A DNA stretch of 64,000 nucleotides. Source: Leifsonia sp. AK011 (lineage in GTDB: Bacteria > Actinomycetota > Actinomycetes > Actinomycetales > Microbacteriaceae). Shown here one piece after another: positions 1 to 64,000 of the stretch. Numbering within the stretch: position 1 is the stretch's first letter; the number at the start of each line of letters is the position of its first letter. Made by a program: the position numbers and the translations under genes. The DNA is taken from contig NZ_JACCCH010000001.1 in the NCBI RefSeq assembly GCF_013410945.1, forward strand, positions 2,418,001 through 2,482,000, in the 5' to 3' direction. The notes under the pieces are model-generated. The model was not told the origin of the DNA. It did no database searches and saw only the letters and a program-made list of their open reading frames with translations.

Positions 1-123
1 CTCCCGACCCAAGGGCGACTGAAGGGCCGCGGCCTTGTAGGTCGCAAACTCGGCAAGGTCGAACTCCTGGCGCAACACATCCAGATTCCACGATGAGTTG
101 ACGTGGATTCGATTGTTCACCAT
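1..123 (-). CDS. Hypothetical protein, N-terminal fragment cut by the window edge
   Basis: Reading the minus strand from an ATG at 123 (or the adjacent GTG at 120) gives 41 codons with no stop up to the window edge. The peptide starts MVNNRIHVNSSWNLDVLRQE and has a normal, non-repetitive composition. No good Shine-Dalgarno is visible before the ATG. I do not recognise the family. It could equally be a chance open frame; the continuation beyond base 1 would settle it. Confidence 0.35.
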   Translation of the reverse strand, partial: MVNNRIHVNSSWNLDVLRQEFDLAEFATYKAAALQSPLGRE

Positions 124-331
124 GAGGGAATCATGGCAGACGGGCTGACTACGAAGCCCTTTATAGCGTGGCGAGCAAGACGGTCGGTGAGAGTGCCGCT
201 CTCGACGAGCGAGACAACGGATGCGACATCCAGTTCGCCATTTGTTCCGATGAAGGCTTGCGCTCTACATCAGTGAGGGTGATACTTGCCGCAACCGAAC
301 AGAAAGTGCTTCACTATTCGAGGAGTGCAAA

Positions 332-805
332 ATGAACGACAAGGTAACCGTCCCGGCCGCTCCATCTGGCGCCCCGGCGCCCGCTGCTCCGAATGGGTCG
401 CCGTCAACAAACCCCGGTTGGAATGCGCTTGGCAGGTTCACTTGGGGGGCATTGGTAGCGGTCGTTGCTCTGGTCGTGCTTGGCGCGGTCTTCACCATCC
501 TTGTGTACAACTCGGATACGGGCGCGGATCTCGCTACAGCCTTCGCAGCTATCGCCACTCCCGTTGTCGCGATCGGGTCCGCATACTTTGGCATCCAAGT
601 GGCGGGAAAAGCGGCGGAAGGCGCAAATGCCTCGGCGACGTCAGCAAATGCGGCGGCAACGTCCGCCGGCTCTGCGGCAACCACGGCCGCTGACGCAGCC
701 ATGTCCGCGTCGAACGCAGCCAACACCGCTGCGACAAGGAGCGACGAGGTGATTAACCTAGCAATGCAGTCAAACCCTGAGTTCTTCAGCGCGAAAGCCA
801 AGTAG
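332..805 (+). CDS. Small membrane protein with alanine-rich C-terminal tail
   Basis: 157 residues, function unknown. The ATG at 332 is preceded by GAGGAG with about seven bases of spacing. Residues 1-30 are rich in Ala, Pro and Ser. Two hydrophobic segments (about 34-56 and 66-88) look like a membrane hairpin. Residues 90-140 are almost entirely Ala, Ser, Thr and Asn in a quasi-repeating pattern, likely a helical or coiled segment, before a short polar end. The antisense strand is also open over this stretch because of its Ala-rich composition; the sense frame is preferred for its ribosome binding site and its membrane segments. It converges with the nuclease-like gene at 847-1482. Confidence 0.7.
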   Translation: MNDKVTVPAAPSGAPAPAAPNGSPSTNPGWNALGRFTWGALVAVVALVVLGAVFTILVYNSDTGADLATAFAAIATPVVAIGSAYFGIQVAGKAAEGANASATSANAAATSAGSAATTAADAAMSASNAANTAATRSDEVINLAMQSNPEFFSAKAK

Positions 806-846
806 TGAACAGCGAGCTCATCCCGAAGGACCTGTTCCGCTGCGAC

Positions 847-1482
847 TTATGAGCTGAACCACGAAGCAGGAAGCTCGTCTAGTTGCTCGACTGCGGACAC
901 GGTCTGGATGTCACGGAAGTCAGGCGTCACCACCGCCTTCCATTGCCTTCGGGCGAACTGGATTGACACAACTAGACCACTCACGTCGTCGCCCTCCACG
1001 CCGATGCTCTGCATGCCTGGATTATCCGGCTGAGAGAGCCACTCGGGCGACATCTGGTCGAGCTCACCCCGAGTGAGCCTCGGCCAACGCGTGGGCTGAA
1101 GGGTCCCCTTCACCTCGACCACGAACAGATGCTCTTGGTCTGGTGAGAGCATGGCGAGATCGATCCCGTGGCCGCCTGAGAATGGGCCCACGAAATGTTC
1201 GACCGGGGTCCATCCGGCATCAACGAGAATCGTCTCAGCAACAGACTCCGCAATGTGGCCTGTTACACCGTTTAGCCCACCGGCCCGCTCGTGGCGGGGA
1301 ATCCGGTAGAGCGAGGATTCGAAGGCAGTGCGGAAGTGCGACTCGGCAAGCTGCGCAACTTCATGTTTCGAGTCGATGCATGACGCGACGAGTTCAGGAG
1401 CGAGTTCCAGAGGCGGAGCCGCGCGGAGCGCCGCGGCAAGCCGATCACCGAAACCATGGTCGGCAAGCTTGTCGCTTCCCAC
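847..1482 (-). CDS. PD-(D/E)XK nuclease-like protein
   Basis: 211 residues from a GTG at 1482. The fold can be inferred from a spaced set of acidic and basic residues: GHIAE (E79), GHGIDLAML (D108) and VVEVKG (E123, K125), the arrangement of the PD-(D/E)XK nuclease/resolvase superfamily active site. The N-terminal 70 residues look helical and have no motif I recognise. The start lies 12 bases after the gatB stop on the same strand, with AGGAG about ten bases upstream, so it is probably co-transcribed behind gatB. The substrate is unknown; a restriction, repair or RNA-processing role are all possible. Downstream it converges with the small membrane protein. Confidence 0.7.
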   Translation of the reverse strand: MGSDKLADHGFGDRLAAALRAAPPLELAPELVASCIDSKHEVAQLAESHFRTAFESSLYRIPRHERAGGLNGVTGHIAESVAETILVDAGWTPVEHFVGPFSGGHGIDLAMLSPDQEHLFVVEVKGTLQPTRWPRLTRGELDQMSPEWLSQPDNPGMQSIGVEGDDVSGLVVSIQFARRQWKAVVTPDFRDIQTVSAVEQLDELPASWFSS

Positions 1483-1494
1483 GGGATCCTGCTC

Positions 1495-3039
1495 CTAGCC
1501 TTGCGCCCGCTCCAGCACCAGCTCGCGCACGCGCGCGGCATCCGCCTTGCCCTGCATCGCCTTCATGACCGCACCGATCACGGCACCGGCAGCCTGCACC
1601 TTGCCGTCGCGGATCTTCTCGAGCACGTCGGGCTGAGCCGCCAGGGCTTCGTCGATGGCGGCGATGAGGGCCGTGTCATCCGAGACGACCTCGAGGCCAC
1701 GGGACTGCACGACCTCGGCTGGCGTCCCCTCCCCCGCGATCACGCCTTCGAGCACCTGGCGGGCCAGGCGGTCAGTGAGGGCACCGGTGTCGATGAGGAC
1801 GGCGAGTTCGGCGACATCCTTCGGGGTCACGAGGGTTGAAGCATCCACCCCCTGCGCGTTCGCGATGCGGGCGAGCTCGCCCGTCCACCACTTGCGGGCC
1901 TGGGCGGGCGCGGCACCTGCGGCGACCGTCTCCTCGATCTCGACGAGGAGGCCGCCGTTGACGACGTCCTGGAACTCGAGGTCGGTGAAGCCCCACGCCT
2001 CCTTGAGGCGGCGGCGACGGATCGCGGGGGCCTCGGGCAGGGCGGCGCGCAGTTCCTCGATGAGTTCAGCCGACGGCTCGACCGGCAGGAGGTCGGGCTC
2101 CGGGAAGTAGCGGTAGTCGTCCGCGTCACTCTTGGGGCGACCGGCGCTCGTGACGCCGGTGTCCTCGTGCCAGTGGCGCGTCTCCTGGATGATCGTGCCA
2201 CCCTTCTCCAGGATGGCGGCCTGACGCTGGATTTCGTAGCGGATGGCACGCTCCACCGAGCGCAGCGAGTTCACGTTCTTCGTCTCGGTGCGGGTGCCCA
2301 GCGGTACAGGCAGCCCCGCTTCGAGAGCCTCAGCGACCGAAGACCGACGCCGCAGCGAGATGTTCGCGTCACAACGCAGGTTGCCGCGCTCCATGCGTGC
2401 CTCCGAGATGCCGAGCGCCACCACGATGTCGCGGATCGCCGCCACATACGCCTTGCCCACCTCGGGCGCGTCCGACTCGGCGCCCAGAATCATGTGCGTG
2501 ACGATCTCGACGAGTGGAACACCAGCACGGTTGTAGTCGACGAGCGAGTACTCGGCACCCTGGATGCGACCGGTTGCACCACCGACGTGGGTGAGCTTGC
2601 CTGCATCCTCCTCCATGTGCGCACGCTCGATCGGGATCTGCATGATGCGGCCGTTCGGCAGCTCGATCTCGACGGAACCCTCGAACGCGATCGGCTCGTC
2701 GTACTGGCTGATCTGGTAGTTCTTGGCGAGGTCGGGGTAGAAGTAGTTCTTGCGCGCGAAGCGGCTCGTCGGCGCGATCTGGCAGCCGAGCGCCAGGCCC
2801 AGGCTGATGGATGACCGAATCGCAGCCTCATTGACGACGGGCAGGCTGCCCGGCAGACCGAGATCCACCGGGGTGATCATCGTGTTGGGCTCACCGTGCT
2901 CGGCGCCGAGGGCGGCCGGGTTCGGAGCATCCGAGAACATCTTCGTCTGGGTGTTCAACTCGACGTGCACCTCGAAGCCGAGCACGGGCTCGAAGATTTC
3001 AAGGGCCTTGTCGTAGTCCATCAGGTCAGCTTTAGCCAC
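1495..3039 (-). CDS. gatB: Aspartyl/glutamyl-tRNA amidotransferase subunit B
   Basis: 514 residues. GatB is the kinase/amidase-coupling subunit of GatCAB, which converts Glu-tRNA(Gln) and Asp-tRNA(Asn) to Gln- and Asn-tRNA in the cytosol. The N-terminal half carries the GatB/PET112 core ([17 protein letters not shown] near residue 21; [20 protein letters not shown] near 95), and the C-terminal GatB/YqeY helical domain ends the protein. The start is GTG at 3039 ([10 protein letters not shown]); TAGAAT at 3046-3051 lies six bases upstream, so the mRNA is probably leaderless. In this genome gatB is separated from gatC-gatA by about 4.6 kb of accessory genes, whereas the three usually lie together. 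Confidence 0.97.
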
Positions 3040-3058
3040 CCAACGATTCTAGGTGTGC

Positions 3059-3163
3059 GCTGGTTGAGGAGCGGACCGCAGGTTCGCGTCTCGAAACCAA
3101 GCCATCGAACTACGTCGGCCCGGTTTCGATACCGCCGGGCGACGCCGCGGCTACTCAACCAGC
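3059..3163. repeat. Palindromic dispersed repeat, copy 1
   Basis: Two arms form an inverted pair: 3059-3098 begins GCTGGTTGAGGAGC and ends TCGAAACC; 3122-3163 begins GGTTTCGATACC and ends CTACTCAACCAGC. The same arms recur, rearranged, at 7347-7608. The outer right end supplies the last two codons and the stop (GCT GGT TGA, 3163-3155) of the VOC gene, and the left arm lies directly upstream of the gatB promoter hexamer. No transposase is present, so this looks like a non-autonomous element. Confidence 0.8.
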
Positions 3164-3559
3164 GGCGGCCGCCGAGATGCGCACCATGTTGCCCGACGGG
3201 TCACGGAATGCGCAGTCCCGCGCGTAACCCTGGTCGATCGGCTCCTGCAGAACCTCGGCGCCACTCGCGCGCAGGGTTTCGAACGTGGCATCCAGATCGT
3301 CGGTCACGAACACGAGGGCGGGCAGCTCGCCCTTCACGAGGAGCTCCAGCAGGGCATCCCCGTTCTCCTTCGAGCGGCCGGCGTGCGGCACCGACAGCGT
3401 GATGCCGAGGCCGGGCTGGTCGGGGCTGCCCATGGTGAGCCAGCGGAACTCGCCGTAGGGCACGTCCATGACGATCTCGAGGCCGAGCGTCTGGTAGAAG
3501 GGGATGGATGCTTCGACGTCCGTCACAGTGACGTTGACGTACTGGAGAGAAATTGTCAT
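3155..3559 (-). CDS. VOC (glyoxalase/bleomycin-resistance fold) protein
   Basis: 134 residues with the paired beta-alpha-beta-beta-beta modules of the vicinal oxygen chelate superfamily: an N-terminal module (ISLQYVNVTVTDVEASIPFY) and a C-terminal module (ARDCAFRDPSGNMVRI). The family includes metal-dependent lyases, dioxygenases and antibiotic-binding proteins; the substrate cannot be told from the sequence. ATG at 3559 follows TAGCTT by six bases, suggesting a leaderless transcript. The last two residues and the stop codon come from the palindromic repeat at 3059-3163, so the C-terminus may have been altered by its insertion. It lies next to an AraC-type regulator on the same strand. Confidence 0.88.
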   Translation of the reverse strand: MTISLQYVNVTVTDVEASIPFYQTLGLEIVMDVPYGEFRWLTMGSPDQPGLGITLSVPHAGRSKENGDALLELLVKGELPALVFVTDDLDATFETLRASGAEVLQEPIDQGYARDCAFRDPSGNMVRISAAAAG

Positions 3560-3568
3560 GCACCGAAG

Positions 3569-4009
3569 CTACGCGGCGACAGTGCTCGCGGCTTCTCGAA
3601 TCCTGCTCCGTTGCGGGCGGGTCTGCGTCTTGGTGATGCACGTGGGGAGCTCGTCGATCGCGCCGTGGCTGCGCGCGCGGTAGGCGGTCGGGCTCTCCCC
3701 CACGATCTCGCTGAACCTGCTGCTGAATGAGCCGAGGCTCGTACAACCGACCGCCATGCACGTGTCGGTGACGGACATGCCGTCGCGCAGCAGCGCCATC
3801 GCGCGCTCGATGCGACGGGTCATGAGGTACGCGTAGGGGGTTTCGCCGTACGCGAGCTTGAACTGGCGCGCGAAGTGGGCCGGCGACATGAGCGCGGTCG
3901 CGGCCATGGTGGGCACGTCGAGGGGGCTCGCGAAGTCGCGGTCGATGCGGTCGCGGGCGCGGCGGAGGTGCGCGAGGTTCTCGAGCTCCTGCGGGGTCAT
4001 GGGCTTCAC
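3569..4009 (-). CDS. AraC-family transcriptional regulator (DNA-binding domain only)
   Basis: About 146 residues from GTG at 4009 (VKPMTPQELENLAHL), preceded by GAGGAGGAG about 11 bases upstream; a longer frame to 4291 is open but runs into the divergent HNH gene and lacks support. Residues 10-110 form the two helix-turn-helix motifs of AraC/XylS (MSPAHFARQFKLAYGETPYA and CMAVGCTSLGSFSSRFSEIV). There is no effector domain, so it resembles stand-alone AraC regulators. It ends nine bases before the start of the VOC gene on the same strand and may control that gene or itself. Confidence 0.88.
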   Translation of the reverse strand: MKPMTPQELENLAHLRRARDRIDRDFASPLDVPTMAATALMSPAHFARQFKLAYGETPYAYLMTRRIERAMALLRDGMSVTDTCMAVGCTSLGSFSSRFSEIVGESPTAYRARSHGAIDELPTCITKTQTRPQRSRIREAASTVAA

Positions 4010-4075
4010 GTTAGTTGCATCTCCTCCTCTTCTGGCCTTGTGGAAAGAACCTATCCCCAGATTCATCGCCGACTC

Positions 4076-4091
4076 TAGAACATGCGTTCGA
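4076..4091 (+). promoter_or_regulatory. Probable LexA (SOS) box
   Basis: TAGAACATGCGTTCGA matches the actinobacterial SOS box TCGAAC-N4-GTTCGA at all but one conserved position. It lies 19 bases before the ATG of the DUF222-HNH gene. Several 13E12-repeat genes of Mycobacterium tuberculosis, the same protein family, are known LexA targets, which supports the call. Confidence 0.75.
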
Positions 4092-4110
4092 GCTTTGGGA
4101 GAATGGATGC

Positions 4111-5547
4111 ATGACCCTCTCCACCGCTTCGTATGCCGCTCTGGCAGACCTCGCGGTGCCTTTTGCGCCCCCATCGCCTCATGGTCTCGACGACTCCGAG
4201 CTCCTTGCACTGAAGCGTGAGCTTGCCGAGATCCGTCGGCGATTGGATGCAGCAGATTCCGCAGTGTCTGCGGAGATCGCCAACCGCTCACGCCCCGAAC
4301 TCGGCTACGACGGCCTGGCGCAGCGGCTCGGCGCGCGCACCCCGGAGAAGCTCATTCAGCGCGTGGCAGGAGTCACCGCTCGCGACGCGCGCACGCAGAT
4401 TCGGGTGGGTGGCCTTGTGGCGTCGTTGACGGATGACGCGCCTCCTGCCGAGCCATGGCTGCGCCCCGTCGCGGCGGCCGTTGCCGCTGGCGACCTGTCG
4501 CTCGACGCGGCGGACGCGATACGAACCGGGCTGGGAAAGCCCGGTTCGGGAGTGACTGTCGCGGCTCTCTCGGACGCCGTCGAGCGACTCCTGCACTACG
4601 CACGGGAGCTCACCATCGAGAAGCTCGGTGCTCGGGCTCGGGAGATCCGCGCATCGCTCGACGCTGAGCACGTCGCCGAGCGAGAGGAGCTGCTTCGGTC
4701 GCAGAGGTATCTGCATCTCGTCCCGTTGTCGACCGGCATGACGCGACTCGACGGCTTGCTCGACCCGGAGTCCGCGGCACAGGTCACCGCCGTGTTCGAC
4801 GCGGCCACCTCACCCCGCCGCGGCGGGCCGCGTTTCGTGGACCCCACTGCCGCGGCGGCGCAAGCGGACGCCCTCCTCGAGGATTCGCGCACGACCGAGC
4901 AGATCGCGCTCGACACCTTCGTCGAACTGCTGCGCCTCGGCACGCTCGCCGACGTCACAGCGTTCATCGGTGCCCGCAAGCCAGCAGTGCAGGTTCTTGT
5001 CACCCAGGCGGACCTCGACCGGCAGGCTGGGGTGGCCTTCATCGAAGGGCAGAGCGAAGCGCTCAGCACCCAGACCGCGAAGCGGCATGTGTGCGAATCG
5101 GGCTCGCTGCCGATCCTGATGGAGAGCGGCCAGGTGCTGAACCTTGGTCGTGAGCTTCGGCTCTACAACCGCAAGCAACGGATGGCGCTTGCAGCCCGCG
5201 ATGGCGGATGCATCTGGCCCGGTTGTGACCGACCACCATCGTGGTGTGAAGCGCATCACATCGTGGAATGGTCCCGCAACGGTCGCACCGACATTGCCGA
5301 TGGAGTACTGCTCTGCAAACACCATCACCTCCTGGTGCACAACAACGGGTGGCAGATAATCCGTCGCGGCAGCCAGTACGCGATTGTGCCGCCCGCGGCC
5401 ATCGATCCGAGTCGAACTCCGCGAATCGTCAGGACGAAGAGTCCTGCGATGAGACGACTGGAATCGCTGCAGAAGCACCCGCCGGCGCGGACTCTGGCCG
5501 ATCCGCCGCCTCCGCCGCAGCAAGCACGGGAGCTGGTGTCGGTATGA
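4111..5547 (+). CDS. DUF222 / 13E12-repeat family protein with C-terminal HNH nuclease domain
   Basis: 478 residues. Start ATG 4111 follows GGGAG by nine bases; an upstream ATG at 4015 has no support. Residues 25-330 are the helical DUF222 region. The HNH domain spans about 367-415 with paired cysteines (CIWPGC, C367/C372), the His pair in EAHHIVEW (H382/H383) and CKHHHLLVHNNGW (from C402), all intact for metal binding and catalysis. The tail is Pro-rich. A LexA box sits just upstream, so it is likely DNA-damage-induced. Its target is unknown. The 3' end overlaps the convergent EamA gene by 119 bases. Confidence 0.92.
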   Translation: MTLSTASYAALADLAVPFAPPSPHGLDDSELLALKRELAEIRRRLDAADSAVSAEIANRSRPELGYDGLAQRLGARTPEKLIQRVAGVTARDARTQIRVGGLVASLTDDAPPAEPWLRPVAAAVAAGDLSLDAADAIRTGLGKPGSGVTVAALSDAVERLLHYARELTIEKLGARAREIRASLDAEHVAEREELLRSQRYLHLVPLSTGMTRLDGLLDPESAAQVTAVFDAATSPRRGGPRFVDPTAAAAQADALLEDSRTTEQIALDTFVELLRLGTLADVTAFIGARKPAVQVLVTQADLDRQAGVAFIEGQSEALSTQTAKRHVCESGSLPILMESGQVLNLGRELRLYNRKQRMALAARDGGCIWPGCDRPPSWCEAHHIVEWSRNGRTDIADGVLLCKHHHLLVHNNGWQIIRRGSQYAIVPPAAIDPSRTPRIVRTKSPAMRRLESLQKHPPARTLADPPPPPQQARELVSV

Positions 5548-6595
5548 GAGAAGTGTTGTCGGTGCCCGGGATTGCCTGCGCCTTGTCATCCACCGAACCG
5601 GGCTCGAGGGGCACATCGGCCTGCTTCTCCGAGCGCACCAAGGCGATGCCCCCGAGGATCGCTACGCCTCCGAGCAGTTGCAGAAGGGTGAGCGCCTCGC
5701 CGAGCAGCATCCACGCGAAGATCGAGGCGAACACCACCTCGAGCAGGCCGACGAACGACATGAGGCGGGAGCCCAGCATCTCGGATGCCGCGATGCTCGT
5801 CACGTACGCAACCGCAGTGCCGACCACCCCGACGAAGACCAGCGGCAGCCACCACGCGACGTCAGCACCGAACAACGAAACATCATCGAAGTCCATGCTG
5901 AAGGGCACGAGACCCACGAGACCGGTGACACCAAGTACGACCGAACCGAGGAGAAGGCCGAACGCGGCGAAGGCCACCGGCGGAAGACCGTCGCTCGGGC
6001 GGGCCGCGATGAGGTAGTAGATCGCGCATCCCACAGCCGCCAGGCCGGCGAAAACCAGACCCAGACCATCCGAGGCCCCCAAGGAACCAGGACCGATGAC
6101 CATCACGAGACCACTGATCGCGACTGCAGACCCCACGAGCACGACGGCCTTCGGCGCGCGACGCGTGGAGACCCACACGAATCCGACGAGCAGCAGCGGG
6201 GCGAGGTACTCGATCAGCAGCGCGGTGCTCACGGGGATGCGCTGGAGGGAGGCGAAGTATGCGAGTTGCGTGCCCGCGACGCCGATGAGGCCCATGCCGA
6301 CGATGCGCCAGCGAGCACGCCACACCGAATCCCAGCGGCCACGCAGCGCGACGAGCGCGACCGGGAGTAGAACGATCGCCCCAATGCCGGCGCGGATCGT
6401 GACCGCCGCCGCTGGGCTCCACCCGGACTCGAGGAGCGGCTTCAGGAAGGCGCCGGAGGTGGCGAACGTGAGCGAGGCGATCACGCCGATGATGAGGCCG
6501 CGGGTAGTGCGGGGCAGGCCAGTGCCGGTGGTTACCGGAGTCGCCAGACGCGTGCTGGAGTGAACGACGGCGGCACGCGAAGCAGGAGAACTCAT
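5429..6595 (-). CDS. EamA-family (DMT) inner-membrane transporter
   Basis: 388 residues. About ten hydrophobic helices between residues 30 and 325 arranged as two EamA repeats (GLIIGVIASLTFATSGAFLK and the second from about residue 185), the layout of drug/metabolite transporters such as amino-acid exporters of the RhtA type. Substrate unknown. The C-terminal 60 residues are a polar Ala/Pro/Ser tail beyond the last membrane helix; this tail is encoded opposite the Pro-rich tail of the HNH gene. ATG 6595 follows GAGG. It is divergent from the CGNR gene across 102 bases, and that neighbour could be its regulator. Confidence 0.88.
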   Translation of the reverse strand: MSSPASRAAVVHSSTRLATPVTTGTGLPRTTRGLIIGVIASLTFATSGAFLKPLLESGWSPAAAVTIRAGIGAIVLLPVALVALRGRWDSVWRARWRIVGMGLIGVAGTQLAYFASLQRIPVSTALLIEYLAPLLLVGFVWVSTRRAPKAVVLVGSAVAISGLVMVIGPGSLGASDGLGLVFAGLAAVGCAIYYLIAARPSDGLPPVAFAAFGLLLGSVVLGVTGLVGLVPFSMDFDDVSLFGADVAWWLPLVFVGVVGTAVAYVTSIAASEMLGSRLMSFVGLLEVVFASIFAWMLLGEALTLLQLLGGVAILGGIALVRSEKQADVPLEPGSVDDKAQAIPGTDNTSLIPTPAPVLAAAEAADRPESAPAGASAAIPVVSSQDSSS

Positions 6596-6697
6596 GGCGA
6601 CCTCACGAAGGTGACAGGGGTGGCGTTGCCCACCGCATGTAATGACCGAAACTGACTACGCTCATGACAGTAGACTCGTGACAGATAAGGAGTCAAG

Positions 6698-7249
6698 TTG
6701 CATTTTGCCCCTGACAGCGAAGACACGCTCGAGTTCATCGTCGCGCTCGGAAACACACACCCGAGCGCCTCTCGCAGCGGGGAGGACGAGCTCGCCACGC
6801 CCGAGCAATTGGGGGTGCTCCTGACCGAGAACGTCTACTCCGGTCGTATCGACGGCGACGAGCAGGAGCTGCGCGAAGTCCAGGAGACTCGTGACCTGTT
6901 GCGGCGGCTCTGGAGCCTCGATCGGGATGACGCGGCCCGACAGATCAACCTCATGCTCGCGGAAGCGAAGGCCATGCCGTACCTCACCCGACACGACCAC
7001 TTCGACTGGCACCTCCACGCCACGTCCAACGATGCGCCGCTCGCCGAACGCATCCGGGTGGAGGCGGCGCTGGCTCTCGCCGACATGATCCGATCTGACG
7101 AAACGGGACGCATGCGAGTCTGCGAAGCGGACGACTGCACGGGACTGCTGCTCGACCTGTCGCGCAACGGATCGAAGCGGTTCTGCAGCGTCCGCTGCGG
7201 CAACCGGATGAACCAGCTGGCGTTCCGAGAGCGCGCCCAGGAGCGCTAG
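6698..7249 (+). CDS. CGNR zinc-finger (ABATE-domain) putative regulator
   Basis: 183 residues. The C-terminal CGNR finger is complete: C142 and C147 (VCEADDC), then C163 and C167 (FCSVRCGNR), with basic residues after it. The N-terminal part is the ABATE-type helical domain (ATPEQLGVLLTE near residue 35). These proteins are probable stress-responsive transcription factors. The start is TTG at 6698, six bases after AAGGAG; no ATG fits the domain. Divergent from the EamA exporter, which it may control. Confidence 0.88.
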   Translation: MHFAPDSEDTLEFIVALGNTHPSASRSGEDELATPEQLGVLLTENVYSGRIDGDEQELREVQETRDLLRRLWSLDRDDAARQINLMLAEAKAMPYLTRHDHFDWHLHATSNDAPLAERIRVEAALALADMIRSDETGRMRVCEADDCTGLLLDLSRNGSKRFCSVRCGNRMNQLAFRERAQER

Positions 7250-7346
7250 CGGGCCGAGGTGCGGTGGAGGGCTCGAGAGCAGCAACGGGCTCAGGAGCGT
7301 AGCGGGGCGCAGGGGCGGTAGCGGGGCTCCGCCTTCACGGAGGTGA

Positions 7347-7608
7347 GGTTTCGAGACGCGACCTGCGGTCGCTCCTCAACCAGCAGCTACGGCAGCCCCG
7401 AGCCCCACCAGTGGACACCAGCCACGCATCAACTCGAGCAGCCGCAGCGAAGCCCGGCGCCCCGCAAGCCCAGCACCGCAGAACCGCGGGTTCAGCAGCC
7501 GCAGCGAAGGCCCGCACCCCACCACTGCGGGTTCAGCAGCCGCAACGACGCCCGGCACCCCACCACTGTGGGTTGAGTAGCCGCGGCGAAGCCCGGCGTA
7601 TCGAAACC
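7347..7608. repeat. Palindromic dispersed repeat, copy 2, with internal tandem units
   Basis: The flanking arms match those of copy 1 (3059-3163) but face the other way: 7347-7384 runs GGTTTCGAGACGCG to CTCAACCAGC, and 7571-7608 runs GGTTGAGTAGCC to TATCGAAACC. Between them the right-arm core has been amplified: units starting AGCAGCCGC/AGTAGCCGC lie at 7494, 7535 and 7576 (exactly 41 bases apart), with a longer, diverged unit at 7437. This fills most of the roughly 400-base gap between the CGNR gene and gatA; several open frames cross it but none looks like a protein. Confidence 0.8.
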
Positions 7609-7650
7609 TCCCGTCCGCGACACCTACACCGCGGACAAGTCGCACCAGGG

Positions 7651-9144
7651 CTACAGCTTCGGCGCCTGCGCGAGCAGCGAACCGCCCCAACCCTCCTCGA
7701 GCAGACGTTCGAGAGTGGCACCGAAACGGTAGAGCCGAGCATCCTCACGCGCCGGCGCCATGATCTGGAAGCCGACCGGCAAACCATCCTCCGGAGCCAG
7801 ACCAATCGGCAGGCTCATACCGGGGATACCAGCAAGGTTCGCGGGGATCGTGGTGACGTCGTTGAGGTACATGGCCAGCGGGTCCGCGAGCTTCGCACCG
7901 AACTCGAACGCTGTCGTCGGCGCGGTCGGCGAGACGAGAACGTCCGCCTGCTCGAACGCCGCCGAGAAGTCACGCTGGATGAGAGTGCGCACCTTCTGGG
8001 CACTCCCGTAGTACGCGTCGTAGTACCCGGCCGACAGAGCGTAAGTACCGAGGATGATGCGACGCTTCACCTCAGGCCCGAAGCCGGCCTCGCGAGTGGC
8101 GGCCATGACATCCTCGACCGTTCCCGCAACCTTCGCGCGCATACCGAAGCGCACCGAGTCGAACTTGGCCAGGTTGCTGGATGCCTCGGCCGGAAGAATC
8201 ACGTAATACGCAGCCACCGCGTACTCGAAGTGGGGCGCACTAACCTCCACGATCTCCGCACCATTCGCCGTCAGCAACTGCAACGCCTCGTGGAACCGCT
8301 GCGACACACCAGCCTGGAAACCGGGGCTGTCGAGCTCCTTCACCACACCAACACGCAGACCCTTGAGCGAATCCGCACGAGCACCCTCACGGGCGATCGC
8401 CGCGAACGACGGCCACTCGTCGGTGAGCGACGTCGAGTCGCGCGGGTCGTGCCCTCCGATGACGTCGTGGAGCAGCGCGGCATCCAGAACCGAACGCGAC
8501 ACCGGGCCCACCTGGTCCAGCGACGACGCCAAGGCGATCGCGCCGTAACGGGAGACACCACCGTAGGTCGGCTTGACACCCACGGAACCTGTAACGGCCG
8601 CGGGCTGACGAATCGAGCCACCCGTGTCGGAGCCGAGAGCCAGCGGCGCCTCGAATGCGGCAACCGCCGCAGCGGAACCACCGCCCGAACCGCCGGGGAT
8701 CCTGTCGAAGTCCCACGGGTTCTTCGTCGGGCCGTACGCGGAGTGCTCCGTCGAGGAGCCCATCGCGAACTCGTCCATGTTCGTCTTGCCCAGGGCGATG
8801 AGGCCACCGGCCTTGAGCTTGGCGACCGTCGTCGCGTCGTAGGGCGGGATCCAGCCCTCGAGGATCTTCGACCCCGAGGTCGAGGGCATCCCGATCGTGC
8901 ACAGGACGTCCTTGATCGCTACGGGGACACCGGCCAGCTCGGGAAGGGACTCACCCGATGCACGACGCTCATCGATGGCCGCGGCATCCGCCAGCGCGGT
9001 CTCTGAGACGTGGAGGAAGGCGTGAACGTCGCCGTCAACCGCCGCGATGCGATCGAGGTGCGCCTGCGTGGCCTCCACCGACGACACCTCGCCGGAGGAC
9101 AGCTTCTGGGCGAGCGACGCAGCCGACTCGTAGATGAGGCTCAC
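7651..9144 (-). CDS. gatA: Aspartyl/glutamyl-tRNA amidotransferase subunit A
   Basis: 497 residues, the glutaminase subunit of GatCAB. It frees ammonia from glutamine and passes it to GatB. The amidase-signature catalytic triad is intact: K78 (VAIKD), S153 (GGSGGGS) and S177 ([12 protein letters not shown]). Length is normal for the family. The ATG at 9144 overlaps the gatC stop by four bases (ATGA), so the two are translationally coupled. Downstream lies the repeat region 7347-7608. Confidence 0.98.
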
Positions 9145-9440
9145 TGCTCCTCCCCCAGGATCGCGCTCACGACGAAACGACTGCCGTCGTGTTCGGGGGC
9201 ACCGGCCAGCGCCTCCTCGGTGGTGAGGGTCACGCCCGGCACATCGGGCCGGAAGACGTTGACGAGGGGAATCGGATGACTCGTCGCTGGCACATCCGGG
9301 GTGGCAACTTCGCTGACCTTCGCGACGTTGTCCACAATCGCGCCCAGCTCACCGGTGAGAGTCTCGATCTCTTCGGGAGTGAGGGCGATGCGGGCGAGGC
9401 CTGCGAGGTGCGTAACGGTCTGGGGTGTTATCTCGGACAC
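9141..9440 (-). CDS. gatC: Aspartyl/glutamyl-tRNA amidotransferase subunit C
   Basis: 99 residues. GatC is the small subunit that stabilises the GatA-GatB contact. It shows the conserved N-terminus ([20 protein letters not shown]) and the mid region DNVAKVSEV. The start is GTG at 9440; TAGACT lies at 9447-9452, six bases upstream, and no Shine-Dalgarno is present, so a leaderless mRNA is likely. It begins the gatC-gatA operon. Confidence 0.96.
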
Positions 9441-9475
9441 CGCACAAGTCTACGGTGGGCGGGATGCCCGCCCCG

Positions 9476-10843
9476 CTACTTCCGGGCGCCGCTCGCGCTC
9501 ACGACCGCCGGCGTGGAGTTTCCCGTCACGAGATCGCCGCGGCCGATGGAGATCAGAGCGAAGTTGCGCATGCTCTCGGTGCCGGCCGTGAAGTACTCGT
9601 TGTGGCCGGTCGAGCCGAGAAGCGCGGTGTGGGTGATGGGGTCTGTCCCACCCGAGACGCTCATCGACTTGGCACCGTACGACGCGGCCCCGGGATCGCT
9701 GCCGAAGTAGGCGCTGTTCGGGATGGGGTCCCACGGCGCCTCCCCCACCCACACGTTCTTGTCGCGCACGTTGAGCTCGTCCACCGAGCGTGCCGGGCTG
9801 CCGGGTGACCCGACGAGCGCGAGTGCATCGATCTGGAAGTCGTACTCGGCGAGGGCGAGCAGCGCGGCCGTGGACCCGTAGGAGTGGGCGATGACGGAGA
9901 CGTACGGCTCGTCAGCGGAACGCAGCGCCTGCAGGCCCTCGATCGACCTCGCCAACGTGTCCCGGCCGATCTCGGCGTTGCCGATGCCGCCGACGTTGGT
10001 GAGGTTGGGCGTCGGGTAGCCGATCCAGGCGATGGTCGCGACCGAGCTGTCCCTCTCGCCCAGACGGTCGAGCCACTGCAGCTGCTCGGTGTACAGGTCA
10101 CTGGCGGCCTTGGACCAGTCCGACATCTGATTCTCGATCGTGAAGAACATGCCCGGCACGAGGTAGGTCACGTAGTCCGCTTCGCGGAGGTCACCGAGAA
10201 TGATCGCGGCGCGGCCCTGCCCCGTGACGTCGAGGCTCAGGAGAGTTCGCGGCGCTGCCGTGTCCTCCACGTTGAGCGCGGTGGAGATGGAGTCGAGCAT
10301 CACGAGCTGGCGCTGGGCGAGGTCCACGACCGTTCGGCCAGTGTCGGGCTGCGCGATCACGGCGTTGAGGTCGTTGATGGTTGCCGTGAGGAAGGCCCGG
10401 TTCGCTTCATCCCGAAACTGGTAGGGAATGCCCTCGAGGTTGCCGACGAGTTGTGGGCTTGCTGCCATCACCGCATCGCGGTGCTCGTCGCCCATGGCAC
10501 CCCACCACATGGTGACCTCCTGGGCCGCGGGCGGTTGCGCGAGAAGACTGTCGACTGCTGCAGGGTTTGCGTGGAGGAACTCCGTCACCTGCGGCGCGCT
10601 CAGGAGGGTGAGTTCCTGGAGCAATCTTGTACCCCGGAGCTGCACGCTCGCGCCGGGGTCCGGACCGATGAACGGTCCGGGAACGCTCGCCTGCGGAGTT
10701 CCGAGTCGGATCGGCGAGGTGAGACTGTAATTTCCCCCGTTAACGGAGGTGGACACCACCGAATAGGCGGGCGAGGGCAGGCTGAACGCCTCGGTGGCGG
10801 ATCCCACCGAGGTCGACAGTAGCGCTGCAATCTCGAACAGCAA
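9476..10843 (-). CDS. DUF1023-type alpha/beta hydrolase
   Basis: 455 residues. The C-terminal half (about 200-440) has an alpha/beta-hydrolase core with the nucleophile elbow AHSYGS (S321), preceded by VPGMFF (about 230), matching the actinobacterial DUF1023 hydrolases. The N-terminal 190 residues are mostly helical with a region rich in Ser/Thr near the start. Substrate unknown. The start is TTG at 10843 with AGGGG ten bases upstream; there is no clear signal peptide in this reading. It lies between ligA and gatC on the same strand. Confidence 0.82.
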   Translation of the reverse strand: MLFEIAALLSTSVGSATEAFSLPSPAYSVVSTSVNGGNYSLTSPIRLGTPQASVPGPFIGPDPGASVQLRGTRLLQELTLLSAPQVTEFLHANPAAVDSLLAQPPAAQEVTMWWGAMGDEHRDAVMAASPQLVGNLEGIPYQFRDEANRAFLTATINDLNAVIAQPDTGRTVVDLAQRQLVMLDSISTALNVEDTAAPRTLLSLDVTGQGRAAIILGDLREADYVTYLVPGMFFTIENQMSDWSKAASDLYTEQLQWLDRLGERDSSVATIAWIGYPTPNLTNVGGIGNAEIGRDTLARSIEGLQALRSADEPYVSVIAHSYGSTAALLALAEYDFQIDALALVGSPGSPARSVDELNVRDKNVWVGEAPWDPIPNSAYFGSDPGAASYGAKSMSVSGGTDPITHTALLGSTGHNEYFTAGTESMRNFALISIGRGDLVTGNSTPAVVSASGARK

Positions 10844-10882
10844 TTTGGCCAGTCCCCTTGCCCACGGTCGCTCACAAGAAAT

Positions 10883-10968
10883 GCCCAGAAATGGGCGACC
10901 ACCCCCTCATGGTAGGGGATAGACCACCCCGTATGGGGTACGGAATGTTTCGGGCGTAAAAACATTCC
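10883..10968. other. Cluster of four short hairpins between ligA and the DUF1023 hydrolase
   Basis: Four consecutive perfect inverted repeats lie within 86 bases: GCCCA-GAAA-TGGGC (10883-10896, a GNRA loop on the plus strand), CCCCT-N6-AGGGG (10903-10918), ACCCC-GTAT-GGGGT (10926-10939) and GGAATGTTT-N9-AAACATTCC (10942-10968). They follow the ligA stop by 55 bases and precede the hydrolase start by about 40. No run of T follows, so a simple intrinsic terminator is not obvious; a structured leader or an operator is possible. Confidence 0.55.
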
Positions 10969-11022
10969 TCGGTTTGTGAACGCACACAACGCAATACGTC
11001 GGTCAGGGGCGCTCCCGACGAC

Positions 11023-13380
<2,358 letters not shown>

Positions 13381-13443
13381 CTAGGGCCGCCCACCGACCT
13401 CGGCGCGGGGCTTGACCGCACCAGGCGACGTGGGCAATGACCG

Positions 13444-14547
13444 TCAGGCCGTCGGCACCGGAACTGCCGAGACCGTGCGATCGATCGTGAACTGGCCAAG
13501 CACACGGGTTCCCACGTAGATCACCGCGGTCTGCCCCGGCGCGACGCCGCCCAGCGGCTCTCCGGGCGTCACGACGACCTCGTCGTCGAGTACGCGAGCC
13601 GTGGCATCCACCGGGTCGGCGTGGGCCCTGATCTGCACCTCGCAGGCGAATTCTGTCTGGGTGGGCGGTACACCGGCCCAACTGAACCGCGAGCCCGCGA
13701 TCTCCGCGACGGCGAGCGCCTCGCGTGGCCCGACGACGACCTCGTTGGTCTTCGGGCGCACCTCGAGGACGAACCGCGGCTTGCCATCGTCGGCCGGGAA
13801 GCCGATGTTGAGGCCCTTGCGCTGCCCGACGGTGAAGGCGGCGGCACCCTCGTGGGTCCCGAGAACGGCGCCGGTGCGGTCGAGGATCGCGCCCGGCTCT
13901 GCCCCGACCTTGTCGGCGAGCCAGCCGCGGGTGTCGCCGTCGGGGATGAAGCAGATGTCGTGCGAGTCCGGCTTGGCCGCGAGCAGGAAGCCCCGCTCAG
14001 CGGCCTCCGCGCGAACCTCGGCCTTGCTCGGGGTCGCGCCGAGCGGGAACATCGCATGCGCGAGCTGGTCGGCGGTGAGCACACCCAGCACGTATGACTG
14101 GTCCTTCGCCCAGGCGGCGGCACGGTGGAGCTCACGATTGCCCTGCTCGTCGAACTGGATGGTCGCGTAGTGACCGGTCGCGACAGCGTCGAATCCGAGC
14201 GCGAGGGCCTTGTCGAGGAGGGCCGCGAACTTGATGCGCTCGTTGCAGCGCATGCAGGGGTTCGGCGTGCGGCCGGCGGAGTACTCGGCGACGAAGTCAT
14301 CCACCACGTCGGCCTTGAACCGCTCGGAGAAGTCCCACACGAAGTACGGGATACCGATCTGGCCAGCGACGCGCTGCGCATCCATCGAATCCTCGATGGT
14401 GCAACATCCGCGTGCGCCCGTGCGGAGGGTTCCGGGCTGGCGGCTGAGCGCCAGGTGCACGCCGACGACATCGTGTCCGGCATCCACCGCGCGCGCTGCA
14501 GCGACGGCGGAGTCAACCCCGCCACTCATCGCCGCCAGAACCTTCAT
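13444..14547 (-). CDS. mnmA: tRNA-specific 2-thiouridylase
   Basis: 367 residues. Thiolates U34 of Lys, Glu and Gln tRNAs using sulfur relayed from a cysteine desulfurase. The N-terminal PP-loop is [10 protein letters not shown] (about 8-17). The two catalytic cysteines are present in [12 protein letters not shown] and [11 protein letters not shown]. The C-terminal beta-barrel ends the protein. ATG 14547 is preceded by TAGACT seven bases upstream. A cysteine desulfurase is encoded upstream on the same strand, beyond the two CWB2 genes, in keeping with their shared pathway. Confidence 0.97.
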
Positions 14548-14592
14548 GGCATCCAGTCTACGAGCGGCCGCCAGGGCACTCCCTGTCAGCGA

Positions 14593-16221
14593 TCAACAAG
14601 CAGGGCTGCCGAGGATGTCACCGACCGTCGTCGTGCCGCCGAGAATGTAGATCTCCGCGGGCTTGACCCGTGCGATCTCGTCGAACACGGCCTGCGGCAC
14701 GCAGTCCGGCCGCACGAGGTAGATCGGGGACCTGAAGCTCTCATATCCGGCGAGCGCCGACCCGGCGAGGGCATCCGGGAAGTCCGTGCCCGTGGCGAGG
14801 AACACCGCATCGGCGAGACGAATCGACCCCTGCGCGAGAAGCACCGATGTCGTGTACCGGTTGTTGCCCGACCGACGGTATACCTCGGTCACGGATGCCG
14901 CGGACCGCAGCGACGCCTCGATGCCCGCCGAGATCGTCCCCTCGCTGCCGGCGATCACGACCTTCGAGACACCCAGCCCCTGGAGGGCCGCGAGGGTGTC
15001 GGCGTCACTTGTCGCCGCAGCACCGTTGACCAGGAGCACGGGCCCACCCTCGACGGCGGCAGCAGGTCCGGCGCTGAGGGCGTCGGGGAAGTTGGCCCCG
15101 GTCGCAATGTACGCGGTGTCGGCGCCATCCCCGAAGATCGTCTGCGCGACGAGCCGGGAGGTGGCGTACCGATCAGGCCCCGCAATGCGAACGACACCGA
15201 CGTTGGCGTACGGTGCGAGTTGCGCCTCGACGGCAGCACTGATCGAGGGCGTTCCGCCGACGATGTAGATCGTGTCGGGGTCCATCGAGCTGAGCTTGGT
15301 GGTGATCTCGGGCGCGAGCGAATCCGCTCGGGTGAGGAGCACGGGTGAACCCAGGTGAGCGGCGGCCGGCCCAGCACTGAGGGCATCGGCATAACCGGTG
15401 CCGTTGACGATGAACACCGAGTCCGGGTTGGCGAAGTCCGGGTTCACCCCGGCGATGAGGGCGCTCGTCGCGTAGCGGTTGCTCCCGGCGACGCGCGCCA
15501 CCTTGCGACCGTTCGAGGGGAGTGTCGCGTCGCGCCCCGAAACGGTGCCCGTTCCCGAGATCGTGACGAGCTGAGCCTCTGCCCAGAAGGTCTTGTTCTG
15601 CCAGTACCGCGTCGAGATCAGCTGGTTGTCGCTCTGGGGTGCGAACCGCAGTAGGTACTGGCCACTCGCGAGGCCCCGGATCGTGTACGCGCCGGAGCTG
15701 TTGGCGTTGGCCCAGCGCGAGAAGCGCTCCCACTGCCCGGTGACGGAGTTCTTGAGGAACGCCGCTGCCGCCCCCTTGTCGGTCGAGGAGCCGGTCGTGA
15801 TGGTGCCGCTGATCGACCCGCCTGCCGCGAGCGTCACGTTCACACCGGTGACCGCCGCAGCACCGAGCGTGAGAATGTTCGATTCACTCTCGAGCGAACC
15901 GCCTCCCCACCACGCCGCGGCGTAGGTGCTCGCCTGGTCCTCGGGGGCGAAGCGCACGCGGTACGTGCCCTGTTCGAGCCCCGTGACGGAGTAGGCGCCG
16001 GAGGAGTTCGTGAGCGCGGTGCCCGCGGCATCCCCACTCCCCCACAGCGGGAAGAACGTCACCCGAATGTTCGCGAGCGGCCCGGATGTCGCGGACACGG
16101 TGCCGCTGACTGCACCTCCCACGGCCGCAGCCGCCGGTGTTGCCGCCAGGATGCCACCCAGCACCATCGCGAACGTTGCCGTCGCGGCAACCAGTCTCGT
16201 CCGTGCTCCACGTGTGCGCAT
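14593..16221 (-). CDS. Secreted surface protein with carboxypeptidase-regulatory-like domains and three CWB2 repeats
   Basis: 542 residues from ATG 16221 (MRTRGARTRL), chosen because GAGGGGG lies just upstream; the longer frame to 16260 would swallow that site. A Sec signal peptide ends near ATPAAAA (about residue 33). Two beta-sandwich modules follow (GGAVSGTVSATSGPLANIRV and GGSISGTITTGSSTDKGAAA), each of the Gly-rich carboxypeptidase-regulatory-like type. Residues 250-540 hold three cell-wall-binding type 2 repeats, each with R(I/V)AG..RY(A/T)TS and DALSAGPAAA-like motifs. A Cys pair (PDC and the terminal PAC) could form a disulfide. Tandem paralogue of the next gene. Confidence 0.9.
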   Translation of the reverse strand: MRTRGARTRLVAATATFAMVLGGILAATPAAAAVGGAVSGTVSATSGPLANIRVTFFPLWGSGDAAGTALTNSSGAYSVTGLEQGTYRVRFAPEDQASTYAAAWWGGGSLESESNILTLGAAAVTGVNVTLAAGGSISGTITTGSSTDKGAAAAFLKNSVTGQWERFSRWANANSSGAYTIRGLASGQYLLRFAPQSDNQLISTRYWQNKTFWAEAQLVTISGTGTVSGRDATLPSNGRKVARVAGSNRYATSALIAGVNPDFANPDSVFIVNGTGYADALSAGPAAAHLGSPVLLTRADSLAPEITTKLSSMDPDTIYIVGGTPSISAAVEAQLAPYANVGVVRIAGPDRYATSRLVAQTIFGDGADTAYIATGANFPDALSAGPAAAVEGGPVLLVNGAAATSDADTLAALQGLGVSKVVIAGSEGTISAGIEASLRSAASVTEVYRRSGNNRYTTSVLLAQGSIRLADAVFLATGTDFPDALAGSALAGYESFRSPIYLVRPDCVPQAVFDEIARVKPAEIYILGGTTTVGDILGSPAC

Positions 16222-16337
16222 TCGCCGGTCCCCCTCGGTCCTGTAGCTCACAGGGGGCATCCCCCTCGTTTCAGGCTACTTCGCGCGGGGGCGGGAGGGT
16301 CCGATCATCGTCGGCCAGTCTGCGACCGGCGGACCGG

Positions 16338-17969
16338 TCAGCAGGGAACGCCGTTGACGACTCCCTGCCCGATCGTGGGCTCGCCGCCGAGGATGTAGAT
16401 GTCCGACGGCTTGAGACGGGCGATCTCCTCATTGACACCGGCTGGAACGCAGTTGGTGCGAACAAGCAGGATCGGCGAGCGCCAGGCCGGGTGGCCGGCG
16501 AGCGCCGCTCCTGCGAGCGCATCCGGGAATCCAAGTCCGGTGGCGAAGAAGACACCGTCCGTCATCGGGAACGAGCCCTGCGAGATCAGGAGGGAGGTCT
16601 CGAAGCGGTTGGCGCCCGCCCTGCGGTACACCTCATCGAGGAAGTCGGTGCCGCGCAGTTCCGCCTCGATGGCACCCGACACGGACGGGGCACCGCCGGC
16701 GATCACGACTTTGGAGACCCCCAGCCCGTCAAGCAGCTCGAGAGTCTCGCCACCCACAGAAGAGTTCGCCCCGGGCACCAGGATGACGGGACCGTGTTCA
16801 TTCGCCGCTGCGGGCCCCGCGCTCAGCGCGTCAGGGAAGTTGACACCGGTAGCCAGGTACGCGGTGTCGGCACCTGTGCCATCGAAGAAGATGTTGGCGA
16901 TGAGGCGCGACGTCTCGTATCGGTTCGCGCCTGCGATCCTGACCACCTGGTCTGAGGCGTACCCCTGCAGCTGGTTCTCCACCGTCTGGCTGATGGTCGG
17001 GGTTCCCCCGATGATGAAGATGTACTCGGGTTCGAGTTCTGCCAGGCGCTCCGCGACGACGGGCGACAGTGAGTCGGGGGCCGTGAGTAGGAGCGGCGAG
17101 GCAATGTGCGCTGCCGCGGGACCGGCGCTCAGTGCATCCGGGAAGTTGGTGCCGCTCACGATGAACACGGCATCGGCCGTGTCCCATTGGCCGTACGAGA
17201 TGGAGACTCCGGTGGCGTAGCGGTTCGCTCCGGCAATCCGCAGCAGGTCGATGGGGCCCGCGGCGAGAGAGGCGTTGTACCCGGTGAGGTCCGCGTCGCT
17301 CTCGATGACGACCGGTGTGCTGTTGGACCAGTACTCCTCATCATCCCAGTACTCCGTGGAGAGGAGCACGCTGTCGCCCTGTGCGGCGAAGCGGAGCAGG
17401 TACGTGCCATCGCCCAGCCCGTTGAGCAGGTAGTTGCCACTCGAATCGGCGTTGGCCCACCGCGAGTAGCGCTCCCACTCGCCGGTGGCGGGATCCCAGA
17501 GGAAGGCTGCCGCTGCTCCACGGTCCGTGGACGACGCCGAGGTGATGGTGCCGCTGATGCTTCCGCCCTGGGGGATCACCACGTCGTCCAACTCGACGTT
17601 GGAGGCACCCACCGTGAGGACGGTCGAGTCGGACTCGTGCAGGAAACCGCCCAGCCACACGTCGGCGTAGGGCGTTGTCGGGTCGAGCGAACGGAAGAGC
17701 ACGCGGTAGTCGCCCTGCTCCAGCCCGCTGACGGAGTAGTGGCCGTCATCGATGGGCGTCGAGGTCGGGGTTCCGGCACCCCACAGCGGGAAGAACATCG
17801 CCTCACCCGAGTACGTCGGAAGGGTCTCGCCGTACTCGAGCAACACCCGTCCTGAGACGGTGCCTCCCACGGCGGCGTTGGCTGGCGCTCCGACAAGGAT
17901 GGTTCCGAAGGTCAGGGCGATGGCCGTGGTGATCGCGATGAGCGCACGTCGCTGTACTCGTGAAGACAT
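16338..17969 (-). CDS. Paralogous secreted surface protein with three CWB2 repeats
   Basis: 543 residues, same architecture and order as the gene at 14593-16221: signal peptide (to about GAPANAA, residue 33), two beta-sandwich modules (GGTVSGRVLL and GGSISGTITSASSTDRGAAA), then three CWB2 repeats (LLRIAGANRYATG, VVRIAGANRYETS, YRRAGANRFETS). It also ends in Cys (NGVPC) with a partner at TNCVP. ATG 17969 follows GGGAGAAG at about 12 bases. The two genes are 116 bases apart and clearly arose by duplication; they sit between mnmA and the cysteine desulfurase, which are commonly neighbours. Ligand and function are unknown; attachment to wall polymer is inferred from the repeats. Confidence 0.9.
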   Translation of the reverse strand: MSSRVQRRALIAITTAIALTFGTILVGAPANAAVGGTVSGRVLLEYGETLPTYSGEAMFFPLWGAGTPTSTPIDDGHYSVSGLEQGDYRVLFRSLDPTTPYADVWLGGFLHESDSTVLTVGASNVELDDVVIPQGGSISGTITSASSTDRGAAAAFLWDPATGEWERYSRWANADSSGNYLLNGLGDGTYLLRFAAQGDSVLLSTEYWDDEEYWSNSTPVVIESDADLTGYNASLAAGPIDLLRIAGANRYATGVSISYGQWDTADAVFIVSGTNFPDALSAGPAAAHIASPLLLTAPDSLSPVVAERLAELEPEYIFIIGGTPTISQTVENQLQGYASDQVVRIAGANRYETSRLIANIFFDGTGADTAYLATGVNFPDALSAGPAAANEHGPVILVPGANSSVGGETLELLDGLGVSKVVIAGGAPSVSGAIEAELRGTDFLDEVYRRAGANRFETSLLISQGSFPMTDGVFFATGLGFPDALAGAALAGHPAWRSPILLVRTNCVPAGVNEEIARLKPSDIYILGGEPTIGQGVVNGVPC

Positions 17970-18087
17970 GGTGGGTTACTTCTCCCGTCGGGTAGCGCAC
18001 CTCAACGGAAGTGACTGATCCACACGCTAACAGTGAAACGCTCTCGCCGAAAAGTGGTCGCGTGTTACCGGTACGTGAACTCTCGAG

Positions 18088-19233
18088 CTAGGCCATCCCG
18101 GCCCGGCGAGCGCGCTCCACCGCGTCGGGGAGGGCGCCGATGAGGGCGTCGATCTCGGCCGCCGTTGTCGTGTGACCGAGGGTGAACCGCAGGGCGCCGC
18201 GCGCGTCGGTCTCGCTGAGTCCCATCGCGAGAAGAACATGGGATGCCTCGGGCACCCCCGCCTGGCATGCCGAGCCCGTCGAGACACTGAAGCCAGCGGC
18301 ATCCAGCAGGTACAGCAGGGAGTCACCCTCGCAGCCGGGGAACGTGAAGTGCGCGTTGCCCGGCAGCCGCTCGGTCGGGTCGCCGCGGAGGATCGCCTCC
18401 GGGACCACTCGCTGGACCCCTGCGATCAGCCGATCGCGGAGCGCGCGCACCTCGCCCGAATGGGTCCGGCGCGCGCCCTCGGCCGCCGCGAGCGCGACCG
18501 CGAAGGCATGCGCTCCCGCGGCATCCATGGTGCCCGAGCGGGACCGCTGCTGGTTGCCCCCGTGCACGAGAGGAGTGATGGATGCCCCGCGCCCGATCAC
18601 GAGAGCCCCCACGCCGACCGGCCCCCCGACCTTGTGCGCCGAGATGCTCAGGGCGGCTGCCCCCGTCGCGCGGAAGTCGACAGGCACCGAACCCAGGGCG
18701 GACACCGCGTCCACGTGGACCGGAACGCCGTGAGCGGCGGCGAGGGCGACGATCTCGTTCACGGGCTGGAGAGTTCCGACCTCGTTGTTGGCCAGCAGGG
18801 TGGTGACGAGAGCGACATCGGGGCCGAGCGCCGCGGCAAGGGCGTCGAGATCGATGCGGCCCGTGGCATCCACCGGGATCCACTCCACCACGGCACCCTC
18901 GTAGCGTTCGAGCCACTCGATCGAGTCGATGGTCGCATGGTGCTCCGCCCGTGTCGACAGGATGCGCGTGCGACCTTCCCCGGCCGCCCAGAAGAGGCCC
19001 TTGATGGCGAGATTGATCGACTCGGTGCCGCCGGAGGTGAAGGTCACCTCCATCGTGTCGGCACTCACCGCCTCGGCGATCGTGTGCCTGGCGTTCTCGA
19101 GCATGCCGCGCACCGCCTGGCCCTGCGAATGGATCGAGGAGGGGTTGCCAGCCACCATGAGGGCGGAGGTGTACGCCTCCAGCACCTCGGGCGTCATGGG
19201 GGTCGTTGCTGCGTGGTCAAGATAGATCGCCAC
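18088..19233 (-). CDS. Cysteine desulfurase (NifS/IscS type)
   Basis: 381 residues from GTG at 19233, giving VAIYLDHAATTPMTPEV, the usual N-terminus of this family; an ATG two codons upstream (19239) is possible. A PLP enzyme that moves sulfur from cysteine to its own active-site Cys. Visible motifs: PLP lysine in SISAHKVGGPVG, and the catalytic loop Cys in SVSTGSACQAG. It probably feeds MnmA, encoded downstream on the same strand. TAGAGT (19246-19241) lies exactly seven bases upstream of the GTG, supporting a leaderless mRNA. It is divergent from glgX with almost no spacer. Confidence 0.95.
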   Translation of the reverse strand: MAIYLDHAATTPMTPEVLEAYTSALMVAGNPSSIHSQGQAVRGMLENARHTIAEAVSADTMEVTFTSGGTESINLAIKGLFWAAGEGRTRILSTRAEHHATIDSIEWLERYEGAVVEWIPVDATGRIDLDALAAALGPDVALVTTLLANNEVGTLQPVNEIVALAAAHGVPVHVDAVSALGSVPVDFRATGAAALSISAHKVGGPVGVGALVIGRGASITPLVHGGNQQRSRSGTMDAAGAHAFAVALAAAEGARRTHSGEVRALRDRLIAGVQRVVPEAILRGDPTERLPGNAHFTFPGCEGDSLLYLLDAAGFSVSTGSACQAGVPEASHVLLAMGLSETDARGALRFTLGHTTTAAEIDALIGALPDAVERARRAGMA

Positions 19234-19239
19234 GTTCAT

Positions 19240-19246
19240 TACTCTA
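19240..19246. promoter_or_regulatory. Overlapping divergent -10 hexamers for glgX and the cysteine desulfurase
   Basis: TACTCTA contains TACTCT on the plus strand, seven bases before the glgX ATG (19253), and TAGAGT on the minus strand, seven bases before the desulfurase GTG (19233). The two -10 elements share five base pairs, so the genes should compete for RNA polymerase. Inferred from position and sequence only. Confidence 0.6.
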
Positions 19247-19252
19247 GAACGC

Positions 19253-21328
19253 ATGCCAGACGCCCTGTCCGACCTCGGAGTGCGCCTGACGTCGCGCGGT
19301 GGGCAGCTTCGCGTCTGGTCGGCTAACGCCACCGCGATGGAGCTCTGCATCTTCGACGAGAAGGACAGCACCTGGGTCGCAAAAACCCTCCCGATGACGC
19401 AGAACGGCGAGGTCTGGTCGGTCACGACCAAGTACCTCACCCCCGGCACCCAGTACTCCGTGCGGGTGAGCGGACCGACCGGCCCGGGGCACGACTTCGA
19501 CCCCACCACCCACCTCATCGACCCATACGCGCGGGGACTCGCACGAGCCTCCAACGGTGTGTGGCGCGGCTACGTGCAGGAGCCCGACTCGTTCGACTGG
19601 GGTTCCTCGACTAAACCCGGCATCCCCATGGACCACACGGTGCTCTACGAGGCGCACGCCAAGGGCATCTCCAAACTCAACCCCGATGTGCCCGAGGAGC
19701 TCCGCGGCACGTACGCGGGTCTCGCGCATCCCTCGACGATCGCCTACCTGAAGGACCTCGGCGTGACGACGGTCGAGCTGCTGCCGGTGCAGGCGTTCGT
19801 GAGCGAGCAGCGCCTCATCAAGCAGGGCCTCATCAACTACTGGGGATACAACACCCTCAACTTCTTCACGCCGCATGCCGCGTACGCCTCGCGCGATGCG
19901 CAGTTCGGCGGCACGGGAGCCGTGCTGCGCGAGTTTAAGGGCATGGTCAAGCTGCTGCACGAGGCCGGCCTCGAGGTCGTGCTCGACGTCGTCTACAACC
20001 ACACGGCCGAGGAGGGACCCACCGGCCCCACGACGTCGTTCCGCGGCATCGACAACAAGAGCTACTACCGGCAGACCGCCGACGGCGACTACGTCGACAC
20101 CACGGGATGCGGCAACTCCGTGAACACCGCGACGCCAGCCGTTCAGCGGCTCATCCTCGACTCCCTCAAGTACTGGACGAACGACCTCCAGATCGACGGG
20201 TTCCGCTTCGACCTCGCCGCAGAACTCGGGCGGGACGCCAACCACGAGTTCCAGCCCGACCACCCGCTGCTGCTCGCGATCCGGGATGACCCGGAGCTGC
20301 AGAACACCAAGATCATCGCCGAACCCTGGGACGTGGGCATGGGCGGATGGCAGGTCGGCAACTTCCCCGGTGTGAGCGAGTCAGGCCGCGGCTGGTCCGA
20401 GTGGAACGACGGATACCGCGACCGGATGCGCGACTTCTGGCTCACCGACATCGGTGCCGCTCGCGCCAACGGCACGGCGCCCAACGGCATCGGGTCGCTG
20501 GCGCGACGGCTTGCGGGGTCTGCACACGTGTTCTCGCAAGAGCGGGGGCCGGTGGCATCCGTCAACTTCATCACCGCCCACGACGGTTTCACGATGGCCG
20601 ACCTCACCGCCTACAACCAGAAGCACAACATGGGCAACGGTGAGAACAACCGCGACGGCACCGACAACAACCACTCGTTCAATCACGGCGTCGAGGGGCC
20701 GACGAAGGATGCCGCGATCATCGACTCGCGACGCAAGGCGATGCGCAACCTCCTCGGCACACTGCTGCTGTCGGCGGGTGTTCCGATGCTCACCGCCGGC
20801 GACGAGTTCGGACGCAGCCAGCGCGGCAACAACAACGCCTACTGCCACGACAGCGAGCTGACCTGGCTGCCGTGGAAGCACGACCCCTGGCAGGAGGACC
20901 TGCTGCAGGTCGCCCGGGACCTCATCCGGTTCCGGCGGGAGAACCCTGCGCTGCGCCCGGTGCGGTACGGGCGTTGGGGCGAGACCGTGCCGAGCGCGAC
21001 GCAGATGGACTGGTTCAACAAGCAGGGCGTCTCCATGTCGGAGAAGGACTGGGACTCGCCGGAGGAACGCACGCTGCAGTACCTCGCGGCCTCCACGCCC
21101 GAGTTCGAGGACTTCAACCGGATCCTGCTCATCGTGCACGGCCTCGAGGACGACGTGGACGTCGTGCTTCCGGCGCACGAGGGTGTGGCCGGGTACTCGT
21201 TGCTGTGGGACTCGTCCGTCGAGGAGCATGCCGACCCGCTCGTCGACTACCTGCCGGGTTCGCTGCGCAGGGTGTCGGGAGCCTCGATGCAGCTCCTCAG
21301 AGCGCACGGCGCGGACTCCACGGTCTGA
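19253..21328 (+). CDS. glgX: Glycogen debranching enzyme
   Basis: 691 residues, GH13 isoamylase-type. Cuts alpha-1,6 branches of glycogen limit dextrin after phosphorylase action. An N-terminal CBM48-like domain (residues 5-100) is followed by the catalytic barrel: LDVVYNHTAEEG, nucleophile Asp in DGFRFDLAAELG, acid Glu in KIIAEPWDVG and third Asp in FITAHDGFTM. The C-terminal beta domain is present and length is normal. The start ATG 19253 has TACTCT seven bases upstream and no Shine-Dalgarno. It is the first of the glycogen genes of this window. Confidence 0.96.
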   Translation: MPDALSDLGVRLTSRGGQLRVWSANATAMELCIFDEKDSTWVAKTLPMTQNGEVWSVTTKYLTPGTQYSVRVSGPTGPGHDFDPTTHLIDPYARGLARASNGVWRGYVQEPDSFDWGSSTKPGIPMDHTVLYEAHAKGISKLNPDVPEELRGTYAGLAHPSTIAYLKDLGVTTVELLPVQAFVSEQRLIKQGLINYWGYNTLNFFTPHAAYASRDAQFGGTGAVLREFKGMVKLLHEAGLEVVLDVVYNHTAEEGPTGPTTSFRGIDNKSYYRQTADGDYVDTTGCGNSVNTATPAVQRLILDSLKYWTNDLQIDGFRFDLAAELGRDANHEFQPDHPLLLAIRDDPELQNTKIIAEPWDVGMGGWQVGNFPGVSESGRGWSEWNDGYRDRMRDFWLTDIGAARANGTAPNGIGSLARRLAGSAHVFSQERGPVASVNFITAHDGFTMADLTAYNQKHNMGNGENNRDGTDNNHSFNHGVEGPTKDAAIIDSRRKAMRNLLGTLLLSAGVPMLTAGDEFGRSQRGNNNAYCHDSELTWLPWKHDPWQEDLLQVARDLIRFRRENPALRPVRYGRWGETVPSATQMDWFNKQGVSMSEKDWDSPEERTLQYLAASTPEFEDFNRILLIVHGLEDDVDVVLPAHEGVAGYSLLWDSSVEEHADPLVDYLPGSLRRVSGASMQLLRAHGADSTV

Positions 21329-21382
21329 CCCTCCTGTGGAAAGCCGGGCGCACACAGCGCTGTGCTGGCCTAGCGTTCCCGG

Positions 21383-21916
21383 ATGCGACTGCTGCACCTC
21401 ACCCTCCCGATAGCCCTACTCGCGCTGCTGAGTGCGTGTGTGCCGACGCGCGCGGCCGCCCCGACGCCCACGGATGCCGCGACAGAGGCGCCACTCTTCG
21501 CGACGGACGAGGAGGCGCTGGCCGCAGCGGAGGAGGTGTATCGGGAGTACTCGCTGCAACTCCGATCAGTCTCATCTGGCGCTGACACTGGGCTAGACGG
21601 CATTCGCGCGCTAACGACCGCCGATTGGTTCGAGATTCAACAGCGCGTCTATGAAGAAGCTCGGTTGAGTGGTCGACACACTGAGGGTGAAACACCGTTG
21701 GTGGCTTTTCGTCTCCAGCAGATTGATCCGCCAAATCTCACTGCCTATGCCTGCCACGACTACGGCGAACTAAAGGTGATCGACGCCTCGGGGATTGACA
21801 TCACGCCTCCGCGCGATAGGTATGCGGTCTTCGAGGTGACGCTCTCTCAGACGCCGGACTCCTTCGTGATCTCGAAGAACGAGCTTTGGAGGACGGGGTC
21901 GTCATGTTCCTCTTAG
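21383..21916 (+). CDS. Putative lipoprotein
   Basis: 177 residues. Signal peptide MRLLHLTLPIALLALLSAC with a lipobox LSAC (Cys 19), then an Ala/Pro/Thr linker. The mature part (about 40-177) is a soluble alpha/beta domain with Cys in TAYACHDYG and near the end (GSSCSS), a possible disulfide. No family recognised. Start ATG 21383 follows TAGCGT by six bases. The following gene starts inside its last codons (13-base overlap), so the two are probably co-translated and may act together at the cell surface. Confidence 0.82.
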   Translation: MRLLHLTLPIALLALLSACVPTRAAAPTPTDAATEAPLFATDEEALAAAEEVYREYSLQLRSVSSGADTGLDGIRALTTADWFEIQQRVYEEARLSGRHTEGETPLVAFRLQQIDPPNLTAYACHDYGELKVIDASGIDITPPRDRYAVFEVTLSQTPDSFVISKNELWRTGSSCSS

Positions 21917-22665
21917 CGTTCATCATCCTCGCGACCAGCGGTGGTTGCGGGGACCTAGGTTTCGATCTAAGCCTCTGCACCTCCGGGTCCATCGGCAGCG
22001 ACAGCGTCACGCTTGACGGCACCCTCACCGCCCCCGGGACCGATCCCGACACCGAGTCGGACCGGACCGTGGACGTCGACGGCGGAGACAGCGACGGCGA
22101 CCCCAACACTTTCTGCATGGATCGCGTCGGTGACCTCACGTGCTGGTCCGTCACCCCGCCGACTGAGGCGGCAACCGCGCCCATCACCCTCGCGGATATC
22201 GCACAGTTCCGGCCGGTGGTGGGTGATCACGTGATGGAACCGGACGGATGGGCGGTCGCTGGACTGCCCGCGAATGTGTGGTCCGGGGCATCCGTTCATT
22301 CGGTGGACGGGACCCTCCTCGGTGGAGCGGCCACCGTTCGCTTCACGCCCGTCGCGTGGCGCTGGGACTACGGCGATGGTTCGCGAGCGACACTCGCGAC
22401 CGGCGGCAGCCCCTGGACGACGACAGGCGGGCGGGAGTTCTCCGCGACGCCCACCAGTCACGTCTTCGCCCGCGAGGGCACATTCGGGGTCACGCTGACC
22501 GTCGACTTCCGGGCCGAGTATCGCGTGGGCTCGGGTGGTTGGATTCCCATCGCGGGAACTCTCGCCGTTCCGGCACCCACCGTGCAGGTCACGGTCGCGC
22601 GCGCCTCGACGGTGCTCGTCCAGGGTGCGTGTTCCGCGCGGCCACGAGCGCCCGGATGCCGTTGA
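21904..22665 (+). CDS. Secreted protein with a PKD-like domain
   Basis: 253 residues from ATG 21904 (MFLLAFIILATSGGCG), with GGAGG ten bases upstream; a TTG at 21886 is less likely. The start is hydrophobic, a probable signal sequence. Residues 30-75 are rich in Asp, Thr and Gly. Around 145-205 the stretch FTPVAWRWDYGDGSRATLATG to THVFAREGTFGVTLTVDFRA has the W-x-(Y/F)-G-D-G and H-x-F-x-x-x-G-x-(Y/F) signature of PKD-type beta sandwiches. No membrane anchor follows. Function unknown; the overlap with the upstream lipoprotein gene suggests a joint surface role. Confidence 0.8.
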   Translation: MFLLAFIILATSGGCGDLGFDLSLCTSGSIGSDSVTLDGTLTAPGTDPDTESDRTVDVDGGDSDGDPNTFCMDRVGDLTCWSVTPPTEAATAPITLADIAQFRPVVGDHVMEPDGWAVAGLPANVWSGASVHSVDGTLLGGAATVRFTPVAWRWDYGDGSRATLATGGSPWTTTGGREFSATPTSHVFAREGTFGVTLTVDFRAEYRVGSGGWIPIAGTLAVPAPTVQVTVARASTVLVQGACSARPRAPGCR

Positions 22666-22672
22666 CTCCCAA

Positions 22673-22708
22673 TTGCACTCTCGGTTCAATCGTGCAATAC
22701 TGCACTCT

Positions 22709-22724
<16 letters not shown>
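22673..22724 (+). promoter_or_regulatory. tetR promoter with overlapping GTGCA/TGCAC operators
   Basis: -35 TTGCAC (22673-22678), a 17-base spacer and -10 AATACT (22696-22701) place transcription at or next to the GTG start at 22709. Superimposed are inverted repeats: TTGCAC/GTGCAA (22673-22678 with 22692-22697), GTGCA-ATAC-TGCA(C) (22692-22705) and AGTGCAA (22718-22724). They overlap both promoter elements, as expected for TetR autorepression. Confidence 0.65.
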
Positions 22725-25024
<2,300 letters not shown>

Positions 25025-25025
<1 letters not shown>

Positions 25026-25079
25026 AGAAGGCAGTTGTGAGCAGGAGCATCTCGCTCCACTGGTCGCAACTGCCTTCTC
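25025..25079. terminator. Probable terminator after the tetR-MFS operon
   Basis: Perfect 13-base arms GAGAAGGCAGTTG (25025-25037) and CAACTGCCTTCTC (25067-25079) enclose a second small stem (GGAGC/GCTCC). It begins at the end of the tandem repeats, 33 bases after the MFS stop. No T tract follows on the plus strand, so termination strength is uncertain. Confidence 0.65.
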
Positions 25080-25110
25080 GTGCCCTCCGCGACACCACTA
25101 GGCTCGGCAC

Positions 25111-25557
25111 ATGACGTTTGCTCACCGTTGCGCCGCCCTGGTGGTGGCTGGGCTGATGCTGTCCGGATGCTCGGCAGCGGAAACACCCGCCGCCGTCCCT
25201 CCCACGACCATGCCGTCGCCAGGAGCCGAGGAAAGCATGCCCACCCTGATCGATGAGGAGTGGGATGTCGTGGTCCGCCGCGAGTTCGCGGGGGTCGAGT
25301 GCGTCGCCTACGTGCGCGCGAACGGGGACGGTCCGGACGCGGACTCCGCGAGGGCCTTTCTGCAGGGCGGCGACTGGAGCTCGGTCGAGGTCAGCCTCGA
25401 CGAGTACTCCGAAGAGGACCTCGATCGCTTCCGGGGAAGGGGCGCTTCCGACGCGTCCCTGCTCGTAAGGCTGATCGCCGACCGCGTCAACCAGGATTTT
25501 GCGGACGCTGGCCTGCTGACGGTGGACGTGAGCCTCGAGGGCGAGACACGCTGCTAG
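25111..25557 (+). CDS. Putative lipoprotein
   Basis: 148 residues with a lipoprotein signal peptide: AALVVAGLMLSGCSAAE, lipobox LSGC, Cys about 20. After a Pro/Thr linker the mature domain is acidic and contains two further Cys (GVECVAYVR and the terminal TRC), probably one disulfide. No family recognised. Start ATG 25111 follows TAGGCT (25099-25104) by six bases. It lies between the terminator of the efflux operon and ybaK. Confidence 0.8.
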   Translation: MTFAHRCAALVVAGLMLSGCSAAETPAAVPPTTMPSPGAEESMPTLIDEEWDVVVRREFAGVECVAYVRANGDGPDADSARAFLQGGDWSSVEVSLDEYSEEDLDRFRGRGASDASLLVRLIADRVNQDFADAGLLTVDVSLEGETRC

Positions 25558-25586
25558 CACTCCGAGCGGCTCGGTACTCTGAAGCT

Positions 25587-26063
25587 ATGGCCGCAGGTAC
25601 CCCAGCCACCGTTGCGCTCACGGCAGCGGGCATCCCGTTCACCGCACACGCCTACGAGCACGATCCGGCGAACACGAACTTTGGACTCGAGGCCGCCGCG
25701 GCCCTGGAGCTCGACCCCGAGCAGGTGTTCAAGACGCTTCTTGCGGATGTCGACGGCAAGCTGGTCGTCGGAATCGTGCCCGTGACGGGCAAGCTCGACC
25801 TCAAGGCGCTGGCTGCGGCCGTCGGCGGCAAGCGGGCCGAGATGGCCGACCCGAAGCTGGCGGAGCGCCGCACCGGATACGTCGTGGGCGGCATCAGTCC
25901 GATCGGCCAGAAGACGGTGCATCCGACCGTGCTGGACGAGACCGCCGAACTCTACGACACGATCTTCGTGAGCGGCGGCAGTCGAGGCCTCGACCTCGAG
26001 CTGGCGCCCGCCGATCTCGTGCGCATCACGGATGCCACGATCGCCCCCATCGCGAAGCCCTAG
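25587..26063 (+). CDS. ybaK: YbaK/EbsC-type aminoacyl-tRNA deacylase
   Basis: 158 residues. Members of this family hydrolyse mischarged Cys-tRNA(Pro) and related tRNAs. Visible features: the Lys in QVFKTLLADVDGKLVVGIVPV, the GYVVGGISPIGQK loop, and DTIFVSGGSRGLDLELAP near the end. Length is standard. ATG 25587 follows TACTCT (25575-25580) by six bases, so the mRNA is probably leaderless; a longer frame open back to 25260 overlaps the lipoprotein gene and is rejected. It converges with glgP eight bases downstream. Confidence 0.93.
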   Translation: MAAGTPATVALTAAGIPFTAHAYEHDPANTNFGLEAAAALELDPEQVFKTLLADVDGKLVVGIVPVTGKLDLKALAAAVGGKRAEMADPKLAERRTGYVVGGISPIGQKTVHPTVLDETAELYDTIFVSGGSRGLDLELAPADLVRITDATIAPIAKP

Positions 26064-26071
26064 CCGAGCCG

Positions 26072-28624
26072 CTACCCCGCGACGGCCACCAGCCCGAGCT
26101 CTGCGTCGGACGCGAGCAGCGGGTTCTTGGGAACGACGCGCACCGTGTAGCCGAAGCTGCCGGCTCGCTCGAGCGGCACGGTGCCCGCGAACACGGGAGC
26201 ACCGGCACCCTCAGTGACCGGCAGAAGCGGCTCACGCCGCACCGAGATGAGCTTGTCGCTCGCCTGGGCGCGACCGTAGATGACCTCGACGAGCACATCG
26301 TCCGGCGAGAGGCCCGCGAGCTCCACCGTGGCCCGCAGGTGCAGCTCGTCGCCGACCTGCGGCACGGAGTCCACTCCCCCGGACTCGACGTGGGCGACGT
26401 GCACCCCGGGCCAGGCGTCCGTCACGCGGGCCTTCCACGCTGCGAGGTCGCGCGCGGGCTGGAAGCCCTTGACGACGATCTCGCGCTCGGCGCGCGCCGC
26501 CGGGATGTAGAGGCGCTCGACGTACTCCTTCACCATGCGGTCGGCGGACAGCGACGGCGACAGGGTCGCGAGCGTGTGGCGGATCGACTCCACCCACCGG
26601 GTCGGGATGCCGTCCGCGTCCCGGTCGTAGAACCGCGGTGCCACCTGGTGCTCGATGAGGTCGTAGAGCGACTCGGCCTCGAGCTTGTCGCGCTCCTCGC
26701 CATCGCCCGCCGAGTCCGCCGACGGGATTGCCCAGCCGTTGTCCTCGTCGTAGTACTCGGCCCACCAGCCGTCGAGGATCGACAGGTTGAGCGAGCCGTT
26801 GAGGGCGGCCTTCATGCCGGAGGTGCCGCAGGCCTCGAGCGGACGCAGCGGGTTGTTGAGCCACACATCCGTTCCCGGGTAGAGCACCTTCGCCATGCCG
26901 ATGTCGTAGTTCGGCAGGAAGACGATGCGCTTGCGCACCTCCGGCTCGGCCGCGAACTCGACGAGCTTCTGGATGAGGCGTTTGCCCTCGTCATCAGCCG
27001 GATGCGACTTGCCAGCGATCACGAGCTGGATGGGCCGCTCGGGGTGCAGCAGCAGTGCGCGCAGGCGTTCCGGGTCGTGCAGCATGAGCGTCAGGCGCTT
27101 GTAGGTGGGCACGCGTCGGGCGAAGCCGATCGTCAGCACCTCGGGGTCGAGCAGTTCGCTGAACCAGGTCGGGTCTCCCACACCGGGGTTCTGCTCCTGC
27201 CACGCGAGCCGCACGCGGCGGCGGGCATCCCGCACCAGCTGGTCGCGCATACGCCCCCGCACCGCCCAGATGTCGGCGTCGCTGACAACGTTCGACATCC
27301 AGTCGGCGGTCGTCGTGTCGGAGCTGCCGAACTTCTCGGCGGCGAGCGCTCCGAGGAGCGGGTCGGTCCAGGTGGGCGCGTGCACCCCGTTGGTCACCGA
27401 CGTGATCGGCACGTCCTCGGCGTCGAACTCCGGCCACAGCACCCCGAACATTCCGCGCGAGACCTCGCCGTGGAGCTTCGAAACGCCGTTGGCGCGCTGC
27501 GCCAGGCGCAGGCCCATGACCGCCATGTTGAACTTGGTCGGGTCGCCGCCCTCGTAGTTCTCGGTGCCGAGCGCGAGCACATCCTCCGCGGCGACGCCGG
27601 GCAGGAGGTCGGTGCGCGCGTACTTCTCGATGAGGGAGACCTCGAACCGGTCAATCCCGGCAGGGACCGGTGTGTGGGTCGTGAACACCGTGCCGGCACG
27701 AACAACCTGGAGCGCCTCGGTGAACGAGAGCCCCTGGCCGATGAGGTCGGAGATGCGCTCGAGCCCGAGGAAGCCTGCGTGGCCCTCGTTGGTGTGGAAC
27801 ACCCCCGGGAAGGGAGTGCCGGTCAGCTCGGTGTACTCCTTGATGGCGCGCACGCCGCCGACGCCGAGCAGCAGCTCCTGGAGGAGGCGGTGCTCGCCAC
27901 CACCGCCGTAGAGGCGATCGGTCACCCCGCGCAGGGCCTCCCCGTTCTCGGGGATATCGGTGTCGAGCAGCAGCAATTGGATGCGCCCCACCGAGACCTG
28001 CCAGATGCGGGCGTACAGCGCCCCACCGTCGGGCAGTGCGAGCACCACCTGGGCTGCGCTGCCGTCGGGATGCCGCAGGACACTGAGCGGCAGGCCGTCT
28101 GGGTCGAGCACGGGGTATGACTCGAGCTGCCACCCGTCGCGCGAGATCGCCTGGCGGAAGTAGCCGGCACGGTAGAAGAGCCCGACGCCAATGATCGGCA
28201 CGCCGAGGTCGCTCGCGGCCTTGAGGTGGTCGCCGGCGAGGATTCCGAGTCCGCCGGAGTACTGCGGCAGTGCGGCGGCGATGCCGAACTCGGGAGAGAA
28301 GTACGCGATCGTGGCTGGCGCGTCATCCAGCGACTGGTACCACCGCGGTTCACGCAGGTAGTTGTGGAGTTCGTCACGCAGTTCTGTCGCGGCCTGGACG
28401 AACGCCTCGTCGTCGGCGAGTTCCGCGAGACGCTCCGGCCGGATGGCACCGAGCAGCGCGACCGGGTCGTGCGATGTCTCCTCCCACAGCTGCGGATCCA
28501 TGGATTTGAACAGCTGGCGGGTGGGCTGGTGCCATGAGCGACGCAGGTTGGTGGCGAGTTCCTCGAGCAGTGCCAGACGCTCAGGGAGGACGGTTCGGAC
28601 GGTAAACCTTCTGATGGCCTTCAC
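26072..28624 (-). CDS. glgP: Alpha-glucan (glycogen) phosphorylase
   Basis: 850 residues. Releases glucose 1-phosphate from non-reducing ends of glycogen using PLP. It matches the bacterial/archaeal phosphorylase subtype with an N-terminal DUF3417 domain (MKAIRRFTVRTVLPERLALLEE). The catalytic core has ISPEFG-like YFSPEFGIAAALPQYSGGLG, FTTHTPVPAGIDRF and the PLP lysine in CGTSGMKAALNG. The C-terminal 130 residues form a beta-rich domain (DDVLVEVIYGRAQ). Start GTG 28624 follows TAGGGT (28636-28631) by six bases. It is divergent from glgE, giving opposite arms of glycogen metabolism a shared 145-base control region. Confidence 0.96.
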   Translation of the reverse strand: MKAIRRFTVRTVLPERLALLEELATNLRRSWHQPTRQLFKSMDPQLWEETSHDPVALLGAIRPERLAELADDEAFVQAATELRDELHNYLREPRWYQSLDDAPATIAYFSPEFGIAAALPQYSGGLGILAGDHLKAASDLGVPIIGVGLFYRAGYFRQAISRDGWQLESYPVLDPDGLPLSVLRHPDGSAAQVVLALPDGGALYARIWQVSVGRIQLLLLDTDIPENGEALRGVTDRLYGGGGEHRLLQELLLGVGGVRAIKEYTELTGTPFPGVFHTNEGHAGFLGLERISDLIGQGLSFTEALQVVRAGTVFTTHTPVPAGIDRFEVSLIEKYARTDLLPGVAAEDVLALGTENYEGGDPTKFNMAVMGLRLAQRANGVSKLHGEVSRGMFGVLWPEFDAEDVPITSVTNGVHAPTWTDPLLGALAAEKFGSSDTTTADWMSNVVSDADIWAVRGRMRDQLVRDARRRVRLAWQEQNPGVGDPTWFSELLDPEVLTIGFARRVPTYKRLTLMLHDPERLRALLLHPERPIQLVIAGKSHPADDEGKRLIQKLVEFAAEPEVRKRIVFLPNYDIGMAKVLYPGTDVWLNNPLRPLEACGTSGMKAALNGSLNLSILDGWWAEYYDEDNGWAIPSADSAGDGEERDKLEAESLYDLIEHQVAPRFYDRDADGIPTRWVESIRHTLATLSPSLSADRMVKEYVERLYIPAARAEREIVVKGFQPARDLAAWKARVTDAWPGVHVAHVESGGVDSVPQVGDELHLRATVELAGLSPDDVLVEVIYGRAQASDKLISVRREPLLPVTEGAGAPVFAGTVPLERAGSFGYTVRVVPKNPLLASDAELGLVAVAG

Positions 28625-28769
28625 CCGTCAACCCTACGGCGACAAAGTTACCGTGGCGTAAAGACCCCGTGCACTCACGGATGGGGCCGCGCAGGTGCGG
28701 GAGTGTAGAGGACTTGCCGCCCGCCCGGAACCCCGGACGCCGCAGGCCCAAAAGGGGTACGGTCGGAAC

Positions 28770-30761
28770 GTGGCTACCGAGTACGAACCAGCGTTGGGTC
28801 GCATTCCGATCCGTCACCTTGCACCCCAGGTGCCCGAGAACCGTTGGCCGAGTAAGGCCTTCGCCGGGGAGGTGGTGCCGTTCGAAGCGACCGTCTTCCG
28901 AGAGGGCCACGACCTTCTCGGGGTGCAGCTGCTCCTCACCGATCCGGTTGGGCAGACTGCCACGTACCGCATGCGTCCCATCGCGCCGGGCACCGACCGG
29001 TGGCGCGCGGAGGCGCAACTGCCCACGGAGGGCACGTGGACGTGGAAGATCCGCGCGTTCAACGACGACTGGGCGACGTGGCTCCACAACGCGGAGATCA
29101 AGATCCCTGCCCGCGTCGATGTCGACCTCATGGTTCTCATGGGTTCTCAGCTGCTGGCGCGAGCGGGCACCCGCAAGGTCGTCAAGGATGCCGCGGCCGC
29201 CTTCGCCGACGCATCCATCACGCCCGACGCCAAGCTCGCCATCGCGCAGGACCCGAAACTGACCGCCGCCATCGACGCTCGCCCCCTCGCGAGCCTCACG
29301 ACCGAGAGCGAGACCCTCGCGATCCGCGTCGAGCGCGCCAGGGCTGGCCTCGGCAGCTGGTACGAGTTCTTCCCGCGCAGCGAGGGCGCCAAGCGCGCGA
29401 AGGATGGCACGTGGACGAGCGGCACGTTCCGTACTGCCGCGCGGCGCCTGCCGGCCGTCGCGGAGATGGGTTTCGACGTGCTGTACCTCCCCCCGATCCA
29501 TCCCATCGGCCACCAGTTCCGCAAGGGACCGAACAACACCCTCGTCACCCAGCCGGGCGACCCCGGCTCGCCGTGGGCGATCGGCTCTGCCGACGGCGGG
29601 CATGACACCGTGCATCCCGACCTGGGGACCATCAAGGACTTCACGTACTTCCTCGGCCAGGCGAAGAAGGCTGGCCTGGAGGTTGCGCTCGATTTCGCGC
29701 TTCAGGCCTCGCCCGACCATCCGTGGGTCACCGAGCACCCCGAGTGGTTCACGACACTGCCCGACGGCACGATCGCGTTCGCGGAGAACCCACCCAAGAA
29801 GTACCAGGACATCTACCCGATCAACTTCGACAACGACCCTTCAGGCATCCGTGCCGAGGTGCTGCGTCTGCTGCGCTACTGGATCGGACTCGGCGTGCGG
29901 ATCTTCCGGGTGGACAATCCCCACACCAAGCCCCTGCGGTTCTGGGAGCTCGTACTGCACGAGATCAACGAGGAGTACCCCGACGTCGTGTTCCTCGCCG
30001 AGGCCTTCACCCGCCCGGCGATGCTCTACTCCCTCGCCCAGGTCGGCTTCCAGCAGTCGTACACCTACTTCACGTGGCGAAACACGAAGGAGGAGCTCGC
30101 CGAGTTCTTCACCTCGATCTCCCACGAGACGTCGGCGTTCCTGCGTCCCAACCTCTTCGTCAACACCCCGGACATCCTCACCGAGTACCTCCAGTTCGGT
30201 GGAGTCCCCGCCTACCGCATCCGTGCGGGGCTCGCGGCCACGGCGAGCCCGAGTTGGGGCGTCTACGCGGGCTTCGAGCTCTTCGAGCACGTCGCCCGCC
30301 CGGGCAGCGAGGAGAACATCGACAACGAGAAGTACGAGTACAAGCAGCGCGACTGGGCGACCGCGGAGAAGAACGGCGTCTCGCTCGCGCCGTACCTCAC
30401 GACGCTCAACCTGATCCGCGCGGCGCACCCCGCTCTCCGCCAGCTCCGCAACCTCGACGTGCACTGGAGCGACGACGACTCGATCTTCGTCTACTCGAAG
30501 TACCTCGACGGCGCCTACATCGAGGGCGGCGAGACGGATGCCCTGATCATCGTGGCCAACGTTGACCCCCACTCGGTTCGCGAGACGACGGTGCACCTCG
30601 ATCTCAGCCGCATCGGACTCGAGTCGGACGCGCGCTTCACGGTGCGCGACCTCCTCACCGGCGAGCGCTTCGAGTGGGGTGCGGACAACTACGTGCGGCT
30701 CGATGCTTTCACGCAGCCCATGCACATCCTGCACGTCGAGTACCCCAAGGGAAAGAGTTGA
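28770..30761 (+). CDS. glgE: Alpha-1,4-glucan:maltose-1-phosphate maltosyltransferase
   Basis: 663 residues from GTG 28770 ([14 protein letters not shown]). GlgE (GH13_3) extends alpha-1,4-glucan with maltose 1-phosphate. In order: N-terminal beta domain (25-115) and helical insert, then the catalytic barrel with YLPPIHPIG, nucleophile Asp in [13 protein letters not shown], acid Glu in [14 protein letters not shown] and third Asp in [20 protein letters not shown] lies six bases before the GTG; an ATG 75 bases upstream is not supported. The glgB start follows two bases after its stop, so both are one transcript and jointly build branched glucan. No treS or maltokinase gene is in the window. 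Confidence 0.96.
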
Positions 30762-30763
30762 GC

Positions 30764-32932
30764 ATGGCCTCCACCACCGCACTCCCCGAGCTTCACCCCG
30801 ACCACATCGCCGCCCTCGTCGAGGGCCGCCACCCGCAGCCGCACGCCTCGCTCGGCCAGCACCCCGTCGACACGGGCTTCGTCGTGCGCGTGGTCCGTCC
30901 ACTCGCCGCGGCCGTCACGATCGTTCGCGGCGACGGGTCGCGCGTTCCGCTCGACCACGTCGCCGACGGTCTGTGGCACGGCCTCCTGCCCGGGGCTGGC
31001 CAGAGCTACACGATCGAGACGGAGTACGACAACGGTCCGACGTGGACCGCCGAGGACCCGTACCGCTTCGTACCCTCGGTCGGCGAGATCGACCTCTACC
31101 TGTGGGGTGAGGGTCGGCACGAGCAGATCTGGCACGTGCTCGGCGCGCACTTCCGGCCTCACGAGGATGTCGCGGGCACCTCGTTCTCCGTCTGGGCGCC
31201 CCACGCCCAAGCCGTCCGTGTGATCGGTGACTTCAACGGCTGGTACGGCCTCGGCCACGCCATGCGCCGCCTCGACGACAACGGCGTGTGGGAGATCTTC
31301 GTGCCAGGGCTCGAGCCGGGCAACGCGTACAAGTTCGAGATCCTCACGCCGAGTGGCGAGTGGGTCAAGCGTGCTGACCCGATGGCCCGGTTCACCGAGG
31401 TACCGCCGGCCACGGCATCCCGCATCGAGCATTCCCAGTACGAGTGGCGCGACAGCGAGTGGATGTCACGGCGCGCGTCCTCCGAGCCGCTCAACGAGGC
31501 GATGAGCGTCTACGAGCTGCACCTGGGTTCGTGGCGCCCTGGTCTCGACTACCGCTCCCTCGCCGATGAGCTCATCGGCTACATCGAAGAGTTGGGCTTC
31601 ACGCACGTGGAGTTCATGCCGCTGGCCGAGCATCCCTTCGGCGGCTCCTGGGGCTACCAGGTGACCGGCTACTACGCGCCGACGAGCCGCTTCGGGCACG
31701 CCGACGACCTCAAGTACCTGATCGACCGGCTGCACAATGCGGGCATCGGCGTGATCATGGACTGGGTGCCCGGCCACTTCCCCAAGGACGAGTGGGCACT
31801 TGCGCGCTTCGATGGTGAGCCGTTGTACGAGCACTCCGACCCCCGCCGCGGCGAGCAGATGGACTGGGGCACGTACATCTTCAACTTCGGGCAGTCGCAG
31901 GTGCGCAACTTCCTCGTGGCTAACGCACTGTACTGGCTCGAGGAGTTCCACATCGACGGCCTGCGGGTGGATGCCGTGGCATCCATGCTCTACCTCGACT
32001 ACTCCCGCAAGGAGGGCGAGTGGCTGCCCAACCAGTACGGCGGGCGCGAGAACCTCGAGGCGATCAGCTTCCTGCAGGAGGTCAATGCGACCGCCTACAA
32101 GCGCAACCCGGGCATCGTCATGATGGCCGAGGAGTCGACGAGCTGGCCCGGGGTCACCAAGCCAACCTCCGCGTCGGGTCTCGGGTTCGGCACCAAGTGG
32201 AACATGGGTTGGATGCACGACACCCTGCAGTACATGCAGGAGGATCCGATGTACCGCTCGTACCACCACAACGACATCACGTTCTCGTTCTTTTACGCGT
32301 TCAGCGAGAACTTCATCCTGCCGATCAGCCATGACGAGGTCGTTCACGGCAAGGGGTCGCTCCTGCACAAGATGCCGGGCGACCAGTGGCAGAAGCTCGC
32401 CAACCTGCGCGTCTACCTGTCCTTCATGTGGGCCCATCCCGGCAAGCAGTTGCTCTTCATGGGAAGCGAGTTCGGCCAGCCGTCGGAGTGGAGCGAGGAG
32501 CGCGGGCTCGACTGGTGGATCCTCGACCAGCCCGTGCACCGGGGCCTGCAGCGCATGGTCGGTGAACTCAACCGCGCCTACCGCTCGCACCCCGCCCTCT
32601 GGGAGCAGGACAACTCCCCTGCGGGCTTCGAGTGGATCGATGGCGGCAACGCCACCCAGAACGTGATCGCGTTCCTGCGGTGGTCCCGCGACGGTCAGCC
32701 GCTCGTCGGAGTCTTCAACTTCAGCGGCAACCCGGTGGGGCCGTACCGCATCGGCCTGCCGTTCGGCGGCACCTGGCGCGAGGTCATCAACACCGACGCC
32801 ACCGAGTTCGGTGGGTCCGGTGTTGGCAACTACGGTGCGGTTGACGCGAGCGACGAGCCCTGGAGCGGGCGCCCGGCATCCGTCGAGCTGACCCTCCCCC
32901 CGCTGGGCGGGCTCTGGCTCGCCCCGAACTAG
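30764..32932 (+). CDS. glgB: 1,4-alpha-glucan branching enzyme
   Basis: 722 residues from ATG 30764, with the A/G-rich end of glgE (AAGGGAAAGAG) as the ribosome site. Adds alpha-1,6 branches to glucan made by GlgE. Two N-terminal beta modules (residues 10-100 and the CBM48 module [20 protein letters not shown] near 145) precede the GH13_9 barrel: [16 protein letters not shown], nucleophile Asp in [18 protein letters not shown], Glu in [14 protein letters not shown], Asp in [16 protein letters not shown]-terminal beta domain complete. Length is typical for the actinobacterial enzyme. Confidence 0.97.
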
Positions 32933-32942
32933 TCTGTCCCTC

Positions 32943-33002
32943 GTGACTTGCCCAGTTCGGCCAGTGTGTCGCGCGTGAGACTGGCTGAAGTGGGCACGTC
33001 AC
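32943..33002. terminator. Long imperfect inverted repeat between glgB and sufU
   Basis: Arms of 23 bases (from GTGACTTGCCCA at 32943 and ending GGGCACGTCAC at 33002) pair at 20 of 23 positions around a 14-base loop. It fills the gap between the convergent stop codons of glgB (32932) and sufU (33004), the right place for a bidirectional terminator. No T tract is seen on either side. Confidence 0.6.
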
Positions 33003-33003
33003 G

Positions 33004-33435
33004 TCAGGGAAGCGACAGGGCGTCCTCGAGGGCGACCCAGGCGAGCATCGCGCACTTCACGCGGGCGCTGTAGCGGGAGACCCCGTTGAGGGCGATCGCA
33101 TCGCCGAAGCGCTCCTCGTCGAGCTCCAGGGTGCCGCGTGAACGGATGACCTCGCGGAACTCCTCGATGAGTGCGCGTACGTCCTCGGCTGGCTGCCCCC
33201 CGACGAGCAGGCTGAGGAAGGATGCCGACGACTGCGAGATCGCGCAGCCATGCCCCTCCCATCCGAATGCCGTCACCGCTCCACCCTCGACGCGGATGGT
33301 CACCGTGACCTCGTCACCGCAGGTCGGGTTGACCTGGTGGGAGCTCGCGGTCGGGTCGGTGAGGAGTTCGCGGCCCTGCGGGCGCTTGGCATGGTCGAGG
33401 ATCAGGTTCTGGTACAGGTTGCCGAGGTCGCTCAT
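33004..33435 (-). CDS. sufU: SufU-type Fe-S cluster assembly protein
   Basis: 143 residues. SufU is the zinc-containing sulfur acceptor for SufS. It carries the three conserved Cys: NPTCGDEV, HGCAISQSSAS and KCAMLAWVAL, plus the family insert near LVGGQPAEDVRALIEEF. ATG 33435 overlaps the sufS stop by four bases (ATGA), so the two are translationally coupled; a frame open back to 34065 is a shadow of sufS. The rest of the suf operon (sufBDC) is not in this window. Confidence 0.95.
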   Translation of the reverse strand: MSDLGNLYQNLILDHAKRPQGRELLTDPTASSHQVNPTCGDEVTVTIRVEGGAVTAFGWEGHGCAISQSSASFLSLLVGGQPAEDVRALIEEFREVIRSRGTLELDEERFGDAIALNGVSRYSARVKCAMLAWVALEDALSLP

Positions 33436-34694
33436 GCGCCCACCCCGAAGAACCCGCGAACGCCGGACAGTGCCTCGAGGAACCGGTCGATCTCCGCGTC
33501 CGTCGTGTACACGGATGAACTCGCACGGGTGCTCGCGATGAGCCCGAGCCGGCGGTGGAGGGGCTGCGCGCAGTGGTGCCCGACGCGCACCGCGATGCCG
33601 AGGTCGTCGAGAAACTGGCCGACGTCGTGGGCGTGGATGCCGTCCACCTCGAAAGCCGCGAGGCCGATGCGAGGCGCGCCGCCCTGGTCCCCCAGCACGC
33701 GGACGCCCTCGATCGAGCGGAGGCCATCGACGAGGCGCGCGCCGAGTGTGTGCGAGTGATCGGCGACGGCGGGCATCCCGAGCGCGTCGAGGTAGCGCAC
33801 CGCCTCGGCCAGGGCGATCGCCTGCGAGACCCGCTGGGTGCCGGCCTCGAAGCGCAGCGGGGGCGGAAGGAACTCGGCCCGCTCCATGGTCACGGTCGTG
33901 ATCATGGAGCCGCCCGTCGTGACAGGAGGGAGCGCAGCGAGCATCTCGCGCTTGCCGTACAGCGCGCCGATACCCGTCGGTGCCAGCATCTTGTGCCCGG
34001 AGAAGACCGCGAAGTCGACGTCGAGGGCGTGGAGATCGACGGGCAGATGAGGAACCGACTGGCACGCGTCGAGCACAACAATCGCGCCGACCTCACGGGC
34101 ACGCGCCACGAACGTCTCGACAGGTGTGACCGTGCCGAGCACATTGGACACGTGCGAGACCGCAACCACCCTCGCACGCTCGGTGATCGTCGTCTCGACA
34201 AGGTCGAGGCGCAGTGCTCCGTCGTCATCGACCGGAACGTAACGGAGCACTGCTCCTGTGCGCTCGGCGAGCTGCTGCCACGGGATGAGGTTCGCGTGGT
34301 GTTCCAGCTCGGTGACCACGATCTCGTCGCCAGGGCGGAGAGCGAGCGAACGGTACCGCTCGGGGGCCGTCGCCGCGTTGGAGAGGGCGTACGCGACGAG
34401 GTTGATGCCCTCCGTGGCGTTGGAGGTCCACACCAGTTCGTCGTCGTGAGCGCCGACGAACCGTGCGACGGTGGCTCGGGCATCCTCGAAGGCGTCCGTG
34501 GCGGCAGCGGCGAGCGTGTGCGCACCGCGGTTCACGGCGGCATTCGCGTGGAGGTAGTACTCACGCTCGGCGTCCAGCACGGCCAGTGGCTTCTGCGACG
34601 TGGCGGCGGAGTCCAGGTAGGCGAGCGGATGCCCGTTCACCTCGGTATCGAGGATCGGGAAGTCACGACGCACGTCAGCTACCGAGAACGTCAC
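33432..34694 (-). CDS. sufS: Group II cysteine desulfurase
   Basis: 420 residues. Supplies persulfide sulfur for Fe-S assembly through SufU. PLP lysine in FSGHKMLAPTGIG; catalytic Cys in VRVGHHCAQPLHRRLG, the position of group II enzymes; N-terminus AYLDSAATSQKP. Length is normal. It starts at ATG 34694, overlapping the stop of the upstream small membrane protein by four bases. It differs from the NifS-type enzyme at 18088-19233, so the genome has both tRNA-thiolation and SUF-type desulfurases. Confidence 0.96.
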   Translation of the reverse strand: MTFSVADVRRDFPILDTEVNGHPLAYLDSAATSQKPLAVLDAEREYYLHANAAVNRGAHTLAAAATDAFEDARATVARFVGAHDDELVWTSNATEGINLVAYALSNAATAPERYRSLALRPGDEIVVTELEHHANLIPWQQLAERTGAVLRYVPVDDDGALRLDLVETTITERARVVAVSHVSNVLGTVTPVETFVARAREVGAIVVLDACQSVPHLPVDLHALDVDFAVFSGHKMLAPTGIGALYGKREMLAALPPVTTGGSMITTVTMERAEFLPPPLRFEAGTQRVSQAIALAEAVRYLDALGMPAVADHSHTLGARLVDGLRSIEGVRVLGDQGGAPRIGLAAFEVDGIHAHDVGQFLDDLGIAVRVGHHCAQPLHRRLGLIASTRASSSVYTTDAEIDRFLEALSGVRGFFGVGA

Positions 34695-35074
34695 TCCTTG
34701 TCGTCCTTGCGGAGGGAGGCGATCATGCCGCGCAGCAGGGACCGACGGCCTGGCGTCTCGGGGTCGACCGATGCCTCGCGGAGCACGTCGAGCGTGCGAC
34801 CATCCCGCAGCTCGAACCCGGGAAAGTCGAAGATCGTCGAGTAGCCGGCCGCACGCTCACGGTTCGACGCGGATCCGACACGGAACGCAAGGATGATCGA
34901 CACCACGAAGAGCGCGAACATCACCCCTGCGAAGACTCCGGCGAGCGTGACAGCGCCAGCCACGGCAGAGATGCCGAGACCCACGAGTGCGAGCACACCA
35001 GCGAGCTGGGCGACTCTCGCCAGAAGATCCCACTGCCACGCAGTGGGACGGATGCCATTGCCCAGGTCACTCAC
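34691..35074 (-). CDS. Small two-helix membrane protein upstream of sufS
   Basis: 127 residues. Two strongly hydrophobic segments (about 20-42 and 45-65) are followed by a basic and acidic cytoplasmic tail (RVGSASNRERAAGYSTIFDF to the end). No family recognised. It is coupled to sufS by a four-base overlap and follows the thioredoxin-like gene by seven bases, so it belongs to one minus-strand operon running from 37963 to 33004. No motif points to a role in Fe-S assembly. Confidence 0.78.
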   Translation of the reverse strand: MSDLGNGIRPTAWQWDLLARVAQLAGVLALVGLGISAVAGAVTLAGVFAGVMFALFVVSIILAFRVGSASNRERAAGYSTIFDFPGFELRDGRTLDVLREASVDPETPGRRSLLRGMIASLRKDDKE

Positions 35075-35081
35075 GTGCGAC

Positions 35082-35975
35082 CTAGAACAGCAGCAGCGTC
35101 AGCCGCCGCCGTGCCGCCACCACGCGCGGGTCCTCGGCGCCGGCGATCTCGAAGTACTCGAGGAGGCGTGCGCGCACGAGGTTCTTGCCTGCCGGATCGA
35201 GCGTCGGGAAGAGGTCGAGGAGACGGAGGAAGGCGTCCTCCAGGTGACCACCGGAGACGTCGAGGTCGGCAACGGCGAGCTGAGCCTCGACATCGGTGGG
35301 CGCTTCGGCCGCGGCCGACCGCACCGCATCGGCGGTCACGCCATCGAGGCGGGCGAGGAGCGAGACCTGCGCGAGCCCCGCCACCGCGAGCTGGTCGCGG
35401 GGGTTCTGGGCAATCGCGGTCTCGTACGCCTTGATCGCGGCGGGGTAGTTGCCCGCGGTGATGGCGTCGTAGGCCTCCTGGTGCAACGGCGGCAGCGGCT
35501 CTTCTGCAGGCTCCGCGTCGCCGTCGCCCACGGGGATGCTCCCCGTCACGTTCTGCTGGGCTGCGAGCTGGAGCACCTGGTCGAGGACTGCGCGCACCTC
35601 CTCCTCGGCGGGGAGTCCGGCGAAGAGTTGGACGGGACGCCCTGCGACCACGGCGGCGACCGTGGGCAACTCCGCGACCTGGAACGCCTGCACGAGCTGG
35701 GGGTTGGCCGTGGCATCCACGGTAGCGTGCGCGATTCGACCCTCGTATGAGCCGATGATCGGGGCGAGCGAGGCGGGAATCCCCTGGCCGTAGAACTCGA
35801 CGATGACGGGAACCGTCTGCGAGAGGTCGAGCACCTGCGTGAACGTGGCGTCCGTCGCCGAACGACTCACGCCACCGGCGGGAGCGTCGCTCGTCGCGGG
35901 AACGGCGGGGCGCACGAGCGACGAGAGGTCGACGGCGCCGCGCAGGTTTGCGCCGCTGAGCGGTGCGTTGGTCAT
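35082..35975 (-). CDS. Thioredoxin-fold plus TPR protein (YbbN/CnoX-like)
   Basis: 297 residues. Residues 40-145 have a thioredoxin fold (VPVIVEFYGQGIPASLAPIIGSYEG ... VAELPTVAAVVAGRPVQLF), but the CXXC site is replaced by GQGIPAS, so no redox catalysis is expected. Residues 165-297 are TPR-like helices (AYDAITAGNYPAAIKAYETAIAQNPRD). This is the layout of YbbN/CnoX chaperone-holdases. ATG 35975 overlaps the stop of the upstream membrane-protein gene by four bases. Co-expression with that protein suggests a linked envelope or folding role, though this is inference. Confidence 0.88.
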   Translation of the reverse strand: MTNAPLSGANLRGAVDLSSLVRPAVPATSDAPAGGVSRSATDATFTQVLDLSQTVPVIVEFYGQGIPASLAPIIGSYEGRIAHATVDATANPQLVQAFQVAELPTVAAVVAGRPVQLFAGLPAEEEVRAVLDQVLQLAAQQNVTGSIPVGDGDAEPAEEPLPPLHQEAYDAITAGNYPAAIKAYETAIAQNPRDQLAVAGLAQVSLLARLDGVTADAVRSAAAEAPTDVEAQLAVADLDVSGGHLEDAFLRLLDLFPTLDPAGKNLVRARLLEYFEIAGAEDPRVVAARRRLTLLLF

Positions 35976-37963
35976 CCGACCTCCGATGCCTTGATGAGTC
36001 CCTGGCTGTAACCGAGCAGCACAATCTTTCCATTCCCACCGGCCGGAGGAATGTAGAACAGCAGCTGGTCGCCATACGTCGCGGTGACGCCCTTCGTGCT
36101 GACCGCGACGCCCGAGAGCGTCTTGACCTGGCCGGAGGGGTTGATCGCGGCGCCAGCCTCGGTGGGAGTCACGGTTGTCGTCTCCTCGAGGTTCACGGCC
36201 ACGATCGCACCGGCGTCATTGGTCGCGATGGCGATCGGCTCCGCCTCCCCCACCGCGTTGCTGAAGGACGCCGTCGCCGTCGTGGGCAGGCTCGCCTTCA
36301 GTGCGTTCTTGGCCTCGAGGCCGACGCTCGTGCGGAGCGAGTCACCCTCGGACTCGAACAGGAGGTAGTGCTCGCTGTCGACGTCCTGCATGAGGATGTC
36401 GGCGTACGCGACAGCGGTGTTCTCCGGCGTCTTGAGCAGCAGGCCGCTGTCGGCCGGCAGGCGCGCGGCGCCGATGCTCGCCGGCGCGACGTCCGGCAGG
36501 ACCGCGGACGGCTCGAGAGTGATCGCGTAGTTCACCTTGTAGTCGCTGCGGGGGTCCTCCTGGACGAGGAACAGGGCGACCGGGGGGATGGTCGCGTCCT
36601 TGTCGTCCTGGATGACCGCGAAGACCGTGCGCGGCCACGTGTCGGTCTGCTGCGGGAGCGTGACCTTCACCGGGCCGTCAGGAATAGCGGGGAGTGCAGC
36701 CGCACTGGGGTCGGCGCCGCGGATCGTGTAGTTGGCGAGGCGGAGCTCGAGTGCCGGGCCTGCGAAGCGCGTCTCGAGGAGGGAGCCGTCGAGGTTGGCA
36801 TCTGCCTCGGTCGTGACGGCGCTGACCTTCGCGACGATGCGCTCCACCTGGCGGACGGTGGTCGCCGGGGGGCTCAGCTCGGCGGCGGCAGGCACAGTCG
36901 CGGTCGGCGTCGGGGTCGCGCCGGCCTCGAGATCGGGCCAGAAGTCCGCGGAGCAACCACTCATGACGAGGGCCGTGACGAGGAAGATCGGCACGGCGAC
37001 GAGGCCGCGACGACGCGTCAGCATCGAGGTGCGCCCCGCCTCGGGGTTGGTGTCATCCGGCAGCTCGATGATCTCGGTCTTGCGGGGCGGTACGACATCG
37101 GCGGGGTCGTCGGAGGTGGGCTCATCGTTCGCGATCTCGGAGTCATCGGGCGATCCCGACTCGATCTGCTCTGGCATGGGCGGCACGGCGATCGCCGGTT
37201 CGGCGTTCTGCTCCGGCGCACCGTCGTTCTCGGCGGGGGTTGCAGCGTCCGATTCGACCGCGGGCTCGTCCCACGGGTTGGCCGGGGGCTGAGCGGGCTG
37301 ACGCTTCTTCAGGCCGAACGTGCGCTTGGCCTTGGGCACGTTGGGCATCGAGCGGCGCGGACCGTGGGCGCTGCGCATGTGGGTGGTCGCCCAGATCAGC
37401 AGGCCGATACCGAGGAGCAGGACGATCGCCCCACTCACGACCAGCGGGCCGACCCAGGGGGTCGAGTTGTCGAGCGGCCACTTGATGCTGAGGTTCGCGG
37501 GCGCGGGCTCGACACCGTCCGAGGCGATCACGAAGGAGACGTCCTCGGGAACCGTGACGGTGAGGGTGAGCACACCCTCCTCCACGTAGTCGTCGAACCA
37601 GAGGTCTGAGCCATCCGGATTCGGCACCTCGCTCTCCTCGCCCTGCACGAGGGTGCTGACGAGTTCGCCCGTCTCGGCGTCGTAGGTCACCTCGTTGTGC
37701 GTGGCGTCACCGACCCACGCGCGCACGTCGGTGGTGCGACCGTAGGCGGCCACCACCTGCTCGCTGCCGCTGAGGGTTATGGTCTGGCTGCCCGGGAAGG
37801 CAGCGAGCGTCGCACCGTCGATGATGGTCACGGGCGCGTCGGCAGTCGAGGACACGGACAGGGTGACGTTATTGGGGGACGCGAAGATCGTGCGCTGCGC
37901 GATGCCCATGCCCAGAAGACCTGCGGCGACGACGAACGCAACAATGGCGAGAACAAATCTCAC
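35972..37963 (-). CDS. Large membrane protein fused to a lipoprotein-like domain (DUF8094-like)
   Basis: 663 residues from GTG 37963 with AAAGGAG seven bases upstream. Order: membrane helix or signal (1-25), extracellular beta domain (30-165), membrane helix (about 170-192), acidic Pro-rich cytoplasmic linker (200-305), then MLTRRRGLVAVPIF (from M314) and a hydrophobic stretch ending VMSGC (C337), which reads exactly like a lipoprotein signal peptide, and a 325-residue outer domain with no cysteine partner. I recognise the last part only as a domain of unknown function common in Microbacteriaceae. The internal ATG at 37024 has a G-rich stretch upstream and may be a second start. Confidence 0.82.
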   Translation of the reverse strand: MRFVLAIVAFVVAAGLLGMGIAQRTIFASPNNVTLSVSSTADAPVTIIDGATLAAFPGSQTITLSGSEQVVAAYGRTTDVRAWVGDATHNEVTYDAETGELVSTLVQGEESEVPNPDGSDLWFDDYVEEGVLTLTVTVPEDVSFVIASDGVEPAPANLSIKWPLDNSTPWVGPLVVSGAIVLLLGIGLLIWATTHMRSAHGPRRSMPNVPKAKRTFGLKKRQPAQPPANPWDEPAVESDAATPAENDGAPEQNAEPAIAVPPMPEQIESGSPDDSEIANDEPTSDDPADVVPPRKTEIIELPDDTNPEAGRTSMLTRRRGLVAVPIFLVTALVMSGCSADFWPDLEAGATPTPTATVPAAAELSPPATTVRQVERIVAKVSAVTTEADANLDGSLLETRFAGPALELRLANYTIRGADPSAAALPAIPDGPVKVTLPQQTDTWPRTVFAVIQDDKDATIPPVALFLVQEDPRSDYKVNYAITLEPSAVLPDVAPASIGAARLPADSGLLLKTPENTAVAYADILMQDVDSEHYLLFESEGDSLRTSVGLEAKNALKASLPTTATASFSNAVGEAEPIAIATNDAGAIVAVNLEETTTVTPTEAGAAINPSGQVKTLSGVAVSTKGVTATYGDQLLFYIPPAGGNGKIVLLGYSQGLIKASEVG

Positions 37964-38240
37964 GGACTACTCCTTTCGTGCCGCTCGGCGCGATCCGGGA
38001 GGTCGGGACCTCCAGCAGCAGACGCGACCACTCTCACTGGACGAGGAGGGACCTCCCGCAAACCCAGGAGAAGCAGCAACAAAGACGTTCAAGAATAGCG
38101 GATGCCTCTGCTCGGGCCTAACGTCCGCACTGGGAAGTGACTGGGAAAGCGAGGGGCATTCCCCGCACGGATGCTGAAATGAAGCCGTATTCTTCACGCC
38201 CTAGACTTCTCTGCATCCCCACGCCCACAAGGAGATGTTC
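37964..38240. other. Divergent intergenic region between the membrane fusion gene and the Scy-like gene
   Basis: 277 bases without a convincing gene. It contains the ribosome site for each flanking gene, an inverted repeat GGAGGTC-GG-GACCTCC (37998-38013) with the half GGGACCTCC repeated about 40 bases on, and TAGACT (38202-38207), a plausible -10 for the plus-strand gene with a leader of about 25 bases. No clear -35 seen. Confidence 0.45.
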
Positions 38241-40226
38241 ATGGCTGCAGGCGAGACCGATTTCGGCACCGAGATGCGCGGCTATCGCAAGGATGAAGTG
38301 GATGCCACCATCCAGAGCCTGCGCGCCGAACTCGCGAAAGCCACGGCGGAACGTGCCGAATCGGCCAAGGAGGTCAAGCGACTCCTCGCCGTGAACGAGG
38401 ACCTGCAGGCGGAGCTCGACGAGACGGGCAGCCCCACCTATGCGGGTCTCGGCACCAAGCTCGAGAACACCCTGCGGGTCGCCGAGGAGCAGTCCACTCG
38501 CCTCATCGCCCAGGCAGACATCGATGCGGAGAAGATGCGCAGCAGCGTCGCCGCCGAAGTCAAGAAGCTCACGTCGGATGCGGCAGCCGAGGCACAGCGC
38601 ACGATCCTGGATGCCACGGAACGGGCATCCGCCACCCTCAGCGACGCCACCATGGAGGCCGACGCCCTCCTTTCCCGCGCTCGCGCCGAGGCCGAGACGC
38701 TCGTGCAGGATGCTCGCCGCGAGGCCGCGGCACTGCGTGGGGCCGCCACTACCGAGGTCGCGGAGGCCAGGTCGACCGCCGCCCGGGAGGCTGCCGCGGT
38801 ACGCGCCGCAGCTGAGAAGGCCGCAGCCGAACTCCAGGAGTCCGCCGCCCGCGAGGCAAGCAATGCCCGCGAGATGGCCGCCGAGCTGGCCCGCGATTCC
38901 GAGCTGGGTCGCGCAAACTTCGAGAACGAGAATGCGACGAAGCGTGCCGACCTGGCCCGCGACCTCGAGCAGGGTCGCACCGACCTCGCGCGCGAGATCG
39001 CCACAGGACGGGCGCAGCTCGAGGCCGAGACAGCCAAGGCACGCACGGAGCTCGCCAACGAGATGGCCGCAGCCCGCGAGAAGCTCGAGAACGACACCAC
39101 CGCCGCGGAGGAGAAGCTGCGCGTCGAGACTGAGACCGCTCGCGCGGCGCTCGAGGCGGACACGGAGGCTGCGCGGGCCGCGCTCGAAGCGGAGACGACG
39201 GCCGCACGCGCCGCCCTCGAGTCCGAGACGACCGCCACCCGGGCGACGCTCGAGTCGGAGGCCGCGGCCACGCGCACGGCGCTGGAGTCCGAGGCGAACT
39301 CCACACGAGCCGCGCTCGATGCTGAGGCCAAGGCAACGCGTGCCGCGCTTGAAGCGGAGACGAACTCCGCTCGGGCTGCTCTGGAGGCCGAGACGACGGC
39401 CGCCCGTTCCGACCTCGAGCACGAGATCACAACGGCGCGTGCCGAGCTCGAACGGGAGATCGCCACGGCGCGGGCGGAACTGGAGAACGAGACCGCCGCA
39501 GCTCGGAACGACCTGGAGGCCCAGGCATCCGAAGCCCAGGTGGCCCTCAACACCGAGATGGCCGAGCTGCGCGCGACGCTCACAGCGGACATCGCCGAGA
39601 AGACGGCGGCGCTCGAGGCGGAGACCACGAGTGCCCGCGCGGCACTCGCACACGACATCGAGAAGCAGACCGCCGACCTCAAGCGCGACATCGAGCGCCA
39701 GCGGGCGGAGCTGGCGAGCGAGACGGAGGCCACGCGCGCCGACTTGCAGCACCAGCGCGACGAGACCCGCACGACGCTCGAGCGCGAGGCAGAGCAGGCC
39801 AGGAACGCCCTGGCGCTGGAGATCGCCACGCGTCGTGACGAGGCCGAGGCCGCAGCACTGGCCGCCCAGAAGGAGGCCGCAGAGCAGACCGCCGCTTATC
39901 TCGAGGAGGCCCAGGCCCAGCTGAGGGAGGCCACCGCGCGCGCCGAGGAGGCCCGCGCCGAGGTCGATCGCCTCACCACGGAGTCCACGGCGGCAGCCAA
40001 GGCGATCCGCACCGACGCAGAGAAGCAGGCGAAGGAGCTCGTCTCGAACGCCGAGGCGCGCGCTCGCACACTCGTGGAAGAGGCTGAGCACCGCAGCGCC
40101 GCGCTGACTGCTGACGCTGAGGAGCGACTGGCGAAGATTAGGATTGAGCGCGAAACGGTCGCTGGATACCTCGAGAACCTGCGGGGCGTACTGCAGCAGG
40201 TCGAATCGGTTGCATCGGAGCAGTAG
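38241..40226 (+). CDS. Long coiled-coil protein with DivIVA-like N-terminus (Scy-like)
   Basis: 661 residues from ATG 38241, six bases after AAGGAG (an ATG at 38235 would abut the ribosome site). The N-terminus FGTEMRGYRKDEVDATIQSLRAEL is the DivIVA membrane/tip-binding motif. Almost all the rest is predicted coiled coil. From about residue 270 to 430 an 11-residue period is visible (repeats of the form TRAALE(A/S)E), the hendecad pattern typical of Scy/FilP cytoskeletal proteins of actinobacteria. A role in polar growth or division-site organisation is likely by analogy. The coding strand's Ala/Glu content makes the antisense open for 657 codons, which is a shadow. Confidence 0.88.
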   Translation: MAAGETDFGTEMRGYRKDEVDATIQSLRAELAKATAERAESAKEVKRLLAVNEDLQAELDETGSPTYAGLGTKLENTLRVAEEQSTRLIAQADIDAEKMRSSVAAEVKKLTSDAAAEAQRTILDATERASATLSDATMEADALLSRARAEAETLVQDARREAAALRGAATTEVAEARSTAAREAAAVRAAAEKAAAELQESAAREASNAREMAAELARDSELGRANFENENATKRADLARDLEQGRTDLAREIATGRAQLEAETAKARTELANEMAAAREKLENDTTAAEEKLRVETETARAALEADTEAARAALEAETTAARAALESETTATRATLESEAAATRTALESEANSTRAALDAEAKATRAALEAETNSARAALEAETTAARSDLEHEITTARAELEREIATARAELENETAAARNDLEAQASEAQVALNTEMAELRATLTADIAEKTAALEAETTSARAALAHDIEKQTADLKRDIERQRAELASETEATRADLQHQRDETRTTLEREAEQARNALALEIATRRDEAEAAALAAQKEAAEQTAAYLEEAQAQLREATARAEEARAEVDRLTTESTAAAKAIRTDAEKQAKELVSNAEARARTLVEEAEHRSAALTADAEERLAKIRIERETVAGYLENLRGVLQQVESVASEQ

Positions 40227-40265
40227 CAGAACCGAGCAGTATCAACACCGGGCAGTAACAACAGC
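40218..40265. repeat. Three 16-bp imperfect tandem repeats spanning the Scy-like stop codon
   Basis: GAGCAGTAGCAGAACC, GAGCAGTATCAACACC and GGGCAGTAACAACAGC are contiguous. The gene's TAG (40224-40226) is in the first unit; the third unit carries TAA (40256) in another frame. The pattern is like the one at the end of the MFS gene (24984-25025). Confidence 0.7.
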
Positions 40266-40289
40266 GCGCTGAGCGGGAGCGGGACCGAA

Positions 40290-41351
40290 ATGAAGATCCA
40301 GAATGCTTTTCGGGTAGGACTGCTCGGTGGTCTGGGCGTCATCGTGGCGGTGGCGATTGGTGCGACGATCGGCTCGCTCGCGACGATCCTCACCTACGTG
40401 GGCGCCGCGCTGTTCCTCGCACTCGGGCTCGACCCGGTGGTGAGCTGGCTGCAACGGCACAAGTTCCCGCGACCGCTCGCGATCGTTACGGTGCTCGTCG
40501 GGGTCCTCGCAGTGTTCGCCGGCCTCATCTTCGCGATCATCCCGGTCATCAGCGACCAGATCCAACGTGCCATCCGCACGGTCCCCGGGTTCATCAACTC
40601 GTTCTTCGATGGCAGCGCGCGCAAGGCCATTCAGGATGCGCTGCCGTGGCTGGACGTCGACAGCGTGATCACGGGAGCCCAGAACTGGGTCGCAACGCTC
40701 GACCCGACCCAGATCACCGGCGGTGTGCTGACCGTCGGCGTCGGGATAGCGACCGGCATCACGGGCGCTGTCATCGTGCTCATCCTCACCCTCTACTTCG
40801 TCTCATCGCTGAGCAACCTCAAGCGCGGGATCTACCGCCTGGTTCCGGCCTCGAAGCGGCCCAAGTTCATCGACCTCGCCGAGCAGACCAGCACGGCCGT
40901 CGGGCGTTTCGTCAGCGGCCAGTTCGTGCTCGCCCTGAGCAATGGTGTGCTGTCGTTCATCGTGCTGACGCTCATCCTCCCAGCCTTCGCGGTGCCGGTG
41001 AGCTACTCCGCGCTCTTCGCGTTCATCGCCTTCCTGGCGTCCCTCATCCCACTCGTGGGAACCGTTTCGGGCGCGGCGGTGATCACGCTTCTCGTCCTGC
41101 TGTTCGACGGCGCGCCCTCGTGGTTCATCGTGGGCATCTACTACCTCGTCTACATGCAGGTGGAGGCATACTTCCTGAGCCCCCGCATCATGGCGCAGGC
41201 CGTCAAGATCCCCGGCGCTGTGGTCGTGATCGCCGCACTGGCTGGCGGCACGCTGCTGGGCATCCTGGGGGCACTCATCGCCATCCCCGTCGCGGCTGGC
41301 ATCATGCTCGTCATCGACCAGGTGGTCGTTCCCCGGCAGGAAGAGCTCTAG
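40290..41351 (+). CDS. AI-2E family (PerM-like) transporter
   Basis: 353 residues from ATG 40290 with GGGAGC upstream. Seven to eight membrane helices with the family hallmark region GALIAIPVAAGIMLVIDQVVV at the end and ALFLALGLDPVVSWLQRH near residue 45. The soluble segment between helices (about 90-140) is present. The family includes AI-2 exporters and Na+/H+ antiporters, so substrate is not assignable. It lies 63 bases after the Scy-like gene on the same strand and may share its transcript. Confidence 0.92.
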   Translation: MKIQNAFRVGLLGGLGVIVAVAIGATIGSLATILTYVGAALFLALGLDPVVSWLQRHKFPRPLAIVTVLVGVLAVFAGLIFAIIPVISDQIQRAIRTVPGFINSFFDGSARKAIQDALPWLDVDSVITGAQNWVATLDPTQITGGVLTVGVGIATGITGAVIVLILTLYFVSSLSNLKRGIYRLVPASKRPKFIDLAEQTSTAVGRFVSGQFVLALSNGVLSFIVLTLILPAFAVPVSYSALFAFIAFLASLIPLVGTVSGAAVITLLVLLFDGAPSWFIVGIYYLVYMQVEAYFLSPRIMAQAVKIPGAVVVIAALAGGTLLGILGALIAIPVAAGIMLVIDQVVVPRQEEL

Positions 41352-41363
41352 GCGGGATGCTGA

Positions 41364-42074
41364 CTAGTCCCACTCGCGCGGCAGCGGAAGCACGCCGGGG
41401 TTCAGCCTGGCCACAATCTCGGTGAGCACGCGATAGGTCTGCTCCTCGCCCACCCAGAGGTGCTTACCACCCTCGACGGCGACGAACTCGAGCTCTGGCA
41501 CGCTCGCGAACCTCTCGGCCGCCTCCGCTGGGCGCAGGTAGTCGTCGAGCTCGGGAATGATCGCGACGAGGCGCTTGCCGCTCCCCGCCCACGCGGCAAC
41601 CTCGTCAGCGGTGGCGCGATGCAGGGGCGGCGAGAGCAGGATCGCACCGACAATGGGATGCTCGAGCCCATACTTGAGCGTGACCTCGGTGCCGAAGGAC
41701 CAGCCAACGAGCCAGGGGTTCGGCAGCCCGCGCTGGGCTACGAAGGCCATGGCGGCCGCGAGATCGTGCCGCTCATCGACACCGTGGCCGAAGGTGCCCT
41801 CCGAGGTGCCGCGGGGCGACGTGACGCCCCGGAAGTTGAACCGAAGCACGGCGATGTCGGCGAGCGCCGGCAGCCGGGCGGCGGCCTTGCGCAGCACATG
41901 CGAGTCCATGAAACCGCCGGCGGTCGGCAACGGATGCAACGCCACGATGGTCGCGACCGGCTCCGCCGTCTCCGGCAGCGCCAGCTCCCCCACGAGCGTG
42001 AGCCCGTCGGCCGTGTGCAGTTCGATCTCCTCGCGGCGTGCTGGCAGGATCGTCCCGCCCCGTATCTCTGTCAC
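41364..42074 (-). CDS. Alpha/beta-hydrolase (dienelactone-hydrolase-like)
   Basis: 236 residues from GTG 42074. Alpha/beta-hydrolase core with the nucleophile elbow GWSFGT (Ser about 146) and a strand-loop NFRGVTSPRGTSEGTF typical of small bacterial serine hydrolases of the YpfH/KANL3-like type; a late His in GGKHLWVG could complete the triad. Substrate unknown. It follows the zinc-ribbon gene at 42082 by seven bases and converges with the AI-2E transporter gene. Confidence 0.88.
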   Translation of the reverse strand: MTEIRGGTILPARREEIELHTADGLTLVGELALPETAEPVATIVALHPLPTAGGFMDSHVLRKAAARLPALADIAVLRFNFRGVTSPRGTSEGTFGHGVDERHDLAAAMAFVAQRGLPNPWLVGWSFGTEVTLKYGLEHPIVGAILLSPPLHRATADEVAAWAGSGKRLVAIIPELDDYLRPAEAAERFASVPELEFVAVEGGKHLWVGEEQTYRVLTEIVARLNPGVLPLPREWD

Positions 42075-42081
42075 GATCGTG

Positions 42082-42381
42082 TCAGCTCCTGATCTTCCAG
42101 CAGTGGGTGTGCCAGTGCCGACGCGCGGCCAGGTCGTCGGCCTCCCCCATGAGTCCGTCCGCGCGCCACGTCACCACGTGTGCGGTGCCCGGCGAGACCT
42201 CGAGGCTGCAGCCGGGGCAGACGTACGACTTGAGGGCACTCGCCGCGGCGATGGGCTGTACGTTCCAGCTTCCGTCGCGCTTGGACTCCACGTGGCGCTG
42301 GCCGGCGAGAGCTCTCGACAGGTCGATCTCCGGTGCGTCGTCGGAGGCCCTACGACCGCGGGGACGGTTCGACCTGGGCAT
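42082..42381 (-). CDS. Small zinc-ribbon-like protein
   Basis: 99 residues, basic N-terminus (MPRSNRPRGRR). Possible metal ligands: CPGC (about 55-58), H67, and H-W-H-T-H-C-W near the end. Similar actinobacterial proteins are often labelled ATP/GTP-binding, but I see no nucleotide-binding motif. ATG 42381 follows TAGGCT (42393-42388) by six bases, so it likely begins a two-gene leaderless operon with the hydrolase. Confidence 0.85.
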   Translation of the reverse strand: MPRSNRPRGRRASDDAPEIDLSRALAGQRHVESKRDGSWNVQPIAAASALKSYVCPGCSLEVSPGTAHVVTWRADGLMGEADDLAARRHWHTHCWKIRS

Positions 42382-42411
42382 ACTCCAAGCCTACGACGAC
42401 GACAGGGACCA

Positions 42412-44142
42412 TCAGTCGGTGTCGAACTGGGCGAGGCGGGTCTCCTCGAGGTCGAGCACGGTCTGCGCGCGCACGAGAATGCGGGAGGCATAGCGCCCCT
42501 CCGAGCGAGCGATGAGCAGGGCATCCCGCTCCGCGCGGAGCACGTCGTAGCGGAGCATCCGATACCGGGTCAGGGGCAGGTCGGCCAGCTTCTCCGGGTC
42601 CCCAGCAGCCTCAACCTGCTCATGGAGCAGGTTGGTTCCGATCTCGGTGTCGTGCCGAACACGCTCGATGATGGCAGGGTCCACGGGCTCCCCCGCGCTG
42701 TCGGTGGCGTCCTCGAGCACCTGGAGGCCAGCCTCGTTGAGTTCGGCAAGGAGGGAGGCGAACTCGCGGCGATCGGCCGTGGCATCCGAGCCCTGCACGC
42801 CCAGCATGCGGATGAGCCACGGGAGGGTGCCGCCCTGCACCAGCAGCGTGACGACAGCGACCGTGAACGCGATGAGGACGAGCTGGTTGCGGTGCGGGAT
42901 GTCGTCGGGCAGGGACTGGGCCGCGGCGAGGGTGACCACGCCGCGCATCCCCGCCCACCCCAGGATGATGCCGCCGCGCCACTCGAGGCCGTCATCGTGC
43001 AACTGCTTGATGTCGTTGCCGCGCCGACCCAGAACCCTGCGCGCAGCGGAGAGGCGACGCTCCTGGCGAGGCGTGATGTTCTCAGCCGGTATTCGCTCGA
43101 GATACTCCTTGCTCCGCTCGTGCCTCAGCAGTGCCCGCCGCTCCTGCCGTCGCAGGATGAGCAGCAGCGGTCCCACGAACAGGTAGCGCGTCGCGATGAC
43201 CACAACGGTGACGAGGATGCCCAGCAGCACGGCCACGGGAACGCTGAGGTCGTCCGAGCGCACGTTGCCCACGACGTTGGTCAGTTCGAGCCCCATGAGC
43301 AGGAACACGCCGTTCTCGAGGAGGAACTGGATCGAGCGCCAGTTCGTGCGCTCGGTCGTTCGTGACTGCGGCGAGAAACGGCGTGAGGAGTGATAGCCCG
43401 AATACAGGCCAACGGTGACGACCGCGATCACCCCGCTCGCCCCGAACTGCTCGGCGGGAAGGAACGCGATGAACGGCACCGCGAAGGAGATCGCGGTGTC
43501 GAGCAGCGGGTCGTTGAGCCGTGAACGCACCCAGACGGTAATGAATCCGACGACGACGCCGACCGCGATCGCCACGGTCACGGCGAAGGCGAAGTCGCCG
43601 AGTGCATCCCAGAACGTGACGGTAGCTGCGGTCGCCGCGATCGCCGACCGCAGAAGCACGAGCGCCGTGGCGTCATTGACGAGGCTCTCGCCCTCCAGGA
43701 TCGTGACGAGTCGCGGGGGCAGGCCGAACCGCTTGGCGATGGCGGTGGCCGCGACGGCGTCGGTCGGACTCACCACGGCGCCGACGGCGACCGCCGCCGC
43801 GAAGGACAGGGTGGGGAACACAGCCCAGAGGAGGGCCCCGGTGATGAAGGTCGTCGCGATCACGAGCAGGACGCTCAGCACCCCGATGGACGGGAAGTTC
43901 CTGCGGAAGTCGATGACGGGAACGCTGATGGCGGACGCGTAGAGGATCGGGGGCAGAAGCACGAAGAGCACGATCTCACTGGGAACGCTCACCGGCGCCC
44001 CCTGAACGAAGCTGAGACCAGCACCGATCACGATGAGGATGAGCGGGGTGGCGATGCCGAGCTTCTTGCCGAAGATACCGGCTGCCACGATCGTGATGAT
44101 CGCGATGACGAAGAAGAGGGCGAGCTCAAGCACCTGATCCAT
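42412..44142 (-). CDS. Na+/H+ antiporter, CPA1 type
   Basis: 576 residues. About 12 membrane helices in residues 1-430 with antiporter motifs: VLLPPILYASAI near 65 and VSPTDAVAATAIAKRFGLP (about 147, with the paired Asp region LVNDATALVLLR at 175). The C-terminal 140 residues form a cytoplasmic helical tail (LLAELNEAGLQVLEDATD ... LDLEETRLAQFDTD) usual for bacterial Nhe-like exchangers. Exports Na+ (or K+) in exchange for protons. ATG 44142 follows TAAGCT (44154-44149) by six bases. Confidence 0.94.
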   Translation of the reverse strand: MDQVLELALFFVIAIITIVAAGIFGKKLGIATPLILIVIGAGLSFVQGAPVSVPSEIVLFVLLPPILYASAISVPVIDFRRNFPSIGVLSVLLVIATTFITGALLWAVFPTLSFAAAVAVGAVVSPTDAVAATAIAKRFGLPPRLVTILEGESLVNDATALVLLRSAIAATAATVTFWDALGDFAFAVTVAIAVGVVVGFITVWVRSRLNDPLLDTAISFAVPFIAFLPAEQFGASGVIAVVTVGLYSGYHSSRRFSPQSRTTERTNWRSIQFLLENGVFLLMGLELTNVVGNVRSDDLSVPVAVLLGILVTVVVIATRYLFVGPLLLILRRQERRALLRHERSKEYLERIPAENITPRQERRLSAARRVLGRRGNDIKQLHDDGLEWRGGIILGWAGMRGVVTLAAAQSLPDDIPHRNQLVLIAFTVAVVTLLVQGGTLPWLIRMLGVQGSDATADRREFASLLAELNEAGLQVLEDATDSAGEPVDPAIIERVRHDTEIGTNLLHEQVEAAGDPEKLADLPLTRYRMLRYDVLRAERDALLIARSEGRYASRILVRAQTVLDLEETRLAQFDTD

Positions 44143-44177
44143 CGCGCCAGCTTATCGATGGCGCGGGGTGCGAGCGG

Positions 44178-44813
44178 TTAGTACCAGCCTTCGACCTCGG
44201 AGTGTTCCCACGCACCGCACGGCGTCGCGTAACGTCCGGCGATGTAGCTCAGGCCCCACGAGATCTGGGTAGCCGGGTTCGTCGCCCAGTCGGCTCCAGC
44301 CGACGCCATCTTGTCTCCGGGAAGCGCCTGCGGGATGCCGTAGGCGCCACTGCTCGCGTTGTGCGCGTAGACGTTCCATCCGGATTCCCTGTTCCAGAGG
44401 GCAACCAGGCAATCGAACTGGTCCTGACCCCAGCCCATGCCCTGCAGGATCTCCCACGCCGCAGCCTGCGCGCTGCCCGGGTCCGGCGTACCAGCTGCGG
44501 GCGCGGCGGAGACGACTGGGGCAGGCGGTGCGATCTCGCTCGTCGTGAACGTGTCGCGCGCGGCGGTGTGCTGGTACTGGCCCGCGACGGTGAGCTCCTG
44601 GGCATCGACCTTCACGGTCGTGCCGGGCGCGACGATCTCCGACGCGCTGGCCTGCGACTGGGGGCTGAGCGAGTTCGTCACGAGGAGTGCCGTGGTCACG
44701 GCGATCGCGAAAATGGGGAGCGACCAAGTGGACCGCACGTGGCGTCCCGAAAGGTCCCCGCCGGAGCTTTTCAGCTGCGCGCGAAGGGAAGTCGCTCGTG
44801 TATGTGAACCCAC
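44178..44813 (-). CDS. Secreted lytic-transglycosylase-like wall hydrolase
   Basis: About 211 residues from GTG 44813 (VGSHTRATSLRAQL); a frame open to 45008 overlaps the DivIVA-type gene and is not supported, and the exact start is uncertain. A basic N-terminus and a membrane/signal segment (SLPIFAIAVTTALLVTNSL, about 31-49) are followed by a Thr/Ala/Pro linker and the SLT-like domain (about 130-211): FDCLVALWNRESGWNVYAHN with the catalytic Glu, and SGAYGIPQALPG. Cleaves peptidoglycan glycan strands outside the membrane. TACAGT lies nine bases before the GTG. Confidence 0.87.
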   Translation of the reverse strand: MGSHTRATSLRAQLKSSGGDLSGRHVRSTWSLPIFAIAVTTALLVTNSLSPQSQASASEIVAPGTTVKVDAQELTVAGQYQHTAARDTFTTSEIAPPAPVVSAAPAAGTPDPGSAQAAAWEILQGMGWGQDQFDCLVALWNRESGWNVYAHNASSGAYGIPQALPGDKMASAGADWATNPATQISWGLSYIAGRYATPCGAWEHSEVEGWY

Positions 44814-44895
44814 AGTTGAAAAACTGTATCCCACGAGCCTGACAAAACCCAGAGGATGCGCATCCCCAGAGCGGGGTGCGCGCACCGGCTGAGCC

Positions 44896-45447
44896 TCAGC
44901 GCACCGCCAGCATGACGTTGATGACCGAGTCCAGGAGCAGGTCGACCTGACCCTCGTTGTACCCGCGCTTCTTGCTCGGGAAGGCAACGGCGCGCACCTG
45001 CTCAACACTCATCGGCTTGCCGTTCTGGAAGTAGCCCACGAGGCGGTCCGCGAAGGCGTCGACGGCCTTGGGGTCGTAGCCATCGGTGAGGATGCCGGTG
45101 CGCGAGAAGCGCTGTCCCGCCGGGCGTGCGAGCCGGTTGAGGATCTCCTGGGCGGATGCACGGGCCGCGGCGTACCACGCGGCATCCCCGATCTCGGCGA
45201 AGGCCCGCTCGCGCTCGCGCGCGGCGAAGGCGTCCTCAAGGCGCTCGAGTGCGGCATCAACGTGCTTGGTGGAGTACCCACCCTTCTCCATCGCGAACGC
45301 GGTGGTGCGGATGCTCTCGGCAGTCACGGTGCCGAGGCTGCCTCGGTCGGCGGTGTAGGCGGCGCGGGCCTCCTCGAGGAATTCCTCGACCTGCTCAACG
45401 CTGTATCCGGTGTGTGACTTACGTGCTCGCGGAAAGGTAGTACTCAC
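44896..45447 (-). CDS. DivIVA-domain repeat protein
   Basis: 183 residues. Contains three to four short DivIVA-type motifs of the form G-Y-x3-(Q/A/H)-V-(D/E): GYSVEQVEEFLEEA, GYSTKHVDAALERL, GYDPKAVDAFADRL and GYNEGQVDLLLDSV. It has no long coiled coil, unlike canonical DivIVA/Wag31. GTG 45447 has CACAAT six bases upstream. It lies 14 bases from the cdsA stop on the same strand at the end of the rpsB-to-cdsA block; a link to envelope growth is plausible. Confidence 0.88.
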   Translation of the reverse strand: MSTTFPRARKSHTGYSVEQVEEFLEEARAAYTADRGSLGTVTAESIRTTAFAMEKGGYSTKHVDAALERLEDAFAARERERAFAEIGDAAWYAAARASAQEILNRLARPAGQRFSRTGILTDGYDPKAVDAFADRLVGYFQNGKPMSVEQVRAVAFPSKKRGYNEGQVDLLLDSVINVMLAVR

Positions 45448-45461
45448 CGCACCATTGTGCC

Positions 45462-46337
45462 CTACGCGAAGATGAGAAAGAGCGCATAGGCCGCTGCACC
45501 CGACAGCAGCGAGGAGTCGACACGGTCGAGGAAGCCCCCGTGTCCCGGCAGCCAGGTGCTGATGTCCTTGATGCCCAGGTCACGCTTGATGAGGGATTCC
45601 GCGAGGTCACCGAGGGTCGCCGTACCGAGGAGAACCAGACCGAAGATCACGCCGACCCACCATGGCTGCTGGAGCATGAAGATGGCGACGAGTACTCCCG
45701 CGAGGATGGCGGCGGCAGCCGAGCCCGCGAAGCCCTCCCAGGTCTTTCCTGGGCTGATGAGCGGTGCCATCTTGTGCTTACCGAACGTGAGCCCCGTCGC
45801 GTAGGCGCCCGTGTCGACGGCGACCACGACGATGAGGAACGCGAGCGTCCACCACTGGCCGCCCTCCTGGGCCGTCAGGAGCACCGTGAAGCCGGCCATG
45901 AACGCGACGTAGGCCATGATGAAGGCGCCGGCGCCCAGATCCTTGAGCAGGTCCATTCCGGACACACGATGCTCCGGGCGGATCATCTCCACGAGTCGCC
46001 AGATGGTGATCGCGAGCACCCCAGCGAGGGTCACCAGCCAGTGGCCCGTCGCAAGCCAGTAGAACGATGCCGGTACGACAGCGAGTGCGGCGATAACCGT
46101 CGGCACCCTGGGCACATCGCGCCCGGCGAACCTCAGGGCGCTGGCAAGTTCGAAGCTCGTGAAGCCGATCAGAACGGCCGCGAGCACCATGTAGAGCTCT
46201 TTGATCAGGACGAGGCTGACGAGCACCGCCCCGCCGAGCACGAGGCCCACGAGGATCGCGCGCAGGAGGGGTCGCCCGGTACGCGCGTTGATCTTGTCGT
46301 TCGTCGCGCGAACCTGGGCTTCGAAGTCGGAGACCAT
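45462..46337 (-). CDS. cdsA: Phosphatidate cytidylyltransferase
   Basis: 291 residues. Makes CDP-diacylglycerol from phosphatidate and CTP for phospholipid synthesis. Eight or so membrane helices; the CDS signature is near the C-terminus (IKRDLGIKDISTWLPGHGGFLDRVDS), with FGKHKMAPLISPGKTWEG before it. A basic N-terminal extension (residues 1-30) precedes the first helix. The ATG 46337 overlaps the frr stop by one base, so it is coupled to frr. Confidence 0.96.
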   Translation of the reverse strand: MVSDFEAQVRATNDKINARTGRPLLRAILVGLVLGGAVLVSLVLIKELYMVLAAVLIGFTSFELASALRFAGRDVPRVPTVIAALAVVPASFYWLATGHWLVTLAGVLAITIWRLVEMIRPEHRVSGMDLLKDLGAGAFIMAYVAFMAGFTVLLTAQEGGQWWTLAFLIVVVAVDTGAYATGLTFGKHKMAPLISPGKTWEGFAGSAAAAILAGVLVAIFMLQQPWWVGVIFGLVLLGTATLGDLAESLIKRDLGIKDISTWLPGHGGFLDRVDSSLLSGAAAYALFLIFA

Positions 46338-46894
46338 CAGACCTCGAGAAGCTCGGCTTCCTTGCGCTTCAGGGCGTCGTCGATGGCGTCGACGTGGCTC
46401 TTGGTCGAGGCATCCAGTTCCTTCTCGGCCCGGGCAACCTCGTCTTCGCCGACCTCCTTGAGGCCATCGAGGTCATCCTTCGCCTTGCGACGGATGTTAC
46501 GGATCGCGACTCGCGCCTGCTCGGCCTTGTCGCGCACGATCTTGACGTACTCCTTGCGACGGTCCTCGGTGAGTTCCGGGAGGGTCGCGCGGATGACCGA
46601 GCCGTCGTTACCGACGCTCGCGCCGATGTGCGTCGCCGCGGCGAGCGCCTTCTCGATGTCCTTGAGCGCTGACTTGTCGAACGGCGTGATCAGGAGCGTG
46701 CGAGCCTCCTGGTTGACCATCGATGCGAGCTGGGCGAGAGGTGTCGGCGAACCGTAGTAGTCGACGAGCACCTTCTGGAAGAGGGCGGGGTTTGCACGGC
46801 CGGTGCGCACCGTCGAGAAATCGTCCTTGGCGACCTCCACGGCCTTCTGCATCTTGTCCTTGGCTTCAGCCAAAACGTCGCTGATCACGGGCAA
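46337..46894 (-). CDS. frr: Ribosome recycling factor
   Basis: 185 residues, normal length. Splits post-termination ribosomes with EF-G. Conserved features: [19 protein letters not shown], the [26 protein letters not shown] domain II hinge, and the C-terminal helix [20 protein letters not shown]. Start GTG 46894 follows AAAGGAG. In most bacteria pyrH lies directly before frr; here an EamA gene separates them. Confidence 0.97.
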
Positions 46895-46962
46895 CTCCTT
46901 TGTGTCAGGTCGAGTTTAGTCGGGCACCGCTGGGAGCCGTGACCGCAACGGATGCAACGGCA

Positions 46963-47826
46963 TCAGGCGGCAAGGAGTGCAACGCCCGCGAGCACCACCG
47001 TCGCACCGATCAGCCGCTGGACGGGATGCGGCTCACGGAAGAGCAACCAGCCCGCGAGACCCACGAGCACCACGCTCACCTCGCGCGCGGGCGCGACGAT
47101 CGAGACGGGCGCGATCTGCACTGCGAAGAGGATGAGGATGTATGCCAGCGGCCCCAGAATCGCGAAGAGCAGCACCGCCACCCGGTGCGACCGCGCGATG
47201 CGCAGGGGTTCCGGCCAGCGCCGAAGGGCCGGGGCGGCCAGGAGCACCGCCTGCACCACGAGGGAACCCCAGTAGAAGCCAACGGGTGGCAGGTCGTGCA
47301 CGGTCACCGCCGAGGCATCCCAGAGTGTGTAGATCGCGATGAGCACGCCGACACCGAGACCGTAGAGGATGCCCGTCCGATTATCGCGCGCACTGCTGCG
47401 CCCTCCAGCGAGACCGATGATCACGACGCCGAGCGTGATCACGACCGCACCGAGGATGCCGAGCCACCCCGGGCGCTCCCCCAGCACGAGCACCGCGAGC
47501 ACGACGGCGAGGAAAGGGCCGGTGCCTCGCGCGAGGGGGTAGACGACCGAGACATCCGCGAGCCTGTATCCGCGCTGGAGCACGAGGAAGTAGACGACCT
47601 GGAGCGCACCGCTCACGAGAGCGAGCGGCAGGAGTTCCAGGAGGTCGGCCCCATCGGCAGCGAGCGATGCAACCCCGAACGGTGCGAACACCACAGCGCC
47701 CACGACGATCCCGGCCCAGATGTAGCTCGGGCCGGACATCCCCGCCTTCTTGACGACGACATTCCAGGTGGCGTGCGCGATCGCCGCGCCCGCGATGAGC
47801 AGCGCGACGATCAGGCCAGTCGACAC
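46963..47826 (-). CDS. EamA-family (DMT) membrane transporter between pyrH and frr
   Basis: 287 residues, ten hydrophobic helices in two EamA repeats (IAHATWNVVVKKAG near 17; LYGLGVGVLIAIYTLWDASAV in the second). Substrate unknown. GTG 47826 lies 21 bases after the pyrH stop, so it is transcribed with pyrH. Its position between pyrH and frr, normally adjacent genes, marks it as an insertion into a conserved operon. It is unlike the EamA protein at 5429-6595 in length and has no polar tail. Confidence 0.88.
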   Translation of the reverse strand: MSTGLIVALLIAGAAIAHATWNVVVKKAGMSGPSYIWAGIVVGAVVFAPFGVASLAADGADLLELLPLALVSGALQVVYFLVLQRGYRLADVSVVYPLARGTGPFLAVVLAVLVLGERPGWLGILGAVVITLGVVIIGLAGGRSSARDNRTGILYGLGVGVLIAIYTLWDASAVTVHDLPPVGFYWGSLVVQAVLLAAPALRRWPEPLRIARSHRVAVLLFAILGPLAYILILFAVQIAPVSIVAPAREVSVVLVGLAGWLLFREPHPVQRLIGATVVLAGVALLAA

Positions 47827-47847
47827 GGGCCGGTCTAGCGGTGCGGC

Positions 47848-48561
47848 CTAGTTGGAGACGAGCGTGCCGATGGACTCGCCGCGGATGGCCTTGGTCACGT
47901 TGCCCGCTGGCTCCATGCCGAAGACGACCATGGGCATCGAGTTGTCCATGCAGAGGCTGAAGGCCGTCGAGTCGACGACCTTGAGGCCACGCACGAGCGC
48001 CTCCTGGTAGGTCACGTGCTCGAGCTTCGAGGCCGAGTCATCCTTGCGGGGATCACCCGTGTAGACCCCGTCCACGCCGTTCTTGGCAACGAGGACGACG
48101 TCGGCGCTGATCTCGAGCGCGCGCTGGGCCGCGACGGTATCGGTGGAGAAGTACGGGAGACCGGCACCGGCACCGAAGATCACGACGCGGCCCTTCTCGA
48201 GGTGACGCTCCGCGCGACGCGGGATGTAGGGCTCGGCGACCTGGGTCATCGAGATCGCCGACTGCACACGCGTGGCGGCGCCAGCCTGCTCGAGGAAGTC
48301 CTGCAGGGCGAGCGCGTTCATGACGGTGCCGAGCATTCCCATGTAGTCGGCGCGGCCACGGTCCATACCGCGCTGGCTGAGTTCCGCACCGCGGAAGAAG
48401 TTGCCACCACCGACGACGATCGCGATCTCGACATCCTGCGCGGCGAGTGCGATCTCCTTCGCGAGAGCGCTGACGACATCGGGATTCACGCCGAGTTGCC
48501 CACCGCCGAAGGCCTCACCCGACAGCTTCAACAGAACACGGCGCTTCTTTTCGGTCATCAA
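47848..48561 (-). CDS. pyrH: Uridylate kinase
   Basis: 237 residues. Phosphorylates UMP to UDP with ATP. Amino-acid-kinase fold: [14 protein letters not shown] at the start, [35 protein letters not shown], and [18 protein letters not shown] for nucleotide binding. GAAGGA is eight bases before ATG 48561 (ATG 48558 is also possible). A terminator separates it from tsf, so it has its own promoter region at about 48562-48624. Confidence 0.97.
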
Positions 48562-48624
48562 TCAATCCTTCTGTTGTGTCTGCTGGGTGGTGCTGTGTAC
48601 AGGCTATTGGTCCGGGCGCGAAAA

Positions 48625-48657
48625 GAGGGGCCCAGGACACGAAGTCCTGAGCCCCTC
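48625..48657 (-). terminator. Rho-independent terminator of the rpsB-tsf operon
   Basis: On the minus strand GAGGGGC and CAGGAC pair with their complements around a 5-base loop (one mismatch), followed by TTTTCG. It lies about 30 bases after the tsf stop. Confidence 0.85.
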
Positions 48658-48686
48658 GTCACTGAGGTTTTACTTCAGCGAAATGC

Positions 48687-49514
48687 TTACGCGCCGACCT
48701 TGAAACGGGCAAAGCCCGTCACGGTCAGGCCGGCGTCATCCAGGACCTTCTTGACGGACAGCTTGTTGTCCTTCGCGTAGTCCTGCTCGAGCAGTGCGAC
48801 CTGCTTGAAGAAGGCGCCGATGCGACCCTCGACGATCTTCGGCAGGGCCGCCTCGGGCTTGCCCTCGCCGCGGCTGATCTCCTCGACGATGCGACGCTCG
48901 TTCTCGACCTCGTCAGCGGGCACCTGGTCGCGGCCCAGGTACTGGGGCGCAGCGAACGAGATGTGCTGGGCGATTGAACGGGCCGTCTCCGCGTCGTCAC
49001 CCGTGTAGGCGACGACGACGCCGATCTGGGGCGGGAGGTCCTTCGAGGTGCGGTGCAGGTACACGGCGAACTTGTCGCCGGGGATGCGCACAACACGACG
49101 GAGCTCGACCTTCTCGCCCAGGATTGCGGCCTGGTCGTCGATGACGCTGCCCACGGTTCCGCCATCGAGCGGAACGGCGAGAGCGGCCTCGAGGGTCTCG
49201 GCACCCGAGTCGGCGAGGGCCTGGAGGACCTTCTCGCCGAGTGCGACGAACTTGTCGTTCTTGGCCACGAAGTCGGTCTCGCAGGCGAGCTCAATCATCG
49301 TGGTGGCGGTTGCCGACTCGACGGCGGCGATGAGGCCCTCGCTCGTGGAGCGGTCGGCACGCTTCGCGTTGCCCTTCGCACCCTTGAGACGGAGGATCTC
49401 GACGGCCTTCTCGATGTCGCCCTCGGCTTCGACGAGAGCGTTCTTCGTGTCGACCATGCCGGTGCCCAGGCGCTCGCGCAGGGCCTTGATGTCAGCGAGG
49501 CTGATGTCTGCCAC
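48687..49514 (-). CDS. tsf: Elongation factor Ts
   Basis: 275 residues, normal length. Nucleotide-exchange factor for EF-Tu. N-terminal UBA domain (ADIKALRERLGTGMVDTKNALVEAEGDIEKAVEILR) with the two EF-Ts signatures (RLGTGMVDTKNALVEA and ELACETDFVAKND). Follows rpsB by 33 bases in one operon and ends before the terminator at 48625-48657. Confidence 0.98.
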   Translation of the reverse strand: MADISLADIKALRERLGTGMVDTKNALVEAEGDIEKAVEILRLKGAKGNAKRADRSTSEGLIAAVESATATTMIELACETDFVAKNDKFVALGEKVLQALADSGAETLEAALAVPLDGGTVGSVIDDQAAILGEKVELRRVVRIPGDKFAVYLHRTSKDLPPQIGVVVAYTGDDAETARSIAQHISFAAPQYLGRDQVPADEVENERRIVEEISRGEGKPEAALPKIVEGRIGAFFKQVALLEQDYAKDNKLSVKKVLDDAGLTVTGFARFKVGA

Positions 49515-49547
49515 GGTGTGGATCCTTACTGGTTGCTTGTTGTCTGG

Positions 49548-50633
49548 TTACTTCGAGGACGAGTCGTCGGCGTCGGCCTTCTTGGCCGGTGCCTTCTTCG
49601 CCGGAGCCTTCTTCTCGGCCGCGGGCTTCTTCTCGGCGGACGTTGCCTCCGCCTCAATCTTGGCCTCGGTCTCGGCGTCCGACTCGACGTGGTGCTCGGG
49701 GACGATGGTCTCGTCCGCGGCTGCCTCGTGCTCGGCCGCAACGGCGTCGGCGTCGTTCTCCTCGACGGGGACCTCGGCGGCGATGACCTCGGCAACAGCC
49801 TCGGTGTCATGCGTGGTCGAGGTCACAAGACCGTCAACGGCCTCGATCTTCTCGGCCTCGGACGCGGGGGTCTCGGAAGCCTGGAGGAGCTCCGCCTCCC
49901 ACGCGGCCAGCGGCTCGACCTCTGCGCCCTCTTCGGGCTTCTGGTGACGCTGGATGAGACCCTCGGCCGCGCCATCCGCGATGATGCGGGTCAGCAGGGC
50001 GACGGAACGGATCGCGTCGTCGTTACCCGGGATCGGGTACTGGACCTCGTCGGGGTCGCAGTTGGTGTCAAGGATGCCGATGACGGGGATGCCGAGCTTG
50101 CGCGCCTCGTCGATGGCGAGGTGCTCCTTCTTGGTGTCGACAACCCACAGCGCCGACGGCGTCTTGGTGAGGTTGCGGATACCGCCGAGCGACTTGTGCA
50201 GCTTGTCGAGCTCGCGCTTCTTGATGAGCAGTTCCTTCTTGGTGAAGCCGCTCTTCGAGCTGTCTTCGAAGTCGAGCTCCTCGAGCTCCTTCATGCGCGC
50301 GAGGCGCTTGGAGACCGTCTGGAAGTTGGTGAGGAGACCGCCGAGCCAACGCTGGTTAACATAGGGCTGGCCGACGCGGAGCGCCTGCTCCGCGATGGAC
50401 TCCTGGGCCTGCTTCTTGGTGCCGACGAAGAGGATGGTGCCGCCGTGGGCGACCGTCTCCTTGACGAAGTCGTACGCCTTGTCGATGTAGGCCAGCGACT
50501 GCTGCAGGTCGATGATGTAGATGCCGGAACGCTCGGTGAAGATGAAGCGCTTCATCTTCGGGTTCCAACGGCGGGTCTGGTGCCCGAAGTGAACGCCGCT
50601 GTCGAGCAGCTGGCGAATGGTGACGACGGCCAT
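49548..50633 (-). CDS. rpsB: 30S ribosomal protein S2 with long charged tail
   Basis: 361 residues from ATG 50633 ([19 protein letters not shown]), with AAGGAG seven bases upstream; an ORF start at 50657 would lie before the ribosome site. S2 core covers residues 1 to about 255 ([50 protein letters not shown]). It is followed by about 100 residues rich in Glu and Ala and a Lys-Ala-Pro end ([13 protein letters not shown]) that exceeds the usual S2. First gene of the rpsB-tsf operon. Confidence 0.97.
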
Positions 50634-50650
50634 GGCCGTTCTCCTTCTCT

Positions 50651-50670
50651 GGCGCACGCGTGCGTGCGCC
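50651..50670. promoter_or_regulatory. Hairpin in the rpsB leader
   Basis: GGCGCACG and CGTGCGCC pair around CGTG, ending four bases upstream of the rpsB ribosome site. With further G+C-rich inverted segments at about 50697-50735 and a candidate -10 (TACCAT at 50850-50845) it suggests a structured leader of about 200 bases, as in autoregulated ribosomal-protein leaders. Inference only. Confidence 0.45.
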
Positions 50671-50944
50671 TACTCAGTTGTTCACCGCTACCGGTCGGTG
50701 CGGAGCCTGGTACCCGGACGCACCTCCGCAACGGTTTCCCGAGGACTGGTGGAAGTGTGCCACGTCATGTGCATCGAGCTGTGACGCTCTGTGCTGACGC
50801 TGCGCGGGCACGCGAAGTCGCCCCATTTCTGAGGCGCTTCGATCATGGTAGCACCGCTCCTCCCCCGATGCACGGGGCCTCCGCCTTCTCCACCGGCCCG
50901 ACGGCCGCCGTTTCTGCGGGCGTTCCGCAGCCGACACTGAGGGC

Positions 50945-51415
50945 ATGGTCCGGATGCTCGCCGCCCTCCTCGTCGGCACACTCGCGTTGATCTCCCCGGC
51001 GACTGCACCGTCCGGCACGTGGACCTGGCCCGTTGACCCACCGCGAGTCGTCGAACGGCCGTTCATCGCTCCCGCGACGCGCTACTCCGCGGGGCACCGT
51101 GGCGTGGACCTGCGCGCCGGGTCGACCGTCTACGCGCCCGCGGACGGCACCGTGCGGTTTGCCGGCGTGGTGGTCGACCGACCGGTGGTGTCGATCGACC
51201 ACGGGGGCGGGGTGGTATCGAGTTACGAGCCGGTCGTGGCATCCGTCGCCAAGGGTGACAGCGTCGCGGCCGGGCAGGTGATCGGCACGGTCGTCGGGGG
51301 TCACTGCCGCTCGCCCTGCGTGCATGTGGGGGTGCGCGTGGACGGCGAGTACGTGTCTCCCCTGGCGTTCTTCGGCGAGATCCCGCGGGCGGTGCTCCTT
51401 CCCACCCGAGGGTAG
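50945..51415 (+). CDS. Secreted M23-type peptidase
   Basis: 156 residues. Signal peptide MVRMLAALLVGTLALISPATA, then a LytM/M23 domain: GHRGVDLRAGSTVYAPADGTVRFAG contains the zinc ligands of HxxxD, and CRSPCVHVGVRVDG the final His. The first His of the usual HxH is Cys here, a variant seen in actinobacterial M23 proteins, so activity is uncertain. The location next to rpsB is conserved in actinobacteria. ATG 50945 has GACACT six bases upstream. It is divergent from rpsB. Confidence 0.88.
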   Translation: MVRMLAALLVGTLALISPATAPSGTWTWPVDPPRVVERPFIAPATRYSAGHRGVDLRAGSTVYAPADGTVRFAGVVVDRPVVSIDHGGGVVSSYEPVVASVAKGDSVAAGQVIGTVVGGHCRSPCVHVGVRVDGEYVSPLAFFGEIPRAVLLPTRG

Positions 51416-51423
51416 GAGCCGCG

Positions 51424-53499
51424 CTATGCCTTGTCGGACCCGGCCCGCACCTCTGCGCCGACCGAGATCGCGCGGCCCGGCCACCAGAAGCGCTCCCCCG
51501 TGAGGAACGCGAGGGATGGCACGATCACGGTGCGCACGAGAAGGGTGTCGAGCAGCACGCCGATGCACACGATGATCCCGATCTGCGTGAGCGTGATGAG
51601 CGGCAGGACCCCGAGCACTGCGAAGACCGCGGCGAGCAGGATTCCCGCGCTCGTGATCACTCCACCGGTCGCGGCGAGCGCGCGGATCATGCCCGTGCGC
51701 GTGCCGTACTGGAGGGCCTCCTCCCGCGCTCTCGTGACGAGGAAGATGTTGTAGTCCACGCCGAGAGCCACAAGGAAGAGGAAGCTGAAGAGCACCACGT
51801 TCGTGTCGACGGCAGGGAACCCGAACACGGACTGGAAGAGCAGCCAGCTCGCGCCGAGGCTCGCGAAGAACGACGCGACAACCGTGGCGAGGAGGAGCAC
51901 GGGTGCCACGAGTGCCCGCAGGAGGAGCACCAGCACGAGGAACACGAGGGCGAGGATCAGCGGGATGACCAGGTCCTGGTCCGCCTGCTGTGCCCGGTCA
52001 ACGTCGAGCGCCTGCGCGTCGAGGCCGCCGACGATCGCGTCGGCACCGTCGATCTGGCCGAGCTCGGCGCGCAGGGCGTCGATCGTCGCGAACGACTCGT
52101 CGGTCTCCGCCGCCGAGCTGAGAACCACGTCCACCTGGGTGATGTCGCCGTTCGTCTCGCCGACTCGGGCGGAGTCGACACCCTCGACGGATGCCGCGGC
52201 CTCGGCGACCTCGTCGGCGTAGTCCGCATTCGTGATGACCGCCGCCGGTGAACCGCTGCCCGCTGAGAAGGCGTCAGCGAGGAGCTCCTGGCCGACGACT
52301 GCCTCGGGGACTGCCGTGAAGCGCTCGGTCTGGGCCAGACCCACCTGGATCTGCGTCGATCCGAGCGCGAGTCCACCGAGGATGAGCGCACCGATGATCG
52401 CGACGACCGCGGGCTTGCGGGAGACGAGCGTTCCGAGGCGGAACCAGAAACCCCGACCCGTGCTCCCCTCGCTACCGAACTTGGGAACGTAAGGCCAGAA
52501 CAGGCCGCGGCCGAACAGCAGAAGGGCAGCCGGAAGCACGAAGAGGGCGAAGATCATGGCGATGACGACACCCGTCGCACACGCGATGCCGAGCGCACGG
52601 TTGCCCTCCAGCTGCGCGAAGACGAGCGTGAGCAGCGCCAGCACGACCGTGCTTCCGCTCGCGAGAATCGCGGGGCCAGCTCCCCGCAGGGCTCGGGCCA
52701 TCGCCTGACGGCGGTCCTCGACGAGGCGGAGTTCGTCGCGGTATCGGGCGATCAGGAGCAGGGCGTAGTTCGTGCCGGCACCGAAGACGAGCACCGACAG
52801 GATGCCGGTGACCGAGGCATCCAGCGCGATGCCGGCCAGGTCGGCCACGCGGGTGGCGACGATGCGCGCGAGCCCGTCGGCGGTGCCGACCACCACGACC
52901 GGGACGAGCCAGAGCCACGGGCTGCGGTACGTGACCAGCAGCAGGACGATGACAACGCCCGCCGTCGTTAGAAGAAGTGTGAAGTCGGCTCCCTCGAAGA
53001 CTGCGGCGACATCGACCGCGAAGCCCTCGGGTCCGGTGAGGAGTGCGGTGACACCGCTGGGCAGGCCGTCGTTCGCGGCGGCGCGGATCTCGTCGGCACG
53101 GTCGGCCTGCTCCCCGACGTCGGAGACGACGTCCAGCGGCACGACGACGAGGGCGGTGGTCCCGTCGTCAGAGACGGTCGGCGGCGGGACGAAGTCGGCG
53201 TTCGAGAGATCGGCGAGCGCCTCGGTCGAGGCGGTGATCGCCTCGACGTCGCTGTCGGTCAGCTCTGCGCCATCCTTCGAGTACACGAGAAGTGCAGTCG
53301 TGGAGTCTGCGCCGGGCAGATCCTCCTGGGCGGCTGCGACCTGCGCCGACTCGGCGGACTCCGGCAGACCGACGCCCGGTGCGGTCTCCTCGGTGGCGCC
53401 CGTTCCCATCGCGAAGATGGCTCCCGATACGAGGAGAGCCGCCACCAGGACGATCCACGAGGTCGAGCGGGCGGTGATGAATGTCGTGAGGCGCTTCAT
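51424..53499 (-). CDS. MMPL/RND-family membrane transporter
   Basis: 691 residues, twelve membrane helices in two sets of six with two large outer loops (about 40-170 and 385-500), the MMPL arrangement. Motifs include FGAGTNYALLLIARYRDELR and, in the second half, LGVDYNIFLVTRAREE, both around the conserved Asp-Tyr/Asn-Tyr of helix 4/10. Such proteins export lipids, antibiotics or solutes; substrate unknown. ATG 53499 follows GGAGA. It is divergent from the MarR gene, whose probable operator overlaps its -10 (TAATAC). Confidence 0.93.
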   Translation of the reverse strand: MKRLTTFITARSTSWIVLVAALLVSGAIFAMGTGATEETAPGVGLPESAESAQVAAAQEDLPGADSTTALLVYSKDGAELTDSDVEAITASTEALADLSNADFVPPPTVSDDGTTALVVVPLDVVSDVGEQADRADEIRAAANDGLPSGVTALLTGPEGFAVDVAAVFEGADFTLLLTTAGVVIVLLLVTYRSPWLWLVPVVVVGTADGLARIVATRVADLAGIALDASVTGILSVLVFGAGTNYALLLIARYRDELRLVEDRRQAMARALRGAGPAILASGSTVVLALLTLVFAQLEGNRALGIACATGVVIAMIFALFVLPAALLLFGRGLFWPYVPKFGSEGSTGRGFWFRLGTLVSRKPAVVAIIGALILGGLALGSTQIQVGLAQTERFTAVPEAVVGQELLADAFSAGSGSPAAVITNADYADEVAEAAASVEGVDSARVGETNGDITQVDVVLSSAAETDESFATIDALRAELGQIDGADAIVGGLDAQALDVDRAQQADQDLVIPLILALVFLVLVLLLRALVAPVLLLATVVASFFASLGASWLLFQSVFGFPAVDTNVVLFSFLFLVALGVDYNIFLVTRAREEALQYGTRTGMIRALAATGGVITSAGILLAAVFAVLGVLPLITLTQIGIIVCIGVLLDTLLVRTVIVPSLAFLTGERFWWPGRAISVGAEVRAGSDKA

Positions 53500-53519
53500 G
53501 GTGTCTCCGGTCGCAAGCG

Positions 53520-53543
53520 GTATTAGCTAATTAATCTAATAAT
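53520..53543. promoter_or_regulatory. AT-rich palindromic operator between MMPL and marR
   Basis: ATTAGCTAAT (53522-53531) is a perfect palindrome, and ATTAG/CTAAT repeat at 53522-53526 and 53536-53540 extends it. In this GC-rich DNA it stands out. It overlaps TAATAC (53525-53520), a good -10 for the MMPL gene, as expected for MarR control. Confidence 0.65.
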
Positions 53544-53578
53544 CAGGTTGTCGAATAACTTATCGGTAGACTGATGCC

Positions 53579-54082
53579 ATGACAACTTCGCCGGATGCAG
53601 CGATGTCCCCGGGCGCCGGGACTCCCCCGGTCGCAGCCCAGCGGCCCGCGGTGCGGCGTCCCACGGAACTCATCAGGGACTTCCTGACAGTGAGCGAGGA
53701 CTTCGAAGCGCACGTGGGCCGGGAACTCACCGTGAACCCCACTGATCTCCAGGCGATGGAGCACCTGATCATGCATGGGCCGTCGAGCCCCACGGAGCTC
53801 TCCCGTCGCCTCGGGATCTCCACTGCAGCGACGACGGCCGTAGTCGACCGGCTCGTCGCAGTCGGTCACGCGCAGAGGACGCAGCATCCGACCGACCGCC
53901 GCGGTGTCGTCATCGTGCCGGAGCCCGCTTCGGTGCAGAAGGCCATGGGCACGATCATGCCCATGATCATGGGTGTCGACGGAGTGCTCGACGAGTTCGA
54001 CGAGGAGCAACAGGCTGTCATCACCGCGTACCTGCAGCGCGTGCTCGAGGTGTACCGGACGCACATTCCCGACGCCGAGTGA
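53579..54082 (+). CDS. MarR-family transcriptional regulator
   Basis: 167 residues. Winged helix: LTVNPTDLQAMEHLIMHGPSSPTELSRRLGISTAATTAVVDRLVAVGHAQRTQHPTDRRGVVIVPEP, with the wing TDRRGV. Helical dimerisation ends complete it. ATG 53579 follows TAGACT (53567-53572) by six bases. It is divergent from the MMPL transporter, which it probably represses. Confidence 0.93.
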   Translation: MTTSPDAAMSPGAGTPPVAAQRPAVRRPTELIRDFLTVSEDFEAHVGRELTVNPTDLQAMEHLIMHGPSSPTELSRRLGISTAATTAVVDRLVAVGHAQRTQHPTDRRGVVIVPEPASVQKAMGTIMPMIMGVDGVLDEFDEEQQAVITAYLQRVLEVYRTHIPDAE

Positions 54083-54086
54083 TCGG

Positions 54087-55013
54087 CTACGAGCGCGGGT
54101 GGGCGAGCTTGTAGGCCTCCTTGAGGCGCTCAGTGCTCACGTGCGTGTACAGCTGCGTCGTGCCGAGGCTCGCGTGCCCGAGCATCTCCTGCACCGAGCG
54201 GAGGTCGGCTCCCCCGTCGAGCAGGTGGGTCGCGGCCGTGTGCCGGAGCGTGTGTGGCCCTGACGGCCCTTCGCCGGGGACGGTAGCCAGAAGGCCCGAG
54301 ACGAGTTCGTAGACGGCTCGCGTGTGGAGTCGGGCGCCACGCGCACCGACGAAGACGGGGGATGCCGCGCTCTGATCCGCACTGAGGTGCGGGCGCGCCG
54401 TGTCGAGGTAGCGCTGGATGGCAGCCCGCGCAGGAACACCGAAGGGAACCACGCGCTGCTTGGAGCCCTTGCCGAGAACCCGCACGGTGAGGCGCGAGAC
54501 ATCGAGGTCGCCGAGGTCGAGGCCAGTGAGCTCGCTCACGCGGAGCGCTGACGCGTAGAGCAACTCGATGATCGCGAGATCCCGCACGGCGACGGGGTCG
54601 CCGGTGTCGGCCCGAACCTGCACGCGGTCGAGGATGCTCGCCATCTGGTCACGGTTCAGCACGCGGGGAAGGTGGTGGTCACCCTTCGGTGCCTTGAGTC
54701 TGGTGGCGGCATCCGTCGGCGCTGCGTTCGTGCGGCTGAGCCACGCGGTGAGCCCTCGCACCGAGGCGGCTCGCCGCGCGAGCGTCGCCTTGGAGAGACC
54801 GGCCTGGGAGGAGTGCCAGAGCCACTCGCGGAGGAGTTCGAGGTCGAGATCGTCGGCGGTGGTCGCCGCTCGTTCCTGGGCGAAGGTCACCAGTTGGGCG
54901 AGGTCCGACCGGTACGACCGCACGGTGTTGGGGCTGAAACCGCGCTCGGCCGACAGGTGCACGGCGTAGGCATCCACGGCGGTCGACAGGTCCACGTGTC
55001 CATGGTGCGCCAT
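54087..55013 (-). CDS. xerC: Tyrosine recombinase XerC
   Basis: 308 residues. Resolves chromosome dimers at dif with XerD. N-terminal SAM-like domain (ERGFSPNTVRSYRSDLAQLVTFAQ) and a catalytic domain with the full set: R in SALRVSELTGLDLGDLD, K in LGKGSKQR, HTLRHTAATHLL (H/R), H in LGHASLGTTQLYTHV and the nucleophile Tyr in the same stretch. Position downstream of dprA is conserved in actinobacteria; three genes (SDR, metallophosphoesterase, GNAT) intervene here. Confidence 0.95.
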   Translation of the reverse strand: MAHHGHVDLSTAVDAYAVHLSAERGFSPNTVRSYRSDLAQLVTFAQERAATTADDLDLELLREWLWHSSQAGLSKATLARRAASVRGLTAWLSRTNAAPTDAATRLKAPKGDHHLPRVLNRDQMASILDRVQVRADTGDPVAVRDLAIIELLYASALRVSELTGLDLGDLDVSRLTVRVLGKGSKQRVVPFGVPARAAIQRYLDTARPHLSADQSAASPVFVGARGARLHTRAVYELVSGLLATVPGEGPSGPHTLRHTAATHLLDGGADLRSVQEMLGHASLGTTQLYTHVSTERLKEAYKLAHPRS

Positions 55014-55063
55014 CGCACCGACGCCGGAGCCGCGGTGGGGTGGCGTGTTGATACCGTCGAACC

Positions 55064-55849
55064 ATGGCTATCCTCCCCGGCACCGCACTCGTCACCGGTG
55101 CGACTGCCGGCATCGGGGCCGAGTTCTCGCGGCAACTCGCAGCGCGCGGGCACGATCTCGTGCTTGTGGCTCGGGATGCCACGCGCCTGGGGACCCTCGC
55201 GTCGCAGCTCCGCGCATCCGGCGTCGCCGTGGAGGTGCTGCCCGCGGATCTGGCGGACGCCGCCGACGTCGAGCGCGTCACCGCTCGGATCGCGGACCAG
55301 GCACGACCCATCGAGGTTGTCGTCAACAATGCCGGTTTCGGTCTCCACACCGACTTCGACCTCTCCCCCGTCGAGGATGAGCTCCGGCTGCTCGAGGTGC
55401 TCGTGTCCGCGCCCCTGCGGTTGTCGCACGCGGCGCTGCGCGCGATGGTGGCCCGCGGCCACGGCACGATCGTCAACGTGACGTCGATCGCTGCCTACGC
55501 GCCCCTGGGCCCGTACTCCTCGGCAAAATCCTGGCTGCACTTCTTCACGCGGTGGGCCAACGCGTTCTACCGCCCGGCCGGGGTGACCGTCACGGCCCTC
55601 GCCCCCGGCTTCGTGCGCACCGAGTTCCACGAGCGCATGAACGTCGAGCGTTCGAGCATGGCCCCGAACTGGCTGTGGCTCGATGTCGAGCCGCTCGTGC
55701 GAAGGGCGCTGCGCGACGCAGATCGCGGGCGGGCCGTCTCCGTGCCATCCGTGCGCTACCGACTGATCTCGCTCGTGGCGCCGCTCGTGCCGATGTGGCT
55801 GGTGACGCGAGCGGCGAAGCGCGATCGCTGGAACCGCCCCGGGGGCTAG
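55064..55849 (+). CDS. Short-chain dehydrogenase/reductase
   Basis: 261 residues. Classical SDR: NAD(P) site TGATAGIGAEFSR (about 11-23), VVNNAGFG, and the catalytic Ser-Tyr-Lys (VTSIAAYAPLGPYSSAKS, Tyr about 156). C-terminal end is basic and may be membrane-associated. Substrate unknown. ATG 55064 follows TACCGT by six bases. Its stop TAG and the stop of the convergent metallophosphoesterase share the palindromic CTAG. Confidence 0.93.
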   Translation: MAILPGTALVTGATAGIGAEFSRQLAARGHDLVLVARDATRLGTLASQLRASGVAVEVLPADLADAADVERVTARIADQARPIEVVVNNAGFGLHTDFDLSPVEDELRLLEVLVSAPLRLSHAALRAMVARGHGTIVNVTSIAAYAPLGPYSSAKSWLHFFTRWANAFYRPAGVTVTALAPGFVRTEFHERMNVERSSMAPNWLWLDVEPLVRRALRDADRGRAVSVPSVRYRLISLVAPLVPMWLVTRAAKRDRWNRPGG

Positions 55850-56775
55850 CTGCTGCTGTCGACTTCGCCCTTGTTGAAGGCCGAGTCCTTGCGCGAGAAA
55901 ACCTCCATGCGCTGCTCCGGCGTCATGGCCGCGATCTGCTCCCAACCCGCGGCGGGAACACCCGAGACCTCGCTCGTGTCCCCCACGGGGATCGTCGAGT
56001 GCACGAGCTGCTCCTCGTAGACGTGCACGAGGTTGATCGACTGCCCGAAATCGACCCCCGAGAGGATGCGGTCCTCGGCGCTCAGGTCGAGCGTGTAGCA
56101 GGTGGCGGACGCCACCGAGACGGGGATGCCGGCGAAGGTGGAGTGGGTGGAGTAGTGCAGGTGGCCCGCGAGGATGGCACGAACATCCGTGCCCCGGATG
56201 ACGTCAGCGAGACGGTTCTGGTGCTGGAGTTCGAGCATCCCCATGGCCTCGAGCATGGGCGTGGGGATCGGCGGGTGGTGCACGGCGATGACGCTGCCGT
56301 GCGGCGCGGGTGAGGACAGAACGTCGGCGAGCCAGTCGAGCTGATCCTCGGTGACGTCGCCGTGGTGGTAGCCCGGAACCGTCGTGTCGAAGGAGATCAC
56401 GCGCAGGCCGTCGATGTCATAAACGCGGTCCTGGGGCGCGTCGGATTCCAGGCCGAAGAGGATGCGGGAGTACTCGGGCCGCTCGTCGTGGTTGCCCATC
56501 ACCCAGATGAGCTGCGCACCCATGCGCTCGGCTGCCGGTTCGACGACGGCCTTGAGCCGCTCGTAGGCGTCGGGCTCACCGAGGTCGGCGAGGTCGCCCG
56601 TGAACACGAGCGCCTGGGGCTTCGCAATGGACCGCTCGAGCTGCGTGAGCGCCTGCTCGAGGTGCTCGATGACGTTGACCTTGCCGTACAGCGGTCGCGC
56701 GCCGGCCAGGAGGTGCGTGTCACTGATGTGAGCGATGACGTGGGTGGGTGCTGGGTACTGTCCGAGTTGCATCAC
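55846..56775 (-). CDS. Metallophosphoesterase (CpdA-like phosphodiesterase)
   Basis: 309 residues. All metal motifs are present: HISDTHL (DxH, about 17), FTGDLADLG (GD), VMGNHDERP (GNHD), AVHHPP and AGHLHYS (GHxH). This matches class III cyclic-nucleotide phosphodiesterases, which hydrolyse cAMP or other phosphodiesters. Start GTG 56775 (VMQLGQYP) has TAGGCT (56787-56782) six bases upstream. Ends four bases into the convergent SDR gene. Confidence 0.93.
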   Translation of the reverse strand: MMQLGQYPAPTHVIAHISDTHLLAGARPLYGKVNVIEHLEQALTQLERSIAKPQALVFTGDLADLGEPDAYERLKAVVEPAAERMGAQLIWVMGNHDERPEYSRILFGLESDAPQDRVYDIDGLRVISFDTTVPGYHHGDVTEDQLDWLADVLSSPAPHGSVIAVHHPPIPTPMLEAMGMLELQHQNRLADVIRGTDVRAILAGHLHYSTHSTFAGIPVSVASATCYTLDLSAEDRILSGVDFGQSINLVHVYEEQLVHSTIPVGDTSEVSGVPAAGWEQIAAMTPEQRMEVFSRKDSAFNKGEVDSSS

Positions 56776-56814
56776 ACGGCCAGCCTAGGCGGGGCGTTGC
56801 CGTGGCGTCAGGGA

Positions 56815-57750
56815 TTATTTGGCGTGCACGATCCTTCGCCTGGTAGCCGCGAAACCGGCGCGCTCGAACGCACCACGCATGGGAGTGTTGGTGGCGTCGG
56901 TCGTCCCGACGATTCGAGCCTCGCCGCTGTCGTGATGGGTGTGGACCATTTCCGCCAGCAGGTCGTTCACGTAGCCGCGCCCCCGGTACTCCGGCAGCAC
57001 GCCGAGATAGCTGATGCTCGCGTCGTACGCGGTTCGCGTGGGAATGATGAATCCGATCGATTGATCGGTCCATGTAGCGATGCGCCACGCACTGCGTTCC
57101 CCGGGCAGCGACAGGTAGAACTTGAGGTCATTGTCCGCGAGAGCCTCCACTCCTTCGCGCGCGACCATGTCGAGGGTGTGGGCATCGAGACTGCCCTCGG
57201 CAACACGGGCGAAGTGGGCCCTGAATTCCTCGTCCGCCGCCGGCGCGAACTGCAGCCGAGAGGATCGTTCGGGACGGGGGTCAGAGGACTCCCGTGCAAA
57301 CGTGACGCGCTCGGTGGTCCGAGCGAAACCGCCGGCGCGTGCAGCCCTCCCGCGCCACTCGATGGCATGCACCGCCGCTGGATCGTCTGCCCAGTCGGTG
57401 GCGACGTCCACGTTGAACTCCAGGACCTGGCTCGATCCGAACGTTTCGAGCCCCACCTCAATGAGCGCTGCTCCGATGTCTTCCGGGGCGACAGCGGTAT
57501 CGCGGACTAGGAGGCAGTCGAGGCTCACCGGCAGCTCCGCGTCAGCCGGACCCCACCAGAGTGCGCGTCCGACGAGCGCTCCATCGAGTTCCGCGGTCCA
57601 GCACCACTCCGGCCTGTAGTTGCGCGTGTTCAGCTCGCGGTGAAGTCGCGAATCATCGACCCAGGCGACGGGCTCAGCGCTCGCCCAACCAAAAAGGCGT
57701 GGCAGTTCGCCCGGCGTCGCGGGTCGGACTGACACGTCGCTGGGTTTCAT
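56815..57750 (-). CDS. GNAT-family N-acetyltransferase, two-domain
   Basis: 311 residues, twice the usual GNAT length. The C-terminal half has the acetyl-CoA site (YLGVLPEYRGRGYVNDLLAEMV, about 252-273) and the usual NxxMxxxFERAGF end. The N-terminal half is a second, degenerate GNAT-like fold. Substrate unknown. ATG 57750 has GGTGAG upstream. A palindromic AGCCTAGGCT (about 57827-57836) may provide its promoter with a leader of about 70 bases. It lies between metallophosphoesterase and dprA on the same strand. Confidence 0.85.
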   Translation of the reverse strand: MKPSDVSVRPATPGELPRLFGWASAEPVAWVDDSRLHRELNTRNYRPEWCWTAELDGALVGRALWWGPADAELPVSLDCLLVRDTAVAPEDIGAALIEVGLETFGSSQVLEFNVDVATDWADDPAAVHAIEWRGRAARAGGFARTTERVTFARESSDPRPERSSRLQFAPAADEEFRAHFARVAEGSLDAHTLDMVAREGVEALADNDLKFYLSLPGERSAWRIATWTDQSIGFIIPTRTAYDASISYLGVLPEYRGRGYVNDLLAEMVHTHHDSGEARIVGTTDATNTPMRGAFERAGFAATRRRIVHAK

Positions 57751-57852
57751 CGGCGGCTCACCAGCGCGAAACCTGCCAGTTAACGCAGGTCATCGCCGGT
57801 ACCTGTCGGAGTCGGAACACCCGCCAAGCCTAGGCTCGCCGTCGCCCCCGCG

Positions 57853-59076
57853 TCATGAATCACGGAGGATTCGCCTCACCCACCCTTTCTGCGTTTCGCG
57901 GGTAATCCCCTCAAGGTCGAGGGCGCCGAGAGTCGACATCACGTCGGTGAGCGAGAGGCCCGAGCGTGCCGCGATATCGGCTGGCTGACGGGCGGCGCGA
58001 GTACTGATGGCGTCGAGAACCCGGATCCTCAGGGGATCGTCCGTGGGGGCGGTGGCGGTGGCATCAGTGTCCCAGAGACCGGCGAGCTCCGCCATCTCCT
58101 CTGCGGTCGTGACGAGGGTGGCGAGGTTCTCGCGGATGAGGCGGTGGCATCCCGCCGACGCCGCACTCGTGACCGGACCTGGCACCGCTCCCAGTGGACG
58201 GCCGAGGGATGCCGCATGGTTGGCCGTGTTCAGCGAACCGGACCGCCATCCCGCTTCCAGCACGACCGTCGCTTGGCTCGCAGCCGCTATGAGCCTGTTC
58301 CTCTGCAGGAACCTCCACTTGGAGGGCTGGGCGCCGCAGGGCAACTCGGAGATCACACACCCGTTCTCGACGATTCGCGTGAGAAGCGCGTCGTGACCGG
58401 AAGGATAGAAGCGATCCACTCCCCCGGCGAGAAAGGCGACGGTGTACCCGTGACTCGCGAGAGCCGCTCGGTGGGCCATTCCATCGATGCCGTACGCCGC
58501 ACCCGATACGATCGCAAACCCGCGATCCACGAGACCGGCCGCGCCCTCCATGGTGACGTGTTCGCCGTAGCCAGTCGCGGCTCGTGCTCCGACCATGGCA
58601 ATCGACCTCTCGAGCCCAGCCAGTCCCACGACATTGCCTCGCATCCACAGCGCGATCGGCGCATGCTGCTCGAGGTCGTCGACTCCCGCGATCCACAGCG
58701 CGTCGCCGGGGACGGTGAGCCTCACACCGAAGCGGACTGCCTGGCGCAGCGCCGTGAGGGCGGTCGCCGAGGTGAGGCGGGGTACCCATCGATCCAAGGC
58801 CGCCCGGAGGTCCTTTTCGACCACGTCACTTTCCGTGCCGAGCATCACACGCACTCCCTCAACAGGGAGTCGGTCGATCACCGCTGAGAGTGCCGCCGCC
58901 GGGCCCAACTCGCGGATGAGCACACCCGCGACGCGGTCGCCGGGTTCCGCAATGCCTGACCACGCGGATCGAGCAAAACGCTCCTCGATCGCGTCACGAT
59001 CGAGCGACGCCCCGTCGACACTGACAGCTCGTATGAGCTCGGACACCTCCGCTTCCTTCAGCCCGAACATGGTCAT
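57853..59076 (-). CDS. dprA: DNA-processing protein DprA
   Basis: 407 residues from ATG 59076 (MTMFGLKEAEV), overlapping the comM stop by four bases (ATGA). The Rossmann-like DprA core carries SIAMVGARAATGYGE, VSGAAYGIDGMAHRAAL, AFLAGGVDRFYPSGHDALL and FLQRNRLIAAAS; a DML1-like winged helix ends the protein. DprA protects and loads incoming single strands with RecA in natural transformation. Longer upstream frames are shadows of comM. Confidence 0.95.
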   Translation of the reverse strand: MTMFGLKEAEVSELIRAVSVDGASLDRDAIEERFARSAWSGIAEPGDRVAGVLIRELGPAAALSAVIDRLPVEGVRVMLGTESDVVEKDLRAALDRWVPRLTSATALTALRQAVRFGVRLTVPGDALWIAGVDDLEQHAPIALWMRGNVVGLAGLERSIAMVGARAATGYGEHVTMEGAAGLVDRGFAIVSGAAYGIDGMAHRAALASHGYTVAFLAGGVDRFYPSGHDALLTRIVENGCVISELPCGAQPSKWRFLQRNRLIAAASQATVVLEAGWRSGSLNTANHAASLGRPLGAVPGPVTSAASAGCHRLIRENLATLVTTAEEMAELAGLWDTDATATAPTDDPLRIRVLDAISTRAARQPADIAARSGLSLTDVMSTLGALDLEGITRETQKGWVRRILRDS

Positions 59077-60608
59077 GTGGTGATCGCCCTCCTCAGGTAC
59101 AGCGCCTGACCGAGATGGCTGGCGTCGGGTCGTGTGGCGCCGTGCAGGTCTGCGACGGACCACGCCAAACGGAGCACCCGGTCGTAGCCCCGCATCGTCA
59201 GACCCCCACGTTCGAGCGCCCGATCGAGGCTCGCGGTCACGGCAGGTGGCAGGCGCATCTTCGGGCCACGCAGCCAGGAGCCCGGAACCTGGCTGTTCAG
59301 TCGCCACGGCGTTGCGGCCAGGCGTTCCGCCGCCGCACCCCGAGCCGTGGCCACGCGCGCCCGCGCCTCCGCGCTGGACGTCCTGGGCTCGTCCTGTGCC
59401 GCGCGCAAATGCGCGGCAGTGATCCGCGACACCCTGAACTGGATGTCGATGCGGTCGAGCAAGGGTCCGGACAGGCGACCGACATACTTGCGCCGCGACA
59501 GCGGAGGGCACGTGCACTCCGAGTCGGGCGCGCCGTACTGCCCGCACGGGCATGGGTTTGCCGCGAGCACGAGCTGGAACCGTCCTGGGAAGCTCGCCAC
59601 CGCGCTCGCGCGATGAATCGTGATGACCCCGGACTCGAGCGGCTGCCGGAGGGCATCGAGAACGGTCGGCTTGAACTCGGGAGCCTCATCGAGGAAGAGC
59701 ACACCGTCGGATGCCCGCGCCGCTGCCCCCGGACGGATCACTGCACTACCGCCCCCGACAAGGGCTGCCGCCGAGGCGGTGTGGTGGGGGCTCTCGAACG
59801 GAGGGCGGAGGCTCAACTCCCCTCCCACCGGCAACCCTGCCAACGAGCGGACCGAACCGACGTCGAGAGCCGCCTCGGCTTCCAGATCGGGGAGGAGCCC
59901 CGGCAGGCGCGCAGCGAGCATGGTCTTGCCAGCGCCGGGCGGTCCGAGCAGGAAGACGTGGTGGCCACCAGCGGCCGCCACGAGCATGGCCTCAACGGCG
60001 TCAGTGTTGCCGATGACATCCGCCAGGTCCCCCATGGGCTCGGGTGTGGACTCGACTGGCGTGCGGGCGATGGCTTCGACGGGTTCCGGGTCGAGTTCGC
60101 CGCCGTGCCAGATCGCGGCGTCTCGTAGCGAGGCCACCGGGATGACACGGATGCCCGGTACAAGACTCGCTTCGTCCGCATTGGCCGTGGGGACCATGAC
60201 CGAGGCGAACCCCGCGCGCGAGGCCGCGAGTACCGCGGGAAGGATGCCGTTGACGGGCCGCAACCTGCCATCGAGGCCGAGCTCGCCGATGTGCACCACC
60301 CCATGGATCGACTCCGGCTGGACCTCCCCCGCTGCCGCGATCACGGCTATCGCTATCCCCAGGTCGAACGCAGAACCCTGCTTGGGAAGCGCCGCAGGCG
60401 AAAGGTTGACCGTGATCTTCTGCCCTGGAAAGTCGCTGCCGGAGTTGCCGATGGCAGCTCTCACCCTCTCCTTCGACTGGGAGAGTGCGGCGTCCGGGAG
60501 ACCGATGAGCGCGAAGTTCGGGAGCCCGCTGGAGATGTCCGCCTCAATTTCGACCACCACGCCCGTGAGGCCGAGCAGCGCGATGGAGTGAGTGCGACCG
60601 ACGCGCAT
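59073..60608 (-). CDS. comM: YifB/ComM-type Mg-chelatase-like AAA+ ATPase
   Basis: 511 residues from ATG 60608 (MRVGRTHSIALLGL), one base overlapping the yraN stop. N-terminal Lon-like domain (GLPNFALIGLPDAALSQSKERVRAAI), AAA+ P-loop (LLGPPGAGKTMLAARLPGLLP, about 225), Walker B (VLFLDEAPEF), and C-terminal zinc-containing insert (NPCPCGQYGAPDSECTCPP). A branch-migration helicase in natural transformation. It is coupled to yraN before and dprA after. Confidence 0.95.
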   Translation of the reverse strand: MRVGRTHSIALLGLTGVVVEIEADISSGLPNFALIGLPDAALSQSKERVRAAIGNSGSDFPGQKITVNLSPAALPKQGSAFDLGIAIAVIAAAGEVQPESIHGVVHIGELGLDGRLRPVNGILPAVLAASRAGFASVMVPTANADEASLVPGIRVIPVASLRDAAIWHGGELDPEPVEAIARTPVESTPEPMGDLADVIGNTDAVEAMLVAAAGGHHVFLLGPPGAGKTMLAARLPGLLPDLEAEAALDVGSVRSLAGLPVGGELSLRPPFESPHHTASAAALVGGGSAVIRPGAAARASDGVLFLDEAPEFKPTVLDALRQPLESGVITIHRASAVASFPGRFQLVLAANPCPCGQYGAPDSECTCPPLSRRKYVGRLSGPLLDRIDIQFRVSRITAAHLRAAQDEPRTSSAEARARVATARGAAAERLAATPWRLNSQVPGSWLRGPKMRLPPAVTASLDRALERGGLTMRGYDRVLRLAWSVADLHGATRPDASHLGQALYLRRAITT

Positions 60609-60964
60609 CAGCCCACCCGCTCGAGGTGCTCGATCGTGACTGCGCCGACTCGCGGGGCGAGCACCGCCACCGCGTCGATGCGGACCCGACCACGTTGGTC
60701 GGGGTGCGCCTCGCACCATGCGCCCGCGAGCCTCCGCAGCCGCGCCAGCTTCACGGGTGTTATCGCCTCGAACGGATGCCCGTACGCAACACTCGACCGC
60801 GTCTTCACCTCGACGAACACGAGCTCGTCCCCGGTGCGAGCGATGATGTCGAGCTCGCCCTGCGAGCAGCGCCAGTTGCGCTCGATCACCGTGAACCCGG
60901 ACGCAGCCAGGCGCTGCGCCGCGAGGAGCTCACCCCTCCTGCCGAGGTCGTCTTTCGCTGCCAT
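60608..60964 (-). CDS. yraN: UPF0102 (YraN) family putative nuclease
   Basis: 118 residues. Conserved GRRGELLAAQRLAASGFTVIERNWR, QGELDIIARTGDELVFVEVKTR (the D and ExK of a PD-(D/E)XK-like site). Role unknown. ATG 60964 has GATTCT six bases upstream and no Shine-Dalgarno. It heads the yraN-comM-dprA operon by overlaps. Confidence 0.94.
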   Translation of the reverse strand: MAAKDDLGRRGELLAAQRLAASGFTVIERNWRCSQGELDIIARTGDELVFVEVKTRSSVAYGHPFEAITPVKLARLRRLAGAWCEAHPDQRGRVRIDAVAVLAPRVGAVTIEHLERVG

Positions 60965-61090
60965 GGGTCCAGAATCCCCCGGGCGGGACAGCTCGCATCG
61001 TGAAGACCGGCGAACTGTGGAGCATCCCTGAATGCCCAGCGGCCATGGGGAGAAGACCGCGAAGGCCGGGCCGCAAGCTTTGACGCGAGT

Positions 61091-61164
61091 GCTGGGGTTT
61101 GAACAGCAGCGCGCCGCCCAAACCTCAGCGCGCGACGCGGCGCTGAGCGACGTCCAACCCCAGC
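61091..61164. other. Multi-stem structured element after the LysE gene
   Basis: An outer perfect 9-base pairing GCTGGGGTT (61091-61099) with AACCCCAGC (61156-61164) encloses CAGCGC/GCGCTG (61126-61131 with 61140-61145). An alternative pairing, CTGGGGTTTG (61092-61101) with CAAACCTCAG (61119-61128, one mismatch), competes with it. It abuts the lysE stop codon and may end its transcript; no T tract is present. Confidence 0.5.
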
Positions 61165-61775
61165 TATCCCGCCAGGCCCACCAGCAGGCTCAACGCGATC
61201 GCGATCATGACCAGCGCGATCACCCCGTCGAGGATGCGCCACGAGACGGGGCGCGCGAACAGGGGCCGCAGCATCCGTGCACCGAAGCCGAGAGCGCTGA
61301 ACCACAGCACGCTGCCGAGGGCCGCACCGACCGCGAACCACCAGCGGTTCTCGCCATGGGTGGCGCCGATCGAGCCGAGAAGCACGACCGTGTCCAGGTA
61401 CACGTGCGGGTTGAGGAAGGTCAGCGCGAGCACGGTCAGCACAGCGGTGCGCAGCGAGGTCGGCGCACCCGCCGGGTCGGTGTCGAGTGTGGATGGCCGC
61501 AGCGCACGGATGCCCGCCCGCACGCCGTACCAGATGAGGAACGCAGCGCCGCCAATCCGCACAACCACGAGCAGCCACGACGCCTGCTGGATGATCGCGC
61601 CGAGCCCGGCGATTCCTAGGGTGATGAGCACGGCATCCGCCGCCGCGCAGATTGCGACGACCGCGAGCACGTGCTCGCGCCGCAGGCCCTGGCGGAGCAC
61701 GAACGCGTTCTGCGCTCCGATGGCGACGATGAGCGAGAGACCGAGGCCGAGGCCGGCGAAGAGCGAGGTGAACAC
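61164..61775 (-). CDS. LysE/ArgO-type amino-acid exporter
   Basis: 203 residues from GTG 61775 (VFTSLFAGLGLGLSLIVAIGAQNAFVLRQG), the normal N-terminus and length of the family; TACCGT (61787-61782) lies exactly six bases upstream. A frame open to 61832 would add 19 residues across the regulator's promoter and is rejected. Five to six membrane helices with FLNPHVYLDTVVLLG. Exports basic amino acids such as lysine or arginine. Divergent from a LysR regulator, the usual LysE-LysG pair. Confidence 0.93.
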   Translation of the reverse strand: MFTSLFAGLGLGLSLIVAIGAQNAFVLRQGLRREHVLAVVAICAAADAVLITLGIAGLGAIIQQASWLLVVVRIGGAAFLIWYGVRAGIRALRPSTLDTDPAGAPTSLRTAVLTVLALTFLNPHVYLDTVVLLGSIGATHGENRWWFAVGAALGSVLWFSALGFGARMLRPLFARPVSWRILDGVIALVMIAIALSLLVGLAG

Positions 61776-61830
61776 ATCACGACGGTAGGGCGCACCGGTC
61801 AATAACTCCAGTTCATTTTTCTTGCATACC

Positions 61831-61845
61831 ATTAGAATTGCTAAT
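61831..61845. promoter_or_regulatory. LysR-type operator overlapping the regulator's -10
   Basis: ATTAG-AATTG-CTAAT is a perfect 5-base inverted repeat. It contains TAGAAT (61833-61838), a near-consensus -10 eight bases before the regulator ATG at 61847, so binding would block the regulator's own transcription, as is usual for LysR proteins. Confidence 0.65.
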
Positions 61846-61846
61846 C

Positions 61847-62722
61847 ATGGATCTCCCCCAGCTCGAGGCCCTCGCTGCGGCCGTCGACACGGGCACGTTC
61901 GACGCTGCTGCGCGGGCACTCAATGTCACGCCCTCCGCGATCAGCCAGCGCATCCGCGCGCTCGAGAACTCCGTCGGCGGGGTGCTGCTCACGCGGGGCA
62001 AGCCCGTGACGGCGACAGCTGCTGGCATCCCCTATCTCCGTCTTGCACGTCAGATCGAGGCACTCGCAGCGGATGCCGCGACCGAGGCGACTCCAGAGAA
62101 AGGGGCGGCGTTCCCCGTCATACCGCTCGCCATCAACGGGGATTCCCTCGCCACCTGGGCACTCCCCGCGCTCGCGTCCCTCGCGGACGAGCTCACGTTC
62201 GACATCCACCGTGAGGATCAGGACCACTCGTGGGACCTGCTCCGCGACGGCACCGTGATGGCGGCGCTCACGACCGAGGCACGACCAGTGCAGGGATGCA
62301 CGTCCACCCCTCTCGGAGTGATGCGCTACCGCCCCATGGCCACGCCGGACTTCGTCGCACGCTGGTTCGGCGATGGAGTTGCAGCATCCGCCCTCAACGC
62401 GGCGCCCGTCGTGGTGTTCGATCGCAAGGACGACATCCAGGATCGCTACCTCCGCTCGTTCGGCAAGGGCCTCACTCCCCCGCGGCACCACGTTCCGGCG
62501 TCGACCGAATTCGCCGAGGCCGTGCGACTCGGCATGGGGTGGGCGATGCTTCCCGACCAGCAGTCGTTCGGTCCGGAGTCGCGCGGCGAACTCGTGGAAC
62601 TCGCTGGCGGCAAGCCCGAACACGTCGAGCTCTACTGGCAGCAGTGGGCGCTCCACACGACCGCGCTCGACCGGGTCGCCGACGCCATCGCGCGAGCGGC
62701 CCGCGAACTGGCTCACTCGTAG
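61847..62722 (+). CDS. lysG: LysR-family regulator (LysG/ArgP type)
   Basis: 291 residues from ATG 61847 (MDLPQLEALAAAVDTGTFDAAARALNVTPSAISQRIRALE), a standard LysR winged HTH, followed by a periplasmic-binding-like effector domain. LysG/ArgP sense intracellular lysine/arginine and activate the exporter gene on the divergent strand. Its 3' end overlaps the 83-residue gene on the other strand by 10 bases. Confidence 0.93.
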   Translation: MDLPQLEALAAAVDTGTFDAAARALNVTPSAISQRIRALENSVGGVLLTRGKPVTATAAGIPYLRLARQIEALAADAATEATPEKGAAFPVIPLAINGDSLATWALPALASLADELTFDIHREDQDHSWDLLRDGTVMAALTTEARPVQGCTSTPLGVMRYRPMATPDFVARWFGDGVAASALNAAPVVVFDRKDDIQDRYLRSFGKGLTPPRHHVPASTEFAEAVRLGMGWAMLPDQQSFGPESRGELVELAGGKPEHVELYWQQWALHTTALDRVADAIARAARELAHS

Positions 62723-62964
62723 ACGCGCACCACGATCCACTCGCCGCCGATCTGGCGGATGTCGAACATGCGCGAGCGGTCGTCGTCATCCGTGCCCTGG
62801 AAGCGCCATCCGACGAGATCGAGCGGGTGCGTGAGCCCCGCGATCTCGTCCTCAAGATGGGTCGGGGTATCGGTCACCCGGTAATGGCGACCCTCCCAGA
62901 CGAGGCCATACGGCACCCCGCCCTCGAACCAAATGGTGAGCCGCGTGGCATCGATCAGGGTCAT
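62713..62964 (-). CDS. Uncharacterised 83-residue protein with SOS-controlled promoter
   Basis: 83 residues, acidic and Trp/Arg-rich: RLTIWFEGGVPYGLVWEGRHYRV, VGWRFQGTDDDDRSRMFDIRQIG, ending GEWIVVRVYE. Mostly beta-strand by appearance. No firm family; the W-x-G-R-x-Y-x-V motif and the basic VRVY(D/E) end resemble the small DUF6504-type proteins associated with actinobacterial mutagenesis cassettes, but this is a guess. ATG 62964 follows GAGGAG by five bases. Two LexA boxes flank its promoter (62981-63040), so it is probably DNA-damage-induced. It sits between lysG and DUF2469. Confidence 0.8.
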   Translation of the reverse strand: MTLIDATRLTIWFEGGVPYGLVWEGRHYRVTDTPTHLEDEIAGLTHPLDLVGWRFQGTDDDDRSRMFDIRQIGGEWIVVRVYE

Positions 62965-62980
62965 GGCATCTCCTCGGCGC

Positions 62981-63040
62981 TCGAACTTGTGTTCGAAGAT
63001 TACGTCGAGTCATCGCGACACGCCAAAACATATGTTCGAA
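62981..63040 (-). promoter_or_regulatory. SOS promoter with two LexA boxes
   Basis: On the minus strand: -35 TTGGCG (63026-63021), an 18-base spacer and -10 TAATCT (63002-62997). Immediately downstream is a perfect LexA box TCGAACacaaGTTCGA (62996-62981, covering the likely start site); immediately upstream, overlapping the -35, is TTCGAACATATGTTTT (63040-63025), a second near-match. Both fit the actinobacterial SOS box TCGAAC-N4-GTTCGA. Confidence 0.85.
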
Positions 63041-63192
63041 TCTCGCGAGGTGTGGTCAAATTGGCGAGAGTCGTGGACATGTGCGCGCTTCTCGTCAAGC
63101 AGCGCGCTCTTTGCAGAATGGCAGGAACCCGAGGAACCCGAGGAGCCACAGGAACGAAGGGAGCGCGAGCTCAGGAACGCAGGAGGGGCGAG

Positions 63193-63516
63193 CTACTCGT
63201 CGAGCGCTAGTTCCTTCGGCAGCTCGAGCTCCTTCGCGGAGAGCTCCTCCACATTGACGTCCTTGAAGGTCAGCACACGCACGCTCTTCACGAAGCGGTC
63301 GGAACGGTAGACATCCCACACCCAGACATCGTTCATCGTGAGTTCGAAGTAGAAGTCGTGCTCGGTGTCCTGGCGAACCAGGGTGACCTCGTTGGCGAGG
63401 TAGAAACGGCGTTCGGTCTCCACGACGTAACGGAACTGGCTCACTACATCGCGATACTCGCGGTACAGCGCCAGTTCGACCTCGCGGTCGTAATCCTCGA
63501 ACTCGTCCTCGTCCAT
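63193..63516 (-). CDS. DUF2469 family protein
   Basis: 107 residues, very acidic (MDEDEFEDYDREVELALYRE), with the conserved YRDVVSQFRYVVETERRFYLANEV. A conserved actinobacterial protein of unknown function regularly found just after rnhB, as here. ATG 63516 has TAGACT ten bases upstream. Confidence 0.95.
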   Translation of the reverse strand: MDEDEFEDYDREVELALYREYRDVVSQFRYVVETERRFYLANEVTLVRQDTEHDFYFELTMNDVWVWDVYRSDRFVKSVRVLTFKDVNVEELSAKELELPKELALDE

Positions 63517-63577
63517 GCTGCTGTCGAGTCTAGACGCGTTTGGTCGGCGTTCGCCTATCGCTAGAGCAGATGGGTCG

Positions 63578-64000
63578 CTAGATCAGGGCGGGCTGCTTGA
63601 GCCAGGTGTGCCTGTGGAGGGGCGATGGCCCCAGCGTTCCGATCGCGGCGTAGTGGTCGGCGGATCCGTAGCCCTTGTTGCCGGGCCATCCGTATCCGGG
63701 GTGGTCGCCATCGGCCTCGATCATGAGGTGATCGCGATGCACCTTGGCGATGACGGATGCCGCGGCCACCGACGCGCAGTCCCGGTCGGCCTTGACTCGT
63801 GTCTGCACCCGTGGGGGCTTCACGAGCGCGCCCGTGAGCCAGTCGTGCGCGCCATCGAGCAGCACGACGCTCTCGTGGATACCCACGCCAGCTTCGTGCA
63901 GGGCGAGCAGCGCGCGCTTGCCGGCGAGCCCGAGTGAGGCCATGATCCCGATGCGATCCACCTCCTCGGCGCTTGCGAGACCGACAGAGGAGTAGCGCAC
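63578..64000 (-). CDS. rnhB: Ribonuclease HII, C-terminal part (5' end outside the window)
   Basis: At least 141 codons are open to the window edge. RNase HII removes ribonucleotides and RNA primers from DNA. The visible part holds the catalytic block RVKADRDCASVAAASVIAKVHRD, with conserved Asp and Ala-Ser-Ile/Val-Ala-Lys, and the end region HPGYGWPGNKGYGSADHYAAI. The N-terminal DEAGRG part lies beyond base 64000; a GTG or ATG near 64000 would be internal. The neighbour order with DUF2469 fits. Confidence 0.95.
   Translation of the reverse strand: MRYSSVGLASAEEVDRIGIMASLGLAGKRALLALHEAGVGIHESVVLLDGAHDWLTGALVKPPRVQTRVKADRDCASVAAASVIAKVHRDHLMIEADGDHPGYGWPGNKGYGSADHYAAIGTLGPSPLHRHTWLKQPALI

Follow-up and report, generated by a model that had tools for sequence, protein, structure and literature searches.

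Introduction

The question raised by this locus is whether a short minus-strand reading frame, lodged in an otherwise conserved block of genes, is a genuine SOS gene and what its 83-residue product might do. The window, i.e. the whole 64-kb stretch of DNA that was analysed, corresponds to positions 2418001-2482000 of a genome of 3,013,378 bases. An earlier note on this DNA had proposed that the gene is read from a promoter held between two LexA boxes and that its product, of no clear family, may be a new SOS effector. The relevant features, in window coordinates, are as follows.

62713-62964, minus strand: gene for the 83-residue protein, stand-alone and ImuB-C/DUF6504-like (open reading frame and homologues, ATG start)
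62970-62975, minus strand: GAGGAG, likely ribosome-binding site (direct reading)
62981-62996: LexA box 1, 12/12 match to TCGAACN4GTTCGA (genome scan and conservation)
62997-63002, minus strand: -10 hexamer TAATCT (direct reading)
63016-63024, minus strand: element GGCGTGTCG (CGACACGCC on the plus strand), conserved in promoters of the family and overlapping the -35 hexamer
63021-63026, minus strand: -35 hexamer TTGGCG (direct reading)
63024-63039: candidate LexA box 2 (9/12), which overlaps both the -35 hexamer and GGCGTGTCG and is not conserved across the family

The gene, its surroundings and its distribution

The reading frame at 62713-62964 is a genuine gene under purifying selection (dN 0.07-0.22 vs dS 0.6-1.0 among four relatives), and both its ATG start and the upstream GAGGAG are present as had been described. 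The flanking genes in the window encode DUF2469, RNase HII, a LysR-type regulator, LysE and UPF0102, which confirms the reported position in the rnhB-yraN block, next to DUF2469 and the LysR/LysE pair. Placement between DUF2469 and LysR/LysE is common to L006-L008; in genome G016 (L057) the family gene lies inside the block too, but past LysE, and the remaining family loci inspected have positions outside it. Among the neighbours listed for the family loci inspected in this way there is neither a polymerase gene nor any gene common to the whole family. The window gene resembles a single-gene unit and is not adjacent to dnaE2, which in this genome is ~0.6 Mb distant.

A scan of a genome collection returned a sole relative, 75% identical, in Salinibacterium soli; homologues were found in 11/27 genomes of the genus and in 137 of the 299 Microbacteriaceae genomes sampled, and a phylum-wide scan of 296 genomes gave three matches, all in Microbacteriaceae. 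Two homologues are carried by plasmids, both again from Microbacteriaceae (L320 in Gryllotalpicola protaetiae and L321 in Microbacterium hominis), one of them two genes away from a gene for an SOS-response-associated peptidase, and the phage records scanned contained no homologue. The family as counted below comprises 150 loci (L006-L046, L074-L076, L107-L112 and L220-L319), a set that includes close relatives (e.g. L013 and L014) and two loci beside DnaE2 (L318 and L319). Next to six of the 150 loci (L012, L013, L240, L045, L312 and L314), in some cases divergent and in others downstream, is a small protein whose N-terminal part has the motif GTNKRY.

Probable LexA control

Conservation of the operator makes LexA (SOS) control of the window gene very probable. 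The perfect box announced downstream of the promoter is borne out, since the site at 62981-62996 is the only one in the 3,013,378-base genome that matches TCGAACN4GTTCGA at 12/12 positions, and it agrees with the consensus tCGAAC-N4-GNNCGa that the available portions of a study of Streptomyces venezuelae LexA give (PMC9380542). A single site can be due to chance, the genome having 31 sites that depart from the pattern at no more than one position, against 10 for a reversed control pattern. Among 149 family loci with at least 160 nt upstream, the best box is 12/12 in 83, 11/12 in 51 and 10/12 in 8, so that 134/149 have a box of at least 11/12 just upstream and 142/149 one of at least 10/12, in keeping with the earlier proposal of an SOS-controlled gene and contrary to the outcome, relatives with the gene but without the boxes, that the note had named as a refutation. 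At this last threshold the reversed motif scored 0/149 and a downstream stretch 4/148. A box of at least 10/12 is missing in seven loci (L302, L315, L018, L017, L313, L285 and L307), which is what could be said, along with the background of genomic sites, for the view that the matches arose by chance and that SOS control is absent; the boxes of at least 11/12 in 134 homologous loci, amid varied neighbourhoods, make this view most improbable. Because the neighbourhoods differ between family loci, the box must travel with the gene. Two of the seven, L017 and L018, form a divergent paralogue group from two genomes of the genus, with no LexA box of even 8/12 in the upstream stretch scanned.

Since LexA box 1 abuts the -10 hexamer, bound LexA would cover the transcription start site. 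LexA sitting beside the -10 and over the start would thus keep the gene off, and its removal upon DNA damage would allow the protein to be made alongside the products of the LexA-boxed ImuA'-ImuB-DnaE2 cassette. Damage induction of the window gene is to be expected from this arrangement.

A radical-SAM gene, two DUF222 genes (one with an HNH domain) and imuA each have at their 5' end one of the other 11/12 sites considered in the genome, and there is one more at L130. Within the window, a LexA-like box of 11/12 (TAGAACATGCGTTCGA) is found at 4076-4091, at the 5' end of a long plus-strand reading frame (4015-5547) that looks DUF222/HNH-like by eye. In mycobacteria, PafBC recognizes the pattern TGTCRGTG-N8-TAnnnT. 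Sequences close to this pattern can be seen by eye in the imuA promoter (L129 ~6240-6265) and in the LexA-boxed promoter of L130 (~6610-6645), which suggests joint control of these two promoters by LexA and PafBC.

One LexA box and a second promoter element

The minus-strand promoter is present as stated, with a spacer of 18 nt between TTGGCG and TAATCT, and relatives have -10-like hexamers at comparable spacing (by eye). The upstream box had been called near-perfect. However, its sequence, TCGAACATATGTTTTG, matches at 9/12 positions only, and second sites of at least 9/12 occur in 17/149 family loci vs 25/148 for the best site in the downstream control stretch, so that the proposed double LexA control is not a feature of the family. 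At the corresponding position, 10/12 matches are seen by eye in L008 and 8/12 in L007, and L009 and L010 have none there. A lexA site of similar quality in S. venezuelae (TCGAACGTGTGTTT) is listed as bound in the portions of the same study available (PMC9380542), and by analogy LexA may bind at 63024-63039.

What marks the promoter's upstream half, in place of a conserved second LexA box, is GGCGTGTCG, which overlaps the -35. Eight family promoters compared have TTGGCGTGTCG in common, the first six bases of which are the -35 hexamer; across 134 family promoters it is found at 11/11 in 44 and at 10/11 in 22, and neither its reversed nor its shuffled version reaches 10/11 in any. Scored at 8/9 or better on either strand, GGCGTGTCG is present in 96/142 family promoters, against 6/142 for the reversed motif and 6/142 for a stretch inside or after the gene. 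The window as a whole has one exact copy only.

The same element is found at imuA, where 28/52 promoters carry it at 8/9 or better on either strand (control 2/52), including the promoter in this genome:

L129 6228-6236: copy of GGCGTGTCG/CGACACGCC at the imuA promoter of the same genome

In the genus, 25 of the 26 LexA-boxed imuA promoters have GGCGTGTCG at 8/9 or better, on the other strand and 36-37 nt before the LexA box; the 26th (L172) reaches only 7/9, and the 27th imuA locus (L178) has no LexA box. Where a genome of the genus has the gene as well as an imuA promoter with a LexA box, the element is present at both (10/10). In five other Microbacteriaceae, it is at neither promoter in three, at both in one and at the gene only (8/9) in one. 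The element is less frequent in promoters of the DnaE2 type linked to ImuB-C (4/24 vs 0 in the control) and in those of DUF6504 genes from other families (6/30 vs 1). No copy was found within 150 nt of the genome's four remaining LexA boxes or of the window box at 4076.

A probable divergent relative of ImuB-C

Single-sequence scans of the window protein gave no Pfam or NCBIfam match, and a PDB sequence search no match either. The statement that it has no clear family thus holds for such scans, but not for profile comparison, which leads to DUF6504/ImuB-C. In a Pfam scan of 16 family members (alignment A1), two touch DUF6504 weakly (best E 0.031) and one PAS_3 (0.08). The window protein has no match to DUF6504 (PF20114) and so does not reach its gathering cut-off of 24.2 bits, two family members exceed it (L076, 25.2; L291, 25.5) and two fall below (L318, 22.6; L310, 20.0). 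By hhalign, a profile of 39 family members aligned to 12 DnaE2-linked proteins with a score of 69.5 (E 9e-12; best of 60 column shuffles 25.3) and to 56 ImuB tails with a score of 32.2 (E 2e-5, or 3.5e-4 in the opposite direction; best of 60 column shuffles 18.3). Compared directly, the small alignments A1 and A2 gave a weak match (E 0.0038, probability 8.8%), and larger alignment sets gave probabilities of 19-77%, varying with set and direction. Because these direct scores are weaker, the link to the ImuB tail runs mainly via DUF6504.

We equate DUF6504 with the domain that Aravind and co-workers called ImuB-C, as far as the accessible part of that work describes it (PMC3765255). In a 507-aa Methylosinus ImuB from an annotated ImuA-ImuB-DnaE2 cassette, residues 429-504 score 29.0 bits against the DUF6504 profile, hence the correspondence with ImuB-C; the profile stays below the cut-off on a Sinorhizobium ImuB (19.4) and has no match in the ImuB of the present genome or in a Streptomyces ImuB. 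In 198 genomes of the order, the family profile has three matches outside Microbacteriaceae, each of them an independently found DUF6504 gene a short distance upstream of a DnaE2-like reading frame. The 11 DUF6504 regions L116-L126 all have a DnaE2-like reading frame downstream within ~4 kb, with a Y-family start motif in eight; we presume these reading frames beside DUF6504 genes to be DnaE2-like or Y-family from characteristic start motifs and ORF size. The one product of these that was scanned, P0001, passes the DnaE superfamily model but, at 650.8 bits, falls short of the cut-off of 939 for the model of error-prone polymerase. A LexA box of 11-12/12 precedes 30/30 fetched DUF6504 loci, and L117, a further DnaE2-linked one, has no box of 11/12. 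In Microbacteriaceae with the ImuB-C-linked DnaE2 type, a reading frame directly upstream of this DnaE2 is hit by the DUF6504 profile (E values as low as 1e-12) and, less strongly, by that of the family.

The W..R.WW loop, a marker defined in the present analysis and not derived from the literature, is found in 29/30 DUF6504 and 12/12 DnaE2-linked proteins but in only 1/150 family loci, and the window protein is without it; WW alone is found in 31/150. The one exception, L318 (G029), lies 16 nt upstream of DnaE2 and combines the loop with the family motifs VTDxPT and WRFQ. A C-terminal YD is present in 52/56 ImuB, and the commonest ends in the family are YD (48) or YE (25) among 149. In a FastTree phylogeny of 144 unlinked, 14 DnaE2-linked and 8 DUF6504 sequences, based on ~80 aligned residues and with a non-monophyletic outgroup, the 144 unlinked sequences form one clade (local support 0.85) and L318 is next to all of them (0.94), which is only suggestive of a single clade of unlinked proteins with L318 beside it. 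AlphaFold models the window protein as mostly beta, with six strands (pLDDT 82.3, pTM 0.70), and the ImuB tail of the same genome with seven (pLDDT 95.6, pTM 0.85). The order of the last five strands agrees between the two, compared by strand order, and both have a three-residue helical turn ahead of the WRFQ strand. A PDB fold comparison of the window protein model gave no clear or close match among those listed.

Taken together, it is likely that the window protein is related to ImuB-C. The best description is of a free-standing, diverged relative of a domain already known from DnaE2 mutasomes, ImuB-C/DUF6504; it is neither a filed member of DUF6504 nor a protein of a new kind. In the predicted models it has the five-strand order of the actinobacterial ImuB C-terminal domain, with which it also shares the WRFQ core, a W near the end and the terminal Y-acid pair, although direct profile similarity is weak to moderate and, unlike that domain, the protein is free and not the tail of an inactive Y-family polymerase.

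Stand-alone versions of ImuB-C as such are already known, from what could be consulted of PMC3765255, PMC6511836 and PMC12926913. Those of the actinobacterial DnaE2-[ImuB-C] and DnaE2-[ImuB-C]-PolY systems (PMC12926913) are, like the window protein, small, beta-rich and related at profile level, usually with a LexA box in front. However, the window gene is not linked to a polymerase, its genome already has ImuA'-ImuB-DnaE2, and its product lacks both the W..R.WW loop and a DUF6504 match. Solo ImuB-C operons, such as the lexA-imuB-C-polY operon of Geobacter (PMC3765255, PMC6511836), likewise hold an SOS-linked stand-alone ImuB-C, but together with polymerase, LexA, Ku/ligase, SRAP or other repair genes, whereas the window gene looks to stand alone. 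Two things were not met in the literature searched, which includes partly accessible sources, and are possibly new: an orphan family in Microbacteriaceae, LexA-boxed and present alongside ImuB, and the shared element GGCGTGTCG.

A proposed role in the DnaE2 mutasome

The genome has ImuA' (NF058630, E 3e-54), ImuB (IMS) and DnaE2 (NF004225, 1431 bits) in a row behind a LexA box of 11/12, and a second Y-family gene that is DinB-like by score. ImuB is present in 27/27 genomes of the genus and the window gene in 11/27, so that the mutasome does not need the latter, which is an optional extra. In the draw of 198 genomes from the order, 58 had DUF6504 and 107 a match of ImuB grade (E no higher than 1e-30), with an overlap of one (G382); the two thus look nearly mutually exclusive.

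Conservation of the LexA box, homology to ImuB-C/DUF6504, the presence of ImuA'-ImuB-DnaE2 in the same genome and a shared second promoter element were all computed. From these we infer damage induction, the binding partner of the protein and the direction, help or restraint, in which it would act. The ImuB tail appears in published models, as far as the text at hand presents them, as a beta-barrel that contacts the PHP domain of DnaE2 and ImuA (PMC12926913). The free ImuB-C-like protein would probably dock on the same PHP domain and/or on ImuA', and in doing so modulate assembly or activity of the DnaE2 machinery. An SOS-induced free ImuB-C-like subunit that modulates the DnaE2 mutasome is, in our estimate, slightly better than an even bet.

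Loss of the W..R.WW loop suggests an altered interface and leaves room for a helper as well as a brake. A positive accessory role is favoured, by analogy, because the linked stand-alone versions serve DnaE2 mostly where ImuB is not found. As a brake or decoy, the free domain would compete with the ImuB tail for DnaE2 or ImuA' and damp mutagenesis once accumulated. This would fit a protein that resembles one domain of a protein already in the genome, has the same kind of operator and has lost the loop, as expected of a partly kept interface. However, it is rather unlikely, since the DnaE2-linked stand-alone versions are mostly without an ImuB-grade match (57/58 DUF6504 genomes, the exception being G382) and are presumably positive parts there.

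Partners outside the mutasome were also considered, in the form of a DnaE2-independent damage sensor or adaptor that works with DinB, SRAP or another repair factor and spreads as accessory cargo. The patchy presence of the family, the two plasmid copies (one near the peptidase gene), an MCGR-type SRAP start within the fetched flanks of 4/150 loci and the earlier proposal, in the part of PMC3765255 consulted, that ImuB-C is a damage-recognition domain all point this way. Against it, no neighbour listed is common to the whole family, and GGCGTGTCG ties the gene to the imuA promoter in the genus, which makes such a role improbable.

Returning to the mutasome subunit, one may tentatively picture its origin as a single detachment from a dnaE2 operon in Microbacteriaceae, giving a free SOS-inducible ImuB-tail protein that retunes ImuA'-ImuB-DnaE2 and is wired to imuA through LexA and a second regulator reading GGCGTGTCG; this is possible, if doubtful.

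Significance

Conservation of GGCGTGTCG suggests that some SOS promoters in this group answer to a second regulator as well. A natural free-standing relative of the ImuB tail, probably under LexA, offers a compact handle on what this tail does alone, and the family lets one ask whether damage-induced mutagenesis carries a built-in modulator. For bacteria that carry it, a free relative of the ImuB tail under apparent SOS control hints at stress-tuned mutation.
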